Positions 1 through 64,000 of a stretch of DNA of 64,000 nucleotides are shown here, in pieces; the stretch's first letter is position 1, and each line of letters begins with the position of its first letter. The stretch lies in NCBI GenBank assembly GCA_018268355.1, contig JAFDWR010000001.1, positions 415,797 through 479,796 of the forward strand, given 5' to 3'. The translations under genes and the position numbers were made by a program. Source of the stretch: Armatimonadota bacterium. Lineage in GTDB: Bacteria > Armatimonadota > Fimbriimonadia > Fimbriimonadales > Fimbriimonadaceae. The notes beneath the pieces were generated by a model that worked only from the letters and a program-made list of their open reading frames with translations, did not search any database and was not told the DNA's origin.

Positions 1-321
1 AACACGCTGTCGATGGACATCCTCACTGCCGATTTCACGGTGGGAACGAAGAAGGAATTCGAGCGCGAAGATAAGAACGCGAAGACGAAGTCGAAGGGAT
101 GGGTCAAGTTCGCTTCCCTCGAGAAGGGCGTTGCAACCGTCGAGTACGACGTCTATGTGACTTCGCCGGATTCGGAAAAGCCCTTCCACGTCGTTGGATC
201 CAACACGATCAACGCGACGAATGGCAGCCTGATCAAGGCCGAAGGCACCGTCACCGATCCGCCCAAGATGCAGAACATGGAATTTGAATCGATCAAGTTC
301 CAGCTCACGCTCAAGCAGTAA
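1..321 (+). CDS. C-terminal part of a secreted-type hypothetical protein (truncated by window edge)
   Basis: The reading frame is open from base 1 and stops at 321, so the 5' end lies outside the window; the ATG at 13 is probably internal. About 106 residues are visible. They are rich in charged and beta-prone residues and end with a stretch (ATNGSLIKAEGTVTD, then a hydrophobic-alternating tail) that resembles the C-terminus of the protein encoded at 7256-8119. It may therefore be a fourth member of that secreted paralogue family. This is inference from a short similarity. No catalytic motif is visible. Confidence 0.6.
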   Translation, partial: NTLSMDILTADFTVGTKKEFEREDKNAKTKSKGWVKFASLEKGVATVEYDVYVTSPDSEKPFHVVGSNTINATNGSLIKAEGTVTDPPKMQNMEFESIKFQLTLKQ

Positions 322-329
322 GAAGCCAA

Positions 330-369
330 ACGGGCCAGGGGTTGGATGTTCCGCCCCTGGCCCGTTCTT
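330..369. terminator. bidirectional intrinsic terminator
   Basis: A 12-bp perfect stem (330-341 with 354-365) encloses a 12-base loop and is followed by a T-rich tail. It sits between the convergent ends of the truncated gene at 321 and the pyrophosphatase gene ending at 385, so it can serve both. Confidence 0.8.
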
Positions 370-384
370 GTGTCTGCCGACTGA

Positions 385-894
385 TTACTTGTCGAGACGG
401 AAGTCTTGGATGAGCTTCAAGGCGTGATCGACGCCGCTCCACTTGCCAACTTCAACTTCCTTGTCTTCGAGTGCCTTATAGACCTCGAAGAAGTGGATGA
501 TTTCCTTAAGCGTGTGTGGGTTCACGCGCTCAATCGAGTCACGGTAGCCGTAGCGCGGATCGCGGGTAGAGACGCAGAGGATCTTCTCGTCGGGGCCCTT
601 GTCGTCCTTCATCTCAAGAACGCCAATCGGCTTCGCCTCGACCATACAGCCGGGGAAGGTTGGATGCGAGATCAGAACAAGGCAGTCGAGCGGGTCGCCA
701 TCCAGATACTTGGTCTGCGGGATGTAGCCGTAGTCAAACGGATAGAACAGCGGCGAGTAGAGAACGCGGTCGAGTTTGACGATTCCGGTTTCGGCATCGA
801 CCTCGTACTTGTTCGTGCTCCCGCGCGGGATTTCGATGATCGTGTTGATGACCTGAGGAGCATTGGGGCCAATGACGGCGTGTCGAATCGACAT
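385..894 (-). CDS. ppa: inorganic pyrophosphatase, family I
   Basis: This cytosolic enzyme hydrolyses pyrophosphate to two phosphates and pulls biosynthetic reactions forward. The 169-residue length is standard for bacterial family I enzymes. Visible active-site features are E21-IPRGS with K29, the YPFDYGYIP block at about 51-59, and the signature DGDPLD at 65-70 whose aspartates bind Mg2+. The gene is divergent from the kinase at 956, and a TACCAT -10-like hexamer lies 10 bases upstream of the ATG with no Shine-Dalgarno. Assignment is secure. Confidence 0.96.
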   Translation of the reverse strand: MSIRHAVIGPNAPQVINTIIEIPRGSTNKYEVDAETGIVKLDRVLYSPLFYPFDYGYIPQTKYLDGDPLDCLVLISHPTFPGCMVEAKPIGVLEMKDDKGPDEKILCVSTRDPRYGYRDSIERVNPHTLKEIIHFFEVYKALEDKEVEVGKWSGVDHALKLIQDFRLDK

Positions 895-955
895 AGGAAC
901 CCAGATGGTACCGAAATTGGCGTATCCTTGAGGGCAGAGCAGGGCACGAAAAGGG

Positions 956-3181
956 ATGGAGCAACCAGAACCGCTAAGTCACGGCGCGATCATCGGCGAT
1001 CGATTTGAGGTCCACAAAGAGATTGGCCGCGGCGGGTTTGGCGTCGTCTATCTGGTCGAAGACCGACTTCGTGGCGACTTTGCGGTCATGAAGGAGCTCG
1101 CGCCGCCCGGCGCAAAGCGACTCGCCGACGGCTCGCTCACCCTCGAACACCTTGGTCCGGAGGCCAGCCTCCGGCTTCGACAGCGATTCGTCGAAGAGGG
1201 TCAGAACCTTGCCCGAGTCCGCCTGCGCGGTGTCGTCGGCTACCGGACGACCGTCCATGAGCAAGGCGCGGCCTATCTCTGCACCGATTACTATGAAGGC
1301 GCGAAAACGCTGGACACAATCCTTGCCGAGCGATCCCGACTCACGTGGGGCGAAGGGATGGAGCTGCTCGATCAGCTTGTCGAAACCCTCGAGGGTGTCC
1401 ATGCGCGCGGTCTGCTTCATCGCGACCTGAAGCCCTCCAATATTCTCGTCACGAGTCTGGGCGAGGCGATGCTGATCGACTTTGGTGCTGCACGCGAGTG
1501 GCATTGCGATCGCGACAAGTCCAAAACCGTCACGTTCACGCCCGCCTATGCGCCGCCGGAGCAGATGAGCGATTCGGCCAAGCGCAGCCCGGCTACCGAC
1601 ATCTATTCCCTCTGCGCGACGATGTGGCATGCCTGGGTAGGTGGTCCGCCCCCGACCCCCGCTGAACGGCTCAGCGGAATCGCCCTGCCGAGGCTCTCGG
1701 ACCTTCTCCCGGAGGCCGATCCAATGATTTGCAAGGCAATCGAGCAAGGGCTTTCGCTCCAGATGGGCGAGCGGCCCGCGTCGGTGGCGATCTTCAAGGA
1801 GATGCTCGCCTCCGAGAACGTGCTCAAGGTTCCCGTGCGACTGAGCGAGATCAACACGCTCCTCACGAACCTGCGCGAACTTCGCCTCGACCGGCGCCTT
1901 TGCCCGGGGTGCCAAAACAGCATCCTCGACCGCGTCCATCCGATCAAGAAGAACCGCTGTCCGGTCTGCCGCGCCGGCTTCATCCGAAAGCGCGAGTTCG
2001 ATTCGCGATATTGCCCGTCCTGCCGAGTCTCGCCGCTGCGGCGCGTTGAGAATGATTCGGGGCTGGACGTTTGCCCGATCTGTAACGAAGGCTTGCTGAA
2101 AAAGATCCGCAAGTCGGTGGTCAAGTGGCGCGAGGCGTTCTTGCAGTGCCAGAGCTGCGACGCGACCTTCGAGGCCGATGGCGAGATGATCACCCTCATT
2201 GAGCTAGGCGATCACCGTTCTCCGGTGCCGATTCTCACCCGAAAGGAATCTTCCGAGTGGCGCGCGATGACCGGCCGGATGGACGCGCTGATGATGTGCG
2301 ACGGCTGCAGCGCGATGTACGACATCCTTCCTGATGGCCGCTGGAAGCAGGTCCTCCCGCGGAATGAGCGGCGCGGCGTTGCCCTCCACAAAGATGAGTG
2401 GTCGCGTATCGCGGCGGGCTTCGAACCGAACTGCGGCAACTTTGGTTGCACGGACTGCGAGGCGGACTATTTCGTGGATGGTGAGACCGTGACCTTGCTC
2501 AGCTACGACGAAGACCCCCACGGCTTCGGTGAAGCTCACCTGGGTCGGTTGCTTACGTTCGAACAAATTCGCTGGCTCGCCGTCGGCAAGGAAAGCACCG
2601 CCAACGGCTTTGTCTGCGCAGATTGCGGCACCGAGATGGACCTCCAGGGCGATGACCTGCAGCTCATCCAGTCCACCAACCGGAAGCTGATCCCATTCCT
2701 TGGGCAAACGAAGCCGATTGAAGATTGGCACCGGCTAGGCCGTGGGTTGCCGTCCGTCGAAGAGGAGAACGAGTTCCTCTCCCAAATCGACGACGCGCTC
2801 CGCGACGCCTATCGCCAGAGTGAATTCAAGGTCTATAAGGACGAGAACACGCTTTGGTCGGGCCTCGCCGTGGACCAAGCGAGCGACCAGCGCGCCGACC
2901 TTACCGTCCGGACCACCGGCATCGAGTTTGGGGGCATGCTCCGCAAGGAGCGCATCCCGATGAGCGAGATCGCCGAGGTCAGCGGAGAAGGCAACCGACT
3001 TGAGATCACGTTGACCGAATCGGAAACACCGGTGGTCTATCAAGTCGAACCGGAACAGGTCGTGGTGGAGCTGCCCTCGTCCGAGCGGAAGATCATCCTC
3101 AACGCCGAGGACATCGCGGGGCGATTGCACCAGATCTTTATTAAGGAAAGGTCTCGCGCCACCAGCGGTCGTGTAGTCTAG
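956..3181 (+). CDS. serine/threonine protein kinase with C-terminal zinc-ribbon array
   Basis: The 741-residue protein starts with a Hanks-type kinase domain (about residues 17-285). It has the glycine loop GRGGFGVVY (24-32), catalytic Lys46 in AVMKE, HRDLKPSN (155-162), DFG (175-177) and an APPE activation-loop end (199-202). After the kinase come repeated CxxC pairs (C316/C319, C335/C338, C353/C356, C373/C376, C398/C401, and more around residues 445, 495 and 560), which look like stacked zinc ribbons. No transmembrane helix is obvious, so it is probably cytosolic, unlike most bacterial PknB-type receptors. A TATCCT hexamer about 28 bases upstream could be the -10. The downstream gene begins 5 bases after the stop. 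Substrate unknown. Confidence 0.88.
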   Translation: MEQPEPLSHGAIIGDRFEVHKEIGRGGFGVVYLVEDRLRGDFAVMKELAPPGAKRLADGSLTLEHLGPEASLRLRQRFVEEGQNLARVRLRGVVGYRTTVHEQGAAYLCTDYYEGAKTLDTILAERSRLTWGEGMELLDQLVETLEGVHARGLLHRDLKPSNILVTSLGEAMLIDFGAAREWHCDRDKSKTVTFTPAYAPPEQMSDSAKRSPATDIYSLCATMWHAWVGGPPPTPAERLSGIALPRLSDLLPEADPMICKAIEQGLSLQMGERPASVAIFKEMLASENVLKVPVRLSEINTLLTNLRELRLDRRLCPGCQNSILDRVHPIKKNRCPVCRAGFIRKREFDSRYCPSCRVSPLRRVENDSGLDVCPICNEGLLKKIRKSVVKWREAFLQCQSCDATFEADGEMITLIELGDHRSPVPILTRKESSEWRAMTGRMDALMMCDGCSAMYDILPDGRWKQVLPRNERRGVALHKDEWSRIAAGFEPNCGNFGCTDCEADYFVDGETVTLLSYDEDPHGFGEAHLGRLLTFEQIRWLAVGKESTANGFVCADCGTEMDLQGDDLQLIQSTNRKLIPFLGQTKPIEDWHRLGRGLPSVEEENEFLSQIDDALRDAYRQSEFKVYKDENTLWSGLAVDQASDQRADLTVRTTGIEFGGMLRKERIPMSEIAEVSGEGNRLEITLTESETPVVYQVEPEQVVVELPSSERKIILNAEDIAGRLHQIFIKERSRATSGRVV
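3174..3179 (+). promoter_or_regulatory. -10 element for a leaderless GTG start
   Basis: TAGTCT overlaps the kinase stop codon and lies exactly 7 bases before the GTG at 3187. No Shine-Dalgarno is present. It fits the leaderless pattern seen repeatedly in this window. Confidence 0.5.
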
Positions 3182-3186
3182 ATGGC

Positions 3187-5658
3187 GTGAAAGTCGCTGT
3201 CCTCGTCTCCGGTCTGCTCGTCACGGCGGGTGCGGTAGGGCTGATCGCCCGAAGCAAAAATCGGCCGGTCCAGCCGCCCCTTCCGACCGGCAAGTCAATC
3301 CCGGTTGACCTTGGACCCTCGGCAGAGGTCGGCAACTGGCCGGTCAACATCATCGCTTCGCCCGATGGCAGGTGGATCGTCACCACCAACGTCGGGTCGA
3401 ACGAGCAAATCTCGGTGATTGACGCGAAGACGGGCAAGCTCGTCTCGAAGCAGAGCTTCAACGTGGCGACGCCGAAGCGCGAAGCCCTTTACTTCGGTCT
3501 CCACTTCGGCACCGACGGACGCCTTTACGCCTCCCGTGGCGGCCAGGACATGATTTCGGTGTTCGCGATCGCCGCTGACGGCACGCTCCGGAAGGAAGCC
3601 GACTTCACCGACGCTGCTCCCGAGGGCGCGAAGCTCCCGAATATCGTCGCTGGACTTTCGAGCGTCAATAACACGCTCGTCGCGGTCGAGAACCAGACCA
3701 ACGCCCAAAATGGCCTGCGCGGCCACCTTCGCGTGTTCGACATCCGGACGGGCGAGGCGAAAGGGCGCATTGATTGCGGTGGCTACCCGCTGGGCGTGGC
3801 TGCTCTGCAACTGAAGAGCGGCAGGGAAGTCGCCTACGTGGCGAACGAACGGGATTCCAATGTCACAGTGGTCAACCTCGCCGACTCAACGACGAAGACG
3901 ATCAAGGTGGGCAAGCAGCCGAGCCACGTTCTTGCGGCTGGAGGCCGGGTCTATGTTGCGAACAGCGGTGGCGATTCGATCAGCGTGATTGACCCCGAAT
4001 CCGAGCGCGTGGTCCAGACCCTCCTCGTTCGTCCGCCCGCGTTCCGGGGACTGCCGAGCTGCACACCGCTGGGAATGTCGGTGAGGGGCGACCGACTGTT
4101 CGTTGCCTGTGCGGACCTCAACGCCGTCGTTGAGGTGAACCTGAAGAACAGCAGCGTTGTGGGCTACCGGGCGACCGGCTGGTATCCAACCGCGGTTGCG
4201 CACTCCTCCGAAACCCTCTTTGTGGCAAACGCCAAGGGCGTGAAGAGTCGAAACCCCAACCCGAAGTCGGTGCGTGGCCTAGGCACCTACATCCTCAACA
4301 TCCTCGAGGGAGCGGTGACGATGATGCCGGTCCAGCTTGACGCGAAGCGCATCAACGAGGCCAGCGATGAGGTTCTTCGCCTCAACCGCGCCGACAAGAT
4401 TGCCTCGACCCGGCAGTGGAAGAACCCGGGCATCAAGCACGTTATCTACATCATCAAGGAGAACCGCACCTACGACAATGTCCTCGGTGACCTGCCCCAG
4501 GGCAATGGCGACCCCAGCATTTGCCTCTTCCCCCGCGAAATCACGCCCAACCAGCACGCCTTGGTTGAGCGATTTGCGCTCTTGGACAACTTCTTTGTCT
4601 GTGCCGAAGTGAGCGGCGATGGTTGGAACTGGAGCACGGCGGGCATGGTGAGCGCCTACAACAGCCGCAACGTGGTCCACAACTATTCGGGGCGCGGGCG
4701 CGACTACGACTTTGAGGGTGAAAACACCGGCGTCCGGCCCATCGACAAAGACCTCGACGACGTGAACGAGCCGCCTGGCGGCTACATCTGGGATGCAGTC
4801 CGCAAGAAGGGGCTGACGATGCGGAACTACGGCTTCTTTGTCGGTGAGATCGAGGCCCTCGGCACGAAGCGGCCAAACGGCGAAGGAAAGTCCGACCCGA
4901 CCAAGAAAGCCCTGCGCGGCGTCACCGACGAGGACTTCCGCGAGTACGACCTCGACTATGCCGACAGCGACGCTTACGTCCAGCACGGCGAAACCGCGCC
5001 GAAGCAGATCAAGGCATGGGGCAACTTCCGCTCGCCGAGCCGCTTCTCCGAGTTCAAGCGCGAGTTTGACGTTTACGTGAAGAACAAGAACCTGCCCCAG
5101 TTCATCATGCTCCGCTTCCCGCGCGATCACACCTCCGGGACAAGCGCGGGACGCCATAGCCCGCGCGCGATGATCGCCGATAACGACTATGCCGTCGGCC
5201 AGGTCGTCGAGGCGGTCAGCAAGTCGCCGTATTGGAAGGAGACCGCGATCTTCATCGTCGAAGACGACGCCCAGGCGGGCATCGACCACGTTGATTGTCA
5301 CCGATCCACAGCGTACGTGATCTCGCCGTTCGTCCCGAAGGGCACGGTGACAAGCGCATTCTACAACACCGATTCGGTCCTCAAGACGATCGAGCTGATC
5401 CTCGGCCTCGCGCCGATGAATGGCTACGACGCGATTGCCGAGCCGTTCCGATTCTTTGCTGACAAGCCGGTTAACGATGCGCCGTTCACCGCGCTTCTCC
5501 CGCCGAAGGAGATCGTTTGCGAAGTGAACAAGAAGGGCGCGTTCATGCAGGCGTTCAGCGAGAAGCACCTGCGAACGACGGCTGAGGATTCCGCGCCGGA
5601 CGAGGAACTCAACAAGCTCCTCTGGCACCTCTACGCGCCTAAGTCAGCGTCCAAATGA
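3187..5658 (+). CDS. YncE-like beta-propeller / alkaline phosphatase-type phosphoesterase fusion
   Basis: The 823-residue protein has an N-terminal hydrophobic segment (about residues 3-20; signal peptide or anchor). A propeller region with YVTN/YncE-like repeats follows (about 45-400; for example VAYVANERDSNVTVVNL and VYVANSGGDSISVIDP). The second half is a phosphoesterase-family domain. Metal-site features of that family are ENRTYDNVLGD (about 425), GDGWNWSTAG (about 478), and EDDAQAGIDHVDCH (about 692) with the final His. This two-domain layout is a known bacterial family, probably a periplasmic or cell-surface phosphatase. The start is GTG. The 3' end overlaps the convergent GNAT gene by 20 bases. 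Confidence 0.85.
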   Translation: MKVAVLVSGLLVTAGAVGLIARSKNRPVQPPLPTGKSIPVDLGPSAEVGNWPVNIIASPDGRWIVTTNVGSNEQISVIDAKTGKLVSKQSFNVATPKREALYFGLHFGTDGRLYASRGGQDMISVFAIAADGTLRKEADFTDAAPEGAKLPNIVAGLSSVNNTLVAVENQTNAQNGLRGHLRVFDIRTGEAKGRIDCGGYPLGVAALQLKSGREVAYVANERDSNVTVVNLADSTTKTIKVGKQPSHVLAAGGRVYVANSGGDSISVIDPESERVVQTLLVRPPAFRGLPSCTPLGMSVRGDRLFVACADLNAVVEVNLKNSSVVGYRATGWYPTAVAHSSETLFVANAKGVKSRNPNPKSVRGLGTYILNILEGAVTMMPVQLDAKRINEASDEVLRLNRADKIASTRQWKNPGIKHVIYIIKENRTYDNVLGDLPQGNGDPSICLFPREITPNQHALVERFALLDNFFVCAEVSGDGWNWSTAGMVSAYNSRNVVHNYSGRGRDYDFEGENTGVRPIDKDLDDVNEPPGGYIWDAVRKKGLTMRNYGFFVGEIEALGTKRPNGEGKSDPTKKALRGVTDEDFREYDLDYADSDAYVQHGETAPKQIKAWGNFRSPSRFSEFKREFDVYVKNKNLPQFIMLRFPRDHTSGTSAGRHSPRAMIADNDYAVGQVVEAVSKSPYWKETAIFIVEDDAQAGIDHVDCHRSTAYVISPFVPKGTVTSAFYNTDSVLKTIELILGLAPMNGYDAIAEPFRFFADKPVNDAPFTALLPPKEIVCEVNKKGAFMQAFSEKHLRTTAEDSAPDEELNKLLWHLYAPKSASK

Positions 5659-6163
5659 AGCCCCACTCGGGGGATTGATCGGGGTCGGTTGAGATTCGAT
5701 CGGCCACGATCTTGGCGCCAAACTTTTGGTAAAGCCGGTGGGCGTCGTCGAACTTCTTGTCGCTCCAGATCTCCACATGCTCTAAGCCGCGTTCCCGGGC
5801 CGCTCCATCGATCAGCCGCATGATCTGGGAGGCGATGCCCCGGTGCCGGGCGCGGGGGCGCACGTACATCCGTGCCACGCCGCCCCCGGTGGCGGAGATG
5901 CGGATCACGCCTTCTTCATCCAAGGCGGTCTCGCCGGGTGCGCCCGGAATCGTGTCGTGCCAGGCGATGCCGCCACAGCCGACGATGATGCCGTCCTCAT
6001 CCTCCGCGACCCAAAACTGTCCGTTCTCGCCGAGATAGACCTCGGGGTGGAAGAGGTCGGCGTTGTAGTCCTCCTCTTCCCAGATGAACCCGTATTCGTC
6101 AAAGACCTCCTTGACGTTGGCCGCGATTCCGAGACCGTCTTCGGGTGTGGCGAGGCGGATCAT
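5639..6163 (-). CDS. GNAT-family N-acetyltransferase
   Basis: A 174-residue single-domain acetyltransferase of unknown substrate. The acetyl-CoA loop is the RHRGIAS segment near residue 105, preceded by the hydrophobic strand RMYVRP and followed by a long helix. The start is placed at the ATG whose bases overlap the stop of the upstream CapA gene (ATGA), giving translational coupling. A longer in-frame extension exists but would run 120 bases into the CapA gene with low-complexity sequence, so it is rejected. Confidence 0.85.
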   Translation of the reverse strand: MIRLATPEDGLGIAANVKEVFDEYGFIWEEEDYNADLFHPEVYLGENGQFWVAEDEDGIIVGCGGIAWHDTIPGAPGETALDEEGVIRISATGGGVARMYVRPRARHRGIASQIMRLIDGAARERGLEHVEIWSDKKFDDAHRLYQKFGAKIVADRISTDPDQSPEWGFIWTLT

Positions 6164-7164
6164 TTTTGGAACATGGGCTGGGAGTCGGGATGACGATAGG
6201 TCCGCGTCATCGCCTGCGAGAGACCTTTCATGCGGCCAGGTCCGGTGCCGGACAGACGAACCCGTCCGCCGTCGATGCTGCAAGGATAAAACCGGGCCGC
6301 CTTGTAGGCGCGGTTCTCAAAGTAGATGCGGATGACGCCGGTGGATGCGGGGCGCGGGCTCACCAAGTTGCCCATCGAGTACATGATCGGCTTACCCTTG
6401 TAGAGCTCGGCCCCTTGGAGGACGTGGGGGTGATGGCCCCACACGACGTCTGCACCTTCTTCGATGAACGCGCGGGCAAGCGCGACTTGATAGGCCGAAG
6501 GAACCGTTTGTCGTTCGATCCCCCAGTGGAGCCCAACGATAAGGAAGTCGCAGTTGCGCTTGGCGTCGGCGACCCAGGCGCGGATCTCCGAACGAGCGCG
6601 GTCATCGATTTTGCCACCGAAGCGAAGGAAGTTCACCCCTGGCGCGGTTGGAGTAGCGGGTGTGCAGGCGAAGGCGCCACCCCAGTTCATGAAGGCAAGG
6701 GAAGAGATCAGCCCGACCCGCGTGCCATCGGGAGCAACGGTCACGACGCACTTTCGAGCGTCCGCGAGGTTGATTCCGGCGCCGGTGTGAGCGATGCCCA
6801 GCTTGTCGAGCACGCCCGTCATCTGTCGAAGGCCCGCCAGCCGAAAGTCCATCGCGTGGTTGTTGCCCATCGAGACCATGTCGATCCCCGCCGACTTCAG
6901 CTCGGAACCGTGGCCGGGACTTGCCTTCAGGACGTATTGATTCCTCGCCGCGATGTCCTTGGCCGACTTGTTCGGGGTGGCCCTCGTCATCGTGGTAAGC
7001 GGGATTTCGAGGTTCATCACCGCAACACCCGCCTTCTTGAACAACGGGGCAATATCGCTCAGGGTGCGACCGGTGACGGGCACCCCGTTCCACATCAAAT
7101 CGCCTCCAAACGCAACGGTAAATCCTTTCGGCGGTCCAGCGAGAACCAAAAGCGCACTCAACAT
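6160..7164 (-). CDS. CapA-family metallophosphatase-like protein (poly-gamma-glutamate/capsule type)
   Basis: 334 residues with an N-terminal hydrophobic stretch. Family motifs are FGGDLMWN (about 18-25), MNLEIPLT (about 50), MGNNHAMDF (about 99), the GLHWG block, and HHPHVLQG. These are the metal-ligand motifs of the CapA/PGA_cap calcineurin-like family. Family members act in poly-gamma-glutamate capsule handling in Bacillus, but many bacterial homologues have no known capsule, so the exact role here is open. It is the first gene of a two-gene operon with the GNAT (ATGA overlap). Confidence 0.85.
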   Translation of the reverse strand: MLSALLVLAGPPKGFTVAFGGDLMWNGVPVTGRTLSDIAPLFKKAGVAVMNLEIPLTTMTRATPNKSAKDIAARNQYVLKASPGHGSELKSAGIDMVSMGNNHAMDFRLAGLRQMTGVLDKLGIAHTGAGINLADARKCVVTVAPDGTRVGLISSLAFMNWGGAFACTPATPTAPGVNFLRFGGKIDDRARSEIRAWVADAKRNCDFLIVGLHWGIERQTVPSAYQVALARAFIEEGADVVWGHHPHVLQGAELYKGKPIMYSMGNLVSPRPASTGVIRIYFENRAYKAARFYPCSIDGGRVRLSGTGPGRMKGLSQAMTRTYRHPDSQPMFQK

Positions 7165-7255
7165 CGTAAGGAGAGACGTCGCTGCGACGATAAAGGGCGT
7201 ACCGAAGCCCAGGACCTGTCGTCAAAATGATGGATACTCGAAAGAGGTAGCCCTT

Positions 7256-8119
7256 ATGAAACGAACGCATCTTTTTTCAACCCTCGCTGTAGTGGCGGCC
7301 ATTGCCGTCGGTACGGGCTTTATTGACGCTGTCAAGCTTCGACGCACGTTCGCGGCGGGACAGAAGGAAACCTTCGTCTCGACGATGACGATGAAGCTGA
7401 ACGCGGACACTCCGATGGGTGCGCAAGAGTCGGAGATCATCACCGAGTCGAAGACCACGATCGAGTATCTGAGCATCACCGACGGAAAGGCCAATTACAA
7501 GTCAACGACCAAGCTCTCCAAGCTTGATGGAACGGGTATGGCCGGTTCGATGCTGCCGTCGGTGGACACCCTCCCCGCACTGATCACGACGGGCAAGGTT
7601 GACGACCGCAACCGCACAACCGACGTGAAGATGGAAGGCGGCGGAAACAACCCGATGATGCAGATGATGACCGGCGGTTTCGACCCGGGTCGTCTCGCGA
7701 TGTTCCTCCAGCTCCCCGAAGAAGCCCTTGCGGATGGCGCGACGTTTGACGTCCTCGTGCCGAAGAGCCCGAGCCTCTTCCCCGAAGACCAGAAGCTCAA
7801 GGCCACCTTTGTTGGCACCCAGAAGGTCGGCGACAAGTCGATGTGGGTCGTGAAGATGTCGGGCAGCCTGAAGACGCAGCCGGACATGAAGGCGATGGCA
7901 GCAGGCGGCAATGGCGGCGGCGGCGGAATGGGTGACATGGAAATGAAGATGACGGGCACCACCGACGTCGATTCCACGCTCTGGTTTGACCCGGTGACCG
8001 GCGGTCTCTTCAAGACCGAAGGCAAGATGAAGGGCAAGTCCAACGTCGAGATCGTCAACATGAACATGACGATCAACGTCTCGCTCGATAGCTCGTTCAA
8101 GATCGAACAGAAGAACTAA
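7256..8119 (+). CDS. secreted hypothetical protein, first of a tandem paralogue set
   Basis: 287 residues starting at an ATG preceded by AGAGG; a longer upstream extension is antisense to capA and is rejected. Residues 1-24 look like a signal peptide. The mature part is beta-rich and contains the block GATFDVLVPKS...PEDQKLKATFVGT, which recurs in the two following genes. A Met/Gly-rich insertion (AAGGNGGGGGMGDMEM) sits near residue 220. Function unknown; probably a periplasmic or surface protein. A strong terminator follows. Confidence 0.75.
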   Translation: MKRTHLFSTLAVVAAIAVGTGFIDAVKLRRTFAAGQKETFVSTMTMKLNADTPMGAQESEIITESKTTIEYLSITDGKANYKSTTKLSKLDGTGMAGSMLPSVDTLPALITTGKVDDRNRTTDVKMEGGGNNPMMQMMTGGFDPGRLAMFLQLPEEALADGATFDVLVPKSPSLFPEDQKLKATFVGTQKVGDKSMWVVKMSGSLKTQPDMKAMAAGGNGGGGGMGDMEMKMTGTTDVDSTLWFDPVTGGLFKTEGKMKGKSNVEIVNMNMTINVSLDSSFKIEQKN

Positions 8120-8133
8120 AGGCTAAAGCCTGA

Positions 8134-8170
8134 AAGTCCGGCCCGCAAAATCGTGGGCCGGACTTTTTTC
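8134..8170 (+). terminator. intrinsic terminator
   Basis: An 11-bp perfect stem (8134-8144 with 8155-8165), a 10-base loop and a run of T residues. It ends the 7256-8119 transcript and shows that the next gene cannot start at the in-frame GTG at 8153, which lies inside the hairpin. Confidence 0.9.
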
Positions 8171-8175
8171 TTTGA

Positions 8176-8181
8176 TAAAAT
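8176..8181 (+). promoter_or_regulatory. -10 element, leaderless start
   Basis: TAAAAT ends 7 bases before the ATG at 8189 and immediately follows the terminator. It selects 8189 over the overlapping ATGs at 8180 and 8186. Confidence 0.5.
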
Positions 8182-8188
8182 GGCCATG

Positions 8189-9058
8189 ATGCGGTCCCTT
8201 CTCCAGGTTCTTTTCGCCTCCGTGGCGGTCGGCTTCCTCGGTGCCTCTCGTGGTGGCTTGGAGCTTTCGCGCACCTATGCCAAGGGTGAAATCACGCACT
8301 ACGAGTATGTCGAGGCCGTGAAGGGTCGGGATAACTCGCGGAGCGGGACGGAGGAGTACAAGTGGTCAATGAAAGGCGTTCGGAGCCTGGAAGTCAAGGC
8401 GATCGATGGAGATGCGGTCGAACTTGAAGACATCATCACCGCGCAGAGCATGGAAGGGTCGGACCCCGACGACAAGCTGAGTGAGGAAGAGAAAGAGCCA
8501 CAGAAGTATGAGGTCAAGACCGACCGTTGGCACTCAAAGCACGTTTCGCGCGAGCTTGAAACCGACGACCGCTCGATGATCGAACAGGACGACCTCGACC
8601 TCGAAGTCATCGAGAAGATTCAGTACGCCGACCTCTATCCCGTCGACGAGATCTTCACCCAGTTCCCGAAGGAGGCGGTCGCGCCCGGCGAGACCTGGAA
8701 GGTCAAGGTGGAAGCAAGCAAGTTCCGCGCGCGGGCTGACCAGGAACTCACCGGCACCTTGGTCGGGGCGGAGAAGCTGGACGGGGTGAGCTGCAACCTC
8801 ATTCGCATCAGCGGCACGATCAAGGTCGACCCCGATTACGCCGAACTCGCGAAGGACATGGGCGATGGCGGCAAGGGATGGATCGAGCGAAACAAGGCTA
8901 CCGGCACCTTGAAGATCGAAATCAAGGCGTATTTGCGCGCCACCGACGGCTCGATCCAGCAAATCAAGGTCCAACACCTCATGCAGCTTCGGCCAGAAGG
9001 GTCTTCGAAGGCGCGCTATGAGTCTGACCACACTTACGAACTGAAACGGAAGAACTAA
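8189..9058 (+). CDS. secreted hypothetical protein, second of a tandem paralogue set
   Basis: 289 residues beginning MRSLLQVLF; residues 1-23 form a signal peptide. The start is chosen because a TAAAAT hexamer lies 7 bases upstream and because the neighbouring paralogue begins in the same way (MRPSTFLL). Alternative ATGs lie at 8180 and 8186. The body is acidic and beta-rich with the shared pattern SDPDDKL...E and PGETWKVKV...ISGTIKVDPDYAELAKDMG. It resembles the 9120 product closely and the 7256 product more distantly. Function unknown. Confidence 0.75.
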   Translation: MRSLLQVLFASVAVGFLGASRGGLELSRTYAKGEITHYEYVEAVKGRDNSRSGTEEYKWSMKGVRSLEVKAIDGDAVELEDIITAQSMEGSDPDDKLSEEEKEPQKYEVKTDRWHSKHVSRELETDDRSMIEQDDLDLEVIEKIQYADLYPVDEIFTQFPKEAVAPGETWKVKVEASKFRARADQELTGTLVGAEKLDGVSCNLIRISGTIKVDPDYAELAKDMGDGGKGWIERNKATGTLKIEIKAYLRATDGSIQQIKVQHLMQLRPEGSSKARYESDHTYELKRKN

Positions 9059-9119
9059 TCTTTCGCTTTGTTCGTCCGATGAGTTAGGTGGGGCCGCTCG
9101 GATGCCCCGGAGAACCGAC

Positions 9120-9989
9120 ATGCGCCCGTCCACATTTTTGCTCGCCGCTCTCTCGAGTTTTGCCCTGTTCGGCATGAGAGGGGCCGGGGTTGAGATCGCT
9201 CGAAACTACACGAAGGGCGAGAAGATCGCTTACACGACGAAGATCGTGATGGTCGACAAGGAGGAGACTCCGGAAGGGCCGGACGAATCCAAGACGACCT
9301 ACAAGGGCACGCGCACGCTCGAGGTGAAGGAGTCCGACGATAAGGGTGTCCAAATCGAAGACGTCGCAGTGATGACGGACCTCGAATCAAGTGACCCCGA
9401 CGATAAGCTCACCGACGAGGACAAGACGCCTTCGCGCTACCTTGTCACCACCGACAAGCTGCACACCAAGCTCGAGAAGAAGGACCTTGATGCGGTCGAC
9501 CCGTCGAAGATGGACCCCGATGACGTCGCCTATGAGGTTCTTGACGAGCTTCACTACGCGGGTCTCGACCCGGATTTCGACATCTTCACGCGCATGCCCG
9601 ATGCCGCGGTTGAGAAGGGCGCAACGTGGGACGTGGTCATCCCGAAGAGCATCTACCGCTATTCAGAGGACCAGAAGCTCCAGGCGACCTTTGATGGCAC
9701 CGAAGACCGGGATGGAAAGACCTTCAATGTCGTGAAGATCAAGGGCACGATCAAGGTTGAGCCCGACTTTGACGAAGTCGCGAAGAAGCTGGGCGACAAG
9801 GGCCGCGAGTGGGTGGATTCGTTCAAGGCCGCCGGGACCATCGAGATTGAAACCAAGGTGCTTCTCGATCAAAAATCCGGTGCTCTTGAGACCGCTTCGG
9901 TTCGTCACCTGATGGTCATGAAGAGCACCGGTACAACTCAGTTTCGGTATGAGTCGACCTATCTTTACGAGCTGACCCGCAAGGATTAA
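9120..9989 (+). CDS. secreted hypothetical protein, third of a tandem paralogue set
   Basis: 289 residues. The ATG at 9120 is preceded by GGAG at 7-base spacing, which decides the start over an in-frame ATG at 9102. Signal peptide about residues 1-23. Shared family blocks are SSDPDDKLTDED, KGATWDVVIPKS, EDQKLQATFDGT and KIKGTIKVEPDFDEVAKKLG. It has the same length as the upstream paralogue, suggesting duplication. The last 4 bases overlap the convergent tatA-like gene. No catalytic motif is seen; a role in envelope or ligand binding is possible but unsupported. Confidence 0.75.
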   Translation: MRPSTFLLAALSSFALFGMRGAGVEIARNYTKGEKIAYTTKIVMVDKEETPEGPDESKTTYKGTRTLEVKESDDKGVQIEDVAVMTDLESSDPDDKLTDEDKTPSRYLVTTDKLHTKLEKKDLDAVDPSKMDPDDVAYEVLDELHYAGLDPDFDIFTRMPDAAVEKGATWDVVIPKSIYRYSEDQKLQATFDGTEDRDGKTFNVVKIKGTIKVEPDFDEVAKKLGDKGREWVDSFKAAGTIEIETKVLLDQKSGALETASVRHLMVMKSTGTTQFRYESTYLYELTRKD

Positions 9990-10243
9990 CTGCTGGTTCG
10001 GGGCTGAGTCTCGGCCTTGGCTTCCGCGGACGGCTCTGCCGTCGGTTCGGCGGCATTCTTGATCTCGTCCGCGTGGGCCTGAAGCTGCTTTTTGCCTTCT
10101 TCGAGACCACGCTGGAGTTCGCCGACGCCACGGCCAACGCCGCGCATTAGCTCGGGTATCTTTTGGCCGCCGAAAAGGATGATGGCGAGCACAATGATGC
10201 CGATCCAAAGCTCAGGCCCAGAAAGGGCAAGGCTGTTCAGCAT
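9986..10243 (-). CDS. tatA: TatA/E-like twin-arginine translocase subunit
   Basis: 85 residues. An N-terminal transmembrane helix (about residues 10-25, WIGIIVLAIILFGG) is followed by the hinge FGGQKIPELMRGVGRGVGE, the TatA signature, then an amphipathic helix and a charged Ala/Glu-rich tail. TatA oligomers form the pore that exports folded proteins. It lies 2 bases downstream of a second, very similar gene. No tatC is present in the window. Confidence 0.9.
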   Translation of the reverse strand: MLNSLALSGPELWIGIIVLAIILFGGQKIPELMRGVGRGVGELQRGLEEGKKQLQAHADEIKNAAEPTAEPSAEAKAETQPRTSS

Positions 10244-10245
10244 AG

Positions 10246-10464
10246 CTACTTAGCCTCCTTTTCTTCCTTTTCGTCCTTTTCGTCCTTCTTGATGCCTTCT
10301 TTGCCTTCGCGGAGCCCATTTTGGAGCTCACCCACTCCTCGTCCGACGCCGCGCATCAGTTCGGGGATCTTGCTTCCGCCAAACATGAGGATGATGAGAA
10401 CGATGATGCCAATCCACATCCATTGTCCGGCCATGCCTAGGGTTGTTAAGTTCGAAAAGTGCAC
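10246..10464 (-). CDS. tatA: TatA/E-like twin-arginine translocase subunit (second copy)
   Basis: 72 residues with the same architecture: membrane helix WMWIGIIVLIILMFGG, then the FGGSKIPELMRGVGRGVGEL hinge, then a very Lys/Glu-rich tail. The start used is MHFSNLTT; an internal Met (MAGQWMW) is an alternative start that would shorten the periplasmic N-tail to a more typical length. The shared hinge with the neighbouring copy indicates tandem duplication. Confidence 0.88.
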   Translation of the reverse strand: MHFSNLTTLGMAGQWMWIGIIVLIILMFGGSKIPELMRGVGRGVGELQNGLREGKEGIKKDEKDEKEEKEAK

Positions 10465-10510
10465 TTGATATAGCTCCTATTTAGATAGACGTATGAATGA
10501 CGACGAATGC

Positions 10511-11194
10511 TCAGTTCTCCTTTGTGGTGGAGAAAGAGCGCTTGGTGTTGATCGGGACGCGCTTGCCGTTCTTGATCAAGCCGACCTCGCCCATGATCGG
10601 GGCGACGAACCAGCCTCGCGATTGATTGATCCAGAGCATCTTGAACTTTGGGCTCTCCGCGGTGACTTCCTTGTAGGGTTCGGCGCCGTTCTTCGTTGTC
10701 TCGGGCTTCTCAAAAAAGGCGACAGTGTCGGTGGACTTGATGTCGGTGAGCTTCTTGCCCGCGATGTCCGAGTTGTACCAAAGGCCGGTGTTCGGCTGAT
10801 CGGGAATCGTGCAGCTAAACGGTTCGGAGTCAATGCCAAACATCCGCGCTGCCTCCTCGTCATCTTTGCCACGGCTGGACTTCTTGATCTTCTCGAGCTC
10901 AGGAGCAAGGTCGTCCTGCCACGTCGCCGCCGCCGGGGTCATGCCGTTGTGGCCCTCGCTATAGGAGCGCAAGGCCGTCTGCAATCGTTCCAACTTCATC
11001 GCGCAACCCGCGAGAGGCAGCGCTTGCTTGAAGGCGTTCAGACCGAAAAGGGTCAACGCGATGACGCCTCCGCAACAGAGGACAACGATCGTGATGACGA
11101 TGCCCCACAGCAAGCGGTTGTTCGATCGTGCCGGCATCGGGGGCTGCATCATTCCGGGATTCTGGAAAGGAGGCGGCGTTTGCATTAGGCACAT
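10511..11194 (-). CDS. membrane-anchored hypothetical protein
   Basis: 227 residues. A Pro/Met-rich cytoplasmic N-terminus (about 1-28) precedes one transmembrane helix (about 29-52, LLWGIVITIVVLCCGGVIAL) and an extracytoplasmic domain of about 170 residues without a recognised motif. GGGAG lies just upstream of the first ATG, but the second in-frame ATG at 11185 is also possible. This tail-helix-domain layout resembles DUF4190-like or DUF4339-associated proteins, but I cannot name the family. Confidence 0.65.
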   Translation of the reverse strand: MCLMQTPPPFQNPGMMQPPMPARSNNRLLWGIVITIVVLCCGGVIALTLFGLNAFKQALPLAGCAMKLERLQTALRSYSEGHNGMTPAAATWQDDLAPELEKIKKSSRGKDDEEAARMFGIDSEPFSCTIPDQPNTGLWYNSDIAGKKLTDIKSTDTVAFFEKPETTKNGAEPYKEVTAESPKFKMLWINQSRGWFVAPIMGEVGLIKNGKRVPINTKRSFSTTKEN

Positions 11195-11248
11195 TGTACT
11201 CCCGGGGCTTGCGCAATGAGGGCCGAAGGCCTTACATTGAGTCTAGCC

Positions 11249-11842
11249 ATGGACGAACTGGACCCCAGCCGTGAGGAGCGCAACCAGAAGATCAACGATC
11301 TTCTTGAGCGGTTGGACCTCCACTCTCCGGGCGAGCGGGGCCACGCCAAGCGGGTGGCCATCTACAGCGTGGCGATTGGCGAAGAGCTGGGTTTGTCCGA
11401 CGAGAGGATGCTGCTGCTTCGGTACGCGGCGGAGCTGCACGACCTCGGCAAAGTTCGGGTGGATCGAAGCCTTCTAGAGAAGCTCGGTCAGCTTTCGGAC
11501 GATGAAATCGAAGAGATGCACGCCCACGCGACGCGGGCCGAATCTGCCCTCGCCGAGCATCCGTGGCTGGATGCCTGCCGGAACTTGATTCGCCATCACC
11601 ACGAGCGCTGGGATGGTGCGGGTTACCCGGATGGGCTGAGCGGGGAAGATATCCCATTGGAATCGCGGATCATCAACCTCGCTGAGACCTTCGACGTCCT
11701 CATGATGCGCGAAGGCGACGCCGTCCTTATCGAGGACCTCGCCCTCGCCGAAATTGAGCACTGCGCAGGGTCGCAATTTGACCCCAAGGTGGCAGAAGCG
11801 TTCTTCAAGGTGCAGCCGAAGATCCAGCTCCTCGTCATCTGA
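11249..11842 (+). CDS. single-domain HD-GYP-type phosphohydrolase
   Basis: 197 residues consisting almost only of an HD-GYP domain, the family that degrades cyclic di-GMP. Visible motifs are LHDLGK (about 62-67), HAHATRAE, and HHERWDGAGYPDGL (about 116-129) followed by GEDIPLESRI. The usual VADxFDALT metal-ligand segment reads LAETFDVLM, so one Asp is replaced by Glu and the conserved RPYR is missing. Activity may therefore be altered. No receiver or sensor domain is attached. A start at 11216 would add 11 residues; 11249 is preferred because the HD fold begins soon after. Confidence 0.82.
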   Translation: MDELDPSREERNQKINDLLERLDLHSPGERGHAKRVAIYSVAIGEELGLSDERMLLLRYAAELHDLGKVRVDRSLLEKLGQLSDDEIEEMHAHATRAESALAEHPWLDACRNLIRHHHERWDGAGYPDGLSGEDIPLESRIINLAETFDVLMMREGDAVLIEDLALAEIEHCAGSQFDPKVAEAFFKVQPKIQLLVI

Positions 11843-11869
11843 GTTCCGCGCAGGTATTCTCAGGAGGCC

Positions 11870-12829
11870 ATGATGACCCTGCAAGAGATGATCCGACGCC
11901 TTGACGACTATTGGTCGGGGCAAGGTTGCGCGATCTTGCAGCCCTACGACGTTGAGGTTGGTGCAGGGACGATGCATCCTGCGACGACCCTGCGCGTGCT
12001 TGGACCCGAGCCATGGAACGTTGCTTACATCCAGCCCTCACGACGTCCCGCTGACGGTCGATACACCCGCAACCCCCAGCGAAACCAACGCTACTACCAG
12101 TACCAGGTCATCATGAAGCCGAGTCCCGACAACATCGTGGACCTCTACATGGGCTCGCTCGACGCGCTTGGCTTTGACACGAGCAAGAACGACGTTCGCC
12201 TCGTTGAGGACGACTGGGAGAGCCAGGCCGCCGGTGCGAGTGGCGTGGGCTGGGAGGTCTGGGTCAATGGCGCGGAGATCACGCAGTTCACGTTCTTCCA
12301 GCAGATGGGTGGTTTCGAATGCAACCCAGTCTGCGCGGAGATCACCTACGGTCCCGAGCGGCTTTGCCTGATGCTCAACGATCAAAAGGGGTTCTGGACC
12401 GACCTCCAATGGGCGCCCGGTTTGAGCTACCGCGACGTTGATTTCCAGCAGGAGATGCAACAGAATGTCTACAACTTTGAAGTTGCCTCGACGGACCTGC
12501 TGTTCCAACTCTTTGACCTCTATGAAGCGGAGTCTAAGCGCACGATCGAGACTTCGGTCTTCTGGGACGGAACCCAGGGCATCCTCACCACGAACCCGCT
12601 GGAAGGCGCGAAGAGTGACCTGCCAAAGAACGTCGGTCCCGCCGCGCTGGTCTATCCTGCGCTGGATCTCGCGCTCAAGTGCTCTCACATCTTCAACCTC
12701 CTCGACGCCCGAGGAGCGGTAGGCGTGACCCAGCGCGCGGCCTATATCAACCGGATCCGTGCCCGGGTTCGCGCGTGTTGCCAGAAGCACCTCGATCAGT
12801 ACGCTGAGCCCAGCAGCAAGAAGAAATGA
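11870..12829 (+). CDS. glyQ: glycyl-tRNA synthetase alpha subunit
   Basis: The 319-residue catalytic alpha chain of the alpha2beta2 class IIc glycyl-tRNA synthetase. The highly conserved N-terminus is visible (YWSGQGCAILQPYD, then GAGTMHPATTLR, QPSRRPADGRY and NPQRNQRYYQYQVI), as are the WEVWVNGAEITQFTFFQQ and CNPVCAEITYG blocks. The beta chain gene (glyS) is not in this window, so the usual glyQS pairing is broken. AGGAGG precedes the first ATG, and TATTCT lies 9 bases before it. The stop overlaps the next start (ATGA). Confidence 0.97.
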   Translation: MMTLQEMIRRLDDYWSGQGCAILQPYDVEVGAGTMHPATTLRVLGPEPWNVAYIQPSRRPADGRYTRNPQRNQRYYQYQVIMKPSPDNIVDLYMGSLDALGFDTSKNDVRLVEDDWESQAAGASGVGWEVWVNGAEITQFTFFQQMGGFECNPVCAEITYGPERLCLMLNDQKGFWTDLQWAPGLSYRDVDFQQEMQQNVYNFEVASTDLLFQLFDLYEAESKRTIETSVFWDGTQGILTTNPLEGAKSDLPKNVGPAALVYPALDLALKCSHIFNLLDARGAVGVTQRAAYINRIRARVRACCQKHLDQYAEPSSKKK

Positions 12830-13629
12830 GCGTCCTCCTGAGGAAGTGGCGAGCGGTCTTTTCCATCTACTTTCAAGACGGACTCGCTTACCGTGCCTCA
12901 GGGCTGATCTGGATTCTCACCGACTGCGTCACCGCGCTGACGATGCCGCTCGTTTGGGCGCGATCATCGAGCATCGGCGGGGGAATCGGCGGCTACAACC
13001 TCGGCGGGATCGTCCTCTACTACCTCGTCATGCTGATGGTGGGCAGCTTTGTTACCAGCCACATGATGTGGGAGGCGGCGATGGAAATCAAGGATGGCGC
13101 TTTCTCCGCCCAACTCATCCGTCCGATCGGCTACCTGCAGTTCATGTTCCTGCGCAACCTGAGCTGGCGGATCATCCGATTTAGCCTCTTCCTCCCGTTC
13201 GCGCTGCTCTTCATCTTTGCCTATCGCGGCTACCTGAGCGACATCCATCTGAACCTGGGCTGGGAGTTTTGGGCCTCGCTGGTGCTCGGCCACCTCGTCA
13301 GCTTCTTCTTTGTGATGATGATGGCGATGCTCGCCCTGTTTGTGCAGGAGGCGATGGCGATCTTTGAGCTGTATTACATCCCGATGCTCTTCCTCTCGGG
13401 GCAGATCTTTCCCGTCGACGTCTTGCCGACTTGGGCAGCAAAGGTGAGCCGCCTGCTGCCGTTCTACTACACGACCGGCGCTCCGAGCGAAATCGCGGTC
13501 GGACGGCTGACGGGCCCCGCGATCCAGCAAAGCCTGCTCTTCCAGGCGGGCTATGTCGTCGCGACGTACCTCGTGGGCCGATGGCTGTGGAAGAAGGGCT
13601 TGCCGTATTACACCGGCGTGGGCATGTAG
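12826..13629 (+). CDS. ABC-2 type transporter permease
   Basis: 267 residues with six predicted membrane segments and the topology of the ABC-2 permease family. The conserved FLSGQIFPVDVLP segment lies before the fifth helix (about 186-198) and LPFYYTTGAPSEI follows it. It overlaps glyQ by 4 bases (ATGA), so it is probably co-translated with it, although no functional link is known. No ATPase or partner permease gene is nearby, so it must pair with proteins encoded elsewhere. Substrate unknown. Confidence 0.85.
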   Translation: MSVLLRKWRAVFSIYFQDGLAYRASGLIWILTDCVTALTMPLVWARSSSIGGGIGGYNLGGIVLYYLVMLMVGSFVTSHMMWEAAMEIKDGAFSAQLIRPIGYLQFMFLRNLSWRIIRFSLFLPFALLFIFAYRGYLSDIHLNLGWEFWASLVLGHLVSFFFVMMMAMLALFVQEAMAIFELYYIPMLFLSGQIFPVDVLPTWAAKVSRLLPFYYTTGAPSEIAVGRLTGPAIQQSLLFQAGYVVATYLVGRWLWKKGLPYYTGVGM

Positions 13630-13745
13630 TCAGATTTGACGATTCTTCGTTCCTGATGTTGGTGAGCGGCGGAGTTCATCAGGCCTGCCCAATCGTCAAC
13701 AAATCGAACCAATTCGCCGGTCGGCTCGCGCCGAAGAATGGAGTC

Positions 13746-14549
13746 ATGCGACGCGCCTTCACGCTGATCGAACTCCTCGTGGTGATTGCCATCATCGCCA
13801 TCCTTGCCGCGATCCTCTTCCCGGTGTTTGCCGCAGCGAAGAAGTCGGGCAAGAAGACGGTAAGCCTGAGCAACCTGAAGCAGGTCAGCACCGCGTCGAT
13901 CCTTTATGCGGGCGACTATGACGACACGACGGTGCCGCTCTATCACTATTCGCCCGGCGACCTGTCGCTCCCGACGACCCAGGGCTTCTACTACTGGCCG
14001 GTGCTCATGCTCCCCTACACGAAGTCGGAGGCGGTCTTCCTTTGCCCCGAGGATCGCGACGACGACCGAACGGTTGGCGACGGCACTTACGGCCGGTTTG
14101 ACCTGCGCAGCACCTACCACCTCTATTCGGTGGGCTTCGCGCCAAGCTACGGCTATAACTACCGCTATCTGAACATCCGGACTGACCTCGCCGCGCCGGG
14201 GCCGAACGGATTGCCGTTCTATTACGGCGGCGTCAGCCTCACCTTTGCCGCTGCCCCTGCCGAGACGGTTCAGTTCGCCGAGTCCACCGCGAAGAACCTC
14301 ACCCCTCCTGGTTCGCCCGCACCGATCACCTCGACGATGGGCTACTCGCGCATTGAGCCGCCGGGCCGCTGGAATGCCTCGGTGAGCTATCCGGACGCAA
14401 GGAGTCAAGGTCAGCTTTGGGGCCGATTTGACCCGAAGACGGTCATCGTCGGCTGGCTCGATGGCCATGCCAAGGTGCGGGCGATCCAGGCCCTGCGTGG
14501 TCCTGCCGCAAGCGTGGATCAATACTGGAACGGTGGCCCGATTAACTAG
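13746..14549 (+). CDS. type II secretion/prepilin-like protein with N-terminal methylation motif
   Basis: 267 residues. The N-terminus is a textbook class III prepilin motif: [20 protein letters not shown], cleaved after Ala4-type leader with Glu at mature position 5. It is followed by FPVFAAAKK and the NLKQVSTASILYAGDYDD helix-end pattern typical of the abundant prepilin-like proteins of Armatimonadota and Planctomycetota. The C-terminus has the VGWLDGHAKVRAI motif. It is likely exported and assembled at the envelope; the specific role is unknown. A longer upstream extension overlaps the permease and is rejected. Confidence 0.88.
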   Translation: MRRAFTLIELLVVIAIIAILAAILFPVFAAAKKSGKKTVSLSNLKQVSTASILYAGDYDDTTVPLYHYSPGDLSLPTTQGFYYWPVLMLPYTKSEAVFLCPEDRDDDRTVGDGTYGRFDLRSTYHLYSVGFAPSYGYNYRYLNIRTDLAAPGPNGLPFYYGGVSLTFAAAPAETVQFAESTAKNLTPPGSPAPITSTMGYSRIEPPGRWNASVSYPDARSQGQLWGRFDPKTVIVGWLDGHAKVRAIQALRGPAASVDQYWNGGPIN

Positions 14550-14557
14550 TTGTCCGG

Positions 14558-14563
14558 TAAATT
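14558..14563 (+). promoter_or_regulatory. -10 element, leaderless start
   Basis: TAAATT lies exactly 6 bases before the ATG at 14570 and no Shine-Dalgarno is present. Confidence 0.45.
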
Positions 14564-14569
14564 GGGCGC

Positions 14570-15313
14570 ATGTCGAACCGACGTGTCCTCGTCACTGGAT
14601 CTTCTCGCGGTATTGGCCGGAGCATCGCGATACGGCTTGCCGCCGAGGGCTGGAACGTAGCCCTGCACTATGTGTCGCACTCCGCGGACGCCTCGGCAGT
14701 GGAGAAGACGATTGGAAGTCGGGCGAGCGGCTGCTATGAGGCGGACCTTGCCCAGCCCGGCGCGGCGAAGGACCTCTTCCATCGCGCTCTCAAGGACGGC
14801 CCCCTCGATGCGGTGGTGAACAACGCCGGTATTTACATGCCGCTCGACTTTGTTGGCGCTGGCGATGCCGCGTTCGAGGCGAACTGGCGGCGCACCTTTG
14901 CGGTGAACTTCGATGCCCCGGTTGAGCTCATCCGTGCGGCGACCAAGTACTTTGCCGAAAAGGGTGGCGGTCGCATCTTGAATGTTGCCAGCCGGGTCGG
15001 ATTCAAGGGCGAAGGCGGTGCCGCGCTCTATGCGGCGAGTAAGGCGGCCCTGATCAACCTCACCCGCAGCTTGGCGGTCGAACTTGCGCCGAAGAACATT
15101 CAGCTTTTTGGCATCGCTCCCGGCTGGGTGGAGACCGCGATGGCCCGTGACGGCATGGACAACCGCCTCGAGGAGATCCTTAGCACGATCCCCGCGGGAC
15201 GAATGGCTTCGCCCGAGGATTGCGCGGCGGCATCGGCCTATTTGCTCTCCGATGACTCCAAGTATCTCTCCGGCGTGATCATCGACATCAACGGCGCGAG
15301 CTACTTCCATTAA
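14570..15313 (+). CDS. short-chain dehydrogenase/reductase (FabG-like)
   Basis: 247 residues with the classical SDR layout: TGSSRGIG cofactor loop (9-16), NNAG (84-87), catalytic Ser141 in NVAS, and Tyr154/Lys158 in YAASK. The GWVETAMA and YLSGVIIDINGA segments are typical of FabG-type 3-oxoacyl reductases, but many SDRs with this pattern act on other substrates and no fatty-acid genes are nearby. It is monocistronic, with a TAAATT -10 immediately upstream. Confidence 0.88.
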   Translation: MSNRRVLVTGSSRGIGRSIAIRLAAEGWNVALHYVSHSADASAVEKTIGSRASGCYEADLAQPGAAKDLFHRALKDGPLDAVVNNAGIYMPLDFVGAGDAAFEANWRRTFAVNFDAPVELIRAATKYFAEKGGGRILNVASRVGFKGEGGAALYAASKAALINLTRSLAVELAPKNIQLFGIAPGWVETAMARDGMDNRLEEILSTIPAGRMASPEDCAAASAYLLSDDSKYLSGVIIDINGASYFH

Positions 15314-15387
15314 TCGATCCGATTGGCAGTGAATTTCTGAACAATTCGGGCCAATACGGTGTATAAAGAATCAGGAACTACATCGTA

Positions 15388-15508
15388 GATCGCCGAGTCG
15401 GGCTTGCCCGAGCGGGGGAACCAAACTTAGGGGTGAAAGACTTCTGTATTTGAAGTCAAGGGCCAGCTCTCGGCCCGAATCCGACAGCTAACCCCGTAGG
15501 CGTGCGAG
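15388..15508 (+). promoter_or_regulatory. cyclic-di-AMP riboswitch (ydaO-yuaA class)
   Basis: The sequence carries the conserved blocks of the ydaO-yuaA aptamer in the right order. These are a 5' P1 strand with ATCGCC, a first hairpin, AGCGGGGGAACCAAA (15411-15425), GGGGTGAA (15430-15437), a variable hairpin, GGCCCGAATCCGACAGCTAA (15472-15491), then CCCCGTAGGCGT closing P1. This class binds cyclic di-AMP and usually shuts off cell-wall hydrolase or potassium-transport genes. A TATAAA at 15362-15367 is a plausible -10. No such target gene follows. Confidence 0.87.
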
Positions 15509-15717
15509 AGTTGACGAAAAAGCCCTGGGCCGCTTCGGCGGAACTAGGATCGACGGGAAGGACAAAGTTGTTTCGAACGTCGACACTGCAGATTCGGTGA
15601 CAACCGCCCTTGTAGTTGCTCGTGTGGACTGATCTCAAGTCTTGCGGGGCAGCGTTGCCATTCAAACCGTGGGAGGAGAGGCACAACCCACGCGGTTCGT
15701 TAGCACCTCCTGTTGAA
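15509..15717 (+). other. structured non-coding tail of the riboswitch transcript
   Basis: No convincing gene is present here. Visible structure includes a CCGC-TTCG-GCGG tetraloop hairpin (15530-15541), a TCGACG/CGTCGA stem (15549-15554 with 15578-15583), CAAC/GTTG (15601-15618), and a longer hairpin AACCGTGGG with CCCA-CG-CGGTT (15665-15697). The GGAGG at 15672-15676 could instead pair with CCTCC at 15706-15710, so two folds compete. A 32-codon open frame starts at GTG 15502 inside the aptamer's closing stem and ends at 15600, with no good ribosome site. It could be an expression platform, a small RNA or a decayed gene. Confidence 0.5.
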
Positions 15718-15745
15718 CGGCCCCCGCTTTAGGGGGCCGAATTTA
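15718..15745 (+). terminator. intrinsic terminator-like hairpin
   Basis: A perfect 8-bp GC-rich stem (15718-15725 with 15732-15739), a 6-base loop and a weak AT-rich tail. It would end the riboswitch transcript before hisB. Confidence 0.65.
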
Positions 15746-15766
15746 TTCTGGTACCTTGGTGGAACG

Positions 15767-16372
15767 ATGAGCAAAGCAGGAAAGGGGATTCGATACGCCG
15801 AAGTGGAGCGCGAGACCACGGAAACGCGGGTGCGCGTCGTCCTTGACCTTGATGGTGGAACCCGACAAGACGTCAACACCGGAATCCATTTCTTTGACCA
15901 CATGCTCACGCTCCTCGCGTTCCACGGCCGAATCGACATCGGCGTGAGCGCAGAAGGCGACGTCCACGTGGACGATCACCACACCGTGGAAGACGTCGGC
16001 ATCGTCCTCGGCAAGGCCTTGAAGGACGCCCTGAAGGGCGACGAACCAATCGCGCGTTACGGCGACAACTCGACGCCGATGGACGAGACCCTGGTGCTCT
16101 GCTCGCTCGACTTTTCGGGTCGCGGTCGCTTCCTGAAGGACCTGCCCTTCAAGCGCGAGAAGATCGGCGACATGTCCACCGAGTGCGTGACCGAGTTCTT
16201 CCACGCCCTCGCCCAGAATGCCGGTTTGACGCTTCACCTGCGCTGCCTCACCTCGGAGAACGACCACCACCTCGCCGAGGCCTGCTTCAAGGCGGTCGGT
16301 CGAGCGATTTTCTCGGCTACCCGCACGATTGATCGTCGTGGCGCACCTTCCACGAAGGGTGTGATCGATTGA
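15767..16372 (+). CDS. hisB: imidazoleglycerol-phosphate dehydratase
   Basis: The 201-residue enzyme for the sixth step of histidine synthesis. Both Mn-binding His-rich repeats are seen: FFDHMLTLLAFHG with DDHHTVEDVGI in the first half, and ENDHHLAEACFKAVGRAI in the second. The family's RxxxERxTxET start reads RYAEVERETTETRV. The ATG at 15767 has GGTGG upstream and a TACCTT hexamer 9 bases before it, so it may have its own promoter downstream of the terminator. The stop overlaps the TTG start of hisH (TTGA). Confidence 0.96.
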   Translation: MSKAGKGIRYAEVERETTETRVRVVLDLDGGTRQDVNTGIHFFDHMLTLLAFHGRIDIGVSAEGDVHVDDHHTVEDVGIVLGKALKDALKGDEPIARYGDNSTPMDETLVLCSLDFSGRGRFLKDLPFKREKIGDMSTECVTEFFHALAQNAGLTLHLRCLTSENDHHLAEACFKAVGRAIFSATRTIDRRGAPSTKGVID

Positions 16373-16962
16373 TCGTCATCCTCGACTACGGCTGTGGGAA
16401 CCTGCGCTCGGTCTCGAACGCGCTGAAGCGGCTGGGGGCGAACGCGGAGATTCAAGAGGACCTCGACCGCGCGACCAAGCTGATCATTCCCGGGGTGGGT
16501 GCGTTTGGTGCGGCGATGCGACGCCTCGATAACCTCGCCCCCGCGATCAAGTCGTACGTGAACCATGGCGGCGCGGTATTCGGCATCTGCCTCGGCATGC
16601 AACTCTTCTTTGACTCGAGCGAGGAGTCGCCCGGCGTCTCGGGTCTCGGCCTCATGCGCGGTCAGGTGAAGCGATTTCCTAGTGAGATGGGCCTGAAGGT
16701 TCCTCACATCGGCTGGACCCAGGTGGACCCGGTGCAAGGCCAAGGGCCTCTGAAGGGCTTTGAGGACTTTGAGTCGTTCTACTTTGTGCACAGCTACTAT
16801 GTGCAGCCCTCCGACCCCAGTGTGGTCGCCGCGACCGCGACCTATGGCCTCGACTTCTGCGCGGCAGTCCGAAAGGAAAACATCTGGGGAACCCAGTTCC
16901 ACCCTGAAAAGAGCGGCGAAACCGGCATGAGAGTTCTGGAGAACTTCGTCCGTTGGAGTTAA
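16369..16962 (+). CDS. hisH: imidazole glycerol phosphate synthase glutaminase subunit
   Basis: The 197-residue class I glutamine amidotransferase that supplies ammonia to HisF. The N-terminus is VILDYGCGNLRS. The nucleophile lies in GICLGMQ (about residue 81), and the His/Glu pair lies in QFHPEKSGETG near residue 178. The start is TTG overlapping the hisB stop; codons before it run into hisB. The stop overlaps hisA by 10 bases. HisF is not in the window. Confidence 0.96.
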   Translation: MIVILDYGCGNLRSVSNALKRLGANAEIQEDLDRATKLIIPGVGAFGAAMRRLDNLAPAIKSYVNHGGAVFGICLGMQLFFDSSEESPGVSGLGLMRGQVKRFPSEMGLKVPHIGWTQVDPVQGQGPLKGFEDFESFYFVHSYYVQPSDPSVVAATATYGLDFCAAVRKENIWGTQFHPEKSGETGMRVLENFVRWS

Positions 16963-17666
16963 TCCCGGCGATTGATCTGCTGGATGGCGGAGTCGTCCGC
17001 CTTGTCCAAGGCGACTACGGTCAGCGAACGCAGTATCCGATGGACCCGGTCGAGCTGGTCTCCACGTGGGTCGCGGAAGGAGCGGAGTGGGTCCACATTG
17101 TCGACCTCAATGCGGCCAAAAGCGGTGGCACCGAGAACCGCCCGATCCTGGAGCGCATCCTGAGCGAAACAAAAGCCAAGCTCGAATTCGGCGGTGGGGT
17201 GCGTTCGATGGCCCGGATCCAAGAACTCCTCGATCTTGGCGTGGCTCGGGTGGTCCTCGGAACCGCCCTGATTGAGAACCAGGAGCTCCGCGAAGCGGCG
17301 TTCGCAAAGTTTGGCGACCAAGTGGCGGCTGGCCTCGACGCGAGGGACGGGATGCTGGGCACCCACGGCTGGACAAAGTCATCCGGTCTTGATGCGGTGG
17401 AGTTTGCGGTCGAGCTCGAACAGCTTGGCGCAAAGGCTTTTGTGGTCACCGATATCGCCACCGACGGCACGCTGAAAGGTCCCGGCCTTGGGCTGCTCAA
17501 AAAGGTGAGGGAAGCGGTGCAGGGTTACGTGGTGGCAAGCGGTGGGGTTTCCAGCGTGCAAGACCTCATCGGCCTCAAGGCGATTGGTGTTGATGCGGCG
17601 ATCATGGGCCGCGCGGTTCTCGATGGTCGGTTCACCGTTCGGGAAGCGAAAGAAGCGATCCGTTAA
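16953..17666 (+). CDS. hisA: phosphoribosylformimino-5-aminoimidazole carboxamide ribotide isomerase
   Basis: 237 residues forming a TIM barrel that catalyses the Amadori rearrangement of ProFAR. The first catalytic Asp is in PAIDLLDGGVVRLVQGDY, the second in VVTDIATDGTLKGPG. Phosphate-binding loops FGGGVRS and ASGGVSS are both present. The start is TTG (reading TTG-GAG-TTA), overlapping hisH by 10 bases, so hisB, hisH and hisA are translated as one unit. Confidence 0.96.
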   Translation: MELIPAIDLLDGGVVRLVQGDYGQRTQYPMDPVELVSTWVAEGAEWVHIVDLNAAKSGGTENRPILERILSETKAKLEFGGGVRSMARIQELLDLGVARVVLGTALIENQELREAAFAKFGDQVAAGLDARDGMLGTHGWTKSSGLDAVEFAVELEQLGAKAFVVTDIATDGTLKGPGLGLLKKVREAVQGYVVASGGVSSVQDLIGLKAIGVDAAIMGRAVLDGRFTVREAKEAIR

Positions 17667-17734
17667 CGTTAAACCAACGCGAAGAATCCTCAAGAAATAT
17701 TTGCAAATGCAATAACTTGCCCGGCAATTGTGCG

Positions 17735-17740
17735 TATGAT
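17735..17740 (+). promoter_or_regulatory. -10 element, leaderless start
   Basis: TATGAT lies exactly 6 bases before the ATG at 17747. It is the clearest example of the leaderless promoter layout in this window. Confidence 0.6.
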
Positions 17741-17746
17741 CAGGTG

Positions 17747-18379
17747 ATGGCATCCACCGTACGCGCTTCACTGCTTCTTCTCTCGGCTTCCGCCGTTCTC
17801 GTCGGCTTCCGCGGCGTTCTCGCCCCGATCACCTTCGACATGAAGGACCCGAAGGGTGTCAGCGGCCTAACGATCAAGGTGGAATCCATGCTCGAGCCGG
17901 TCCGAGGTCATGCCACCGGCATCTCGGGCAACATCGTTTTTGATCCCGAGCACCCGGAAAAGTCGAGCGGAAAGATCGTCGTTGATGCCAAAACCACCAT
18001 GCTTGGTAGCGAGGGTCTCACCCAGGCGATGCACCAGAGCTGGTGCATGGATGTCGACAAGTACCCGACGATCGAGTTTGCGGTGAAGAAGATCGATCGC
18101 GTGAAGAAGACCGGTGCCGACACCTGGACCGCGCAGGTCACCGGTGACTTCACCTTCCACGGTGTGACGAAGACGATCACCGTCAACGCCTCCGCGACCC
18201 ACCTGCCGAACAGCATCAAGAAGCGCGGCGGAATGCCCAAGGACGGCGACCTCCTGATCGTTCGCAGTGCCTTCAGCATCAAGCGAAGCGATTACAAGGT
18301 TGCTCCCGATCTCAGCACCACGATGATTGGTGATACGATTGAGCTTGATCTCGCCACCGTTGGAGTTGCACCAAAATGA
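17747..18379 (+). CDS. YceI-family periplasmic protein
   Basis: 210 residues with a signal peptide (about 1-22). The YceI lipocalin-like fold is recognisable from VRGHATGISGNIVFDPEHPEKSSG, then the QSWCMDVDKYPTIEF segment and the VTGDFTFHGVTKTITV strand pair. Members bind isoprenoid-like lipids in the periplasm. The ATG at 17747 is chosen because a TATGAT -10 sits 6 bases upstream; an ATG-like start 30 bases earlier would be upstream of the predicted transcript. The stop overlaps the next gene by ATGA. Confidence 0.88.
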   Translation: MASTVRASLLLLSASAVLVGFRGVLAPITFDMKDPKGVSGLTIKVESMLEPVRGHATGISGNIVFDPEHPEKSSGKIVVDAKTTMLGSEGLTQAMHQSWCMDVDKYPTIEFAVKKIDRVKKTGADTWTAQVTGDFTFHGVTKTITVNASATHLPNSIKKRGGMPKDGDLLIVRSAFSIKRSDYKVAPDLSTTMIGDTIELDLATVGVAPK

Positions 18380-18903
18380 CCTTTCTCGCTGCTGCCTTAT
18401 TGCTCATGGGACCCAAAGCGGGTCTCAACGTCGGTGAAGCCGTCGCGGCTTTCGAGCCGAGCTGGGTGACCGGCCCCTACGCCGATACCAACCAGTGTCC
18501 GGTCTGCGAATATGGCCTCAAACCGATGGTCATCATGTGGGGTCAAACCGACACCATGGAGAAGGCAGAGCCGTTCATCAGCGCGGTGAACCAGTCGGTC
18601 GGCAAGCTGCCCGCCGATACCACCCATGCGATCTTTGTGGATGTCAACCGAACGGGCACCGACGACGACTCGCTGCGCAAGCTCAAGATCCTCGGCGACA
18701 AGTGGGATGCGGCCAACGTGTACTTGATGTCGCGACCGAAGCGGCTTCGCCAAGTGCTGAAGGATTACAAGCTAGAGCCGCTTGGCGAATGGAAGCTCAT
18801 GATCTATGCGGTCAAGGGCCGCAAGGTCACCGCACGGTGGATCGATCCGAAGCCGGAAGAGATCCCCGCGATCCAAAGCGAAATCCTGAAGAACGGCCGC
18901 TAA
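18376..18903 (+). CDS. thioredoxin-like secreted protein with CPVC motif
   Basis: 175 residues starting with a hydrophobic stretch (MTFLAAALLLMG) that may be a short signal peptide. A CPVC motif at about residues 41-44, in a thioredoxin-like context (TNQCPVCEYGLKPMVIMW), suggests a redox or metal-binding role. The spacing to downstream strands fits a thioredoxin fold, but the cis-Pro loop is not clear. It is translationally coupled to the YceI gene, so the two probably act together in the periplasm. The last 4 bases overlap the convergent glycosyltransferase. Confidence 0.7.
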   Translation: MTFLAAALLLMGPKAGLNVGEAVAAFEPSWVTGPYADTNQCPVCEYGLKPMVIMWGQTDTMEKAEPFISAVNQSVGKLPADTTHAIFVDVNRTGTDDDSLRKLKILGDKWDAANVYLMSRPKRLRQVLKDYKLEPLGEWKLMIYAVKGRKVTARWIDPKPEEIPAIQSEILKNGR

Positions 18904-19991
18904 GACGGCCTAACCTGAGAAAAGTCGTTCGTATACCTGGGGTGACTCAGGTCTGAGAACGACTCTTTCTTTGCCAGCCGGCGGAGGAAGCCGTCCAGCT
19001 GATTCCCGACCGCATCGAGCGAGAACTCATAACCCGCGAGCTGGCGGACTTCTTTTGCCTCGCCGCTCTGATAAACCGCCATCGCGCGTTCGATGTCGTG
19101 CTCCAATTGGGCAGGGTCGTGGGCACGCTTGGGCCCCGCGTGGTCGCCAAAATTGCGTGAGACCATCCAGCCGTAGTCGCGCTCGGTCACCGCGCCCAGA
19201 CAGCCGCTGAAGCCCATGCCGACTACCGCTGCGCCGGCTTCAATGCTCTCGACCGCGACATAGCCAGCGCCCGCAGTGAGCGTCGCACGGTCGAAGTACT
19301 GCTGGGTCTCGTTCGTCGCACCGACGAAGTGGACGCTCGGAAACTCGCGCGTTAGCTCCTTGCGCATCGAACCGTCACCGACAACGACGATCTCGTCGGG
19401 CTTGAACTTCAGGGCGGCTTGGAGAAACTGGCGACACTGGGTGCCTTTGGTCTTACTGAGCCGGCTGCAATAGAGAAAGCTCGATCCCTTTTTCTGAGGT
19501 GGCTCGGCTCGCCAGGGCGTGATGATCCGGGAGAGGCAGAGCTTGGACTCCTTCAGGCCGTGGTCTAGGTAGTGCTGGTAGATGAATTCGTTGAGGACGA
19601 CGATCGAATCAAGGTCGGGATAGAGCCTCCCCCACTCCTCGTGACGCTTTTCGGGCGCAGGGCCGTGCATCGTGTTGTAGACCGGCACCCCGAGCTTCTT
19701 GCACGCGAGGACCGTGGCACGGGCGACGGTGTAGGCGGTGATGCTGACGACGTCATAGCCACCCCGCTCAATGATTTTGGCGACCTTTCCCGCTTGGATG
19801 GGATGGAAGATTCGCCCGTTGATCCACTTCATCCCCGAGCCTTGCAAGCGGGGAAGAGCAGGCCCCCTCGGGGCAAGCATGTCGACCTCCCAGCCACGCG
19901 CCATCAGCGCCGAGGCGACATGGATCATGTACGTGACGCCGCCTCCGATCTCGGAGTCGCGATTCACGAACAGCATTCGGGGAGGGGCCAT
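18900..19991 (-). CDS. GT4-like glycosyltransferase
   Basis: 363 residues with a GT-B organisation. The N-terminal domain has FVNRDSEIGGGVTYMIHVASAL and a glycine-rich nucleotide loop. The C-terminal domain has FLYCSRLSKTKGTQCRQFLQAA, VVVGDGSMRKEL, and the late EAGAAVVGMGFSG block that stands in for the EX7E motif. The start is placed at the second Met (19991) because the upstream ATG lies directly within or next to a GATAAT -10 sequence. Acceptor and sugar unknown. Confidence 0.83.
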   Translation of the reverse strand: MAPPRMLFVNRDSEIGGGVTYMIHVASALMARGWEVDMLAPRGPALPRLQGSGMKWINGRIFHPIQAGKVAKIIERGGYDVVSITAYTVARATVLACKKLGVPVYNTMHGPAPEKRHEEWGRLYPDLDSIVVLNEFIYQHYLDHGLKESKLCLSRIITPWRAEPPQKKGSSFLYCSRLSKTKGTQCRQFLQAALKFKPDEIVVVGDGSMRKELTREFPSVHFVGATNETQQYFDRATLTAGAGYVAVESIEAGAAVVGMGFSGCLGAVTERDYGWMVSRNFGDHAGPKRAHDPAQLEHDIERAMAVYQSGEAKEVRQLAGYEFSLDAVGNQLDGFLRRLAKKESFSDLSHPRYTNDFSQVRPS

Positions 19992-20019
19992 GTCTGACCC
20001 CATTATCCCGAATCTGTAG

Positions 20020-21618
20020 CTACTGCAAGAGCAGAACCTGGGTGCGATCGATTCCGATCGTGAAGTTTGGCTGCGTGGAGTTCGTCCGCATGATGCGAAC
20101 CCGCAGGTCGAGCCGGTTGCCCGACTGGAGGTAGCCCGTCAGTGTTCGCGGGAGCGAGAACGAGAGGCCGTTCTCCCCCACCGACGCGGTCGAGACCGCG
20201 CCGAGATAGACGTACGTTCCAACCGTGTTCTTGGCCCAGATCTGCATCAGGCCGGGCGAGACTGCTCCCATGTTGAACACCACACGCGACGTCGTGAGGT
20301 TCACGGTCGAGCCAGAAATCGCGAAGGAGACATCGAAAACGACGGCATGCCCGAGCACGGTCTTAATTGAGCCGGCAACATAAGCACTTTGGTCGAGGTT
20401 CTGCATCGCGGCGAGGTTGGAGCCTTGGGCGACATTGCCAACTGGCAGGGCCACCGCCGAAACCGGACAGACCGTCTCCGTCGGCGCGGGCAGCGCATTC
20501 ACTGCAGCAAGGGCGTTGATACGTCCCGGACACCAGGTTCCCGGCACGGCGTCAAGGTTGTTGAGGACCGCCGCGCGAACCGCAGCCGCAGAGGCGGCCG
20601 GATTCTGGGACCATACGAGGCCGAAGAGACCACTCACCATCGGGCACGACATCGACGTGCCGCTCAGGTACTGATAGCCGTTCCCTGGAACGGTGCTGTA
20701 GATGTTTGCGCCTGGTGCCGCGCAGGTGATCCAGTTTCCGTAGTTGCTGAAGCTCGATTTTGAATCGTTCGGATTCGAGCTCGCCACCGCAACAACACCC
20801 ACGAGGGCCGCCGGATAGAACCGATTCTGAACATTGTCGTTCCCAGCCGCCGCGACGAGGATGCAGCCCTTGTTGACCGCGTAATCCACCGCGCTTTGCT
20901 CGGTGCTTGTTGCGGTTGAGCCGCCGTAGCTCATCGAGATCACCTTCGCGCCGTTGTCCGCCGCGTAACGGATGGCGGCGGCAGACGTTGCGCTCGTCGC
21001 ATTCGGGAAGATCTTGAGCGGCATGATCTTGATGCGATTGCCGATCGAGGCCACGCCCGTCCCGTTGTTGGTCTGCGCACCAACGATGCCCGCCGTGTGA
21101 GTTCCGTGGTCGTCGCCGACGCCAGGCATGACGTTGCTGTCGTTGTCGCTGATGTCGTAACCGGGCACCACCTTGTTCACGAGGTCTGGATGGGTGATGT
21201 CGGTGCCGTCGTCAATGACGGCGACGATGATCGAAGGGCTGCCTTGCTGGATGTCCCACGCAGCGGGAGCTTGAATCTTCGTGAGGCCCCACTGGAGGTT
21301 GAAGTTCGTATCGTTGGGCGTGAAGAACTTGTACCGGCGGACGACGGGCTCAACAAAGGCCACTTCGGCGCGCTGGCGCGCACTCGCCATCGAGGCGTCG
21401 GTCGTCGAACGGTCCGTGATTTCGACTTCGTAGGTGACTCCCGGCACAATCTCGCGCACGAACTTCGCGCGGAGGCCTTGCCGCTGGGCGGCCGTCGTGC
21501 CCGGCTTAAACTGGACGACGTATCGACCTTCAATCCGGTCTTGGGCAAAGGCGACCGCTGAAAATGCGGCCAGGCTAACGCCGACGAGGATGCTCTTCAA
21601 TCGAATCACGTTTTTCAT
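20020..21618 (-). CDS. secreted subtilisin-family (S8) serine protease
   Basis: 532 residues: signal peptide (1-26, ending SAVAFAQ), an inhibitor-I9-like propeptide (about 30-95), the S8 catalytic domain (about 110-375) and a beta-rich C-terminal domain of about 150 residues. The triad is Asp136 in VIDDGTD, His171 in DDHGTHTAG and Ser322 in LSGTSMSCP; the oxyanion Asn is in AAAGNDN. An in-frame TTG at 21630 overlaps the upstream stop (TTGA) and is an alternative start, adding MIPK. Likely extracellular protein degradation. Confidence 0.93.
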   Translation of the reverse strand: MKNVIRLKSILVGVSLAAFSAVAFAQDRIEGRYVVQFKPGTTAAQRQGLRAKFVREIVPGVTYEVEITDRSTTDASMASARQRAEVAFVEPVVRRYKFFTPNDTNFNLQWGLTKIQAPAAWDIQQGSPSIIVAVIDDGTDITHPDLVNKVVPGYDISDNDSNVMPGVGDDHGTHTAGIVGAQTNNGTGVASIGNRIKIMPLKIFPNATSATSAAAIRYAADNGAKVISMSYGGSTATSTEQSAVDYAVNKGCILVAAAGNDNVQNRFYPAALVGVVAVASSNPNDSKSSFSNYGNWITCAAPGANIYSTVPGNGYQYLSGTSMSCPMVSGLFGLVWSQNPAASAAAVRAAVLNNLDAVPGTWCPGRINALAAVNALPAPTETVCPVSAVALPVGNVAQGSNLAAMQNLDQSAYVAGSIKTVLGHAVVFDVSFAISGSTVNLTTSRVVFNMGAVSPGLMQIWAKNTVGTYVYLGAVSTASVGENGLSFSLPRTLTGYLQSGNRLDLRVRIMRTNSTQPNFTIGIDRTQVLLLQ

Positions 21619-21626
21619 CTTCGGTA

Positions 21627-22511
21627 TCAATCCGGGTTGGGCACATAGCTTCCGCCACGTGCAGCCTTCAAATAGTTCAACGCGTGGACCTGGCCCGTCA
21701 TTTCTAGTTCTTCTTTGTAGACGGGGTCATGCCAGCCTTCGATATCGATCGCGCCGACAAAATTGTTCAATCTTAAGATCGTGATGATGTCGGACCAGTT
21801 GGTGTCGCCGAATCCGGGCGTACGGTGGAAGACCGCGGTCTGGTCGCTTCGAGTGCCATAGCGACGGATCAGATCATGGTTCACCGTTGCATCCTTTCCA
21901 TGCACGTGATAAACCCGACCCGCGTATTGGCGCAGGTTCGCGATTGGATCGACAAAGCTCACCATCTGGTGACACGGCTCCCACTCCAGGCCGATGCAGT
22001 CCATTCCGATCGCGTCGAACATCATGTCCCAGGCGCGCGGTGAGTGGGCGATGTTCCACTTCGGCGCGCTCCACGTTCCGCCCATATCGCAGTTTTCAAA
22101 CGCGATCCGGACGCCGTGGTCGGCGGCGAGCTGGGCAAGCGGCTTCCAAACCGCCACAAAGTCGTCGATTTGGTCACCCACGCTCTTGGTTTCAATTGCG
22201 CCCGCAAAGCCGCAGACGACGTTACAGCCAAAGTCGCGGGCATGACGGATGAAGTCGCCAAACTCCTTGCGGGTGGTCTCATCGGTCATCGGGTTGCCAT
22301 ACATGCCGATGGAGCTGATGACAGCCTGGTCGCCCAGGCAATCAAGGATCGGCTTCGCCGCTTCTTTGAGGTCGAGGCCGTGGGTGGTGGCCCATGCCGT
22401 GAGTTCAAAGCTCTCGAAGCCGTGAGGCAGAATTTGCTTCAGGTAGTTTGCGCCGCGATCGAGGGGAGCCAGCGTGCCTATGCGGATGTCTTGGTGACCA
22501 GTTCGGGACAT
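21627..22511 (-). CDS. sugar phosphate isomerase/epimerase-like TIM-barrel protein
   Basis: 294 residues of the xylose-isomerase-like / AP-endonuclease-2 superfamily. Metal-site features are FENCDMGG, GLEWEPCHQMVSF, YHVHGKDATV and AIDIEGWHDP. Such proteins isomerise or epimerise sugars; the substrate cannot be deduced. It is divergent from DUF1287, with overlapping -10 elements, and lies directly upstream of the subtilase gene in the same orientation. Confidence 0.85.
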   Translation of the reverse strand: MSRTGHQDIRIGTLAPLDRGANYLKQILPHGFESFELTAWATTHGLDLKEAAKPILDCLGDQAVISSIGMYGNPMTDETTRKEFGDFIRHARDFGCNVVCGFAGAIETKSVGDQIDDFVAVWKPLAQLAADHGVRIAFENCDMGGTWSAPKWNIAHSPRAWDMMFDAIGMDCIGLEWEPCHQMVSFVDPIANLRQYAGRVYHVHGKDATVNHDLIRRYGTRSDQTAVFHRTPGFGDTNWSDIITILRLNNFVGAIDIEGWHDPVYKEELEMTGQVHALNYLKAARGGSYVPNPD

Positions 22512-22520
22512 GACTTCCGG

Positions 22521-22530
22521 AGGATAGACT
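22521..22530. promoter_or_regulatory. overlapping divergent -10 elements
   Basis: The ten bases AGGATAGACT read as TAGACT on the + strand (7 bases before ATG 22538) and as TATCCT on the - strand (9 bases before ATG 22511). The two hexamers share two bases, and the whole divergent intergenic region is 26 bases. Confidence 0.5.
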
Positions 22531-22537
22531 AGAACTC

Positions 22538-23086
22538 ATGCTGAGTCAAGCGGCCACCCTCGTAATCCTGGTCCTCCAGAGCTCTCCGGCGGAGAAGATC
22601 GTTGCGGGTGCCAAGGCCCAGCTCTCTGCGCCCGCCTTCTACACCCAGCGTTACTATTCAATCCCCTATCCGAACGGCGACGTGCCGAAGAACCGCGGCG
22701 CCTGCACCGACGTGGTCATTCGCGCCCTTCGGGCAGCGGGGAAAGACCTGCAGAAGCTGATTCACGAGGACATGAAGCGCGGAATCCGCTACCCAAGGCA
22801 GGGAAGTCGACCCGATCCGAACATCGACCATCGGCGAGTGCCAAACCAGGCGTTCTTCTTCAAGCGCTTTGGAAAAACGCTGCCTTGTGGGCTCGATTCG
22901 CCGACCTGGAAGCCGGGCGACTTTGTCTATTGGAAGCTCGGCGGCAAGGTCGACCACATCGGAGTGCTCGTGGACCACGTTGGACCAAGCGGCCATTACA
23001 TGGTCGTTCACAACCTCAGCAAAACGATGATGGAAGACGTCCTCGGGGAGTGGGACATCGTCGGGCACTTCCGTTATCCGAAGTAG
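22538..23086 (+). CDS. DUF1287-family secreted protein
   Basis: 182 residues. A short hydrophobic N-terminus (1-17) is followed by the DUF1287 pattern: YTQRYYSIPYPNGDVP, then RGACTDVVIRALRAAG with the conserved Cys, then NIDHRRVPN, and later WKPGDFVYWKLGG...HIGVLVD. The order Cys, then DFVYW, then HIG resembles NlpC/P60-like cysteine peptidases, so a cell-wall role is plausible but not established. It is a leaderless candidate. Confidence 0.85.
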   Translation: MLSQAATLVILVLQSSPAEKIVAGAKAQLSAPAFYTQRYYSIPYPNGDVPKNRGACTDVVIRALRAAGKDLQKLIHEDMKRGIRYPRQGSRPDPNIDHRRVPNQAFFFKRFGKTLPCGLDSPTWKPGDFVYWKLGGKVDHIGVLVDHVGPSGHYMVVHNLSKTMMEDVLGEWDIVGHFRYPK

Positions 23087-23102
23087 GTCGCCAAAAAAAT
23101 AG

Positions 23103-23139
23103 TCAAGCCCCGCAAGGCACAGGACCCTGCGGGGCTTGA
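23103..23139. terminator. bidirectional intrinsic terminator
   Basis: A perfect 12-bp stem (23103-23114 with 23128-23139), flanked by an A-run on the left (T-run for the - strand). It separates the convergent DUF1287 and PEP-CTERM protease genes. Confidence 0.85.
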
Positions 23140-23156
23140 TGGTTTTGAAGGTCGAG

Positions 23157-24191
23157 TTAGCTTCGGTTCTTTCGGCGTCGCATGACGGCGAGGGCACCGA
23201 GTCCGAAGGCAACCATGGTTGCGGGTTCGGGCACCGGAGCGAGGTTGTAGCCGATCACGTCGAACATCTTGATGTCGTTCGCGGAGATCGCGAGCGTCTC
23301 GCCATTCGAAGCGGTGGGATCCATGATGCCGAGGCCGAGGCTATCCTTCCAGTGGCTGGCCTGGTTGCCATCGCCATCTGCAACGCCGGTCGAGAAGGTG
23401 ACCGATTGTCCGGTGACGCCCTTGTCCAGCGAGAAGTACTTCGCCGGGGTGCCAGCAGTGAGGTCCGGATTGGTGCCGCTGGTCGACGAGAATCGATATA
23501 GATCCATCGGGCGAACCCAGGCCGATGCGTTGTCCGCACCGTTTCCGCCGCCGTCCACGGCGTCCACGCCGCTGACGAAGCCGAGAGCGTGGCCGATTTC
23601 GTGGGTTGCGATACCGACGAAGTCGATCTGGTTGGATGCAACCGAGCCGGGAGTGTAGCTATAACCACCTGAAGGGAGCGTCGAGGTGTTCGTCGTAAAG
23701 GTGATGCTGCCGTCCGAAGCGGTGTCCGTCGCGCCGAGGATTCCGATTGCCTTGGCGTTTGCGCGGGTAATCGCCATGTTGGTCAGGGTCGCCGTATAGG
23801 GGGTCACCGAGTTGTTACCGTTGGGGTTGTTCGACCATCGGTTGGTTCGGACGGTGAGGCTCGGACCCGCCTGAAGATTCGACGTTGCCGTCGTGTCATT
23901 GGCGCTCGTCGCATCCGCGATGAGGGCGCTTCGGAAGCTCGAATAGCTGACACCCACGCTCGGGCTGCCCGTGCTGCCGAGTATGCCCGACCCGAGGCTC
24001 GCGGTACCCACGGTCAGGTTGATCGTGATGTTGTCGTTAAAGATGTTCGACCATCGAGCGGCGGCTTGCTGGAAGGCAGTTTGCTGCTGCGCGGAGGTTC
24101 CGGCTAGGTACGAGAGGTTAAACGTAATCGCGGCAGGAGCCGAAACTGAGACAACGAGAGCGAGAGCCAAGAGGCCAATTCGAGACTTCAA
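23157..24191 (-). CDS. secreted metzincin-like metalloprotease with PEP-CTERM anchor
   Basis: 344 residues starting at TTG 24191, chosen because GGAGGA lies 6 bases upstream; no ATG fits. The signal peptide ends near SAPA. The zinc motif HEIGHALGFVSGVD (about residue 215) has the HExxHxxGxxxGxD form, so Asp would be the third ligand. The C-terminus is PVPEPATMVAFGLGALAVMRRRKNR: PEP motif, membrane helix and Arg-rich tail, that is, a PEP-CTERM sorting signal cut by an exosortase. No exosortase gene is in the window. It resembles the NF038122-type family of PEP-CTERM metalloproteases. Confidence 0.87.
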   Translation of the reverse strand: MKSRIGLLALALVVSVSAPAAITFNLSYLAGTSAQQQTAFQQAAARWSNIFNDNITINLTVGTASLGSGILGSTGSPSVGVSYSSFRSALIADATSANDTTATSNLQAGPSLTVRTNRWSNNPNGNNSVTPYTATLTNMAITRANAKAIGILGATDTASDGSITFTTNTSTLPSGGYSYTPGSVASNQIDFVGIATHEIGHALGFVSGVDAVDGGGNGADNASAWVRPMDLYRFSSTSGTNPDLTAGTPAKYFSLDKGVTGQSVTFSTGVADGDGNQASHWKDSLGLGIMDPTASNGETLAISANDIKMFDVIGYNLAPVPEPATMVAFGLGALAVMRRRKNRS

Positions 24192-24357
24192 AACATATCC
24201 TCCAACACAAACGAGCGAACGGGTCCAACTCTTGGGCCCAATCTGCAACATTATAGCGACGGTTCCGGGGGATCGTTGCGTTCGCACGGAATCCCATCGA
24301 ACAACCCGTGGATTTGCGGGGCGAGTTCAGGAACAACTGACACGTCGGACGCTCAAG

Positions 24358-24363
24358 TAAACT
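24358..24363 (+). promoter_or_regulatory. -10 element, leaderless start
   Basis: TAAACT ends 6 bases before the ATG at 24370. The rest of the 178-base region back to 24191 contains no gene and must also hold the promoter of the divergent PEP-CTERM gene. Confidence 0.45.
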
Positions 24364-24369
24364 CATCCC

Positions 24370-25341
24370 ATGATTCGGGTTGGCATCCTTGGCGCTGGCG
24401 GCATGGGCAACGTTCACGCTCGGCAGTACCGAAAGATGAGCGACGTTGAGCTCTTCCTCTATGAGCCCAACGATGATCGTCGCAACGTCTACGTTGAGCG
24501 CTGGGCACCCCAGCTCACTTCGTCGTTCGATGATCTTGCCGCGAAGGTCGACGTCATCGACGTTTGCCTCCCCACCGACCTCCACCACGAGTTCGTGCTC
24601 AAGTCGCTGGCCGCCGGTCGAGCCACCCTCGTCGAAAAGCCGATGGCGCGAACCCTCGAACAAGCCGCCGAGATGAATGAGGCGGCCGAGCGAGCCGGTG
24701 TGCCCTTCATGGTTGGCCACGTGGTTCGATACTTTGCCGAATTTGCGGCGGGGAATCGGGCGGTGGCATCCGGAAAGGTAGGGAAGCCCGCGGCAGCGCG
24801 AACGCGGCGCGGTGGCCTCGCTCCAACTGGCTCGGATAGCTGGTTCATGGACCACAGTCGCAGCGGCGGGGTCCTCATCGACCTGGGCATCCACGATTTT
24901 GACTGGCTCCGATGGACGCTCGGCGAGGTGAAGTCGGTCTACTCGCAGAGCCTCGGCGCCAAGCGCGGCCAAGGTCCCGACTACGCCCTGACCACCCTTA
25001 CGTTTGAATCCGGCGCGATTGGCCACTGCGAAGCGACTTGGATGGACCCGAGCGGCTTCCGTACGACCTTTGAGGTCGCCGGTGACAAGGGCCTGATCCA
25101 GCACGATTCGCGCAACACCGCCGCCCTGCGAACCCACTCGGGGGGGAAGACCTTCCTCGAATCGCCGCTCGACGGCTTTGACGACCCCTACTACAAGCAG
25201 CTGCGGGCCTTCGTGGATGCAGTTCGAGACGGAACCCCGGTTCCGGTGACCGGCCAAGACGGTTTTGCCTCGCTGGCGATTGCCCTCGCCGCCCTTGAAA
25301 GCGGTCGAACCAACCGTGCGATTGCCCCCGCCCGGCCCTAA
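24370..25341 (+). CDS. Gfo/Idh/MocA-family oxidoreductase
   Basis: 323 residues. The N-terminal Rossmann fold starts GILGAGGMGNVHARQY (4-19). The family signature VEKPMARTLEQA contains the conserved Glu-Lys-Pro (about 90-92), and the C-terminal domain has GGVLIDLGIHDFDWLRW with the catalytic-type Asp/His. These NAD(P)-dependent enzymes oxidise or reduce sugars and inositols; the substrate is unknown. It is monocistronic, with a TAAACT hexamer 6 bases upstream. Confidence 0.9.
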   Translation: MIRVGILGAGGMGNVHARQYRKMSDVELFLYEPNDDRRNVYVERWAPQLTSSFDDLAAKVDVIDVCLPTDLHHEFVLKSLAAGRATLVEKPMARTLEQAAEMNEAAERAGVPFMVGHVVRYFAEFAAGNRAVASGKVGKPAAARTRRGGLAPTGSDSWFMDHSRSGGVLIDLGIHDFDWLRWTLGEVKSVYSQSLGAKRGQGPDYALTTLTFESGAIGHCEATWMDPSGFRTTFEVAGDKGLIQHDSRNTAALRTHSGGKTFLESPLDGFDDPYYKQLRAFVDAVRDGTPVPVTGQDGFASLAIALAALESGRTNRAIAPARP

Positions 25342-25475
25342 GGTCCCGCTTTTTTGCGCCTTGTTTGATCGGACCACCCTAAGCCTCCCCACGCGGCTAA
25401 CCGAAGGTGTAATCTGATACCCAGAGGTTGGCGTAGGAATGGTCAACCTCGCATGAATGCGGAGATCAAACTAGG

Positions 25476-26060
25476 ATGGGAATTCCATACGTTATTGAAC
25501 AAACAGCTCGCGGTGAAAGAAGCTACGACCTTTGGTCAAGGCTGCTCAAGGACCGAATCGTGTTTCTTGGAACTCCTGTCGACGACTACGTGGCGAATCT
25601 GATCGTCGCGCAGTTCCTCTTCCTGGAGAAGGAAGATCCGGACAAGGATATCGAGTTCTACATCAATTCACCGGGTGGATCGGTCAGCGCTGGTCTGGCG
25701 ATCTACGACACGATGAACCTGATCAAGTGCGACGTTGCCACCACCTGCGTGGGACTTGCGGCCAGCATGGGCGCGGTCCTGCTTTGTGCGGGTGCCAAGG
25801 GCAAGCGCGTTTGTCTTCCGAATAGCCAGGTGATGATTCACCAGGGCAGCGCGGGAACTCAGGGAACCATCAAGGACATGTCGATTGCCCTTGCCGAATT
25901 CAACCGAACCAACGCCCGTCTCTTCAACATCATGAGCAAGCACACTGGCAAAACGCCGGAGCAGGTTGCCCAAGATTGCGACCGAGACTACTGGATGTCT
26001 GCGACGGAAGCCGCAGAATACGGAATTGTGGACAAGGTTTTGGACGAAGCTGTCCGATAA
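25476..26060 (+). CDS. clpP: ATP-dependent Clp protease proteolytic subunit
   Basis: 194 residues; the Ser97 (GLAASMGA), His122 (MIHQG) and Asp171 triad is complete with normal spacing. The IGF-loop-binding and handle regions are standard. ClpP forms a barrel-shaped 14-mer working with ClpX (encoded next) and ClpC (38449). A 134-base region precedes it, with no clear leaderless -10. The start ATG is in [18 protein letters not shown], the normal N-terminus after a short propeptide. Confidence 0.97.
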
Positions 26061-26071
26061 TAAGGAAGATC

Positions 26072-27376
26072 ATGGCGAAAACCATCGAGCGACGGGACCA
26101 GTGCTGTCTCTGCGGGAAGACGAAAGAACAAAACGTAAAGAAGCTGATCGTAGGGCTCCACGGTGCCGTTTGCTCGGATTGTATTGATCTGTGTAACGAC
26201 ATCCTTCAGAACGACCCCGATCGCTCGGCCTCGGTGCCAACCGGCGCAACGCCGAGCGTGAAGACGAAGACGGCGAGCGCGACTTCGTCCACGATGCAGG
26301 TCATTAAGCCGCAGGAGATCGTCAAGCACCTCGACACCTATGTGATCGGTCAGGAGCGCGCCAAGAGGTCCCTCGCGGTCGCGGTCTATAACCACTACAA
26401 GCGAATCGAGGACAAGGGCGGCGATGTTGAACTCCAGAAGAGCAACATTCTCCTCGTCGGACCGACCGGATCGGGGAAGACCTATCTTGCCCAGACCCTG
26501 GCCAAGCTCCTCAACGTGCCGTTTGCCATCGCCGACGCTACTGCGTTGACCGAAGCCGGCTATGTTGGTGAGGACGTCGAGAACATCCTGCTCCGACTTT
26601 GGCAAAACGCCGAGTCGCTTGATCCGAGGAATCCGAAGGCAGCCTGTGAGCGCGGCATCATCTATGTCGACGAAATCGACAAGATCGCTCGCCGAAGCGA
26701 CAACCCGTCGATCACCCGAGACGTCTCGGGCGAAGGCGTCCAGCAGGCGCTCCTCAAGATTCTTGAAGGCACGGTTGCCAACGTTCCGCCTCAGGGTGGA
26801 CGCAAGCACCCGCAGCAGGAATACATCCAGATCGACACCTCGAACATCCTCTTCATCTGTGGAGGCGCGTTCGAGGGCATCGAGGAGCACATTCGCCGCC
26901 GAATGAAGGAAAGCGTGATGGGCTTCCGGACCGCTCCCGATTCGAAGAAGAACAAGGACGTGAACGTTCTCCAGAGCCTTCAGCCCGAAGATCTTCTCCG
27001 GTTCGGACTCATTCCCGAGTTCATCGGCCGACTCCCGGTTCTCACGAACCTCGATCCGCTCGACGAGGAATCGCTTATCAAGATCCTCAGCGAGCCGAAG
27101 AACGCACTCATCAAGCAGTACGCGAAGTTCTTCGAGTTCGACGGTGTGGAACTCGTCTTCGAGGACGGGGCCCTTCACGAGATCGCGAAGGAAGCTCTGA
27201 TTCGAAAGACTGGTGCCCGCGCCCTCCGAGCCATCATCGAAAAGGTCATGCTCGACGTCATGTACGAAGTGCCGAGCAACGAGCAGGTGAAGCGCGTGGT
27301 CGTTCCGACCGGGGTCATCACCGAAGGCCTCCAGCCCGTCCTCCTCACCGAGGCGGACCTGATGAAGGCAAGCTAA
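26072..27376 (+). CDS. clpX: ATP-dependent Clp protease ATP-binding subunit ClpX
   Basis: 434 residues. N-terminal C4 zinc finger (C11/C14 and C34/C37), Walker A GPTGSGKT (about 130-137), Walker B YVDEIDKI, and the [13 protein letters not shown] and FIGRLPV segments of the AAA+ large domain. ClpX unfolds substrates and feeds them to ClpP. The ATG at 26072 follows AAGGAAG, 11 bases after the clpP stop, so the pair forms an operon. An upstream in-frame extension overlaps clpP and is rejected. Confidence 0.97.
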
Positions 27377-27394
27377 GACTCAAGGGTATCAACG

Positions 27395-27436
27395 AAAAGT
27401 GCTGCCGTCCCAATGGGAAGGCAGCACTTTTTCTTT
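27395..27436. terminator. bidirectional intrinsic terminator
   Basis: A 12-bp stem (27395-27406 with 27420-27431) followed by a T-rich tail, between the convergent clpX and mqnC genes. Confidence 0.88.
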
Positions 27437-27450
27437 TTGGGCCCCGGGCT

Positions 27451-28533
27451 TTAGATGAGCTCGTAGCGCGTGTTTCGGCGACGCGGCTCGTACTGCGCGC
27501 CCTTGATCAGTCGCTCAAACTCGTCGGCGTTCAGGATGAACTTGTTACCAGCGGCGGAGACGACGTTCTCCTCGATCATCACGCTGCCCATGTCGTTCGC
27601 GCCGTAGTTCAGGGCGGCCTGGGCAATCTTCGGACCCTGGGTGAGGATCGAAACCTGCAGGTTGTCGATGTTGTCGAGGAAGATCCTCGCCACCGCCACC
27701 GTTCGCAGGTAGTCCGCCGCGCTCGCCTTCACCGGGATGGGAAGGTTCGTATCCTCGGGCTGGAAGTTCCACGCGATGAAGGCTCGGAACGGTTGGCACT
27801 CATCTTGGAGGTCGCGAATCCGGCCGAGGTGCTCAATCCGGTCTTCGAGGGTCTCGACATGGCCGAACATCATCGACGCGGTGCTGCGAATGCCAAGCTG
27901 CGAGGCCGCGCGCATACAGGCGAGCCACTCGTCGGTCGTGTCCTTGTAGGGAGCGATGATCTTGCGCACGCGGTCAACCAGGATTTCGCCACCCGCGCCA
28001 GGGATCGAATGCAGACCCGCATCCTTGAGCCGTTGAAGCGTGTCGGGCAGGCTCAAGCGCGAGATGTGCGCGACATAGATGATCTCCGCGGGGCTGAGCG
28101 CGTGGAGGATGACGCCGGGGAACTGCTCGTGAATCTTTCGGAAGATGTTTTCGAAGTAGTCGATCTTAAGCTTCGGGTTGAGGCCACCTTGGAAGAGGAT
28201 TTCCACCCCGCCCTTGTCCACCGTATCGCGGACCTTGTCGAGGATCTCCTCATCGGACAGCAGGTAGCCCTCGTCGTGGCCAGGCGTGCGATAGAAGGCG
28301 CAGAACTTACAGCGAACCCAGCACACGTTGGTGTAGTTCAGGATGCGGCCGATGACATAGCTGACCACGCGCCCTGGGACCTTCTGCTGTCGCCGCTCGT
28401 TGGCGAGGACGGCAAGTTCGAGGAGCGAGGCGTTCTGGTAAAGCCAAAGGGCATCTTCGGAAGAGATGCGACCCTTGGCGAAGACCTTCTCGCTGATGGA
28501 TTCAATGCTGGGAGAGCTGACGGTGGCTGCCAT
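27451..28533 (-). CDS. mqnC: cyclic dehypoxanthinyl futalosine synthase (radical SAM)
   Basis: 360 residues; the third enzyme of the futalosine route to menaquinone. The radical-SAM cysteines lie in CWVRCKFC (CxxxCxxC, about 71-78) within the family-typical NYTNVCWVRCKFCAFYR block. Other MqnC-specific segments are ILFQGGLNPKL, SIPGAGGEILVDRVR, MMFGHVETLEDRIEH and FIAWNFQPEDT. It is distinguished from MqnE by these. A TAGAAT hexamer lies 8 bases before the ATG; an in-frame GTG immediately upstream (28536) is equally possible. No other mqn gene is in the window. Confidence 0.93.
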   Translation of the reverse strand: MAATVSSPSIESISEKVFAKGRISSEDALWLYQNASLLELAVLANERRQQKVPGRVVSYVIGRILNYTNVCWVRCKFCAFYRTPGHDEGYLLSDEEILDKVRDTVDKGGVEILFQGGLNPKLKIDYFENIFRKIHEQFPGVILHALSPAEIIYVAHISRLSLPDTLQRLKDAGLHSIPGAGGEILVDRVRKIIAPYKDTTDEWLACMRAASQLGIRSTASMMFGHVETLEDRIEHLGRIRDLQDECQPFRAFIAWNFQPEDTNLPIPVKASAADYLRTVAVARIFLDNIDNLQVSILTQGPKIAQAALNYGANDMGSVMIEENVVSAAGNKFILNADEFERLIKGAQYEPRRRNTRYELI

Positions 28534-28587
28534 CACGCTCTATTCTACTCGTCGAGGGCCGACGAACTTTCAAGAAACTTTGAAAGT

Positions 28588-28929
28588 TCAGGGGATATCG
28601 GGGTTCGCGCTCATCGACTTCCAGAGGGTTTCGATGTCGTAGAACTGCCGCTGCTCGTCGCGCATGACATGGAAAACGATGTCGCCGTAGTCCTGCAGCA
28701 CCCAGCCACTCCGATCGCCTTCCACGCGCAGAGGCTTTTCCTTCTGCTCGGTGAGCTTTTCGGCCACGCGCTCGGCGATGGCATCGACATGGCGGTCGCT
28801 CGTTCCCGAGCAGATGACAAAGTAGTCCGCAATCGAGGTCTTGGCATGGACATCGAGGGTCTCGATCATCTCCGCCTTCATGTCGTCGGCACTTGCCACG
28901 ATGAGGTCTAGCTTTTCCTTGGTTGTCAT
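28588..28929 (-). CDS. rsfS: ribosome silencing factor RsfS
   Basis: 113 residues of the RsfS/Iojap/YbeB family, which binds ribosomal protein uL14 and blocks subunit joining in starved cells. Diagnostic segments are DYFVICSGTSDRHVDAIAE, WVLQDYGDIVFHVM and the final FYDIETLW. It overlaps the nadD stop (ATGA), keeping the widespread nadD-rsfS pairing. Confidence 0.95.
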   Translation of the reverse strand: MTTKEKLDLIVASADDMKAEMIETLDVHAKTSIADYFVICSGTSDRHVDAIAERVAEKLTEQKEKPLRVEGDRSGWVLQDYGDIVFHVMRDEQRQFYDIETLWKSMSANPDIP

Positions 28930-29516
28930 CCTTCTCCGTAGAGCTTCCGCTCTTTGATGTAGTTCAAAACTGGTTTGGTGAGTTCGTTCGTCACCGGTTG
29001 GCGGCGGAAGAACTTCTCACGAATCGCGCTCGAGGAAACGAGGTTGGGCGTCATCTCGAACCAATCCACCGCCTCCTGGAGCCAGTGGGGGCTTCCGAGA
29101 AGGGCTTCTGCCGCCGATCGGTGTCCTCGTCCCGCGACGGCGAGCCGGACCATCTTCACGATCCGCTCCGGACTCTTCCATTCGGTGAACCCCTTGAGGG
29201 CATCCGACCCGAGGATGAGCCAATACTCCGCTGGCCGTGCGTAGGTCAGTTCCATGAGGGTTTCGACCATGTAGCTAGGTCCGCTGCGCACCAACTCGAT
29301 GTCGCTGACCGAGAAGTTCGGCTCATCGTTCACGAGGAGCCGGGTCATTTCGAGGCGATCTTTGGCGTTCGCGCCGGGTTTGCCCTTGGTGGGGTTGCGC
29401 CCCGCGGGGATAAACATCACCTCGTCGAACTCCATTTGAGCCAGCGCTGCTTGGGCAAGTTCAAGGTGCCCCCGATGGGGAGGATCAAAGCTGCCTCCTA
29501 AGATGCCGACTCTCAT
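28926..29516 (-). CDS. nadD: nicotinate-nucleotide adenylyltransferase
   Basis: 196 residues; makes deamido-NAD from nicotinate mononucleotide and ATP. The nucleotidyl-transferase motif GGSFDPPHRGH is at 7-17, and the second motif SSSAIREKF is near the C-terminus. The start is the ATG of MRVGILGGSFDPPH; a much longer frame upstream is antisense to obg. TACCCT lies 9 bases upstream. The region 29517-29591 is the divergent promoter shared with obg. Confidence 0.95.
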   Translation of the reverse strand: MRVGILGGSFDPPHRGHLELAQAALAQMEFDEVMFIPAGRNPTKGKPGANAKDRLEMTRLLVNDEPNFSVSDIELVRSGPSYMVETLMELTYARPAEYWLILGSDALKGFTEWKSPERIVKMVRLAVAGRGHRSAAEALLGSPHWLQEAVDWFEMTPNLVSSSAIREKFFRRQPVTNELTKPVLNYIKERKLYGEG

Positions 29517-29573
29517 GCAAGCGATAGGGTACCCGCCCAGACTCAATTCGGAAGGGACGGCCCCCCGGGGCGG

Positions 29574-29579
29574 TATCCT
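29574..29579 (+). promoter_or_regulatory. -10 element that decides the obg start
   Basis: TATCCT touches the ATG at 29580, so a transcript starting about 7 bases downstream would miss that ATG. The next ATG at 29592 fits both the transcript and the usual Obg N-terminus. Confidence 0.45.
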
Positions 29580-29591
29580 ATGGCCCTTCCC

Positions 29592-30857
29592 ATGTTTCTC
29601 GATGAAGCCGAAGTAACGTTTGTGTCGGGCCGCGGTGGTTCCGGTGCGGTGAGCTTTCACCGAGAGAAGCACGTGCCTCGTGGTGGGCCCAATGGTGCGG
29701 ATGGTGGACGTGGCGGCGACGTCATCCTCCAGGCCGACCGTGCACGGCGCACGCTGTACGATTTCAAGCTGAACCCTAAGTACGAAGCAGAAAACGGCGA
29801 GCATGCGATGGGGAACAAGCGGGGAAAGAACGGCCGCTATGTGATCGTGAAGGTTCCGGTTGGGACCGTGATCACCGACATGGATACCGGCGACGTCCTC
29901 CGCGACATGAACGTTGACGGCATGAAGTTCGTGATTTGCCAGGGCGGTAAGGGTGGCAAGGGCAATCAGCACTACACCAGTTCCGTTCGCCAGGCGCCGA
30001 ACTTTGCCCAGAAGGGCGCCTCTGGCGAGGTCGTCAATTGCAAGCTGGAGCTTAAGCTGCTCGCTGACGTCGGGCTTGTCGGCCTCCCGAACGCCGGAAA
30101 GAGCACGCTAATCTCCGCGATTTCCGCCGCGCGGCCCAAGATCGCCGACTATCCGTTCACGACGATTGTCCCGAACCTCGGCGTGGTGAAGTTTGGCGAT
30201 GGCACGTTTGTCGTCGCCGATATGCCAGGCCTCATTCAAGGTGCGAGCGAGGGCATCGGCCTCGGCCACCAGTTCCTTCGCCACGTCGAGCGAAACCGCG
30301 TCCTCGTTCACGTGGTGGAAAGCAACCCGATCGACGAAAGCGATCCGGTCGAGAACTACAAGCTCATCGAAAAGGAGCTGCAGCTCTACAGCGAAGAGAT
30401 TTTCTCCCGGCCGAGGCTCATCGCGCTCAGCAAGATCGACATCATCCCGTCGAGCGAGTTTGGTGCTCTCCGCGAGCGATTCGAGGCCTTCGGCCACCCG
30501 ATCTTCCCGATTTCGGCGGTCAGCGGCCAAGGCCTGCAGCCACTGCTGTTTGAGATCACGGAAACCCTCGCCAAGGTCGATGCCGAAACCGAAGCGACCG
30601 TCATCACCCCCGTCCTTGCCGAAGAGAACGAGAAGTTCTGGGACGTGGTCGAGGAAGAAGATGGCTTCCGCGTAGTCGGAAAACGCATCATCCGCATGGT
30701 CGATATGACCGACCTGAACAACGAGGAAGCGGTCCGCTATCTTCACCGACGTCTTGCGCGCATCGGGATCATCGAGCGACTGCGAGAGGCAGGAATCGAA
30801 GAAGGCGACAACGTCGCGATCGGCGACTTTGAGTTCAGCTTCACCGACCAGCGGTAG
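29592..30857 (+). CDS. obg: GTPase Obg/CgtA
   Basis: 421 residues. The glycine-rich Obg fold (1-155, starting MFLDEAEVTFVSGRGG) precedes the G domain with GLPNAGKST (about 164-172), DMPGL and the SKID motif. The C-terminal OCT domain spans about 345-421. It acts in 50S ribosome assembly and stress control. I start at 29592, not the ATG at 29580, because Obg proteins begin MFxDE and because a TATCCT -10 abuts the earlier ATG. It is divergent from nadD-rsfS. Confidence 0.96.
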   Translation: MFLDEAEVTFVSGRGGSGAVSFHREKHVPRGGPNGADGGRGGDVILQADRARRTLYDFKLNPKYEAENGEHAMGNKRGKNGRYVIVKVPVGTVITDMDTGDVLRDMNVDGMKFVICQGGKGGKGNQHYTSSVRQAPNFAQKGASGEVVNCKLELKLLADVGLVGLPNAGKSTLISAISAARPKIADYPFTTIVPNLGVVKFGDGTFVVADMPGLIQGASEGIGLGHQFLRHVERNRVLVHVVESNPIDESDPVENYKLIEKELQLYSEEIFSRPRLIALSKIDIIPSSEFGALRERFEAFGHPIFPISAVSGQGLQPLLFEITETLAKVDAETEATVITPVLAEENEKFWDVVEEEDGFRVVGKRIIRMVDMTDLNNEEAVRYLHRRLARIGIIERLREAGIEEGDNVAIGDFEFSFTDQR

Positions 30858-30864
30858 TCGTCGG

Positions 30865-30870
30865 TATACT
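30865..30870 (+). promoter_or_regulatory. -10 element, near-leaderless start
   Basis: TATACT lies 8 bases before the ATG at 30879, just after the obg stop. Confidence 0.5.
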
Positions 30871-30878
30871 TCGCGTCC

Positions 30879-31862
30879 ATGCCGAAGGGCGAATATCTGC
30901 AGTACGGTGGCCAAGCGATCATCGAGGGTGTGATGATGCGGTCACCGAAGTTCATCTCGGTTGCGTGCAGAGCCCCAAACGGCGAAATTGTCGACGTCAC
31001 CGAGCCGATTGAAGCAACGTGGATCGGACGCCAGAAGTGGCTCAAGCTCCCGTTCCTCCGGGGGAGCCTCGGCATCCTCGATGCCCTTGTGCTTGGCAAC
31101 CGCGCGCTCAGATTCTCGGCGAACGTCCAAATGGACGAGAAGTATCAGCCGAAGCCGGAAGGCGACGATCCCCGCCCCTCAGAGGAAACCAAGAAGCCAG
31201 TCGAGAATAAGAAGCTCCAGGACGCAACCGTGGTTGGTGCGGTCGTCGTTGGCCTTGCCCTCGGCATCGCGCTCTTCAACCTTTTGCCGAACCTGATCTC
31301 AGCGGCGTTCAACTCGAAGGTCGGCGTGAAGGCCGACTGGCGCATCAACCTCACCACCGAGATCGTCAAGGTCGTCTTCTTCATCGGCTACATCTGGCTC
31401 ATCGGCCAAATGAAGGAGGTCAAGCGGATCTTCCAATATCACGGCGCGGAGCATAAGGCGATCAATGCGATGGAGGCCGAACAAGACCTCAGTCAGCAGA
31501 ATTGTCTCGCCCAAACGAGGCTCCACCCGCGCTGCGGAACCAGCTTTGCGATCGTCGTCCTCATCGTCTCGATCCTGCTCTTCACCTTCATCCCCCGCCC
31601 GCCAGGGCCGAATGCGATCGTGGTCGGCTTGCTTCGATTCCTCATGGAGTTGCCGCTGCTGCCCGTCGTTGCGGGCATCAGCTATGAGCTGATTCGGTTT
31701 GCCGGCAAGTTCAGGAGTCAGTCGTTCGTGATGGCGCTCTTTTGGCCGGGATTGATGACGCAGTACCTGACCACCCGCGAACCCGATCCGGATCAGGTGG
31801 ACGTCGCGATCCGCGCCCTTGAGAATGTGCTTGAGGCCGAACGCGCCGCCGCCACGGCGTGA
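30879..31862 (+). CDS. DUF1385-family membrane protein (YqhQ-like)
   Basis: 327 residues. The family start YGGQAIIEGVMMRSP is at about 8-22, with four or more membrane segments after residue 110 (GAVVVGLALGIALFNLLPNL and others). The signature FQYHGAEHKAINAMEA...HPRCGTSF carries conserved His/Cys residues. The family is widespread but uncharacterised; in firmicutes it is often near prmC-prfA or prmA. The C-terminus overlaps the next frame by GTGA. Confidence 0.88.
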   Translation: MPKGEYLQYGGQAIIEGVMMRSPKFISVACRAPNGEIVDVTEPIEATWIGRQKWLKLPFLRGSLGILDALVLGNRALRFSANVQMDEKYQPKPEGDDPRPSEETKKPVENKKLQDATVVGAVVVGLALGIALFNLLPNLISAAFNSKVGVKADWRINLTTEIVKVVFFIGYIWLIGQMKEVKRIFQYHGAEHKAINAMEAEQDLSQQNCLAQTRLHPRCGTSFAIVVLIVSILLFTFIPRPPGPNAIVVGLLRFLMELPLLPVVAGISYELIRFAGKFRSQSFVMALFWPGLMTQYLTTREPDPDQVDVAIRALENVLEAERAAATA

Positions 31863-31879
31863 TAAACTCCAAAGCGTTC

Positions 31880-33529
31880 ATGGCCAAGGATACGGTGCTC
31901 GTCCTGGGATCTGGTCCCATTCGAATTGGGCAGGGCATCGAGTTTGATTACTCCTGCGTCCACTGCGTTTGGACCCTTCGCGAGATGGGCTACCGCGCAA
32001 TCATCCTGAACAACAATCCCGAGACGGTCAGCACCGACTTTGACACCGGCGACGCGCTTTACTTTGAGCCGGTCACCCTGCCCGATGCCCTCAGGATCAT
32101 CGAACACGAGGGCGTGAGCGGCGTGGTGTGCCAGTTTGGCGGCCAAACGGCCATCAACCTCGCCGAGGGCCTCACGAAGGCGGGCGTCAAGGTGCTCGGC
32201 GTCAGTGCAGAGTCGATTGCCCGCGCGGAAGACCGCGAGCAGTTCGAGGCGCTTCTTGAATCGATGTCCATCGCCCGGCCCGTCGGTTCGGCGGTCAGGA
32301 GCCTCGAAGAAGCGGTCCAGGTTGCGGAAAAGGTGGGCTATCCGGTTCTCGTGCGGCCCAGCTTTGTCCTTGGTGGACGCGCGATGGAGATCGTCTACAG
32401 CGAATCGCATCTTCGCTCGTTCTACTCCGAGGCCGAATCCGCCAACCCCGGCCAGCCCGTCCTCGTCGACCAATACCTCCTCGGCAAGGAGGCAGAGGTC
32501 GACGTTATCTCTGACGGCGTGGACACCCTAGTCCCCGGCATCATGGAGCACATCGAGCGTGCCGGCGTCCACTCGGGTGACTCGATGGCGACTTATCCGC
32601 CGTTCTCGATCAGCCAAGACCTCCAAGCCGAGATGGTGCGCTCAGCGTGCGAAATCGCGAAGGCGCTCGAGGTCAAGGGCCTCATGAACATTCAGTTCGT
32701 CATCAAGGACTACAAGGTATATGTCCTCGAGGTGAATCCTCGTGCGTCGCGCACGGTTCCTTATCTGAGTAAGGTGACCGGCATCCCCATGGTCGAGCTC
32801 GCCAGCAAGTGCATGATGGGCATGACCCTCGCCGAGCTAGGCTACACGAGCGGACTCTGGACCCTCGACCCTTCAGAAACGGAAGCCCCCAAGGGCCACG
32901 TCGTCCCCGTGGATGAGGTCGCAACCGCCAACCTTGAGCCGGTCCTTCATGCGGTCAAGGCCCCTGTTTTTAGCTTCCAAAAGCTGGCCAAGGTTGAGGC
33001 CCTGCTCGGTCCGGAGATGAAATCCACCGGTGAGATCCTCGGCATCGACTTCACCTTTGAGGAAGCCCTGTACAAGGCGTTTGTGGCGAGCGGCATCAAT
33101 TTCAAAGGGGATGGCGGCGTTCTCATCACGGTCCGCAAGGAAGACAAGGACGCCGCGGTGACCATCGCGCGGTCGGTCGTCGCCGGTGGTCGCGAGGTCA
33201 TTGCTACCGAAGGCACCGCAGCCGCGATCCAAGCGGCCGGACTCCCGTGCCGAGTGGTGAAGAAGATTCAAGAGGGGTCGCCGTCGATCCTTGACGCGAT
33301 CCTCGGCGGGGAAGTCAGTCTCGCGATCAATTCCCCGAGCCTCGACGAGCAGGCGGGGAGCCATGCCGCGCGGGTGCGACGAGCCTGCATCGAAATCGGC
33401 GTGCCGTGCATCACGTCGATCGACACCGCCCTTGCGATTGCGCGGGCCTTGGACGTCTTTGAGAATCCCCAGCGAAGTCATTGCCTCCGCCTTGAGGAGT
33501 ATTTCCGCGGGTGCGTGGTCACCAGCTAA
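31880..33529 (+). CDS. carB: carbamoyl-phosphate synthase large subunit, C-terminal half (split carB)
   Basis: 549 residues, against about 1070 for standard CarB. It begins VLVLGSGPIRIGQGIEFDYS, which is the start of the second (carbamate-phosphorylating) synthetase half. It contains an ATP-grasp domain (for example YPVLVRPSFVLGGRAMEIVY and VLEVNPRASRTVPYLSKVTG) and an MGS-like allosteric domain from about residue 405 to the end. The bicarbonate-phosphorylating N-terminal half must be encoded elsewhere, as in Aquifex and some archaea. A GTG at 31859 overlapping the DUF1385 stop is an alternative start. It overlaps aat by 19 bases. Confidence 0.92.
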   Translation: MAKDTVLVLGSGPIRIGQGIEFDYSCVHCVWTLREMGYRAIILNNNPETVSTDFDTGDALYFEPVTLPDALRIIEHEGVSGVVCQFGGQTAINLAEGLTKAGVKVLGVSAESIARAEDREQFEALLESMSIARPVGSAVRSLEEAVQVAEKVGYPVLVRPSFVLGGRAMEIVYSESHLRSFYSEAESANPGQPVLVDQYLLGKEAEVDVISDGVDTLVPGIMEHIERAGVHSGDSMATYPPFSISQDLQAEMVRSACEIAKALEVKGLMNIQFVIKDYKVYVLEVNPRASRTVPYLSKVTGIPMVELASKCMMGMTLAELGYTSGLWTLDPSETEAPKGHVVPVDEVATANLEPVLHAVKAPVFSFQKLAKVEALLGPEMKSTGEILGIDFTFEEALYKAFVASGINFKGDGGVLITVRKEDKDAAVTIARSVVAGGREVIATEGTAAAIQAAGLPCRVVKKIQEGSPSILDAILGGEVSLAINSPSLDEQAGSHAARVRRACIEIGVPCITSIDTALAIARALDVFENPQRSHCLRLEEYFRGCVVTS

Positions 33530-34101
33530 CCACCGACCTTCTGCGCCGAGTCTATGAAGACGGCGCGTTCCCGATGGCGGAGCCGGATGGTAGCGTCGAG
33601 TTCTATGTCCCCTACCGGCGGTGCCTGATGCCCATCGAGGGGATCCACGTCAGCCGGTCGCTGGCACGCGTGATCCGAAAGGGCGAATTCGAGATTCGCT
33701 TCGATTCCGATTTTGAGGGCGTCATGCGGGGCTGCATGGTCCGCGCCGAAGGCACCTGGATCAGCGAGGACTTCATCCGGGTTTACGGTGAGGCGTTCCG
33801 TGAAGGTTGGTCGCACTGTTGCGAGACCTGGAAGGATGGCAAGCTCGTCGGCGGGATCTATGGACTCGCGATTGGGACGTGCTTTTGCGCGGAGTCGATG
33901 TTCCACCGCGCGACAAACGCCTCGAAGGTTGCCATTTGGGCGATGGTGAATCGTTGCCGCGAGGCGGGGTTCACCCTGTTCGATGCCCAGCTGATGAACC
34001 CCCATCTGGCCTCGCTGGGCGCCTTCGAGGTGCCGCACGAGGCCTATCTGATCTCACTTTCCCACGCGCTACGAAACGAAGCTCACTGGCCGAGCGAGTG
34101 A
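33511..34101 (+). CDS. aat: leucyl/phenylalanyl-tRNA-protein transferase
   Basis: 196 residues; attaches Leu or Phe to N-terminal Lys/Arg of proteins, marking them for Clp proteolysis (the bacterial N-degron pathway). Family blocks are YEDGAFPMAEPDG, REGWSHCCETWKDGKLVGGIYGLAIG, CAESMFHRATNASKVA and LFDAQLMNPHLASLGA. It overlaps carB by 19 bases and the convergent esterase by 19 bases. ClpS, the usual adaptor, is not seen in the window, but ClpC and ClpXP are. Confidence 0.94.
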   Translation: MRGHQLTTDLLRRVYEDGAFPMAEPDGSVEFYVPYRRCLMPIEGIHVSRSLARVIRKGEFEIRFDSDFEGVMRGCMVRAEGTWISEDFIRVYGEAFREGWSHCCETWKDGKLVGGIYGLAIGTCFCAESMFHRATNASKVAIWAMVNRCREAGFTLFDAQLMNPHLASLGAFEVPHEAYLISLSHALRNEAHWPSE

Positions 34102-34838
34102 CGCTTGAAGAACGCGACCATCTCGGGGATCGTCACGCTTTCAAAGGTGTGTCCACCCGGGAGGATATAGGCAATGCTCTCCGCCGCGCCCGCCTTCGTG
34201 TAGCGGTGATAGAGGCCGTCGACGGTCTCATCGGAAGCCGTTTGGCCGTTGATCTTCAGGCAGTTCTTGAAGGAAGCCATCTGACCGGCGTAGGGCACGA
34301 TCGGGTCCTTCTCGCCCATGATCGCGAAGATTGGCATTGGCTTGGCATTCCGCAGTTGACGCCCAGCGCCCGCCGAACTCGGACCGATTGCCGCAATCAT
34401 GTCGCCGCGTTCGGCCCAAAGGAGATAGGTGAAGGCGCCACCGTTGCTGTGACCCATCACGTACACCCGCGACTTGTCAGCGCGTGAATCGAGCAGGGAA
34501 GCGGCCATTGCATCAAAGAACTTGAGGTCGCGATCTTCAACTTCGCCGACGGACTTTTGCCAACCTGGCTTCTTGCCTTCGGGGTCGGTGCGACCGGCAA
34601 TGTTCAAACCCTGCGGGTAAACCATGATCGCCTCGGGAAAGGCGGTTTCGAGCTTGAAGCTGCGCATTGCATTGCGCGAGCTGCCGCCGTGGCCATGGAA
34701 GGCAAAGACCACCGGGCTCTTCGTGGTGGTGGCGGCGGGCCGGGTGACCACGGCGGTGCGGTCAACGCCGAGGACTTGCCAGTGCATGACTTCCGAAGTG
34801 CGCTCGGATTGGGCTAGAAGCAAGAGTGCGGTCAGCAT
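34083..34838 (-). CDS. secreted LpqC/PHB-depolymerase-like esterase
   Basis: 251 residues with a signal peptide (about 1-16). Alpha/beta-hydrolase features are VFAFHGHGGSSRNAM (oxyanion loop), the nucleophile in VMGHSNGGAFTY (Ser about 127), Asp in MGEKDPIVPYAG and His in PGGHTFES. The pattern matches polyhydroxybutyrate-depolymerase/feruloyl-esterase family members; the natural ester is unknown. Confidence 0.87.
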   Translation of the reverse strand: MLTALLLLAQSERTSEVMHWQVLGVDRTAVVTRPAATTTKSPVVFAFHGHGGSSRNAMRSFKLETAFPEAIMVYPQGLNIAGRTDPEGKKPGWQKSVGEVEDRDLKFFDAMAASLLDSRADKSRVYVMGHSNGGAFTYLLWAERGDMIAAIGPSSAGAGRQLRNAKPMPIFAIMGEKDPIVPYAGQMASFKNCLKINGQTASDETVDGLYHRYTKAGAAESIAYILPGGHTFESVTIPEMVAFFKRHSLGQ

Positions 34839-34891
34839 GTGCGTCTAAACGACGAAATGGCGAAAACGCTCAGTAAGACCGGCAAACGTCC

Positions 34892-35710
34892 TTAGATCTT
34901 CTCGAAACGGAAGGTGGCGCCGCCGACTTCGAAATCATTTTCGATCACGTCAGTATGGACGCGCGCACCGATTTCGACCCTGTTGTGGTAGATCATCACC
35001 CGCTGGACCTTTGCCTTAGGCCCGAAGTCGAAGGTGGCATCCTTCAGATCAAGCGAGAAGGTCGCCTTGGCCCAATTCCAGTTCACCCGTCCCCGCGAAT
35101 GCTGGCGCATGATGACTTCTTGACCGACATAGCAGCCCTTGTTGAGCGAGACGTAGCGCTGCATCACCGATTCGCCAAGCTCGGCGGGCAGGCTGGTTTC
35201 GGTGATGTCGATGCCGAGAACGGGGAGGCGATGGTCGAACAAATAGCACTGGAGCGGATAGTCGTGCTCGGGCGCGCGCTCCGTGGCACCGTATTGGTGC
35301 CACAGGTAGCCCTCAAGGTACTCGATGTCGCACTCACCCCGGGTTGGGCCAAGAATGGCACTTCGCGAAGCGACCTGGGCCTGCACATCCTCCATGATGA
35401 CCGCCTCCTCGACCGTCTTGAGCAGGTGCTGGGCAGACTTCTCATCGGCGACGATTCCAACCTCCGTTCCGTACCTGCGCCAGCAGTAGAGCACGGCCCG
35501 AATCTGCCCCGTTGGGCTGCACATGAACGTGTAGACCGCTCCGTAGGAGCCGTCCAAGAGGTTCCGAGGCCGTTCCTTGCTTAAGTGCCGCATGTCCTGG
35601 GTGCATTGCCCCTGGAGCCACTCGACCACGTCAGCCCCAGTAAGGACGATCTCCCAATAGGCCGATTCGGGCGGGTTGGGAAAAGTCGGGTCGGAGGAGT
35701 AGACGCGCAT
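34892..35710 (-). CDS. ygfZ: YgfZ/GcvT-family folate-binding protein
   Basis: 272 residues. The diagnostic YgfZ motif K-G-C-Y-x-G-Q-E is present as NKGCYVGQEVI near residue 195. YgfZ supports iron-sulfur enzyme maintenance in a tetrahydrofolate-dependent way. I use the ATG of MRVYSSDPTF because a TATTAT -10-like hexamer lies about 25 bases upstream; a GTG at 35773 would begin at the edge of the divergent gene. Confidence 0.88.
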   Translation of the reverse strand: MRVYSSDPTFPNPPESAYWEIVLTGADVVEWLQGQCTQDMRHLSKERPRNLLDGSYGAVYTFMCSPTGQIRAVLYCWRRYGTEVGIVADEKSAQHLLKTVEEAVIMEDVQAQVASRSAILGPTRGECDIEYLEGYLWHQYGATERAPEHDYPLQCYLFDHRLPVLGIDITETSLPAELGESVMQRYVSLNKGCYVGQEVIMRQHSRGRVNWNWAKATFSLDLKDATFDFGPKAKVQRVMIYHNRVEIGARVHTDVIENDFEVGGATFRFEKI

Positions 35711-35775
35711 ACGCGGGAGGAGTCCTGAAGTGGATAATATCCGAGCGGCGTCGGCATGAGGATGCCGGTCCACCT

Positions 35776-36486
35776 ATGTTCTGGCTTTTCCTAGGATTGT
35801 TTGGCCTCGGCGGCTTGGCGCAAGAGAAAGTGCTCCAGATGGAGCGCGATGCGGCGAGCCGTTTTGCTGCCTCCTGGGGGCCGACTGCCAAGGTTCGCGT
35901 CCGGACGGTCTGGCCCGGAACGGCGGTCCTGAAGGGCGACTTTGAGAAGGTCCTCGTTGACCTGCGCGACGGACGCTCGGACCGGATCGACATGGTCATT
36001 GACCCCAGCCTGAAGGACAAAGGACGGATCAAAACGTTATCGCTCCGGGCGAGGAACACCTTCCTCGCGGGCGCACGTTTCGACGAAGTTCAGATTCAAT
36101 TTCACGAAGTCCGCTATGGCAAGGAGGCGTTCAACCGCCGCCACGAACTCGTCTTCGCCGAGCCGCCGTCGGGGACCTTCTCGATCTGGGCATCCGGGAA
36201 CATCGGCGAGGCCAAGCTCGCGATCAAGGGCAGCACGATCACGGTGCAACAAGGCGATCTCACCTTGGTCGGTCGGCCGGTGGTGAAAGGGAACGGCCTG
36301 AGTCTTGCTGACGTCGAAGCGAAGCGAGGTACCCAAACGATCGATCCCCAATTGCCCTTGAGGTTCTTTGAGAACCTGGCGAACCCCGGCCGTGCAAGTC
36401 GAACGCTTTCGTTTGTCGCCGAGGCAGTACGGATCGAGGGTCAAAGGCTGAGGATTGACGGGCGGGTCGGGGCGGCCAACCCATGA
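35776..36486 (+). CDS. DUF2993 (LmeA-like) phospholipid-binding protein
   Basis: 236 residues. Signal peptide about 1-15, then a beta-rich lipid-binding-like domain with repeated amphipathic strands (VRVRTVWPGTAVLKGDFEKVLVDL, SLRARNTFLAGARFDEVQIQF). The pattern agrees with DUF2993 proteins, of which mycobacterial LmeA supports mannan elongation. The match is by general layout, so confidence is moderate. It overlaps the GT2 start by 4 bases, which suggests a joint envelope-glycolipid role. Confidence 0.7.
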   Translation: MFWLFLGLFGLGGLAQEKVLQMERDAASRFAASWGPTAKVRVRTVWPGTAVLKGDFEKVLVDLRDGRSDRIDMVIDPSLKDKGRIKTLSLRARNTFLAGARFDEVQIQFHEVRYGKEAFNRRHELVFAEPPSGTFSIWASGNIGEAKLAIKGSTITVQQGDLTLVGRPVVKGNGLSLADVEAKRGTQTIDPQLPLRFFENLANPGRASRTLSFVAEAVRIEGQRLRIDGRVGAANP

Positions 36487-37169
36487 GCGTTGACCTCAGC
36501 GTTCTCGTCCCCGCGCTGAACGAGGAAGACACGATCGCCGAGGTCGTGAACCTCCTCCTCAAGCTGCCGCTGAAGGTCCAGGTCATCGTCATCAACGACG
36601 GCAGCACCGACCGGACGGGCGAAATCCTGGCAGGCTTTGGCGATCAGATCACGCTGCTCACCAACCCGAAGCCACAGGGCAAAGGAGCGGCGATTGTGAG
36701 TGCGATTCCGTCCATCACCGGCGAAGTGACGATCATCCAGGATGCGGACCTCGAGTACTTCCCGGACGAGATTCCGAAGCTTGTTGAGCCGATCCTGAAG
36801 GGTGAGGCCAACGTCGTCTACGGCTCACGGTTTTTCCACGGCCTACCCAAAGGGATGGCGCTCCCGAACAAGATCGTCAACAAGTTACTTGCCTGGAGCG
36901 TTGGCCTCCTCTTCTTCCGGAAGATCAGCGACGAGGCCACGTGTTACAAGGCGTTTCGCAGCTCACTTCTGCGCCGGATGAACCTGGAGTGCAAGCGATT
37001 CGAGTTCTGCCCCGAGGCCACCGCCAAGGCGATCCGCCTCGGAGAAAGGATCGTCGAAATCCCGATCCGCTATGTGCCGAGATCGAAGGCGGCGGGCAAG
37101 AAAATCCGCTGGACCGATGCCCCCGAGGCGTTCTGGACACTTCTCAAGCATCGATTCAAGCGGTTCTAG
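36483..37169 (+). CDS. family 2 glycosyltransferase (dolichyl/polyprenyl-phosphate type)
   Basis: 228 residues with a single GT-A domain. VLVPALNEEDTI is at the N-terminus, INDGSTDRTGEI binds UDP or GDP sugars, and QDADLEYFPDEIPKL carries the DXD-like metal site. The VYGSRF and SDEATCYKAFR segments match polyprenyl-phosphate sugar transferases. No C-terminal membrane helices are seen. It is coupled to the DUF2993 gene by ATGA. Confidence 0.88.
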   Translation: MSVDLSVLVPALNEEDTIAEVVNLLLKLPLKVQVIVINDGSTDRTGEILAGFGDQITLLTNPKPQGKGAAIVSAIPSITGEVTIIQDADLEYFPDEIPKLVEPILKGEANVVYGSRFFHGLPKGMALPNKIVNKLLAWSVGLLFFRKISDEATCYKAFRSSLLRRMNLECKRFEFCPEATAKAIRLGERIVEIPIRYVPRSKAAGKKIRWTDAPEAFWTLLKHRFKRF

Positions 37170-37184
37170 AGTCTGTATCCATCG

Positions 37185-38207
37185 GTGAGTGGTTCGATAC
37201 GCGAGCAAATTGAGCAGCGAGAAAGGGAAGTGCTGTCGCCCTATGCCTGCTGTGCGGCCAGCTCCACGGGTCGAGACATCGACGTCGCTCCCGATCCCGT
37301 TCGGACCTGCTTTCAACGCGACCGTGACCGGATTCTGCATTCCAAGCCGTTTCGCCGCTTGAAGCACAAGACCCAGGTCTTCATTGACCCGAACGGCGAC
37401 CATTACCGAACGCGGCTCACCCACACCCTTGAGGTTTCCCAGATCGCCCGCACGATCGGCCGCGCGCTTTGGCTGAACGAAGACCTCATCGAGGCAATCG
37501 CCCTCGGCCACGACGCCGGTCACCCACCCTTTGGGCACGCGGGAGAAGATGCCCTCGATGCCGCGCTGGCGACGGTGGAAGAGCTCGGGCTCGAAGGTCC
37601 GACCCAGTTTCGCCACTACGACCAGTCGCTTCGCGTCCTGCAGGTGCTCGAAGGCCTCAACTTGACCCACGAGGTCCAAGCGGGGATTGGCGGTCACAGC
37701 AAAGGGGTGGCCGACCTCAGCGATGTGGACGGCGACCAGGTGAGCACGCTCGAAGCGGCAGTGGTCCGCATCGCCGACCGCGTTGCCTACCTGAACCACG
37801 ACCTCGATGACGCGCTTCGCAGCGGAATGATCGACATGGTTCCGAGACCGTTCGAATGGCTCGGCCAAACCCACGGCGAACGGGTGGGTTCGATGGTGGA
37901 AGACGTCATTTTCCACTCCAAGGACAGCCCCGCGATCCGCATGTCGCCGAAAATGCTCGCCTCGCTCAACGACCTGAAGGATTGGCTCTTCGAGAACGTC
38001 TACTACTTGTATCCGAAGCGCTATCCGGCGGTGATCAAGGCGAAGAGCCTGGTGTTCGAGTTGTTCTTGTACTTCAGCGAGCCGGGGACGTTGCCTCCGG
38101 GCTACACCGGAATCCAGGGCGCAGTGGACTACATCGCGGGGATGACGGACCGGTACGCCATCGACGTGTTTCGCGCGTTGAGGCTGCCGGAGAAGTGGCC
38201 TGGATAA
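37185..38207 (+). CDS. dgt: deoxyguanosinetriphosphate triphosphohydrolase-like protein
   Basis: 340 residues of the HD-superfamily dNTPase family. The N-terminal SxxGRD-type segment is CAASSTGRDIDVAPDPVRTCFQRDRDRILHSKPFRRLKHKTQVF. The metal motif is HTLEVSQIARTIGRAL, then ALGHDAGHPPFGHAGE, with the later Asp in DRVAYLNHDLDDAL. It cleaves dNTPs to the nucleoside and triphosphate. The start is GTG 37185, 15 bases after the GT2 stop. Confidence 0.92.
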   Translation: MSGSIREQIEQREREVLSPYACCAASSTGRDIDVAPDPVRTCFQRDRDRILHSKPFRRLKHKTQVFIDPNGDHYRTRLTHTLEVSQIARTIGRALWLNEDLIEAIALGHDAGHPPFGHAGEDALDAALATVEELGLEGPTQFRHYDQSLRVLQVLEGLNLTHEVQAGIGGHSKGVADLSDVDGDQVSTLEAAVVRIADRVAYLNHDLDDALRSGMIDMVPRPFEWLGQTHGERVGSMVEDVIFHSKDSPAIRMSPKMLASLNDLKDWLFENVYYLYPKRYPAVIKAKSLVFELFLYFSEPGTLPPGYTGIQGAVDYIAGMTDRYAIDVFRALRLPEKWPG

Positions 38208-38448
38208 AAAGTCCCAAAAGTTAGAACTGGAGAGCTTGTTGAGGTGTCAAAGACTTCAAAGATTGCAAGGGTTAGAGATAGGAGCAATCCTGCCAATAAT
38301 TCCAGCATGTCCACTGGGGCGAGAGGTAACCTCGAACCTCATCTGCGAGCCTTTGGGAAGGGATGAACACCTTCTCGGGGACGTAGAAGCGTAGTGAAAG
38401 TGCTGCTGGCGTCCGCGCCAACAGCGAACAAGGAAAACAAAGAAAAAC
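38208..38448 (+). promoter_or_regulatory. clpC upstream region with repeat and hairpin
   Basis: No gene is visible in these 241 bases. A near-direct repeat TGTCAAA-GA-CTTCAAA (38245-38260) resembles the tandem heptads bound by the CtsR repressor in firmicutes, but the spacing is 2, not 3, and no ctsR gene is present. An imperfect hairpin (GCTGCTGGCG with CGCCAACAGC) lies about 25-48 bases before the ATG. AAGGAAAAC and AAAGAAAAAC precede the start. Confidence 0.35.
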
Positions 38449-40968
38449 ATGTGGCAACGCTTTACCGAAAGGGCCCGAAAGGTCGTCTTCTACGCGCAAG
38501 AAGAGGCGCAGAAGTTCGGCGAGGGCTATGTGTCGACCGAACACCTTCTGTTGGGTTTGGTTCGCGAGAGTGATAGCGTCGCCGCCCGGGTCCTCGAAAA
38601 GCTCGGCGTGAGCCTGAGCCGGATCCGTGCGGAGGTCGAAAAGCAGCTTCCCCGTGGAGATGCCCGCCCCCCGCAAGACATGACGCTGACGCCTCGTGCC
38701 AAGCGAGTCATTGACTTGGCCTACGATGAGGCTCGCAACCTGAACAACAACTACATTGGAACGGAGCACCTTCTGCTCGGCCTCATCCGTGAGGGTGACG
38801 GCCTTGCCGGTCGCGTGCTCGCCAAGCTCGGCGTCGAACTCGAAAAGGCTCGACGAGAGGTCATGGCGCTCCAGGACAACGAAACCCAGGGCAAGTCGGG
38901 CAGCGGCTCTTCGTCCTCGTCTTCGGCGTCCTCGTCGCGATCCCAATCGGGCTCGCGCGCCAAGACCCAGACGCTCGACGAATTTGGCCGAGACCTCACT
39001 GAACTCGCTCGCGAAGGCAAGCTCGACCCCGTGGTCGGTCGCCAGAACGAAATCGAGCGCGTGATGCAGATTCTCTGCCGACGCACCAAGAACAACCCGT
39101 GTCTCATCGGTGAACCGGGCGTTGGTAAGACCGCCATCGCCGAAGGCATGGCCCTTCGCATCGTGAGTGGTGACATCCCCGACCTCCTCAAGGACAAGCG
39201 ACTTGTCGCCCTCGACCTTGCTGGCCTCGTCGCGGGCACCAAGTATCGCGGTGAATTCGAAGAGCGCATGAAGAAGGTCATGGAAGAGGTCCGCAATGCC
39301 GAGGGCAAGGTCATCCTCTTCATCGATGAGCTTCACACCCTCGTGGGTGCCGGCGCCGCAGAAGGCGCGATTGATGCTTCGAACATCATGAAGCCCGCGC
39401 TTGCTCGCGGTGAGCTGCAGTGCATCGGCGCGACGACCCAGGACGAGTTCCGCAAGTACATCGAGAAGGATGCTGCGCTTGAGCGACGATTCCAAGCGGT
39501 CAAGGTTGCTGAGCCGAACGAGACTGAAGCGATCGACATCCTGAAGGGACTTCGCGAGCGCTATGAGGCGCACCACATGGTCGAGATCACCGACGACGCC
39601 ATCGTCGCTTCGGTGCAGCTCAGCCAGCGTTACATCAGCGACCGAACGCTCCCCGATAAGGCGATTGACCTCATCGACGAGGCCGCGTCGCGCGTTCGCC
39701 TCACCCAGAGCCTTCCTCCTGCCGATGTCCGCGCCGACCGAGTGCGACTCACTAAGCTCAAGGCAGAAATCGATCACTACGCCAAGCGCGCCGACGATGA
39801 AAAGCTCGAGAAGATGAACGCTGAGCGCGAAGAGCTCGAGAACAGCATCAAGGAACGCGAAGAAGAGTGGGACAGCCGTGAGAAGACGGAACCGCGCGTC
39901 ACCGAAGAGGAAATTGCGCAGATCGTCCAGAGCTGGACCGGTATCCCCGTCATGAAGCTCGTGGAAGGCGAAAGCCAGAAGCTGCTTCGGATGGAAGAAG
40001 ACCTCCACGCTCGCATCATCGGCCAGCACGACGCCGTCGTTGCGGTGGCGCGAGCCATCCGCCGCGCTCGCAGCGGCCTGAAGGATCCGAAGCGACCGAC
40101 CGGAAGCTTCATCTTCCTTGGTCCGACCGGCGTTGGTAAGACCGAGCTTGCAAAGGCCCTTGCTGCCTACCTCTATGAGAAGGAAAGCAACATGGTCCGA
40201 ATCGACATGTCGGAGTACATGGAGCGATTCTCGATCTCGCGACTCGTCGGTGCACCTCCCGGATATGTCGGTTACGATGAGGGCGGCCAGCTCACCGAGC
40301 AGGTCCGCCGGAACCCGTACTGCGTGGTCCTCCTCGACGAAATCGAGAAGGCGCACCCGGAAGTGTTCAACCTTCTGCTCCAAGTGATGGAAGATGGTCA
40401 GCTCACGGATAGCCAAGGGCGAACCGTCGACTTCCGCAACACGATCCTCATCATGACGTCGAACGTTGGTGTTCGACCGATTGAAATGGACAAGACGCTC
40501 GGCTTCCGCGACCAACGCGAAGACCCGAGCGATCCCAAGGTCTATGAGGCGATGAAGAAGCGGATGCTCGAAGAGATGAAGAAGACCTTCCGACCTGAGT
40601 TCTTGAACCGTGTGGACGAGATCATCGTCTTCCAGCACCTCAAGAAGGAAGAGATCCTCCAGATCGCTGATCTGTACCTGAAGCGTGTGAACCAGCAGGC
40701 CAAGGAGATGCAGATCACGATCGACCTCAGCGATGCGGTCAAGGACTTCCTCGTCGAGCAGGGCTACGATCCGAACCTCGGTGCGCGGCCTTTGCGACGT
40801 GCGGTCCACCGATTCATCGAAGACCCGCTCAGCGAAGAAATGCTGCTCGGTCGGTTCCAAGCGGGTGATGAGATCATCGCCGAGCTGGACGAGAACAAGC
40901 AGGTCATCTTCGTGAAGAAGAACAGCAGCGACGGCGGCTCGAAAGAAAAAGAGCTCGTCACCAACTGA
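38449..40968 (+). CDS. clpC: ATP-dependent Clp protease ATP-binding subunit ClpC
   Basis: 839 residues. Two Clp_N repeats (about 1-75 and 76-145) are followed by a Ser-rich linker (about 146-170) that is longer and more repetitive than usual. AAA+ domain 1 has GEPGVGKT (about 222), a middle domain covers about 420-480, and AAA+ domain 2 has GPTGVGKT (about 559). [13 protein letters not shown] and the ClpP-binding loop region follow. It unfolds proteins for ClpP. The long leader suggests stress regulation. Confidence 0.96.
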
Positions 40969-40991
40969 TCTTCCGTCGACCTCGTAATGTT

Positions 40992-41022
40992 AAGGCCCTG
41001 TGATGAACAGGGCCTTTCTCTT
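40992..41022 (+). terminator. intrinsic terminator
   Basis: A 10-bp perfect stem (40992-41001 with 41007-41016), a 5-base loop and a T-rich tail, 23 bases after the clpC stop. Confidence 0.88.
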
Positions 41023-41044
41023 GATCTTGCCTTAACTAAGTTAA

Positions 41045-41050
41045 TAACAT
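41045..41050 (+). promoter_or_regulatory. -10 element, leaderless GTG start
   Basis: TAACAT lies exactly 6 bases before the GTG at 41057, downstream of the clpC terminator. Confidence 0.45.
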
Positions 41051-41056
41051 TGACGG

Positions 41057-42319
41057 GTGCGCTGTTCTTCACTTCTCCTCGCCCTTGCGGGCTCCACGTG
41101 CCTTGTTGCAGCGCAGGCGCAAGGGCCTGATCCCGCAGAGCTGGAAAAGCTCAAGGCGCGCGCAGAGGCGCTGACGAAGGCACTCTCGGCAGTGACCGCG
41201 GACGGGAAGATGACCCAGTCCGACGAAGGCCTTAAGAAGCTTGAAGAGATCCTCGCCGAGCTCAAGGAGATTCGGGCGAGGCTGAAGCGACTCGAGGCAG
41301 GGCAGCCGAAGCCACCAACCCCCGCCCCCGCCACTAAGAAGCTGGACCCGATCGCGATCTCTGGCTTCATGCAGAACCAATACATCATCAGCAATTTGCA
41401 ACAGGGACCCTTTGATGCGATTCGTGTTCGGCGAGCGCGTCTGAACTTCACCCAGACCCTCGACAGCAAGACGGTTGGCCGCTACTCGGTCGAGTTTGCG
41501 AACGGAACACCGCAAAACCAGGCCCAGCTCCGCGATGCCTTCATCAGCTATCGACCGGAAGGCCGCGACGCTCCGTTTGGCACCACCCTGATTGCGGGTC
41601 AGCAGAACACCCCGATGGGCTATGAAATCTCATGGGGTTCCGGCAATCGCCCCTGGCCCGAACGAGCGCAGTACAACCAGACCCTCTTTGCCGCCGAACG
41701 AGGCCAAGGCCTTCTCATCCAGCGCGGCACGAAGGAGGTCTATGGCTACATCGGAATCTGGAACCCGCTGACCTTGAACGACCCCGAACGCGTGAATACT
41801 CCCTCAGTTGGTAAGCCCAGCCTCATCATCGGTGGCAGGGCGAAGACGCGCGATCTTGAAGTCGGCCTCAGCGCGATGTTCGGCAAGCGGCCCCAATTCC
41901 GGCCCAACGGCTCGAACGTGATTTCCCCGGAAACCGAGCGGAACTTCTTCTACCTCGATGGTCAGTGGAACCCTGGTCATGGCCGTGTTTGGGTTCGCGC
42001 CGAGGGCATGATCGGCAAGGACCGCATCCCGAACGCGACGCCAAGCGCAAACGCCTTTGCCAACCCGGTTTCGGGCTATCACGCCGAGCTCGACTACCAG
42101 CTCACCAAGCAGGACCTGCTGATGCTGCGCCAAGAGGAGTTCGACCGGAACCGCGGACCCAAGGGCGACACGTTCCACATGGTTGGATTTGGCCTCGTCC
42201 GCGACCTTAGCGACTACCTGCGACTCACGATCAGCTACGAGTGGGTGACTGACGCGACCGCACCCTTCGGGAAGTCGCGGTACAACCTCCTCACGCTGCG
42301 AACGCAAATCCGGTTCTGA
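41057..42319 (+). CDS. outer-membrane porin (phosphate-selective porin O/P-like)
   Basis: 420 residues. Signal peptide about 1-22 (ending VAAQAQ), a charged coiled-coil-like segment (about 25-85), a Pro-rich linker (KPPTPAPATKK), then a beta-barrel with alternating strands (ISGFMQNQYI, RRARLNFTQTL, VGRYSVEFANG). The chain ends LRTQIRF, with the terminal Phe expected for a BAM-inserted barrel. The coiled coil next to the barrel could reach peptidoglycan, as in diderms with tethered porins. The start is GTG, apparently leaderless. Confidence 0.85.
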   Translation: MRCSSLLLALAGSTCLVAAQAQGPDPAELEKLKARAEALTKALSAVTADGKMTQSDEGLKKLEEILAELKEIRARLKRLEAGQPKPPTPAPATKKLDPIAISGFMQNQYIISNLQQGPFDAIRVRRARLNFTQTLDSKTVGRYSVEFANGTPQNQAQLRDAFISYRPEGRDAPFGTTLIAGQQNTPMGYEISWGSGNRPWPERAQYNQTLFAAERGQGLLIQRGTKEVYGYIGIWNPLTLNDPERVNTPSVGKPSLIIGGRAKTRDLEVGLSAMFGKRPQFRPNGSNVISPETERNFFYLDGQWNPGHGRVWVRAEGMIGKDRIPNATPSANAFANPVSGYHAELDYQLTKQDLLMLRQEEFDRNRGPKGDTFHMVGFGLVRDLSDYLRLTISYEWVTDATAPFGKSRYNLLTLRTQIRF

Positions 42320-42339
42320 CGCATACTGGACGCATAGCG

Positions 42340-43464
42340 ATGAAGGCTTTTCAGCCGCACTATGACGTCATTGTCGTCGGAGCGGGAGCGATGGGCACCG
42401 CGACCGCCTGGAAGGTGGCTTCGGCGGGGGCAACCGTCTTGCTCGTCGACCAAAGCCGGATCGGTAACACGCGGGGAAGCTCGCACGGCGAGTCGCGCAT
42501 CTATCGACAGGCCTACTTTGAGCATCCGGATTACGTCCCGCTACTGAAAGAAGCATGGGATGACTGGCGGGCGATGCAAGGCATCTTCAACGTCGTCGGT
42601 GCGCTCTATGTGGGGCCCGAGAACTCGGAATTGATCACTGGCAGCCGGTTCGCGGCGAGCCAGTTCGACCTTCCGCTCGGTCCGCTCCACTTCGATGACC
42701 CGCGTGGGAAGGTGATTGAGGCACCGCTCGATTGGGCGAGCCTCTTCGAGCCGACCGGCGCGGTCATCAATCCTGAGCGGGCCACGCGCTGGATGGCGGA
42801 TGCGGCCCAGCGAGCAGGGGCCGACATCGCGGAGGACACCAAGGTCCTCGCCTGGGTGAGTGACGTTCGCGGGACATCGATCGAAACCGACCAGGGCTCC
42901 TATTCCTGCGACAAGTTGGTCTTTTGCGGTGGTCCGTGGACGGCGAAGCTCATCGAAGGCCTTCCCGTTGAGCTTGTCGTTACCCGCCAAACCGCCCATT
43001 GGTTTGTCGCCCCTCTCGAGGAGCTGGACCGGCTGGCCCAGATGCCCGTTTTCGGCATCCAGGATGAACGTGGCACCTTCGTTTACGGCTTTCCCGCCGA
43101 CCGCGAGACGGGCCTGTTCAAGATCGCGAACCACACGAAGGGCGTGACCTGGGATGCGAACATGGAGTCGAGGGCAAGCCGGCCGGATGACGACGTCACC
43201 GTTCGGCCCGCGCTCACGCGGTTCTTTGGCGGCGATGACTGGCAGGTCGCCAAGATCAGCGTTTGTCTTTACACCAACACGCCCGACGGGCACTTCCTTT
43301 TTGACCGCGTTCCCGAGACGGAGAACGCCTACTTCATTGGAGGGACGAGCGGGCACGGGTTCAAATTTGCACCTGTACTTGGGGCGGCAATGGCGGATGT
43401 GGTCCTCACTGGTACCACGGCAAGGCCGATAGGGTTTCTCTCCTTGGCCCGTTTCGGGCGATAA
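42340..43464 (+). CDS. FAD-dependent monomeric sarcosine oxidase/N-methyltryptophan oxidase-like enzyme
   Basis: 374 residues. The dinucleotide-binding start is VIVVGAGAMGTATAWKVA. The family-specific RGSSHGESRIYRQAYFEHPDYV block lies near residue 45, and CLYTNTPDGHFLFDRVP carries the Cys (about 309) that holds FAD covalently in sarcosine oxidases. FIGGTSGHGFKFAP closes the FAD site. It probably demethylates a secondary N-methyl amine to formaldehyde and H2O2. The stop overlaps the leuD start (TAATG). Confidence 0.9.
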   Translation: MKAFQPHYDVIVVGAGAMGTATAWKVASAGATVLLVDQSRIGNTRGSSHGESRIYRQAYFEHPDYVPLLKEAWDDWRAMQGIFNVVGALYVGPENSELITGSRFAASQFDLPLGPLHFDDPRGKVIEAPLDWASLFEPTGAVINPERATRWMADAAQRAGADIAEDTKVLAWVSDVRGTSIETDQGSYSCDKLVFCGGPWTAKLIEGLPVELVVTRQTAHWFVAPLEELDRLAQMPVFGIQDERGTFVYGFPADRETGLFKIANHTKGVTWDANMESRASRPDDDVTVRPALTRFFGGDDWQVAKISVCLYTNTPDGHFLFDRVPETENAYFIGGTSGHGFKFAPVLGAAMADVVLTGTTARPIGFLSLARFGR

Positions 43465-44060
43465 TGAAACCCATGCGTGGATTCACCAGCCACACGGGCA
43501 AGATCGTTGTGATGCCCGGAGACCAAGTCGACACCGACCGCATCATTCCCGCCCGGTTCCTCACTCGCGTGACGCGGAGCGGCTATGGCGAGCTCCTCTT
43601 TGCCGACGTCCGCGGTGCGGATTGTCCGCTCGACCAACCCGAGGCCCAAGGGGCGACGTTCATGGTCGTGGGGTCGAACTTCGGTTGCGGCTCGTCGCGT
43701 GAGCATGCGGTTTGGGCGATCATGCAGGCCGGATTCCGCGCGGTCATTGCCAAGGTCACGGCCGAATCGAGCGGCTATTCCGATATCTTCCGCCAGAACT
43801 CGGCGAACTGCGGATTGCTCCTCATCGAACTCCCCGAGGCCGAGCACGAGAAGGTCGCCGCCCTTGGTTCGGGTGCGGAGATTCACGTTGACCTTCCGAG
43901 CCAGACGATCCAGTCGGCGGCCGGTGAAGTGAAGTTTGAAATCAAGCCCGCTACCAAGCAGGCCGTTCTTGAGGGGCTCGACTTGATCGGCGCCACCGAG
44001 AAGCACATGCCAGAAATCGAAGCCTATGAAACGCGCTCAAGTTCTTACATTCCTCGCTAG
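43464..44060 (+). CDS. leuD: 3-isopropylmalate dehydratase small subunit
   Basis: 198 residues; works with LeuC to isomerise 2- to 3-isopropylmalate in leucine synthesis. Swivel-domain motifs are DQVDTDRIIPARFL, VGSNFGCGSSREHAVWAI and FRQNSANCGLLLIEL. The ATG at 43464 may be replaced by the Met three codons later. leuC is absent from the window, so the subunits are encoded apart. It overlaps the next gene by 35 bases. Confidence 0.94.
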   Translation: MKPMRGFTSHTGKIVVMPGDQVDTDRIIPARFLTRVTRSGYGELLFADVRGADCPLDQPEAQGATFMVVGSNFGCGSSREHAVWAIMQAGFRAVIAKVTAESSGYSDIFRQNSANCGLLLIELPEAEHEKVAALGSGAEIHVDLPSQTIQSAAGEVKFEIKPATKQAVLEGLDLIGATEKHMPEIEAYETRSSSYIPR

Positions 44061-44634
44061 CCTCGCCCTGGTGGGCTGTCAGGGTGGCGGCGCCGACCCG
44101 AAGGGATCGGACGGTCCTTCCGCGACGACCTCGGCCACGCCCACCCCATCACCCAGCGAGTCGCCCACGGCGACGCCTTCGAAGACGCCCGAGCCCGTCC
44201 CCACCGGCATCAGCAAGAACAATTTGAACCGACAATTTCAGCTCGCCGACCTCAAGACGGTGGAAGGGAAGATTGGGGGTCACAAGTTTAAGTTCTGGAT
44301 CTGCGACACGGAAGATAAGCGCAGGGAAGGGATGATGTTCCTGAAGGACGAGGACTTCAAGGACGACGAGGGCTTCATTTTCATCTTCCCCGAGGTGCAG
44401 AAGAGCGCCTCGTTCTGGATGCACAACACGTTCGTGCCGCTCGACATCTGCTACTTCGATAAGGACGGTCGCCTGCTGAACGTCGGCCACGGAAAGCCTA
44501 TGGACGAGACGGGGATTCCCGCCGATGGGGATGTTTTGAGCGTGGTGGAGCTCCGGGCGGGAACCGCCGACAAGCTCGGCTTTGAAAAGGGGACCAAACT
44601 CGAACTTTCCAAGCCGGTCAAGGCGACGGAGTGA
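44026..44634 (+). CDS. DUF192-family lipoprotein
   Basis: 202 residues. A lipoprotein signal peptide ends with the lipobox LVGC (Cys18). A Thr/Ser/Pro-rich linker (about 28-64) is followed by a DUF192 domain (about 75-200) with KFWICDTEDKRREGMMFLKDE, SASFWMHNTFVPLDICYFDKDGRLL and the final LRAGTADKLGFEKGTKLEL. The function of DUF192 is unknown. The start lies inside leuD in another frame (35-base overlap), but the lipobox directly after it supports the call. Confidence 0.88.
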   Translation: MKRAQVLTFLASLALVGCQGGGADPKGSDGPSATTSATPTPSPSESPTATPSKTPEPVPTGISKNNLNRQFQLADLKTVEGKIGGHKFKFWICDTEDKRREGMMFLKDEDFKDDEGFIFIFPEVQKSASFWMHNTFVPLDICYFDKDGRLLNVGHGKPMDETGIPADGDVLSVVELRAGTADKLGFEKGTKLELSKPVKATE

Positions 44635-44786
44635 GGCCTGAACCGGCAAAGTCAAAGCAAGCCGGCCGGACCGACAAAGAGATCGAAAGAAAGTTTCGCG
44701 ACTGAGTGGCAGAAGTCCTGCCCAAATCGCGTCTCTTCTTTTGAAGAACAGGAGCGAGAACGGCACTCGCCGATCACATCGAAGTC

Positions 44787-46067
44787 ATGGTACGCGTCCT
44801 TCTGCCCATCACTGCCCTTGCGCTAACCCTCGCGATTCCTGCCCAGACAGGGATGGAAGATCTTGAGATCTTCTCGGATTGGATTGTCATTAAGAACTAC
44901 GCGTACGGTCTTCTGCCGCCTCTTCGCGTGAGCGAGAACCGCGCCATGATGGTCAATTGGGCCGAGAGCGGAGAAGTGGCACTCATTCCTAGCCAAACCA
45001 AGGCTGGAGTGATGACTCTGATGCGCTATCAACCCGGGACGCCGAGAGCGACGGTTGTCCCTGGATTCGAGAAATCGATTCCAAGCGGGATCGTGCCGCT
45101 TGCGGGCAACTGGTTTGTCATCAACGATGACCGTGGCACCTACCTGTTCGATGGCGTTTCCCTTCGAAGTGCCAAGCTCGACGTTGCGACCAGCATGTGG
45201 CCAACGGAAGTCGTTCACCAGCGCTCTGGCAAGAGGATTTTGCTTCGGTTTGTGCCGACGGAGTTTGAGGACCGAAAGAAGAAGGATGGCGTCGTCATCG
45301 AAGTTGGAATGCAGGGCAACACCTTCCAGGTTTTGCCGCTCAAGAACGAAGGCCGAATCGCGTATTCCGTTGATGGAAAGGTCATTTGGGATCGAAGCAA
45401 CCGAAACACGAAGAGTCATTGGGTTTGGTCTTCAACCGATTGGGTCGAAGTTCCGCTCCAAAAGCTCGATGACTACATGCCGGTTCCTGCGAGCGAAGGA
45501 GTGTACGAGACGGTTGAAGCCATCTCGGCCAAAGATCCATCCCGACCCAAGGCGGCCAAGCTCAAGTCGGTCGATGCGATCATGGGCAAGGAGCCGAAGC
45601 TCGACGGCGATTCGCGTTGGAACATGATGCCGTCGGAAGTCATCGTCCACGCCCCGACACAGTGGCCTCCGGCGGTCTCTCCGAAGATGAACTCGGTGAT
45701 CTACTTCCAAAATGGACTCCCCTATGTCCGTCCGATGGTGAAGGTGCCTCTCGACCAGTTCAAGAAGATGCTCTTTGAGGGCTATAAGCAAGAAGCGCTG
45801 AGGAACTCCAAGCAGGTCGGAGTTGCGCTCATCATCTATAGCTCGGACTATGACGAAATGTATCCGGACGGAAACGACCTCGTGACGAAGGTCAATCCGT
45901 ACATCAAGAATGCAAGCGTCCTGAGTTCGTTCATTTACACCTTCCCAGGCGGCGACTCGAGCAAGATCAAGGACCCTGCGGCGACTGAGCTGGGCTACAT
46001 CCCTGGACCGGGTGGCAGGGCCGTGGTCTATGCCGACGGCCACGCGAAATGGATCCCCGACAAGTAG
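44787..46067 (+). CDS. secreted hypothetical protein with prepilin-like C-terminal domain (copy 1)
   Basis: 426 residues. Signal peptide about 1-19. Residues about 20-335 form a beta-rich region that may be propeller-like. Residues about 338-426 match the part of DUF1559/prepilin-like proteins that follows the pilin helix: ALRNSKQVGVALIIYSSDYDEMYPDG, then the C-terminal VVYADGHAKWIPDK. The hydrophobic N-terminal pilin helix is missing from this position. It is the first of two tandem paralogues; the 152 bases upstream hold no gene. Confidence 0.78.
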   Translation: MVRVLLPITALALTLAIPAQTGMEDLEIFSDWIVIKNYAYGLLPPLRVSENRAMMVNWAESGEVALIPSQTKAGVMTLMRYQPGTPRATVVPGFEKSIPSGIVPLAGNWFVINDDRGTYLFDGVSLRSAKLDVATSMWPTEVVHQRSGKRILLRFVPTEFEDRKKKDGVVIEVGMQGNTFQVLPLKNEGRIAYSVDGKVIWDRSNRNTKSHWVWSSTDWVEVPLQKLDDYMPVPASEGVYETVEAISAKDPSRPKAAKLKSVDAIMGKEPKLDGDSRWNMMPSEVIVHAPTQWPPAVSPKMNSVIYFQNGLPYVRPMVKVPLDQFKKMLFEGYKQEALRNSKQVGVALIIYSSDYDEMYPDGNDLVTKVNPYIKNASVLSSFIYTFPGGDSSKIKDPAATELGYIPGPGGRAVVYADGHAKWIPDK

Positions 46068-46092
46068 TCCATCACATGGAGGAGTCTTCTCA

Positions 46093-47391
46093 GTGACGAT
46101 CAAGCGCATTGGATTGAGCTCCGTGGTTTTGGCAGCGAGTCTGGCTCTCTTTGCGGGGCAGAATGGCTCCAGACCAGTTGAGAGGCTCGACCCATTTTCA
46201 GATTGGATCGTGGTCAAAGAGACCGCTTATGGGTTCTTGCCGCCCCTGCGAGTGAGCGACGCAAGCGTCGATGAAGGGGAATGGTCGAAGGACGGACGGT
46301 TCTATGTCGGGCTGGGCAAAACTGATCAGGGTCCGGTGGTTGTCCGCTACGCCGTCGGGACGGCAAAGGCGACAACGATCTCCTTGCCGGCAAAGGGTCC
46401 GGTTCGCGATTTCAAACCGATTGTGGGCGGCCTCTATGTCTTTTGTGTCGGCGGTACCAACTACCTGTTCGACGCCAATCTCCAGACCTTCAGAGCATTT
46501 GAGGGCACCAAGAACATGGAGGTTTCCTTGCCGCCACGTGTCTGGAGGGACGGGAGAATACTGATCTCCTTCGCCAAAGTCTCGGAATCAGATTCTCCTG
46601 ACGAAGACAACAGGCTTCTGTTTGAGCTTCGTCCAAATGGGGCGATCTTGGGACCCATAAAGATCCCGTCGGACTTCTTCCTCTACGGTGTCGACGGTTC
46701 GATTCTTTTAGGCGCGATCGGGCCGTGGGTCGAACATGTCCGTCGCTGGAATGGAACCGAATGGGTTCCGGCCCCCGATGCAAAGGTCTACATCGTGGAC
46801 ACTCCGTCCAATCCTGGTGAATTCGTTTCCGAAGGGCTTCGGGACGTAAGGATGGATAGCGGCACCAGGACCACCATCGGTGTGATTGTATACGATGGGG
46901 ATGATCCTCCAAAGAAACCGTCCGCTGGTGACCTGGATCGCTGGAGCGCCCTTCCGACCGAGGTTGTGGTGAGCGCACCGCTAAGCGAGAAGCCCCGGGT
47001 GTCGCCTACTCTCAATGCAGTTGCCTATCTGCAGAACGGTGTGCTTTATATTCGACCAACGATCCAGGTTCCGGTTGGCGACTTTCGAAAGGCTCTGCGT
47101 GAAAGGTGGAAGAAGGAGCTGCTCAACAATGTCAAGGAAGCGGGCATTGCACTCACTGTTTACGCGGCCGACTATGACGACGTGTTTCCCGATGGATTCG
47201 ACTTTTTCAACAAATTGATGCCTTATGTGAAGAATGGCGACATCCTCAGCTCATTCATCTACACCTTCCCGGGTGGCGAATCGACCAACATCAATGACCC
47301 AGCTATCACCGAACTCGGCTACATTCCCGGCCCGGGTGGTCGGGCCGTGGTCTATGCTGACGGCCACGCGAAATGGATCCCCGACAAGTAG
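46093..47391 (+). CDS. secreted hypothetical protein with prepilin-like C-terminal domain (copy 2)
   Basis: 432 residues starting at GTG 46093, with GGAGGAG about 10 bases upstream; an ATG at 46012 lies within the first copy and is rejected. The signal peptide ends near FAGQ. The layout is as in copy 1: the N-terminal PFSDWIVVKETAYGFLPPLR segment, a beta-rich middle, and a prepilin-like tail (NVKEAGIALTVYAADYDDVFPDG, then VVYADGHAKWIPDK). The last 50 bases are almost identical to copy 1. The final 19 bases overlap the HAD gene. Confidence 0.78.
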   Translation: MTIKRIGLSSVVLAASLALFAGQNGSRPVERLDPFSDWIVVKETAYGFLPPLRVSDASVDEGEWSKDGRFYVGLGKTDQGPVVVRYAVGTAKATTISLPAKGPVRDFKPIVGGLYVFCVGGTNYLFDANLQTFRAFEGTKNMEVSLPPRVWRDGRILISFAKVSESDSPDEDNRLLFELRPNGAILGPIKIPSDFFLYGVDGSILLGAIGPWVEHVRRWNGTEWVPAPDAKVYIVDTPSNPGEFVSEGLRDVRMDSGTRTTIGVIVYDGDDPPKKPSAGDLDRWSALPTEVVVSAPLSEKPRVSPTLNAVAYLQNGVLYIRPTIQVPVGDFRKALRERWKKELLNNVKEAGIALTVYAADYDDVFPDGFDFFNKLMPYVKNGDILSSFIYTFPGGESTNINDPAITELGYIPGPGGRAVVYADGHAKWIPDK

Positions 47392-47996
47392 TCCTCCGGG
47401 CGCAAGGGCTGCTCTTTGACCTCGACGGCACCCTCGTCGATTCCACTCACGCCGTCGAGCACGCCTGGCTCTCGTGGGCGCATCGGCGCGGCATCCCCAC
47501 CGAGGCGCTGTTCAAGGGGCTTCACGGCCGGAGGGCGGCGGACATCCTCGCTGGATTTGTCGCCGAGGACGAACTCGACGCCGAATTCAGGTGGATGGAG
47601 GCGTTCGAGGCGACTTACACTGAGGGTGTCGCTCCGATTCCCGGCGCGGCCGAGCTCATCGACCGGCTCCCGAGTGATCGATGGGGCATCGTCACCAACG
47701 GAACCCGGCCCATCGCCCAGGCCCGGCTCAAGGCGGCGAAGCTCCCGACGCCGGGCGTCTTTGTCACCGCCGACGAGGTTTATCGGGGCAAGCCCGACCC
47801 TGCGCCCTATCTCCTGGGTGCTCAGCGACTCGGCATCGCACCCGAGGAAATTGTCGCTTTCGAAGATTCCGAGCACGGCGTCTTGGCAGCGGAGAAGGCG
47901 GGAATGAAGGTGATTGTCGTCGGCGAAGACATTCGGAACTATAAAGATTTGAACCTGACCCTTCAAGATTGGCTAGAAGTCAGCTATAATGCTTGA
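47373..47996 (+). CDS. HAD-superfamily phosphatase (Gph/PgmB-like)
   Basis: 207 residues. HAD motif I is LFDLDGTLVDS (nucleophile Asp at about 16), motif II is IVTNGTR, motif III includes Lys in YRGKPDPAPYLL, and motif IV is FEDSEHGV. A small helical cap follows motif I (subfamily IA). The likely substrate is a sugar phosphate or phosphoglycolate. The ATG lies in the last codons of the upstream gene. A TATAAT near its own 3' end is probably the promoter of the following RRM gene. Confidence 0.87.
   Translation: MDPRQVVLRAQGLLFDLDGTLVDSTHAVEHAWLSWAHRRGIPTEALFKGLHGRRAADILAGFVAEDELDAEFRWMEAFEATYTEGVAPIPGAAELIDRLPSDRWGIVTNGTRPIAQARLKAAKLPTPGVFVTADEVYRGKPDPAPYLLGAQRLGIAPEEIVAFEDSEHGVLAAEKAGMKVIVVGEDIRNYKDLNLTLQDWLEVSYNA
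47985..47990 (+). promoter_or_regulatory. -10 element of the RRM-protein gene
   Basis: Consensus TATAAT with a weak -35 (TTCAAG, 17-base spacer) inside the end of the HAD gene. It predicts a 5' untranslated leader of about 100 bases before ATG 48098, including a GGGCC-GGAG-GGCCC hairpin near 48075. Confidence 0.55.
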
Positions 47997-48097
47997 CTGT
48001 AACGTACGAGTCTCAGTTTTCCTGCCGTTGTCTATGTTCGGATCGGATTGGAAGCCCCTCAGCGCGTGTACAGGGCCGGAGGGCCCAAATTAAAGCA

Positions 48098-48526
48098 ATG
48101 GCAACAAAGACACTCTTCGTGGGCAACCTGCCCTACAGTGCGAATGAGCAGCAGCTCGTCGATCATTTCGCGGAATACGGCGCACACAATCCCCGCATCG
48201 TCCCTGGTCGAGGCTTTGGCTTCGTCGACATCGATGCCGACAAGCTCACCGCAGCTATCGAAAAGATGCACGACACCATGATGGGCGGCCGACCGGTTAA
48301 GGTCAGCGAAGCCGAGCCCCGCAAGCCCCGCGAAGAGCGAGGCGGCGGTGGTGGTGGTTACGGCGGTGGCGGCGGCGGTGGAGATCGCGGCGGCTACGGT
48401 GGTGGCGGTGGCTACGGCGGCGGTCGCAGTGGCGGCGGTGGTGGCTACGGTGGCGGTCGCGGAGGCGGCGGTGGCTACGGTGGTGGCGATCGTGGTCGCG
48501 GCGGACGCGGCGGTCGAGACCGCTAA
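48098..48526 (+). CDS. glycine-rich RNA-binding protein with one RRM
   Basis: 142 residues. One RRM (about 3-72) has RNP2 LFVGNL and RNP1 GRGFGFVDI. A Gly/Arg/Tyr-rich tail (about 80-142) is built from repeats such as GGGGYGGG and GGYGGGRG. This layout matches cyanobacterial and plant glycine-rich cold-shock RNA chaperones. The ATG opens MATKTLFVGNLPYS, the normal RRM start. The long leader fits post-transcriptional control. The stop overlaps hspR by 4 bases. Confidence 0.9.
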   Translation: MATKTLFVGNLPYSANEQQLVDHFAEYGAHNPRIVPGRGFGFVDIDADKLTAAIEKMHDTMMGGRPVKVSEAEPRKPREERGGGGGGYGGGGGGGDRGGYGGGGGYGGGRSGGGGGYGGGRGGGGGYGGGDRGRGGRGGRDR

Positions 48527-48924
48527 AACTCGATCTTTTTCACACGAAGTGTCGGTGCGGGCAAAAGGGTTTCATCCTTCCGCATCGGCACATTTGTGTT
48601 TTGGATGAAGCTCTGCATCCGTCTTTCCGCTTCCTCGAAGTAGTCCATCATCTGCTTTTCAAAGTCCCGACGAGCATCGTCCATCTCGTCCAGCAGCTTG
48701 AGGATGATCTCCACTCCCGCCAGGTTGACCCCCATATCTTGGGTGAGCCGTTGAATCTGGCGAACCCGGCGAATGTCGTTCTCCGAGTAAAGCCGGTTCT
48801 TCGCCCCCGCCCGTGAAGGGACGACAAGGCCAAGGCGCTCGTACTGACGAAGCGTTTGCGGGTGAATCCCGCAAAGCTGGGCGGCTACGCCGATCATGTA
48901 GACCGGCTGATTCTCGGTTCTCAT
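48523..48924 (-). CDS. hspR: MerR-family heat-shock repressor HspR
   Basis: 133 residues. A winged-helix HTH of MerR type (MIGVAAQLCGIHPQTLRQYERLGLV, about 10-34) is followed by the NRLYSENDIRRVRQIQRLTQDMGVNLAGVEIIL segment specific to HspR, then a coiled coil. HspR represses dnaK-type operons and clpB in actinobacteria and Helicobacter with DnaK as co-repressor. Here it is coupled to dnaJ (ATGA) but no dnaK or grpE is adjacent. Confidence 0.88.
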   Translation of the reverse strand: MRTENQPVYMIGVAAQLCGIHPQTLRQYERLGLVVPSRAGAKNRLYSENDIRRVRQIQRLTQDMGVNLAGVEIILKLLDEMDDARRDFEKQMMDYFEEAERRMQSFIQNTNVPMRKDETLLPAPTLRVKKIEF

Positions 48925-49862
48925 CGCTTGGCCTCCTCAATCTGGCGGAACTGTTCCAGCAGCCGCTTCTGCTCGGCCGTGATCGAACTCGGGACCACGA
49001 TTCGAACCCTTGCGTACAGATCGCCGCGACTTCCGTTGGGCTGGGTGATCCCTTGTCCACGCAGGGAGAGGACCTTGCCCGAACACGTGCCCGGCGTGAT
49101 CGTCAACGTCAGGGTTTTGCCGCGAAGGGTCGCGAGCTTCACCTCGCCGCCCAGCGTCGCGGTCACCATCGGAACATCCAGGTCGGTTTCGAGCCGGTCA
49201 TTGATGAGCCGGAAGCGATCATGCGCTCGCCACTTCACGGTGAGCAGCAAATCGCCGGCACGACCGCCGATCCCCGCCGCGCCTTTGCCCCGAAGACGAA
49301 TCTGGGCTCCATCTGCGGTCCCCGCGGGGATGTCGACATCGACCTTCTTGGTCGTGGGGACCTGGCTCACGCCTTCTCGCATCGACTGGGCATCCATCGT
49401 CTGGTAGGTGAGGGTGCGGCGAGTGCCGGTATCGGCCTCTTCCAGTGTGATCTCGATCGACTTTTCGATGTCCCTCGGAGCGGCAGCATCAACGTGCTGG
49501 AACCGAACCCTTGCACCGCCCGCACGGCGTCCGGCCGGTTCGGCGTCGGCAAAGCCGCCAAAGAAGTTCTTGAAGATGTCTTCGAACCCAGCGCCGCCCC
49601 CGCCCATGAAGTCCTCTGCCCCCGGACCAACCTGGTTCCAGTTCTCGCCGAACTGGTCATAGGCCTTTCGCTTCTCGGGATCGCTCAGGACGTCGTAGGC
49701 TTCGCTGACTTCCTTGAACCGAGCTTCGGCGGCCTTGTCGTTCGGGTTGACGTCCGGGTGGTACTTCCTTGCCAACCGGCGATAGGCGGCCTTGATCTCT
49801 TTCGTGTCCACCGACCGTGCGACGCCTAGGATCTTGTAGTAGTCCTTTGCCATAATGCTCAT
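48921..49862 (-). CDS. dnaJ: DnaJ/CbpA-type co-chaperone without zinc finger
   Basis: 313 residues. The J domain (about 4-70) has the HPD triad in ARKYHPDVNPND. A Gly/Phe-rich stretch (about 80-110, GGGGAGFEDIFKNFFGG) leads into two C-terminal substrate-binding domains. The four CxxCxGxG zinc repeats of classical DnaJ are missing, as in CbpA and actinobacterial DnaJ2. A second Met (MAKDYYK, 49853) may be the true start. TATAGT, the likely -10, is 15 bases upstream of the first ATG. First gene of a dnaJ-hspR operon. Confidence 0.9.
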   Translation of the reverse strand: MSIMAKDYYKILGVARSVDTKEIKAAYRRLARKYHPDVNPNDKAAEARFKEVSEAYDVLSDPEKRKAYDQFGENWNQVGPGAEDFMGGGGAGFEDIFKNFFGGFADAEPAGRRAGGARVRFQHVDAAAPRDIEKSIEITLEEADTGTRRTLTYQTMDAQSMREGVSQVPTTKKVDVDIPAGTADGAQIRLRGKGAAGIGGRAGDLLLTVKWRAHDRFRLINDRLETDLDVPMVTATLGGEVKLATLRGKTLTLTITPGTCSGKVLSLRGQGITQPNGSRGDLYARVRIVVPSSITAEQKRLLEQFRQIEEAKR

Positions 49863-49867
49863 ACGCT

Positions 49868-49886
49868 CAAGTCTTTGACTATAAGA
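49868..49886 (-). promoter_or_regulatory. possible operator/promoter region of dnaJ-hspR
   Basis: A TATAGT -10 is followed by the short inverted repeat TCAA-AGAC-TTGA, which includes CTTGAG, half of the HspR site (CTTGAGT-N7-ACTCAAG). The second half-site does not match at the right spacing, so this is only a candidate autoregulatory site. Confidence 0.3.
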
Positions 49887-50003
49887 CGCTCAGGAGAGGG
49901 AAAGAGTTTCAGCCGTAATGGATTCCTGTTAACGTTAGGGTTTTGCGATTCTTTGGTCAAAAACGGACTCTGGAACTCGCTCGATTCGGCCAACCATTTA
50001 GGT

Positions 50004-50870
50004 GTGGACTTTCGCAGCCTAGAAATCAAAGTGTCTCGTTCGGAGAACCTCCCGGTCTTGCCTCAAATTGTGAGCCAGGTTCTCAAGCTCGCGGATGATC
50101 CCAATGCTTCGCCGAAGACGATGGAGCGGCTCGTTGAGTCGGACTCCGCCATCACCGCGAAGATCCTCCGGGTTGCGAATTCGCCGTTCTATGGCCTTTC
50201 GGGTTGTACGAGCATCGCTCGTGCGATCAGCGTCCTCGGCATGAACCAGATTCGCTCCCTGATTGTCGGCATCGCCTATCAGCAGCTCCTGAGCGGCAAG
50301 CAGTCGTCGACGAACTTCAACAAGATTGAGTTCTGGAAGCACTCGCTGGCCGCTGCGACCGCCGCGAAGATCCTTGGCAAGCTCAAGATGCCGATGAAGT
50401 CGGAAGAGCTCTATGGCGCGGCGATGATGCACGACGTCGGGCTCCTCGTCATGGACCGATTCTGCCCCGACCAGCTCGACCAGGCGATCCGCTATGCCAA
50501 CGAAACCGGCATGGAGCTTTGGCAGGCCGAGCAACTCCTGTTTGATTTCACCCACTGCCAAGTGGGCAAGATTCTCGCCGACCGATGGCAGATCACGGGC
50601 ATGATCAGCGACGCGATCACCCACCACCACGACCTCGAGTCGGAAGAGCAGTTCTACAAGACGACGTGCTTCGTCGCGGCGGCCAACCACTTTGCCCACA
50701 TGTGCGGCTTCACCAATAGCTGCCCGAAGACGGGCCATGAGATTCCCGATTCGGTCCTCGAAGCGGTTGATCTGCCCGAGGAGCAGATCCCGGTGATCCT
50801 CCAGGTTGTCCAGGGCGAAGTCGAGAAGGCCCAGTCTGCCTTCCAGATCGGCGGCGAACGCGCAGCCTAA
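50004..50870 (+). CDS. HDOD-domain protein
   Basis: 288 residues from GTG 50004. The HDOD domain covers about residues 12-210, beginning NLPVLPQIVSQVLKLADDPNAS, with SDSAITAKILRVANSPFYG and the degenerate HD motif AAMMHDVGLLVMD. HDOD proteins are non-catalytic relatives of HD hydrolases that appear in signalling. No GGDEF, EAL or receiver domain is attached. A further 43 in-frame codons upstream look non-coding, so the GTG is preferred, although no clear ribosome site supports it. Confidence 0.83.
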   Translation: MDFRSLEIKVSRSENLPVLPQIVSQVLKLADDPNASPKTMERLVESDSAITAKILRVANSPFYGLSGCTSIARAISVLGMNQIRSLIVGIAYQQLLSGKQSSTNFNKIEFWKHSLAAATAAKILGKLKMPMKSEELYGAAMMHDVGLLVMDRFCPDQLDQAIRYANETGMELWQAEQLLFDFTHCQVGKILADRWQITGMISDAITHHHDLESEEQFYKTTCFVAAANHFAHMCGFTNSCPKTGHEIPDSVLEAVDLPEEQIPVILQVVQGEVEKAQSAFQIGGERAA

Positions 50871-50884
50871 CGCTGGCAAAAACC

Positions 50885-50925
50885 AGAATCCCCCGGTGGA
50901 ACGACCACTCGGGGGATTCTTTGTT
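50885..50925. terminator. bidirectional intrinsic terminator
   Basis: An 11-bp stem (50885-50895 with 50910-50920) followed by T residues, between the convergent HDOD and EF-G-like genes. Confidence 0.88.
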
Positions 50926-50939
50926 TGTGGGAGGCCGCC

Positions 50940-53012
50940 TTAGTGCTCGGTCTCGTGGGAGGCGCGGTGCTTGGCAAACTCGGCCACCAGTCGCTCCTGC
51001 TCGGGGTGGGGTAGGTCTGAGTAGTGGCTGATGCTCTGGCGGAACCGGCCACGACCCTTGGTGATCGACCGTAGGTCGAGCGCATAGCGTCCCATCGTCG
51101 CCATCGGCACCTGGGCCATCACGCGGGTCTTGCCCGGCGCGACGGGTTCCATGCCTTGCATGTGCCCACGGCGGCCGTTCAGGTCACCCACCACGTCGCC
51201 GACGCAGTCATCCGGCACATCGACATGAACCTCGAGGATCGGCTCCAGGACGGTTACGCCCGCCTTTTCCGCCGCGGCGTGGAGAGCAATCGAACCCGCC
51301 GTCTTAAAGGCTTGTTCGTTCGAGTCCACGTCGTGATAGCTGCCGTCATAGACGGTGACCTTGAAGTCCACGAGCGGGTAGCCCGCAACCAGGCCACGCT
51401 CTGCCGCCTCTCGGATGCCCTTTTCGATCGCGGGGATGAAGTTCTTCGGAATCGCACCGCCGACCACCTTATTCTCGAAGGTGAAGCCTTCGCCTCGACC
51501 CGCTGCCGAGAGTTCGATCCAGCAGTCGCCGAACTGGCCCTTGCCACCGGTTTGCCGCTTGTGGCGACCCTGGGCCTTTGCGTTGCCGCGAACCGTTTCG
51601 CGATAGGCGATTCGGGCCTCGCCAACAGTGACGTTGACGCCAAACTTCGACTTCATCTTCTCGATCAGGGTGTCGAGGTGGATGTCGCCCATTCCCTCGA
51701 GGATCTCCTGGTGGGTGGCGGCGTCGCGGTGATACTTGAAGGTTGGGTCTTCCTCTTGCAGTCGCTGGAGCGCATTGCCGAGCTTGTCCTCGTCCGCCTT
51801 GGAGTTTGGGGTGATCGCCACGCGATAGATCGGCTCGGGGAAAGCGATCGGCGGGATCATCACGCGATCCTTGGCCGTGCTGAGGGTGTCGCCGGTGTGG
51901 GTCGCCGAGAGTTTGGCAATGGCGACGATGTCGCCGGGTCCCGCTGCCTGACAAACCTCTTGGCCCTTGCCGTGGGGATAGAACAGGTTGTGGGCCCGCT
52001 CGTCCTTTTCGCTTGTCATGTTGAGGACATGGTCGTCATGCTTCAGCGTGCCCGAGAAGACGCGGACATAGCTGATCTTGCCCACGAATGGGTCGGCGGT
52101 CGTCTTGAAGACAAACGCAGCGAGGGGACCATCGGGCCTTGGCGCGAGCGGCTTGTCGTCATAGACCTTCGGCATGTCGACGGGGGAGGGAAGTTCTGCG
52201 ATAATCCGGTCGAGCAGCGTCGCGACGCCGATTCCGCTCTGGGCGGAGCCCACCATGACGGGGATGACGCGCGCGTTCTCGATGCCGATGAGGAGGCCGT
52301 GCTCGATCTCTTCGGTCGTGAGCTCCACACCTTCGAGGTACTTCAGGGCAAGCTCGTCGTCACCTTCGGCGGCGGCGTCCATCGCCTTATCGCGAAGCCG
52401 CGAGGCCTCTTCCGCATAGCCGGCAGGAATCTCTTCAATTTCCACCCCGCGGTCGCGTCCCTTATAGACCTTCATGTTGAGGAGGTCGAGAACGCCAGAG
52501 AAGGCGGCTTGGTGGCCGATAGGAATCTGAACGTCAACGACCTTGCGGCCATAGCGCGCATGAAGGGTCTCCATGAGGCCCTCGAAGTCGGCGTTGTCGC
52601 GCTCAAGCTTGTTGACAAAGATACAGACCGCGAGGCCGTGCTCTTCGGCAACTTCCATCGCAAGGTCGAAGCCCACATCGAGGTCGCGCTTGGCTTCGGT
52701 CACGATGATCATCGACTCGACGACACGGGCAACGGAGTGAAGTTCGCCAATGAAGTCGGGGTAGCCGGGAACGTCGATCAAGTTGACCTTGATGCCGTGC
52801 CACTCGCAGGGAAGGATGCTGGCGCCGAGCGATATCTTTCGCCGAATCTCCAGCGGGTCGTGGTCGCTTTGGGTGTTGCCTGCGTCGACGCTTCCCACGC
52901 GGTCGGTTGCGCCCGCGGTGTAAAGCATGTGTTCGACGAGCATGGTCTTGCCCGAGCCACCGTGGCCAACGATGGCCACATTACGAATCTGTTCGGCGGA
53001 ATACTGTTTCAC
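50940..53012 (-). CDS. elongation factor G-like GTPase (FusA2-type)
   Basis: 690 residues with all five EF-G-like domains. G motifs are GHGGSGKT (16-23), DVPGYPDF and NKLERDNAD (the usual NKMD/NKLD site). Switch I and domain IV tip sequences differ from canonical EF-G, as in Thermus EF-G-2 and the widespread FusA2 paralogues. The role may be ribosome recycling or stress; unproven. The start is GTG with GGAGG 7 bases upstream. No rps or tuf genes are adjacent, which also argues against the primary fusA. Confidence 0.88.
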   Translation of the reverse strand: MKQYSAEQIRNVAIVGHGGSGKTMLVEHMLYTAGATDRVGSVDAGNTQSDHDPLEIRRKISLGASILPCEWHGIKVNLIDVPGYPDFIGELHSVARVVESMIIVTEAKRDLDVGFDLAMEVAEEHGLAVCIFVNKLERDNADFEGLMETLHARYGRKVVDVQIPIGHQAAFSGVLDLLNMKVYKGRDRGVEIEEIPAGYAEEASRLRDKAMDAAAEGDDELALKYLEGVELTTEEIEHGLLIGIENARVIPVMVGSAQSGIGVATLLDRIIAELPSPVDMPKVYDDKPLAPRPDGPLAAFVFKTTADPFVGKISYVRVFSGTLKHDDHVLNMTSEKDERAHNLFYPHGKGQEVCQAAGPGDIVAIAKLSATHTGDTLSTAKDRVMIPPIAFPEPIYRVAITPNSKADEDKLGNALQRLQEEDPTFKYHRDAATHQEILEGMGDIHLDTLIEKMKSKFGVNVTVGEARIAYRETVRGNAKAQGRHKRQTGGKGQFGDCWIELSAAGRGEGFTFENKVVGGAIPKNFIPAIEKGIREAAERGLVAGYPLVDFKVTVYDGSYHDVDSNEQAFKTAGSIALHAAAEKAGVTVLEPILEVHVDVPDDCVGDVVGDLNGRRGHMQGMEPVAPGKTRVMAQVPMATMGRYALDLRSITKGRGRFRQSISHYSDLPHPEQERLVAEFAKHRASHETEH

Positions 53013-53140
53013 CTACAATCCTCCTTTGGTTTGTGTGAAGGCCGTCCCTCATCGGGAGGCTGACTTCACTCTACAACTCATGTGAAGGTTTTGCTAAGGC
53101 CTTTTTGCGCAATCCTTTGCACTTCCTCGTAGGCAAAAAC

Positions 53141-53169
53141 TGAACAGGCTGAAATCCTATACGTATAAT
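53141..53169 (+). promoter_or_regulatory. consensus sigma-70-type promoter
   Basis: TGAACA (-35, 53141-53146) and perfect TATAAT (-10, 53164-53169) with a 17-base spacer. Transcription would start near 53176. Confidence 0.65.
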
Positions 53170-53179
53170 CGTGGGAGCA

Positions 53180-53539
53180 GTGATCAGGTTCGTGCGCTCC
53201 GCTAAGTTCATTCTCGCCTTCTTGGCGGTGTGGCTTGGCGTGACTCCCACTGGCGTTGGCCACGTGGACCGCGAAGACTGTCCGCACTGCGCCATCCTCG
53301 CCGAATCGCACCGGCGAACGAGCTCCCCGACCGCCCAATCGCGGACCATCTCCAGCTACGAGTTGCTTCAGCAGTTCGAAGCTCGAGTTCGTGCGAGGCG
53401 CACCTTGGCCCGAACGATGGGCGCGGCGGTTGCGGTTACGGAGCCGATTGAAGGGCCTCAGGTCTTTGGCTACGATGCTCTGACCTCCTTCGAAGCCCCG
53501 CGCGGTCCGCCCGCTCGCGGTCCGCCCCACGTGTCCTAG
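53180..53539 (+). CDS. small hypothetical protein with CPHC motif
   Basis: 119 residues counted from GTG 53180. An upstream in-frame GTG at 53171 is too close to the -10 to be on the transcript; GTG 53192 is another choice. A hydrophobic N-terminus ([18 protein letters not shown]) suggests export or a membrane anchor. CPHC (about residues 34-37) could bind metal or be redox active. The second half is Arg/Ala-rich and then Pro-rich, without a known domain. I do not recognise the family. Confidence 0.6.
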
Positions 53540-53618
53540 ACGATTTTCCTTCGGCCAAGCCCGCTGTCGCCCCTTAAAGAAAGGCTTGGTCCCCGACGAT
53601 CCCGTTTTTGGACACATC

Positions 53619-54371
53619 ATGACCATCAAGACTAAGGGCTTTACGCTCATCGAACTTCTCGTCGTCATCGCGATCATCGCGATTCTTGCCGCGATCCTCT
53701 TCCCGGTGTTTGCCCAGGCAAAGGCCGCCGCAAAGAAGGCTGCCGACCTCTCGAACCAGAAGCAGCTTGCCACCGCCATGCACATGTATGCGGGCGACTA
53801 TGACGACCGTACGCCAAGTACCCACCACGACCTTGAGTCGGGTGAGACGGCGGCCGACCTTTACCTGTGGTACCAACCGCTCCAGGCCTACATCAAGAAC
53901 CGCGACGTCCTGAAGGACCCGACGGTCAGCGCGAACCCGAGCGTCATCACCCCGGGCCTCACGGTGACGGACTGGAACAACGTTCGGACCGACTATCTCA
54001 TCAACGGCTTCTTTGCTCACGGCGCGGTGCTGAACAACTTCAGCAGCCCGGCTCAGCAGATCCTGCTCGCCGAGCGCAACGTGAAGATCGGCTACTTCGA
54101 CTATCATCCGTGGGCGAGTGCACCGGACAACCAGTGGGAGCGCGGATTCCTCGATGGATCGGGCTACGCCCTGATCGACCAAGGTTCGGACACCCAGGGC
54201 CCCGACCCCTCGAACGTGGGACGCCACACGAACGGGAATAATTACAGCTTCACCGATGGACATGCGAAGTGGTACCGGTTTGCCCAAACGCTCGATAAGA
54301 CGAAGCTGCCCGACGCAGTCGACAACTTCGGCTTCCACAACATCGACAGCCTGCCTTCAAACGAAGAGTGA
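53619..54371 (+). CDS. type II secretion/prepilin-like protein with N-terminal methylation motif
   Basis: 250 residues. The prepilin signature [20 protein letters not shown] is at about 6-25, with a leader of six residues and Glu at mature position 5, followed by [36 protein letters not shown]. The C-terminal [12 protein letters not shown] motif is shared with the 13746 product and, in altered form, with the two proteins at 44787-47391. No pilin assembly genes are nearby. The start is the ATG six residues before the motif. Confidence 0.88.
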
Positions 54372-54383
54372 TCTCGGAGCGCG

Positions 54384-54692
54384 GTGGCCGCGCGCTTGAT
54401 CCGTGTGGACCCAGCCTCGCTGCACATCGCAGCGGGGCTGGATCGTTTAGACATTGCCTATTCGGAGATTTCGAGGGTCGAGGCTTCCGCCGGTAGCCAG
54501 GGCGTGTGCCTGCGGGTGTGGGCAAAGGGGCACCAATGGACGGTTTCGGAGCGCCAATCGCGGCTCTTCTGGTCCCTCAATACGGCGTTGCAATCGAACC
54601 TCGAGGGCTACCCGGAAGGCTGGTTCCAGGAGTTCGGCTCGGCGATCTTCTCATCCCGGAAAAGCGTCCTCTACCGGAAAACTCGCCCATAA
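54384..54692 (+). CDS. small hypothetical protein, possibly PH-like fold
   Basis: 102 residues from GTG 54384 (GGAG 6 bases upstream). The strand pattern LIRVDPASLHIAAGLDRLDIAYSEISRVEAS...LRVWAKG resembles small bacterial pleckstrin-homology-like domains, but this is a weak resemblance. It starts 12 bases after the prepilin-like gene and ends 8 bases before the SLBB gene, so it may belong to the same transcript. Confidence 0.55.
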   Translation: MAARLIRVDPASLHIAAGLDRLDIAYSEISRVEASAGSQGVCLRVWAKGHQWTVSERQSRLFWSLNTALQSNLEGYPEGWFQEFGSAIFSSRKSVLYRKTRP

Positions 54693-54693
54693 T
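54688..54693 (+). promoter_or_regulatory. -10-like element, leaderless start
   Basis: CATAAT lies 7 bases before the ATG at 54701. Confidence 0.35.
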
Positions 54694-54700
54694 AGGGTCG

Positions 54701-55765
54701 ATGGCACGCTGGGTTGGGTTCCTCCTTTTACTCCTCGCGAACCTGGGATTTGCCCAGGGGAATCGCGTGCTTCGCGGCGGCGACATTATCGAACTGCGCG
54801 TCGCCAGCAACCCTTCGCTCTGCGTCATCCGCAAGATCGACTCCCAAGGCCTTATCTCGTTGCCGGGGGTTGGAAAGGTTTGCCTCGGTGGCTTGAACTC
54901 GGAGAACGCCGCGAAAGAAGTGTGCCGCGTGGCCGGACTATCGGCGAGCGACGTCGAAGTCCTCTTCCGAGGTTCGGAAGGGCGCTCCATTCGCTATGAG
55001 GGCGCGGTGAAGAGCACCGGCGAGCTTGTCTTCTTTGAGGGGATTCGGCTATCCGATGTCGTGCGCGCAGCCGCCCCGACGGAAGCGGCAGACCTCGATG
55101 GCGTCATCATCGAATCCGAGCTCGGCGAAACCTCGACCGTCACCTTTGACCCCAACAGCGGGCGGCTCAGCAACAACCCGAGACTTCGTTCCGGCGACCG
55201 CGTCATCTTCCCTCGGTTTACGGGCAACTCCACGATCAACATCCTCGGCGGCGTCAATAAGGTTGGTTCGGTCAACTACGAATCAGGGATGACCCTGGCT
55301 TCGGCGATTAAGGCCAACGGCGGCATCTCGCCTCACGGCAACCAGGCCGAAGTCCGCATCGTGCGGCGCGGCGCGGATGTCGGCATCTTCAACCTCGACA
55401 AAGACGGCGATACCCCGCTTCAACGCGGCGATACCGTTGTCGTTGGGCTCACGACGGTGCGACGCTTCCTCACCGTGGTCGGCGAGGTGAAAGAAGGCGG
55501 GCTCGTGCCATGGAAGCAGGGCCTCACGCTGAAGGAAGCGGTGCAGCTCGCAGGCGGTCCGCTCAAAGAGGCTGGGATCACCGGAATTCGCGTCCAAAGG
55601 CTCGTCGGTGACAAGCGGTTCCGCCGTGTGCTCGATCTCCAACTGGACGGCGCCTTTGTCCTCGAGGCGAACGACATCATCACCGTTCCGCCGAAGATCC
55701 TCGCCAAGGCGAACACGAATCAGGCACCCTCAAACGAACCACGGAGAGTGGTCCCGCCCCGATGA
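54701..55765 (+). CDS. polysaccharide-export-type protein with three SLBB domains
   Basis: 354 residues. Signal peptide about 1-19 (LLLLLANLGFAQ). A Poly_export-like segment (RVLRGGDIIELRVASNPSL...DSQGLISLPGVGKV) is followed by three SLBB repeats starting near YEGAVKSTGELV, ILGGVNKVGSV and VVGEVKEGGLV. Proteins of this type form outer-membrane or periplasmic parts of capsule and exopolysaccharide exporters, although no lipobox or other exporter gene is visible. It is coupled to the VanX-like gene (ATGA). Confidence 0.85.
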   Translation: MARWVGFLLLLLANLGFAQGNRVLRGGDIIELRVASNPSLCVIRKIDSQGLISLPGVGKVCLGGLNSENAAKEVCRVAGLSASDVEVLFRGSEGRSIRYEGAVKSTGELVFFEGIRLSDVVRAAAPTEAADLDGVIIESELGETSTVTFDPNSGRLSNNPRLRSGDRVIFPRFTGNSTINILGGVNKVGSVNYESGMTLASAIKANGGISPHGNQAEVRIVRRGADVGIFNLDKDGDTPLQRGDTVVVGLTTVRRFLTVVGEVKEGGLVPWKQGLTLKEAVQLAGGPLKEAGITGIRVQRLVGDKRFRRVLDLQLDGAFVLEANDIITVPPKILAKANTNQAPSNEPRRVVPPR

Positions 55766-56496
55766 TCAAGTTTGATCGCACCAAGGGCCGGCCGGAACCC
55801 ATTCGCGCGCTCAACCGAATCCGAGAGATCGAAAACGGCGAGCCCCTCATCGACATTCGCAAGGTGGCCCCGACCGTCCACCTGATGCGACCGCAAGTGC
55901 TGCCATGGGTTCGGCTCCAGGTCGCCGAAAAGGTTGCCACTGCGTGTGAGCGGCTCCCCAAGGGCTACCGACTCGGCCTCATCGAAGGCTGGCGGCCGAT
56001 TGAGCGTCAACAGCGCATCTGGGACTTCATGTGGAAGTGCGCCGAAGAGGCTTTCCCCGATCGTGACTATGTCAGCCTTCGCCGGACCGTCTGCCGATGG
56101 GTGGCCCCCACCGACCAAAAAGCACCGCCCGGCCACTGCACCGGGGCAGCGGTTGATGTTTGGCTGCTCAATGACAACCTTGAGGTCGTCGATGTCTCCG
56201 CCCCGTTCGATCGCTTTCGCGCCGCGCCGACCTTCTCCTATGGCCTGACCGATGAGGCCCTCAAGCACCGCATGATGCTCTACGAGACCATGGTCTCGGT
56301 TGGGTTCTCAAACTGCCGCGATGAGTGGTGGCACTACAGCTTTGGTGATGCCGGGTGGGCGGTGCGTGAGGGCCTCGACACCTGCATCTATGGACTGGCA
56401 CAAATGGACCCCGCTGCCTATGCCGAGCAGGAAGCCACCCACGTCGTCGCGATGACCGACCGTCCGAACCCGTTTATCGTCGAACGCCCGGCTTGA
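55762..56496 (+). CDS. VanX-like D-Ala-D-Ala dipeptidase (peptidase M15D)
   Basis: 244 residues. Zinc-site motifs are GHCTGAAVDVWL (first His and Asp, in place of the SxHxxGxAxD consensus) and DEWWHYSFGD (catalytic Glu and third His). The IEGWRPIERQQRIWD segment carries the Arg that stabilises the transition state. Members cleave D-Ala-D-Ala for peptidoglycan turnover or vancomycin resistance; without vanH/vanA neighbours the turnover role is likelier. No signal peptide is seen. It overlaps the SLBB gene by 4 bases and the convergent gene by 23. Confidence 0.88.
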   Translation: MIKFDRTKGRPEPIRALNRIREIENGEPLIDIRKVAPTVHLMRPQVLPWVRLQVAEKVATACERLPKGYRLGLIEGWRPIERQQRIWDFMWKCAEEAFPDRDYVSLRRTVCRWVAPTDQKAPPGHCTGAAVDVWLLNDNLEVVDVSAPFDRFRAAPTFSYGLTDEALKHRMMLYETMVSVGFSNCRDEWWHYSFGDAGWAVREGLDTCIYGLAQMDPAAYAEQEATHVVAMTDRPNPFIVERPA

Positions 56497-58837
56497 TCGG
56501 TCCGCGCTTGGCTCGGAAGTCGATCGGATCCGGGATAAAGATGCCGTTCGGGATAAAGCTCACCGGCGTGATCATGATCGCATCCACTTGGACCTCGGTC
56601 TTCGCGGCGGGTGCGGCCACAATCGTAATCTTTGTCAGACCCTCGGCAAACTTCGTCGTGCCGAGCTTGTACCAGCCAAATCCGCTGCCATAAACGCTGA
56701 TCGGAGGTCCGCTGGCAATCATCACCTGGCCACCGATGCGCATGCTGAGGCATTCGGGGTTACCAGGTGGGACCTTGGCCGCGACCCAGACTTCCTGCTC
56801 CGCATCGGTGCGTTGCTGGACGCTGTAGTTGGCCTCAAAGCTCGCGCGGTCACCCTCAACGCGGTTCCGCACGACCAACGCACGATTGCCGCTGCAGCCA
56901 TAGTCGGTGAATGAGCCATTAAAGCTGTGCTCGCGAGAGGATTCCGCCTCAATCCAGGTCCACTTGGCGAGCCGAATCGAGAGCTTGTTGTATTGGTTGC
57001 GCATCTCCGTGTAGCTCGGCCCCGGGTTGGTGTCGTAGGTCGAAAGCGGAGCACCATAGAGGTAGCGCTCCTCACTCGCCACACGTCCAGCCTCGGTCAT
57101 CAGTGAGACGAGCGCGAGGTATTTCGCATTCATCTCCTGAACCGCGAGGGAAGGGATGGGGTAGTCGTTGTTCCCCGAGACGATGATCGGGAAGTTGCTG
57201 AGGGTGAGCTCGACGCCGGTCTTCAGGTACTTGATCTTCAGATCCGAGCCATCGGTGCTCTCAAACGAAGTCGTCTTCGCGTTCGGGATGTCGATCTTGT
57301 AGCGACCGGCGGGCAGGGTGGTCCAGAAAACGGTTTTGGTCTGGCCGCCATCCTCAAATCGGTAGCCGAAGAAGTCTCGACCGAAGTCAATCCGGTTGCC
57401 AGCGACGGGGCTCGGGAGCCACCAAATGCCGTTCGGCAGTCGCTGGGGCTGGGCGGGATTCAGTGCGTTTTCGGGGAAGAAAATCGCCCGGGTGTCCATG
57501 TCTGCTGTCGCGTCGTCGAGCTTCGGATTAGTTTGGAGCCAGGTCTTCGTCGCGCCCGTCGGGTGGTCGATGTAGACCCCGCGCGCACCGAGGCTGATCA
57601 CGTCGTCGACTGCGGCAGGGCTGAACGGCACTGTGTTGTCAACCTGGAAATCAGTCGCAAGAAGAAGTCCCGGGCGACCCCAACGAAGGATGCTGCTCGT
57701 CGCGCGGCTTCCGGTGTTCGCGATCATCGTCGCGCTCGGACCTGCGACCACCATGCCGAGGCCATCCAGCGGGGCCGCGCCACCGTCGGTAAGGACCGAC
57801 CAGCCGTTCCACTCCTGCACCACGGGCACGTTGCAAAGCTCGCGAATCGCCTTGCGGAGCCGTTCGGTGCGGCGGGCGGCGGTGCTGGAGATCATCTCAC
57901 GCACGTCCTTCCAAATCTGGCTTCGCTTGGAGTCGGCAAAGTAGGTTTGGTCGGTGATGGGGTCCCAAATCATCGAAAGTCCGCCGCGGTCGGTGGACCA
58001 GAGCGGGACGAGGCGGGCCATCGTATCCCAGTCGCTGATGTCGTTCGCGCGCATCGACCACGACCGCTGGAGAGTTTCGACGTTGCGGTACTTGTCTTCG
58101 AGATACTTGCGGAACTCGATCTTGAAGTAGGCCGAATTCGGCACGAACCGAACGTCAATCGCATTCACCGGTGCGGTGATGCCGAGCGGATTGATGATCG
58201 TCCGAAGGCCAGGTCCCGGCGGGTTGTTCTTGAGCTGGCTGAGAACGCGGTCGCGGCGGGCGTCAAATCGCTCCCAGAAGTCAGGGACCTCCAGGCTCTC
58301 GGTCTCGGGATACACGTAAAGGACGTGCTCGAGGTCGTTGAGCGGCTTGGCGTCGAACTCAAAGTTGCCGCCGGGGGTCATGACCCTCGCGACGGTCTGG
58401 ATGTCGGCGTCGCGACGCGTGATCAGCACGGCAAGCGCGGACGAACAGTTCGGAATCTTGAACTTGATTCGCCGAGGTGACGAGATGCCGAGAATGCGGA
58501 ACGCATCTGGGTCCACCGCAAAGCCCCTTGCAAGCGGGGCGACGGAGTTGAACGTGATCGCGTAACGCGCCTTCGCGGTTTCGAGCTTCTTGACCGTCGC
58601 CGTGAGGTCCATGCCCCCTTCGGGCACTTCAATCGCATAGTCGCGCACGCTCGACTTAAGCCAGTCATCGAGCTCGCTCGACGAAACTCGTGCACCCACG
58701 GGCAGATAAGGCTTTCCGTCCCAAATGAGGGCGTTCGACTTGTTAATCGACCACTTTTGGCCCTGGTATTCACCTTCCGGTTGCGCGAGACATAGGGTGG
58801 CACAGGCACCGAAAATCAGAGCGAAGAGGCTACGCAC
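56474..58837 (-). CDS. large secreted GH42/beta-galactosidase-like protein
   Basis: 787 residues from GTG. Signal peptide about 1-19 (LFALIFGACATLCLAQ). A segment near residues 245-275 (KIEFRKYLEDKYRNVETLQRSW) is like the GH42 and related TIM-barrel glycosidases. The region after about 645 (WIEAESSREHSFNGSF) looks like a carbohydrate-binding module of the CBM6/35 type. The acid/base and nucleophile Glu are not clear, so it may be a divergent or inactive member. Leaderless candidate. Confidence 0.6.
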   Translation of the reverse strand: MRSLFALIFGACATLCLAQPEGEYQGQKWSINKSNALIWDGKPYLPVGARVSSSELDDWLKSSVRDYAIEVPEGGMDLTATVKKLETAKARYAITFNSVAPLARGFAVDPDAFRILGISSPRRIKFKIPNCSSALAVLITRRDADIQTVARVMTPGGNFEFDAKPLNDLEHVLYVYPETESLEVPDFWERFDARRDRVLSQLKNNPPGPGLRTIINPLGITAPVNAIDVRFVPNSAYFKIEFRKYLEDKYRNVETLQRSWSMRANDISDWDTMARLVPLWSTDRGGLSMIWDPITDQTYFADSKRSQIWKDVREMISSTAARRTERLRKAIRELCNVPVVQEWNGWSVLTDGGAAPLDGLGMVVAGPSATMIANTGSRATSSILRWGRPGLLLATDFQVDNTVPFSPAAVDDVISLGARGVYIDHPTGATKTWLQTNPKLDDATADMDTRAIFFPENALNPAQPQRLPNGIWWLPSPVAGNRIDFGRDFFGYRFEDGGQTKTVFWTTLPAGRYKIDIPNAKTTSFESTDGSDLKIKYLKTGVELTLSNFPIIVSGNNDYPIPSLAVQEMNAKYLALVSLMTEAGRVASEERYLYGAPLSTYDTNPGPSYTEMRNQYNKLSIRLAKWTWIEAESSREHSFNGSFTDYGCSGNRALVVRNRVEGDRASFEANYSVQQRTDAEQEVWVAAKVPPGNPECLSMRIGGQVMIASGPPISVYGSGFGWYKLGTTKFAEGLTKITIVAAPAAKTEVQVDAIMITPVSFIPNGIFIPDPIDFRAKRGPIKPGVRR

Positions 58838-58844
58838 AACGAGA

Positions 58845-58883
58845 AGACTACCTAAGGGCTGATGATGGTTCGTTGGGTACCCT
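58845..58883. promoter_or_regulatory. divergent leaderless promoters
   Basis: In the 52-base region between two divergent GTG starts, TAGTCT (- strand, 58845-58850) lies 7 bases before GTG 58837 and TACCCT (+ strand, 58878-58883) lies 6 bases before GTG 58890. Confidence 0.5.
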
Positions 58884-58889
58884 CAATGG

Positions 58890-60869
58890 GTGAGTGCCTC
58901 CCACCTCGACCAACTCTGCGTCAACACGATTCGCGGCCTGTCGATTGATGGTGTACAAGCCGCCAACAGCGGTCACCCTGGACTCCCGCTCGGCGCAGCA
59001 CCGATGGCTTATGCGCTCTGGAGTCGCCACCTCATGCACTCACCGACCAACCCGAATTGGTTCGACCGCGACCGATTTATTCTCTCCGCGGGGCACGGCT
59101 CGATGCTCATCTATTCGCTGCTCCACCTGACGGGCTATGACCTGCCGATCAGCGAGCTTCAGCGATTCCGCCAGTGGGGATCGAAGACCCCCGGCCACCC
59201 CGAGAACACCCACACCCACGGCGTAGAGATGGCGACCGGACCCCTCGGCCAAGGCATCGCCCACTCGGTCGGCATGGCGATCGCGGAGCGGTTCCTCGCC
59301 GCGACCTACAACCGACCTGGCCACGAGCTAATCAACCACTACACCTATGCGATCTGCTCCGATGGCGACCTCATGGAAGGCATCAGCAGCGAAGCGGGGT
59401 CGCTCGCGGGACACCTGCAACTTGGAAAGCTGATCTGGCTTTACGACGACAACGGCATCACGATTGACGGCACGACCTCGATCGCTTTCACCGAAAACGT
59501 TGGCGCGCGATTTGAGGCGTTCGGCTGGCATGTGCAGCGCGTGGACGGTATGGACGTTGACGCGGTCGACGCCGCGATTCAGGCCGCGCAGGCAGTGACC
59601 AATAAGCCCTCGCTGATCATGTGCAAGACCGTGATCGGCTTTGGCTCGCCCAACCGCGCGGGAACGAGCAAAGTCCATGGCGCGCCTCTGGGCCCCGACG
59701 AGCTGAAGCTGACCAAGGAAGCCCTCGGAATCCCTCTCAAGCCAACCTTCTACATTCCCGATGAGGTCCGGGCAGAAATGGGCCGTGCGGTCGCAAAGGG
59801 TCAGGCCGAAGTGGAAGATTGGAACCAGCGCTGGGCGGCCTACCAACTGGCTTACCCGACCGAGGCGAAGCACCTTTCCGAGGCGATCAACCACGAGCTG
59901 CCCGCCCAGCTGGTCAATGCTTGGCCGGAGCTTCCGGGCAACGAAGCGACCCGAAAGTCGGGACAGCGCGTCCTTGAAGCGATCCAAGGCGTCCTGCCGA
60001 ACCTGATTGGCGGCTCGGCGGACCTTGTGGAGTCCACCTACACCCACCAGGACAAGTCGCCCGACTTCCAGCCCGATTCGCCGAGCGGCAAGAACGTCTG
60101 CTTTGGCATCCGCGAGCACGCGATGTGCGCCGCCGTCAATGGCATGACGCTCCACGGCGGGGTGCGGGCCTACGGCTCGTCGTTCTTTGTCTTCACCGAC
60201 TATGCTCGCCCGTCGATCCGACTCGCGGCACTCATGCAGTGCCCGTCGATCTTTGTCTTCACCCATGACTCGATTGGCGTCGGCGAAGACGGCCCGACCC
60301 ACCAGCCGATTGAGCACCTCATGAGCCTGCGCGCGATGCCGAACCTCAATACGTTCCGCCCGTGCGACGGTCCGGAGACTTCGGTCGCTTGGAAGGTCGC
60401 CCTCGAAGCCAAAGACTTCCCGTCAATGATCGTCCTCTCGCGACAGGCCTTGCCCCAGGTCTCGCCGAAGGACATTGAGGGTCACCCCGCTCATCGCGGT
60501 GCCTACATCCTCGCCGAGGCCTCGGGAGGAACGCCGAAGGTCATCCTCATCGGCAGTGGCTCCGAAGTCCAGCACTGCATTGGCGCAAAGGAGGCCCTTG
60601 AGGAGCAGGGAATTCCCACCCGCGTCGTCAGCATGCCGAGCTGGTTCCTCTTCGAGCGGCAGGATCTCGACTACCGGTCGACTGTCTTCCCGCAAGGCGT
60701 GAAGCGAGTGAGCATCGAAGCGGGCGCGGTCCTTGGATGGGAGCGTTACGCCGATCGCAGCATCGGCATGACCACTTTCGGCGCGAGCGCGCCGGCGGGC
60801 GAAGTGATGAAGAACTTCGGTTTCACCGCTGAGAATCTCGCCACTGTGGCCAAGAGTCTGATTGAATAG
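58890..60869 (+). CDS. tkt: transketolase
   Basis: 659 residues; transfers two-carbon units in the pentose phosphate and Calvin pathways using thiamine diphosphate. Domain 1 has [37 protein letters not shown] and the ThDP/Mg2+ loop [16 protein letters not shown]. Domain 2 has [19 protein letters not shown] and [20 protein letters not shown]. The C-terminal domain has [13 protein letters not shown]. The length is standard. GTG start with a TACCCT -10 six bases upstream. Confidence 0.97.
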
Positions 60870-60874
60870 TGGTC

Positions 60875-61252
60875 ATGACTAGACTCTCCGTCTCTCTTGC
60901 TTGCCTTTCGCTTGTAGCGGTCGGCCTTGCCGCACCGTCGATCAAGATCAACTCGAAGCACCCCGAGTTCAAAGCCATCCGCGCGGTGGCGACCAAGTCG
61001 TGTGCTTCGGGCGTCTCCGGCGGCTACACCTTGGGGATGGAAGTCACTCGGCTGGGTGGCAGCTGGTCCTTCGTGAGTTGCAGCATCAAGCTCGACAAGG
61101 GTCGCGAAGGCGACGGCGGCTATGCCGGGCTCTTCCACAAGGTGAAAGGGAAGTGGACGGTGGTGCGTTGGGATGTCGGCTCGGTCCCGCCCGACCTGAA
61201 CGAATGGCGCGCGGTGAAAGGCGTCCCCAAAGACCTGATTCCGAAGAACTAA
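60875..61252 (+). CDS. small secreted hypothetical protein
   Basis: 125 residues starting at ATG 60875 (a GTG two codons earlier is possible). Signal peptide about 1-20 (SLACLSLVAVGLAA). Two Cys residues (in TKSCASG and FVSCSIK) could form a disulfide. The rest is a small beta-rich domain ending in a basic patch. No family is recognised. It follows tkt by 5 bases and may be co-transcribed with it. Confidence 0.68.
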   Translation: MTRLSVSLACLSLVAVGLAAPSIKINSKHPEFKAIRAVATKSCASGVSGGYTLGMEVTRLGGSWSFVSCSIKLDKGREGDGGYAGLFHKVKGKWTVVRWDVGSVPPDLNEWRAVKGVPKDLIPKN

Positions 61253-61282
61253 GCCCCCTCTCTTTTCGTTCAGAATAGAAGA

Positions 61283-62599
61283 GTGAGCTTCGAACCCGTC
61301 TACCCTCGACGAAAGACGACGGCCTGCCGCGTTGGGCCCATGACGATGGGTGCTGGGCACCCGGTTGTGGTGCAGTCTATGATCACGGCGGAAACGAGGG
61401 ACATTGAAGCCTGCGTCGAGCAGATCATCGAGCTCCACAAGGTCGGATGCGAGATCGTGCGCGTCACCACGCCCTCGCTTGGCGAGGCCCAGGCGCTGGA
61501 GGAGATTCGCGCGAAGGTGAACGAGCGACATGGCTACGTTCCCCTCACCGCCGACGTCCACCACCAAGGCACCGCGATTGCGGTCGAATCGGCCAAGCAC
61601 GTCGACGAAGTGCGGCTCAATCCGGGACTCTTCGTATTTCGAAGGTTCAGCGGAGAGGCGCTTCCGAGCGCGGTCCACACCGCTAAGGAGACGGGCGAAT
61701 CGATTTCTGATGTCTTCGACGAGCCGAGCGTGGAAGCGCTGCGGTCCGAAATGGCCTATACCGAAGCCGAGCATGAGGCCGAGCGCGCGGCGATTGAGGA
61801 AAGCCTCGTCCCCGTCATCGAAGCCTGCAAGAAGCACGACCGGGCGATGCGCGTCGGCGTGAACCACGGATCGCTCAGCGAGCGGATGCTCATCACCTAT
61901 GGCGACACTCCCGCCGGGATGGTGGAAAGTGCCCTCGAATACCTGCGGCTTTGCGAGAAGCACGACTACCGCAACCTCAACATCTCACTCAAAGCAAGCC
62001 GCGTCCCCGTGATGGTCGCCGCGAACCGGTTGATGGTCACCCGCATGGATGAAGAGGGGATGGCCTATCCGCTCCACCTCGGCGTCACCGAGGCAGGCGA
62101 CGGCGAGTACGCACGTATCAAGAGCACGGCGGGAATCGCCACGCTCCTCATGGAGGGCATCGGCGACACGATTCGGGTTTCGCTCAGCGAAGACCCCGTC
62201 CACGAGATTCCCGTCTGCTACGACATCCTCCAGGCGCTCGGCTTGCGGAAGACGAAGGTCGAGTACATCGCCTGCCCGAGCTGCGGACGCACCAAGTTCA
62301 ACCTCCCGATCGTGCTCAACCAAGTTCGGGACGCGACAAGGCATCTCGTCGGCCTCGACATCGCGGTCATGGGTTGCATCGTCAACGGCCCGGGCGAGAT
62401 GGGCGATGCTGATTACGGCTACGTCGGCGCAGCGGGAGGGAAGATCACCCTCTATCGAAGGCGCGAAATCGTCAAGCACGGAATCCCCCAAGAGCGAGGC
62501 GTGGAAGAGCTTGTTGCCCTGCTGAAGGCCGACGGCGTGTGGTCTGATCCGCCCGAAGGGGCGCCCCAACGGTCGATGACGGACCTTCGAGTCCTATAA
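61283..62599 (+). CDS. ispG: 4-hydroxy-3-methylbut-2-enyl diphosphate synthase
   Basis: 438 residues; converts MEcPP to HMBPP in the non-mevalonate isoprenoid pathway using a [4Fe-4S] cluster. The TIM-barrel start is [19 protein letters not shown], with [21 protein letters not shown] and [11 protein letters not shown]. The cluster ligands are CPSC (about 330-333) and Cys in [20 protein letters not shown] (about 365). The length fits the class with a short insertion. GTG start; AATAGA just upstream is a weak -10. Confidence 0.96.
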
Positions 62600-62746
62600 T
62601 CTGGCAATATTGCCTGTCGATTTTGGAAAGAACCGTTTCAGGTTGAAGTTTTCTTGACGCATACTGAGAACAGGACCGTTGCGTTCTACTGATGCGGGTT
62701 CAGCCTGCGAGATTCAATCTCACATTGGAGAGGAGTTATTAATTAC
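62600..62746 (+). promoter_or_regulatory. upstream region of the PEP-CTERM gene
   Basis: 147 bases without a gene. TTGACG at 62654-62659 is a good -35 but no matching -10 is clear at 16-18 bases. GGAGAGGAG lies about 12 bases before the ATG at 62747, one of the strongest ribosome sites in the window. Confidence 0.4.
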
Positions 62747-63919
62747 ATGAAGATGAAAGCAACGATGCTGTTTGGTGCGCTCGCCATTGTCGGCGCAGCC
62801 CACGCACAGCTGACCGTTTCGGCTCTTTCGACGTTTAACGGCGGAACCGGTTGGGTCCAACCTCTTGGCACCACCGCCGCCCCGCTCAGCACGGCCAGCA
62901 CCGGTCGTGGAATGGCCTACAACGCCGCCACCGGCAACCTCTACGTGGTTGACCGAACGGTCGTTCAGGGTGGAACCCCGAACAACGTTTGGATTCTCAA
63001 CGGTTCGACGGGCGCAGTCCAGACTGGCATCAACAACGGCGTTTTCGCTCTCCCGAGCTCCGGCGTCACCACTCCCGTTACCGGCGGTACGTTCCTGATC
63101 AACAAGATCGGCGTTTCCGACGATGGCAAGATCTACGTGACCAACCTCAACACGGCGGTCGGCGCTGCCAACCCCGGCAAGATCTACAAGTGGAACAGCG
63201 AAGCCAGCGCGATTGCTTCGACCGGTCCTGACGCTCTGATTTCGCTCAGCACCCCGAACGCGATGCGACTCGGCGACACGATCGACGTCATCGGTTCGGG
63301 CAACAACACCCGCATCGTCACTGGCTTCAACCTCGCGGCAGGTCCTGCTGGCTACAAGGTCATCGAAGACAACGGTTCGTTCACGCAAACCGACGTCACG
63401 ATCACGGGTATCGGTAACACCGAAGGTCGACTTGGCGTTGGCTTCCTCGATGCCAACTCGGTCATCATCAAGGCTCCGAGCAACAACATGCGACTGACGA
63501 CGTTCACGCCTGGCAACACGGCAGGAACCCTCGTCGCCAGCCCGGCCGTGACCAGCGCTGGTGAGTCCGCTTCGGACTTCGCCGTGGTCAACGGTGTTCC
63601 GATCCTCGCCATGATGGACATGAACAACAGCGTTGTTCGCTTCTATGACATGACGAATGCTTCGGCTCCCGCCCTTATGACGGTCAACGGGTTGCCGCAG
63701 GGCTTCACCACGACCTCCGGCACGCTCACCGGCAACGGTAACGCAACCGGCGAAGTCAAGTGGGGCGCGATCTCGGGTTCGACCGCAACGCTCTACGCGA
63801 TGTCGTCCAACCAGGGTCTCCAGGCCTTCACGATCAACGTCGTTCCTGAGCCCACCTCGATGATCGCTCTCGGCCTCGGCGCCGTGGCCCTCATCCGACG
63901 ACGACGCTCGGCCAAGTAA
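62747..63919 (+). CDS. secreted PEP-CTERM protein, propeller-like
   Basis: 390 residues. Signal peptide about 1-20 (LFGALAIVGAAHAQ). The mature part has repeated strand units of the form GNLYVVDRT, GKIYVTNLNT and ASDFAVVNGVPILAM, suggesting a beta-propeller. The C-terminus VVPEPTSMIALGLGAVALIRRRRSAK is a PEP-CTERM signal (PEP, helix, Arg cluster). A strong ribosome site suggests high expression. A terminator follows. Confidence 0.85.
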   Translation: MKMKATMLFGALAIVGAAHAQLTVSALSTFNGGTGWVQPLGTTAAPLSTASTGRGMAYNAATGNLYVVDRTVVQGGTPNNVWILNGSTGAVQTGINNGVFALPSSGVTTPVTGGTFLINKIGVSDDGKIYVTNLNTAVGAANPGKIYKWNSEASAIASTGPDALISLSTPNAMRLGDTIDVIGSGNNTRIVTGFNLAAGPAGYKVIEDNGSFTQTDVTITGIGNTEGRLGVGFLDANSVIIKAPSNNMRLTTFTPGNTAGTLVASPAVTSAGESASDFAVVNGVPILAMMDMNNSVVRFYDMTNASAPALMTVNGLPQGFTTTSGTLTGNGNATGEVKWGAISGSTATLYAMSSNQGLQAFTINVVPEPTSMIALGLGAVALIRRRRSAK

Positions 63920-63938
63920 GGCTAGGCGCGTCAACCTT

Positions 63939-63976
63939 GAGGCCCATCTCCTCCACGCGAGGCGATGGGCCTCTTT
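63939..63976 (+). terminator. intrinsic terminator
   Basis: A 10-bp perfect stem (63939-63948 with 63964-63973) followed by TTTC, 20 bases after the PEP-CTERM gene. Confidence 0.8.
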
Positions 63977-64000
63977 CGTGGTAAACCTTTGCAACCATGT

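Follow-up and report, generated by a model that had tools for sequence, protein, structure and literature searches.

Known riboswitches of the ydaO/yuaA class regulate the gene directly downstream, such as those for potassium uptake or cell-wall hydrolases, and every c-di-AMP riboswitch known to us controls, in cis, the gene that follows it. Among other riboswitches, Rli55 is a B12 riboswitch-controlled noncoding RNA of Listeria in which the bound ligand halts the transcript ahead of the functional part, and SreA is a SAM riboswitch for which action in trans has been proposed (PMC8079631). A separate group of regulators, represented by alpha-r14 and NfeR1, comprises anti-Shine-Dalgarno sRNAs of rhizobia (PMC10746234). 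Precedents exist, then, for riboswitch-headed trans-acting RNAs and for anti-Shine-Dalgarno sRNAs, the two halves of the arrangement considered here. In the literature searched, which covers few subscription journals, we found neither a c-di-AMP riboswitch heading an sRNA nor a riboswitch study of Armatimonadetes.

The locus analyzed here lies in a 64,000-nt stretch of an Armatimonadota genome (the window). It is likely that its c-di-AMP aptamer heads a stand-alone RNA bounded by a terminator, and we favor, with somewhat less assurance, the whole proposal that this is a c-di-AMP-sensing noncoding RNA whose box acts in trans by pairing with Shine-Dalgarno-like sequences. The broader suggestion that a c-di-AMP-gated anti-Shine-Dalgarno sRNA regulates a set of mRNAs in trans across this order of Armatimonadota is a tentative one.

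The initial annotation had placed a ydaO-yuaA aptamer at 15388-15508 and called for a search with the Rfam covariance model. When this search was run, a match to RF00379 enclosed the entire interval, covering model positions 1-134 of 134 at 91.3 bits (E 3.9e-20), well above the gathering score of 38. The match is the sole one in the 2.7-Mb genome, as represented by an incomplete assembly of 7 contigs, and its score is among the highest of the 77 RF00379 matches found in relatives. The window aptamer is, by this full-length match, a real member of the c-di-AMP riboswitch class, and binding of c-di-AMP is predicted. The same genome encodes a diadenylate cyclase (PF02457), so c-di-AMP can be made in this organism. 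Unlike the known members of the class, which control the next gene, the window copy appears to head a terminator-bounded noncoding RNA. The parts of the locus, all on the + strand, are listed in Table 1 (all coordinates are positions in the window).

Table 1. Features of the c-di-AMP aptamer locus in the window
Feature	Position	Strand	Remark
Promoter-like element TGAAC-N19-TATAAA	15338..15367	+	consensus match; -10 ends 13 bases 5' of the aptamer
c-di-AMP (ydaO/yuaA) riboswitch aptamer	15381..15517	+	RF00379, full length
Structured spacer, no conserved ORF	15518..15699	+	folding of the window copy, covariation in g20 relatives
3' domain matched by covariance model R1 from relatives	15637..15751	+	28.0 bits, E 2.3e-6
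Weak hairpin UUAGCA-CCUCC-UGUUGA, CCUCC as loop	15700..15716	+	ACCUCCU at 15705-15711 is the conserved box
Intrinsic terminator at the 3' end of the RNA	15718..15749	+	8 G-C pairs, U-rich tail
TACCTT, candidate -10 of the hisB promoter	15752..15757	+	9 bases 5' of the ATG; weak copy
hisB, first gene of hisB-hisH-hisA	15767..16372	+	PF00475, E 8.6e-61

The neighborhood of the aptamer is largely as first described, with hisB as the next gene (reported to be about 260 bases away, its ATG lying 249 bases 3' of the aptamer) and with a terminator-like hairpin and a TACCTT hexamer in between. The hairpin itself (CGGCCCCC-GCTTTA-GGGGGCCG followed by AATTTATTCT, 15718-15739) ends 28 bases before this ATG. 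One feature had been overlooked, a box GCACCTCCTG at 15703-15712, immediately 5' of the terminator, which turned out to be the conserved feature of the locus. The interval 15518-15752 folds better than 200 of 200 shuffles (z -2.91), no match to another Rfam family was obtained in the 3' part of the window locus at E values up to 10, and no conserved ORF with a Shine-Dalgarno-like sequence was found between aptamer and terminator. Elsewhere in the window, positions 22538-23086 encode a DUF1287 protein (PF06940, E 2e-56).

The same arrangement recurs in related genomes. A search for RF00379 in 61 Fimbriimonadales genomes gave 77 matches in 43 genomes, and comparison of all these loci defined a type A locus, in which an aptamer is followed by a structured spacer and a box (C)ACCTCCT, with a strong hairpin only a few bases beyond the box. 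Exactly one such locus is present in each of 29 of the 43 aptamer-bearing genomes, a count of related genomes from two families and many genera and not of independent events. The box lies ~55 to 190 bases after the aptamer, usually as CACCTCCTG and in G027 and G021 as a close variant of ACCTCC; the strong hairpin at the terminator position in 29 of 29 type A loci is part of their definition. A stricter automatic count found ACCTCC plus hairpin at 27 of the 77 loci. Dinucleotide shuffling, repeated for 40 rounds, produced 0.18 such loci on average and never more than 1. For CACCTCCT plus hairpin, the count was 24 loci and none in the shuffles. In addition, a GGAAC-like box followed by 19-20 bases and TAnnnT is recurrent upstream of these aptamers, and a strict scan detected the promoter-like element at 14 of 29 type A loci versus 7 of 48 other aptamer loci.

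Beyond this set, the core-gap-box pattern was found in 21 of 85 genomes of family f1 and 5 of 8 genomes of family f5, with at most 1 match to a reversed control pattern. Among 84,980 species, each represented by one genome, the pattern occurred in 14 MAG records, 13 of them labelled Armatimonadetes, Fimbriimonadales, Fimbriimonas or Chthonomonadaceae. The remaining record, a Phycisphaerae-labelled MAG contig (L111, JAPKGY010000067.1), contains an f5 type A RNA nearly identical to that of G044 and probably reflects misassignment or contamination.

Conservation extends to the structure of the spacer and the 3' domain. Compensatory changes were present in 20 of 60 predicted spacer pairs among seven relatives of genus g20, where 500 of 500 shuffles fell below the real alignment in covariation score and in four additional measures, and slid controls were far lower. 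Of 113 genomes in the order, 19 gave a match, in each case a single one, to a covariance model built from relatives for the 3' part only, with the aptamer left out (R1). These matches comprise 17 known type A loci and 2 new ones, both behind RF00379 aptamers; every match thus follows a c-di-AMP aptamer, and no 3' domain lacking one was found. The R1 match in the window is the single one in that genome and rests mainly on the box and the terminator, since its alignment skips the middle helices. An Rfam scan of the loci of nine relatives gave as its sole other match a sub-threshold ctRNA_p42d, located elsewhere in L040.

The initial annotation had left three options for the aptamer, namely that it regulates histidine synthesis, that its target is a small RNA or short peptide, or that its gene has been lost. 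The small-RNA option is the one best supported by these data, because the aptamer is conserved together with box and terminator as a unit, present once per genome, with varied downstream genes or none. A short peptide is unlikely because no ORF is conserved between aptamer and terminator. Comparison of relatives for a gene lost or retained there revealed no consistent gene in the interval, which is instead a conserved structured RNA. A decaying riboswitch that has lost its gene would account for the absence of a gene directly behind the window aptamer, yet this reading is highly improbable given an aptamer score among the best in the group and the conservation of box, terminator and spacer structure across genera.

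The RNA that we propose would be about 370 nt long, with its own putative promoter, the aptamer, the structured spacer, the ACCUCCU box and the intrinsic terminator. Binding of c-di-AMP may change either completion of the RNA or exposure of its box, and the relatives suggest how this could occur. All 8 f5 loci have a run of at least 5 T behind a hairpin, 57-66 nt past the aptamer, and such an internal intrinsic terminator suggests that ligand-controlled early termination there would determine if the part carrying the box is synthesized. No early terminator is seen between the aptamer and the 3' domain in the window, where the region 15200-15900 contains the final terminator only, so control of this copy may act by refolding or box exposure. 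The layout resembles that of Rli55, as it consists, by sequence and conservation, of an aptamer and then a noncoding RNA that ends in a terminator, and the f5 loci also share the order of aptamer, early terminator, 3' domain and final terminator. It differs from Rli55 in its ligand (c-di-AMP as opposed to B12), in the anti-Shine-Dalgarno-like box and, for the window copy, in lacking an early terminator. SreA resembles our proposal in being a terminated riboswitch RNA with a proposed action in trans, but SreA regulates its own operon in cis as well, whereas cis control of hisB is disfavored here.

No element of the spacer is shared more strictly than the ACCUCCU box, whose letters are those of the anti-Shine-Dalgarno end of 16S rRNA; a search for SSU rRNA in the assembly of the window genome found none. 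In folding predictions the accessibility of the box somewhat exceeds that of the remaining G+C-rich pentamers in these RNAs, with a mean rank of 0.69. A hairpin with CCUCC in its loop and at least 4 contiguous stem pairs is formed at 21 of 32 f1 loci. A universal CCUCC hairpin was rejected, as the stem is missing in about one third of the f1 loci and in all f5 loci. The f5 box region contains CCUGAC, whose complement, GUCAGG, occurs invariantly upstream, so part of the box could serve RNA structure in that family. The idea that the box pairs with GGGGUG of the aptamer core was also rejected, since the f5 core is GGGGCG and the box is kept, and since f1 offers no common partner.

By analogy with NfeR1, the box would pair in trans with Shine-Dalgarno-like sequences and so block translation of the mRNAs that carry them (PMC10746234). 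The target searches described below, which were negative, count against this part of the proposal. The RNA shares with alpha-r14 and NfeR1 a fixed C-rich anti-Shine-Dalgarno motif that lies in unpaired regions and is surrounded by variable stems. NfeR1 carries three hairpins with CCUCCUCCC and has no described riboswitch; the alpha-r14 signature of three hairpins, each with CCUCCUCCC, is absent here, where a single ACCUCCU box is combined with a c-di-AMP aptamer.

The principal cis-acting alternative is that the locus is an attenuation leader of hisBHA, in which c-di-AMP lets the terminator at 15718-15739 form and turns histidine synthesis off, while an antiterminator permits read-through in the absence of ligand. 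In its favor, c-di-AMP riboswitches can work via terminators (PMC9337991), the window terminator lies close to the hisB start, and hisB is the commonest downstream neighbor in family f1; among 41 type A loci tested, 14 have it 3' of the RNA on the same strand. Other downstream contexts are diverse: in G020 an SDR gene comes next, with 67% identity to the gene upstream of the window aptamer; several f5 loci are followed by what reads as a peptidyl-prolyl-isomerase-like gene, in some cases with its own TATACT element 3' of the terminator; and further type A loci have no near gene on the strand of the RNA. Thirteen genomes were checked for the location of hisB; in nearly all of those without it downstream of the RNA, the gene is placed elsewhere, and in G018 it was not found. 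As judged from these arrangements, the RNA is independent of the downstream gene.

Three observations disfavor read-through into hisB: a -10-like element between terminator and start codon at most hisB loci, the many genomes that keep the RNA and have hisB elsewhere, and the antisense MarR-like gene that separates terminator from hisB in G017. In most downstream copies this element is a TA-rich hexamer, TATAAC or one like it, that precedes the ATG by ~8 bases, a position that would fit a leaderless or near-leaderless mRNA. The lack of a conserved upstream partner for the box in the f1 loci also argues against an attenuator, and retention of the box beside the GGGGCG core of f5 aptamers argues against a switch based on box-core pairing. 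Both the terminator and a candidate hisB promoter, identified by consensus, lie between the aptamer and the adjacent gene, and the downstream gene is not conserved among the loci. An attenuation leader with no intervening promoter and a conserved link to hisB is not what is found, so this explanation is unlikely and hisB in the window is probably not under riboswitch control.

Some hisB copies are themselves unusual. Those that follow the RNA at L005 (G002) and L007 (G021), each the only hisB of its genome, lack the usual HFFDHM and DDHHTVED motifs and score 134 and 132 bits against PF00475, compared with about 200 for the others; the missing motifs and far lower scores suggest that they probably encode no active IGP dehydratase. 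In addition, G005 contains a second, weak copy of hisB.

A second alternative retains the stand-alone RNA and changes its function, with box and 3' domain acting as a decoy that sequesters a protein or a component of the ribosome, as Rli55 does with EutV. The f5 loci resemble Rli55, where a riboswitch is followed by an early terminator and then by the functional 3' domain (PMC8079631), and the box sequence is fixed, yet no extended or conserved mRNA complement to it was found. For example, a one-mismatch search of 61 genomes for an extended mRNA complement of the box gave matches at about the control frequency, with no shared target gene among the 20 regions examined. The pattern AGGAGGTG-N2-9-ATG occurred at 5 sites in the window genome versus 4 for the control, with no convincing gene start. 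However, no protein partner for a decoy is known, and the exact match of the box to an anti-Shine-Dalgarno sequence favors base pairing, so we regard sequestration as improbable.

If the RNA works in trans as we propose, a second messenger would gain an RNA output that reaches many mRNAs at once. As its aptamer is the only one for c-di-AMP in the window genome, this RNA would be the whole known RNA output of the signal there. The type A unit is also compact and has homologues in many genera.

Other c-di-AMP aptamers in these genomes precede protein-coding genes. A second class lies ~15-110 bases upstream of the gene for a small basic protein, B1 (L017, L021, L065, L013, L058, L074 and others), of about 90-110 aa with the pattern MLTEFEVRR...RKARRLL and no Pfam match in the one member scanned. 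Control of B1 in trans was considered and rejected, as its homologue in the window genome (G000 C4:262083-262337) has neither an aptamer nor a Shine-Dalgarno sequence. A protein of 105-142 aa, B2, is encoded 3' of c-di-AMP aptamers at L067, L071, L075, L069, L035, L031 and L076, often behind a GGAGGT-type Shine-Dalgarno sequence; several of its members end in PFMEYSS or similar, and the one scanned had no Pfam match. Finally, the aptamers of L012, L061, L064 and L066 lie ~280-410 bases upstream of an MFS-like transporter gene. At L012 and L061, ACCTCC occurs 157-178 bases past the aptamer and is then followed by no terminator hairpin, an arrangement that may represent a relative of the type A RNA that acts in cis.
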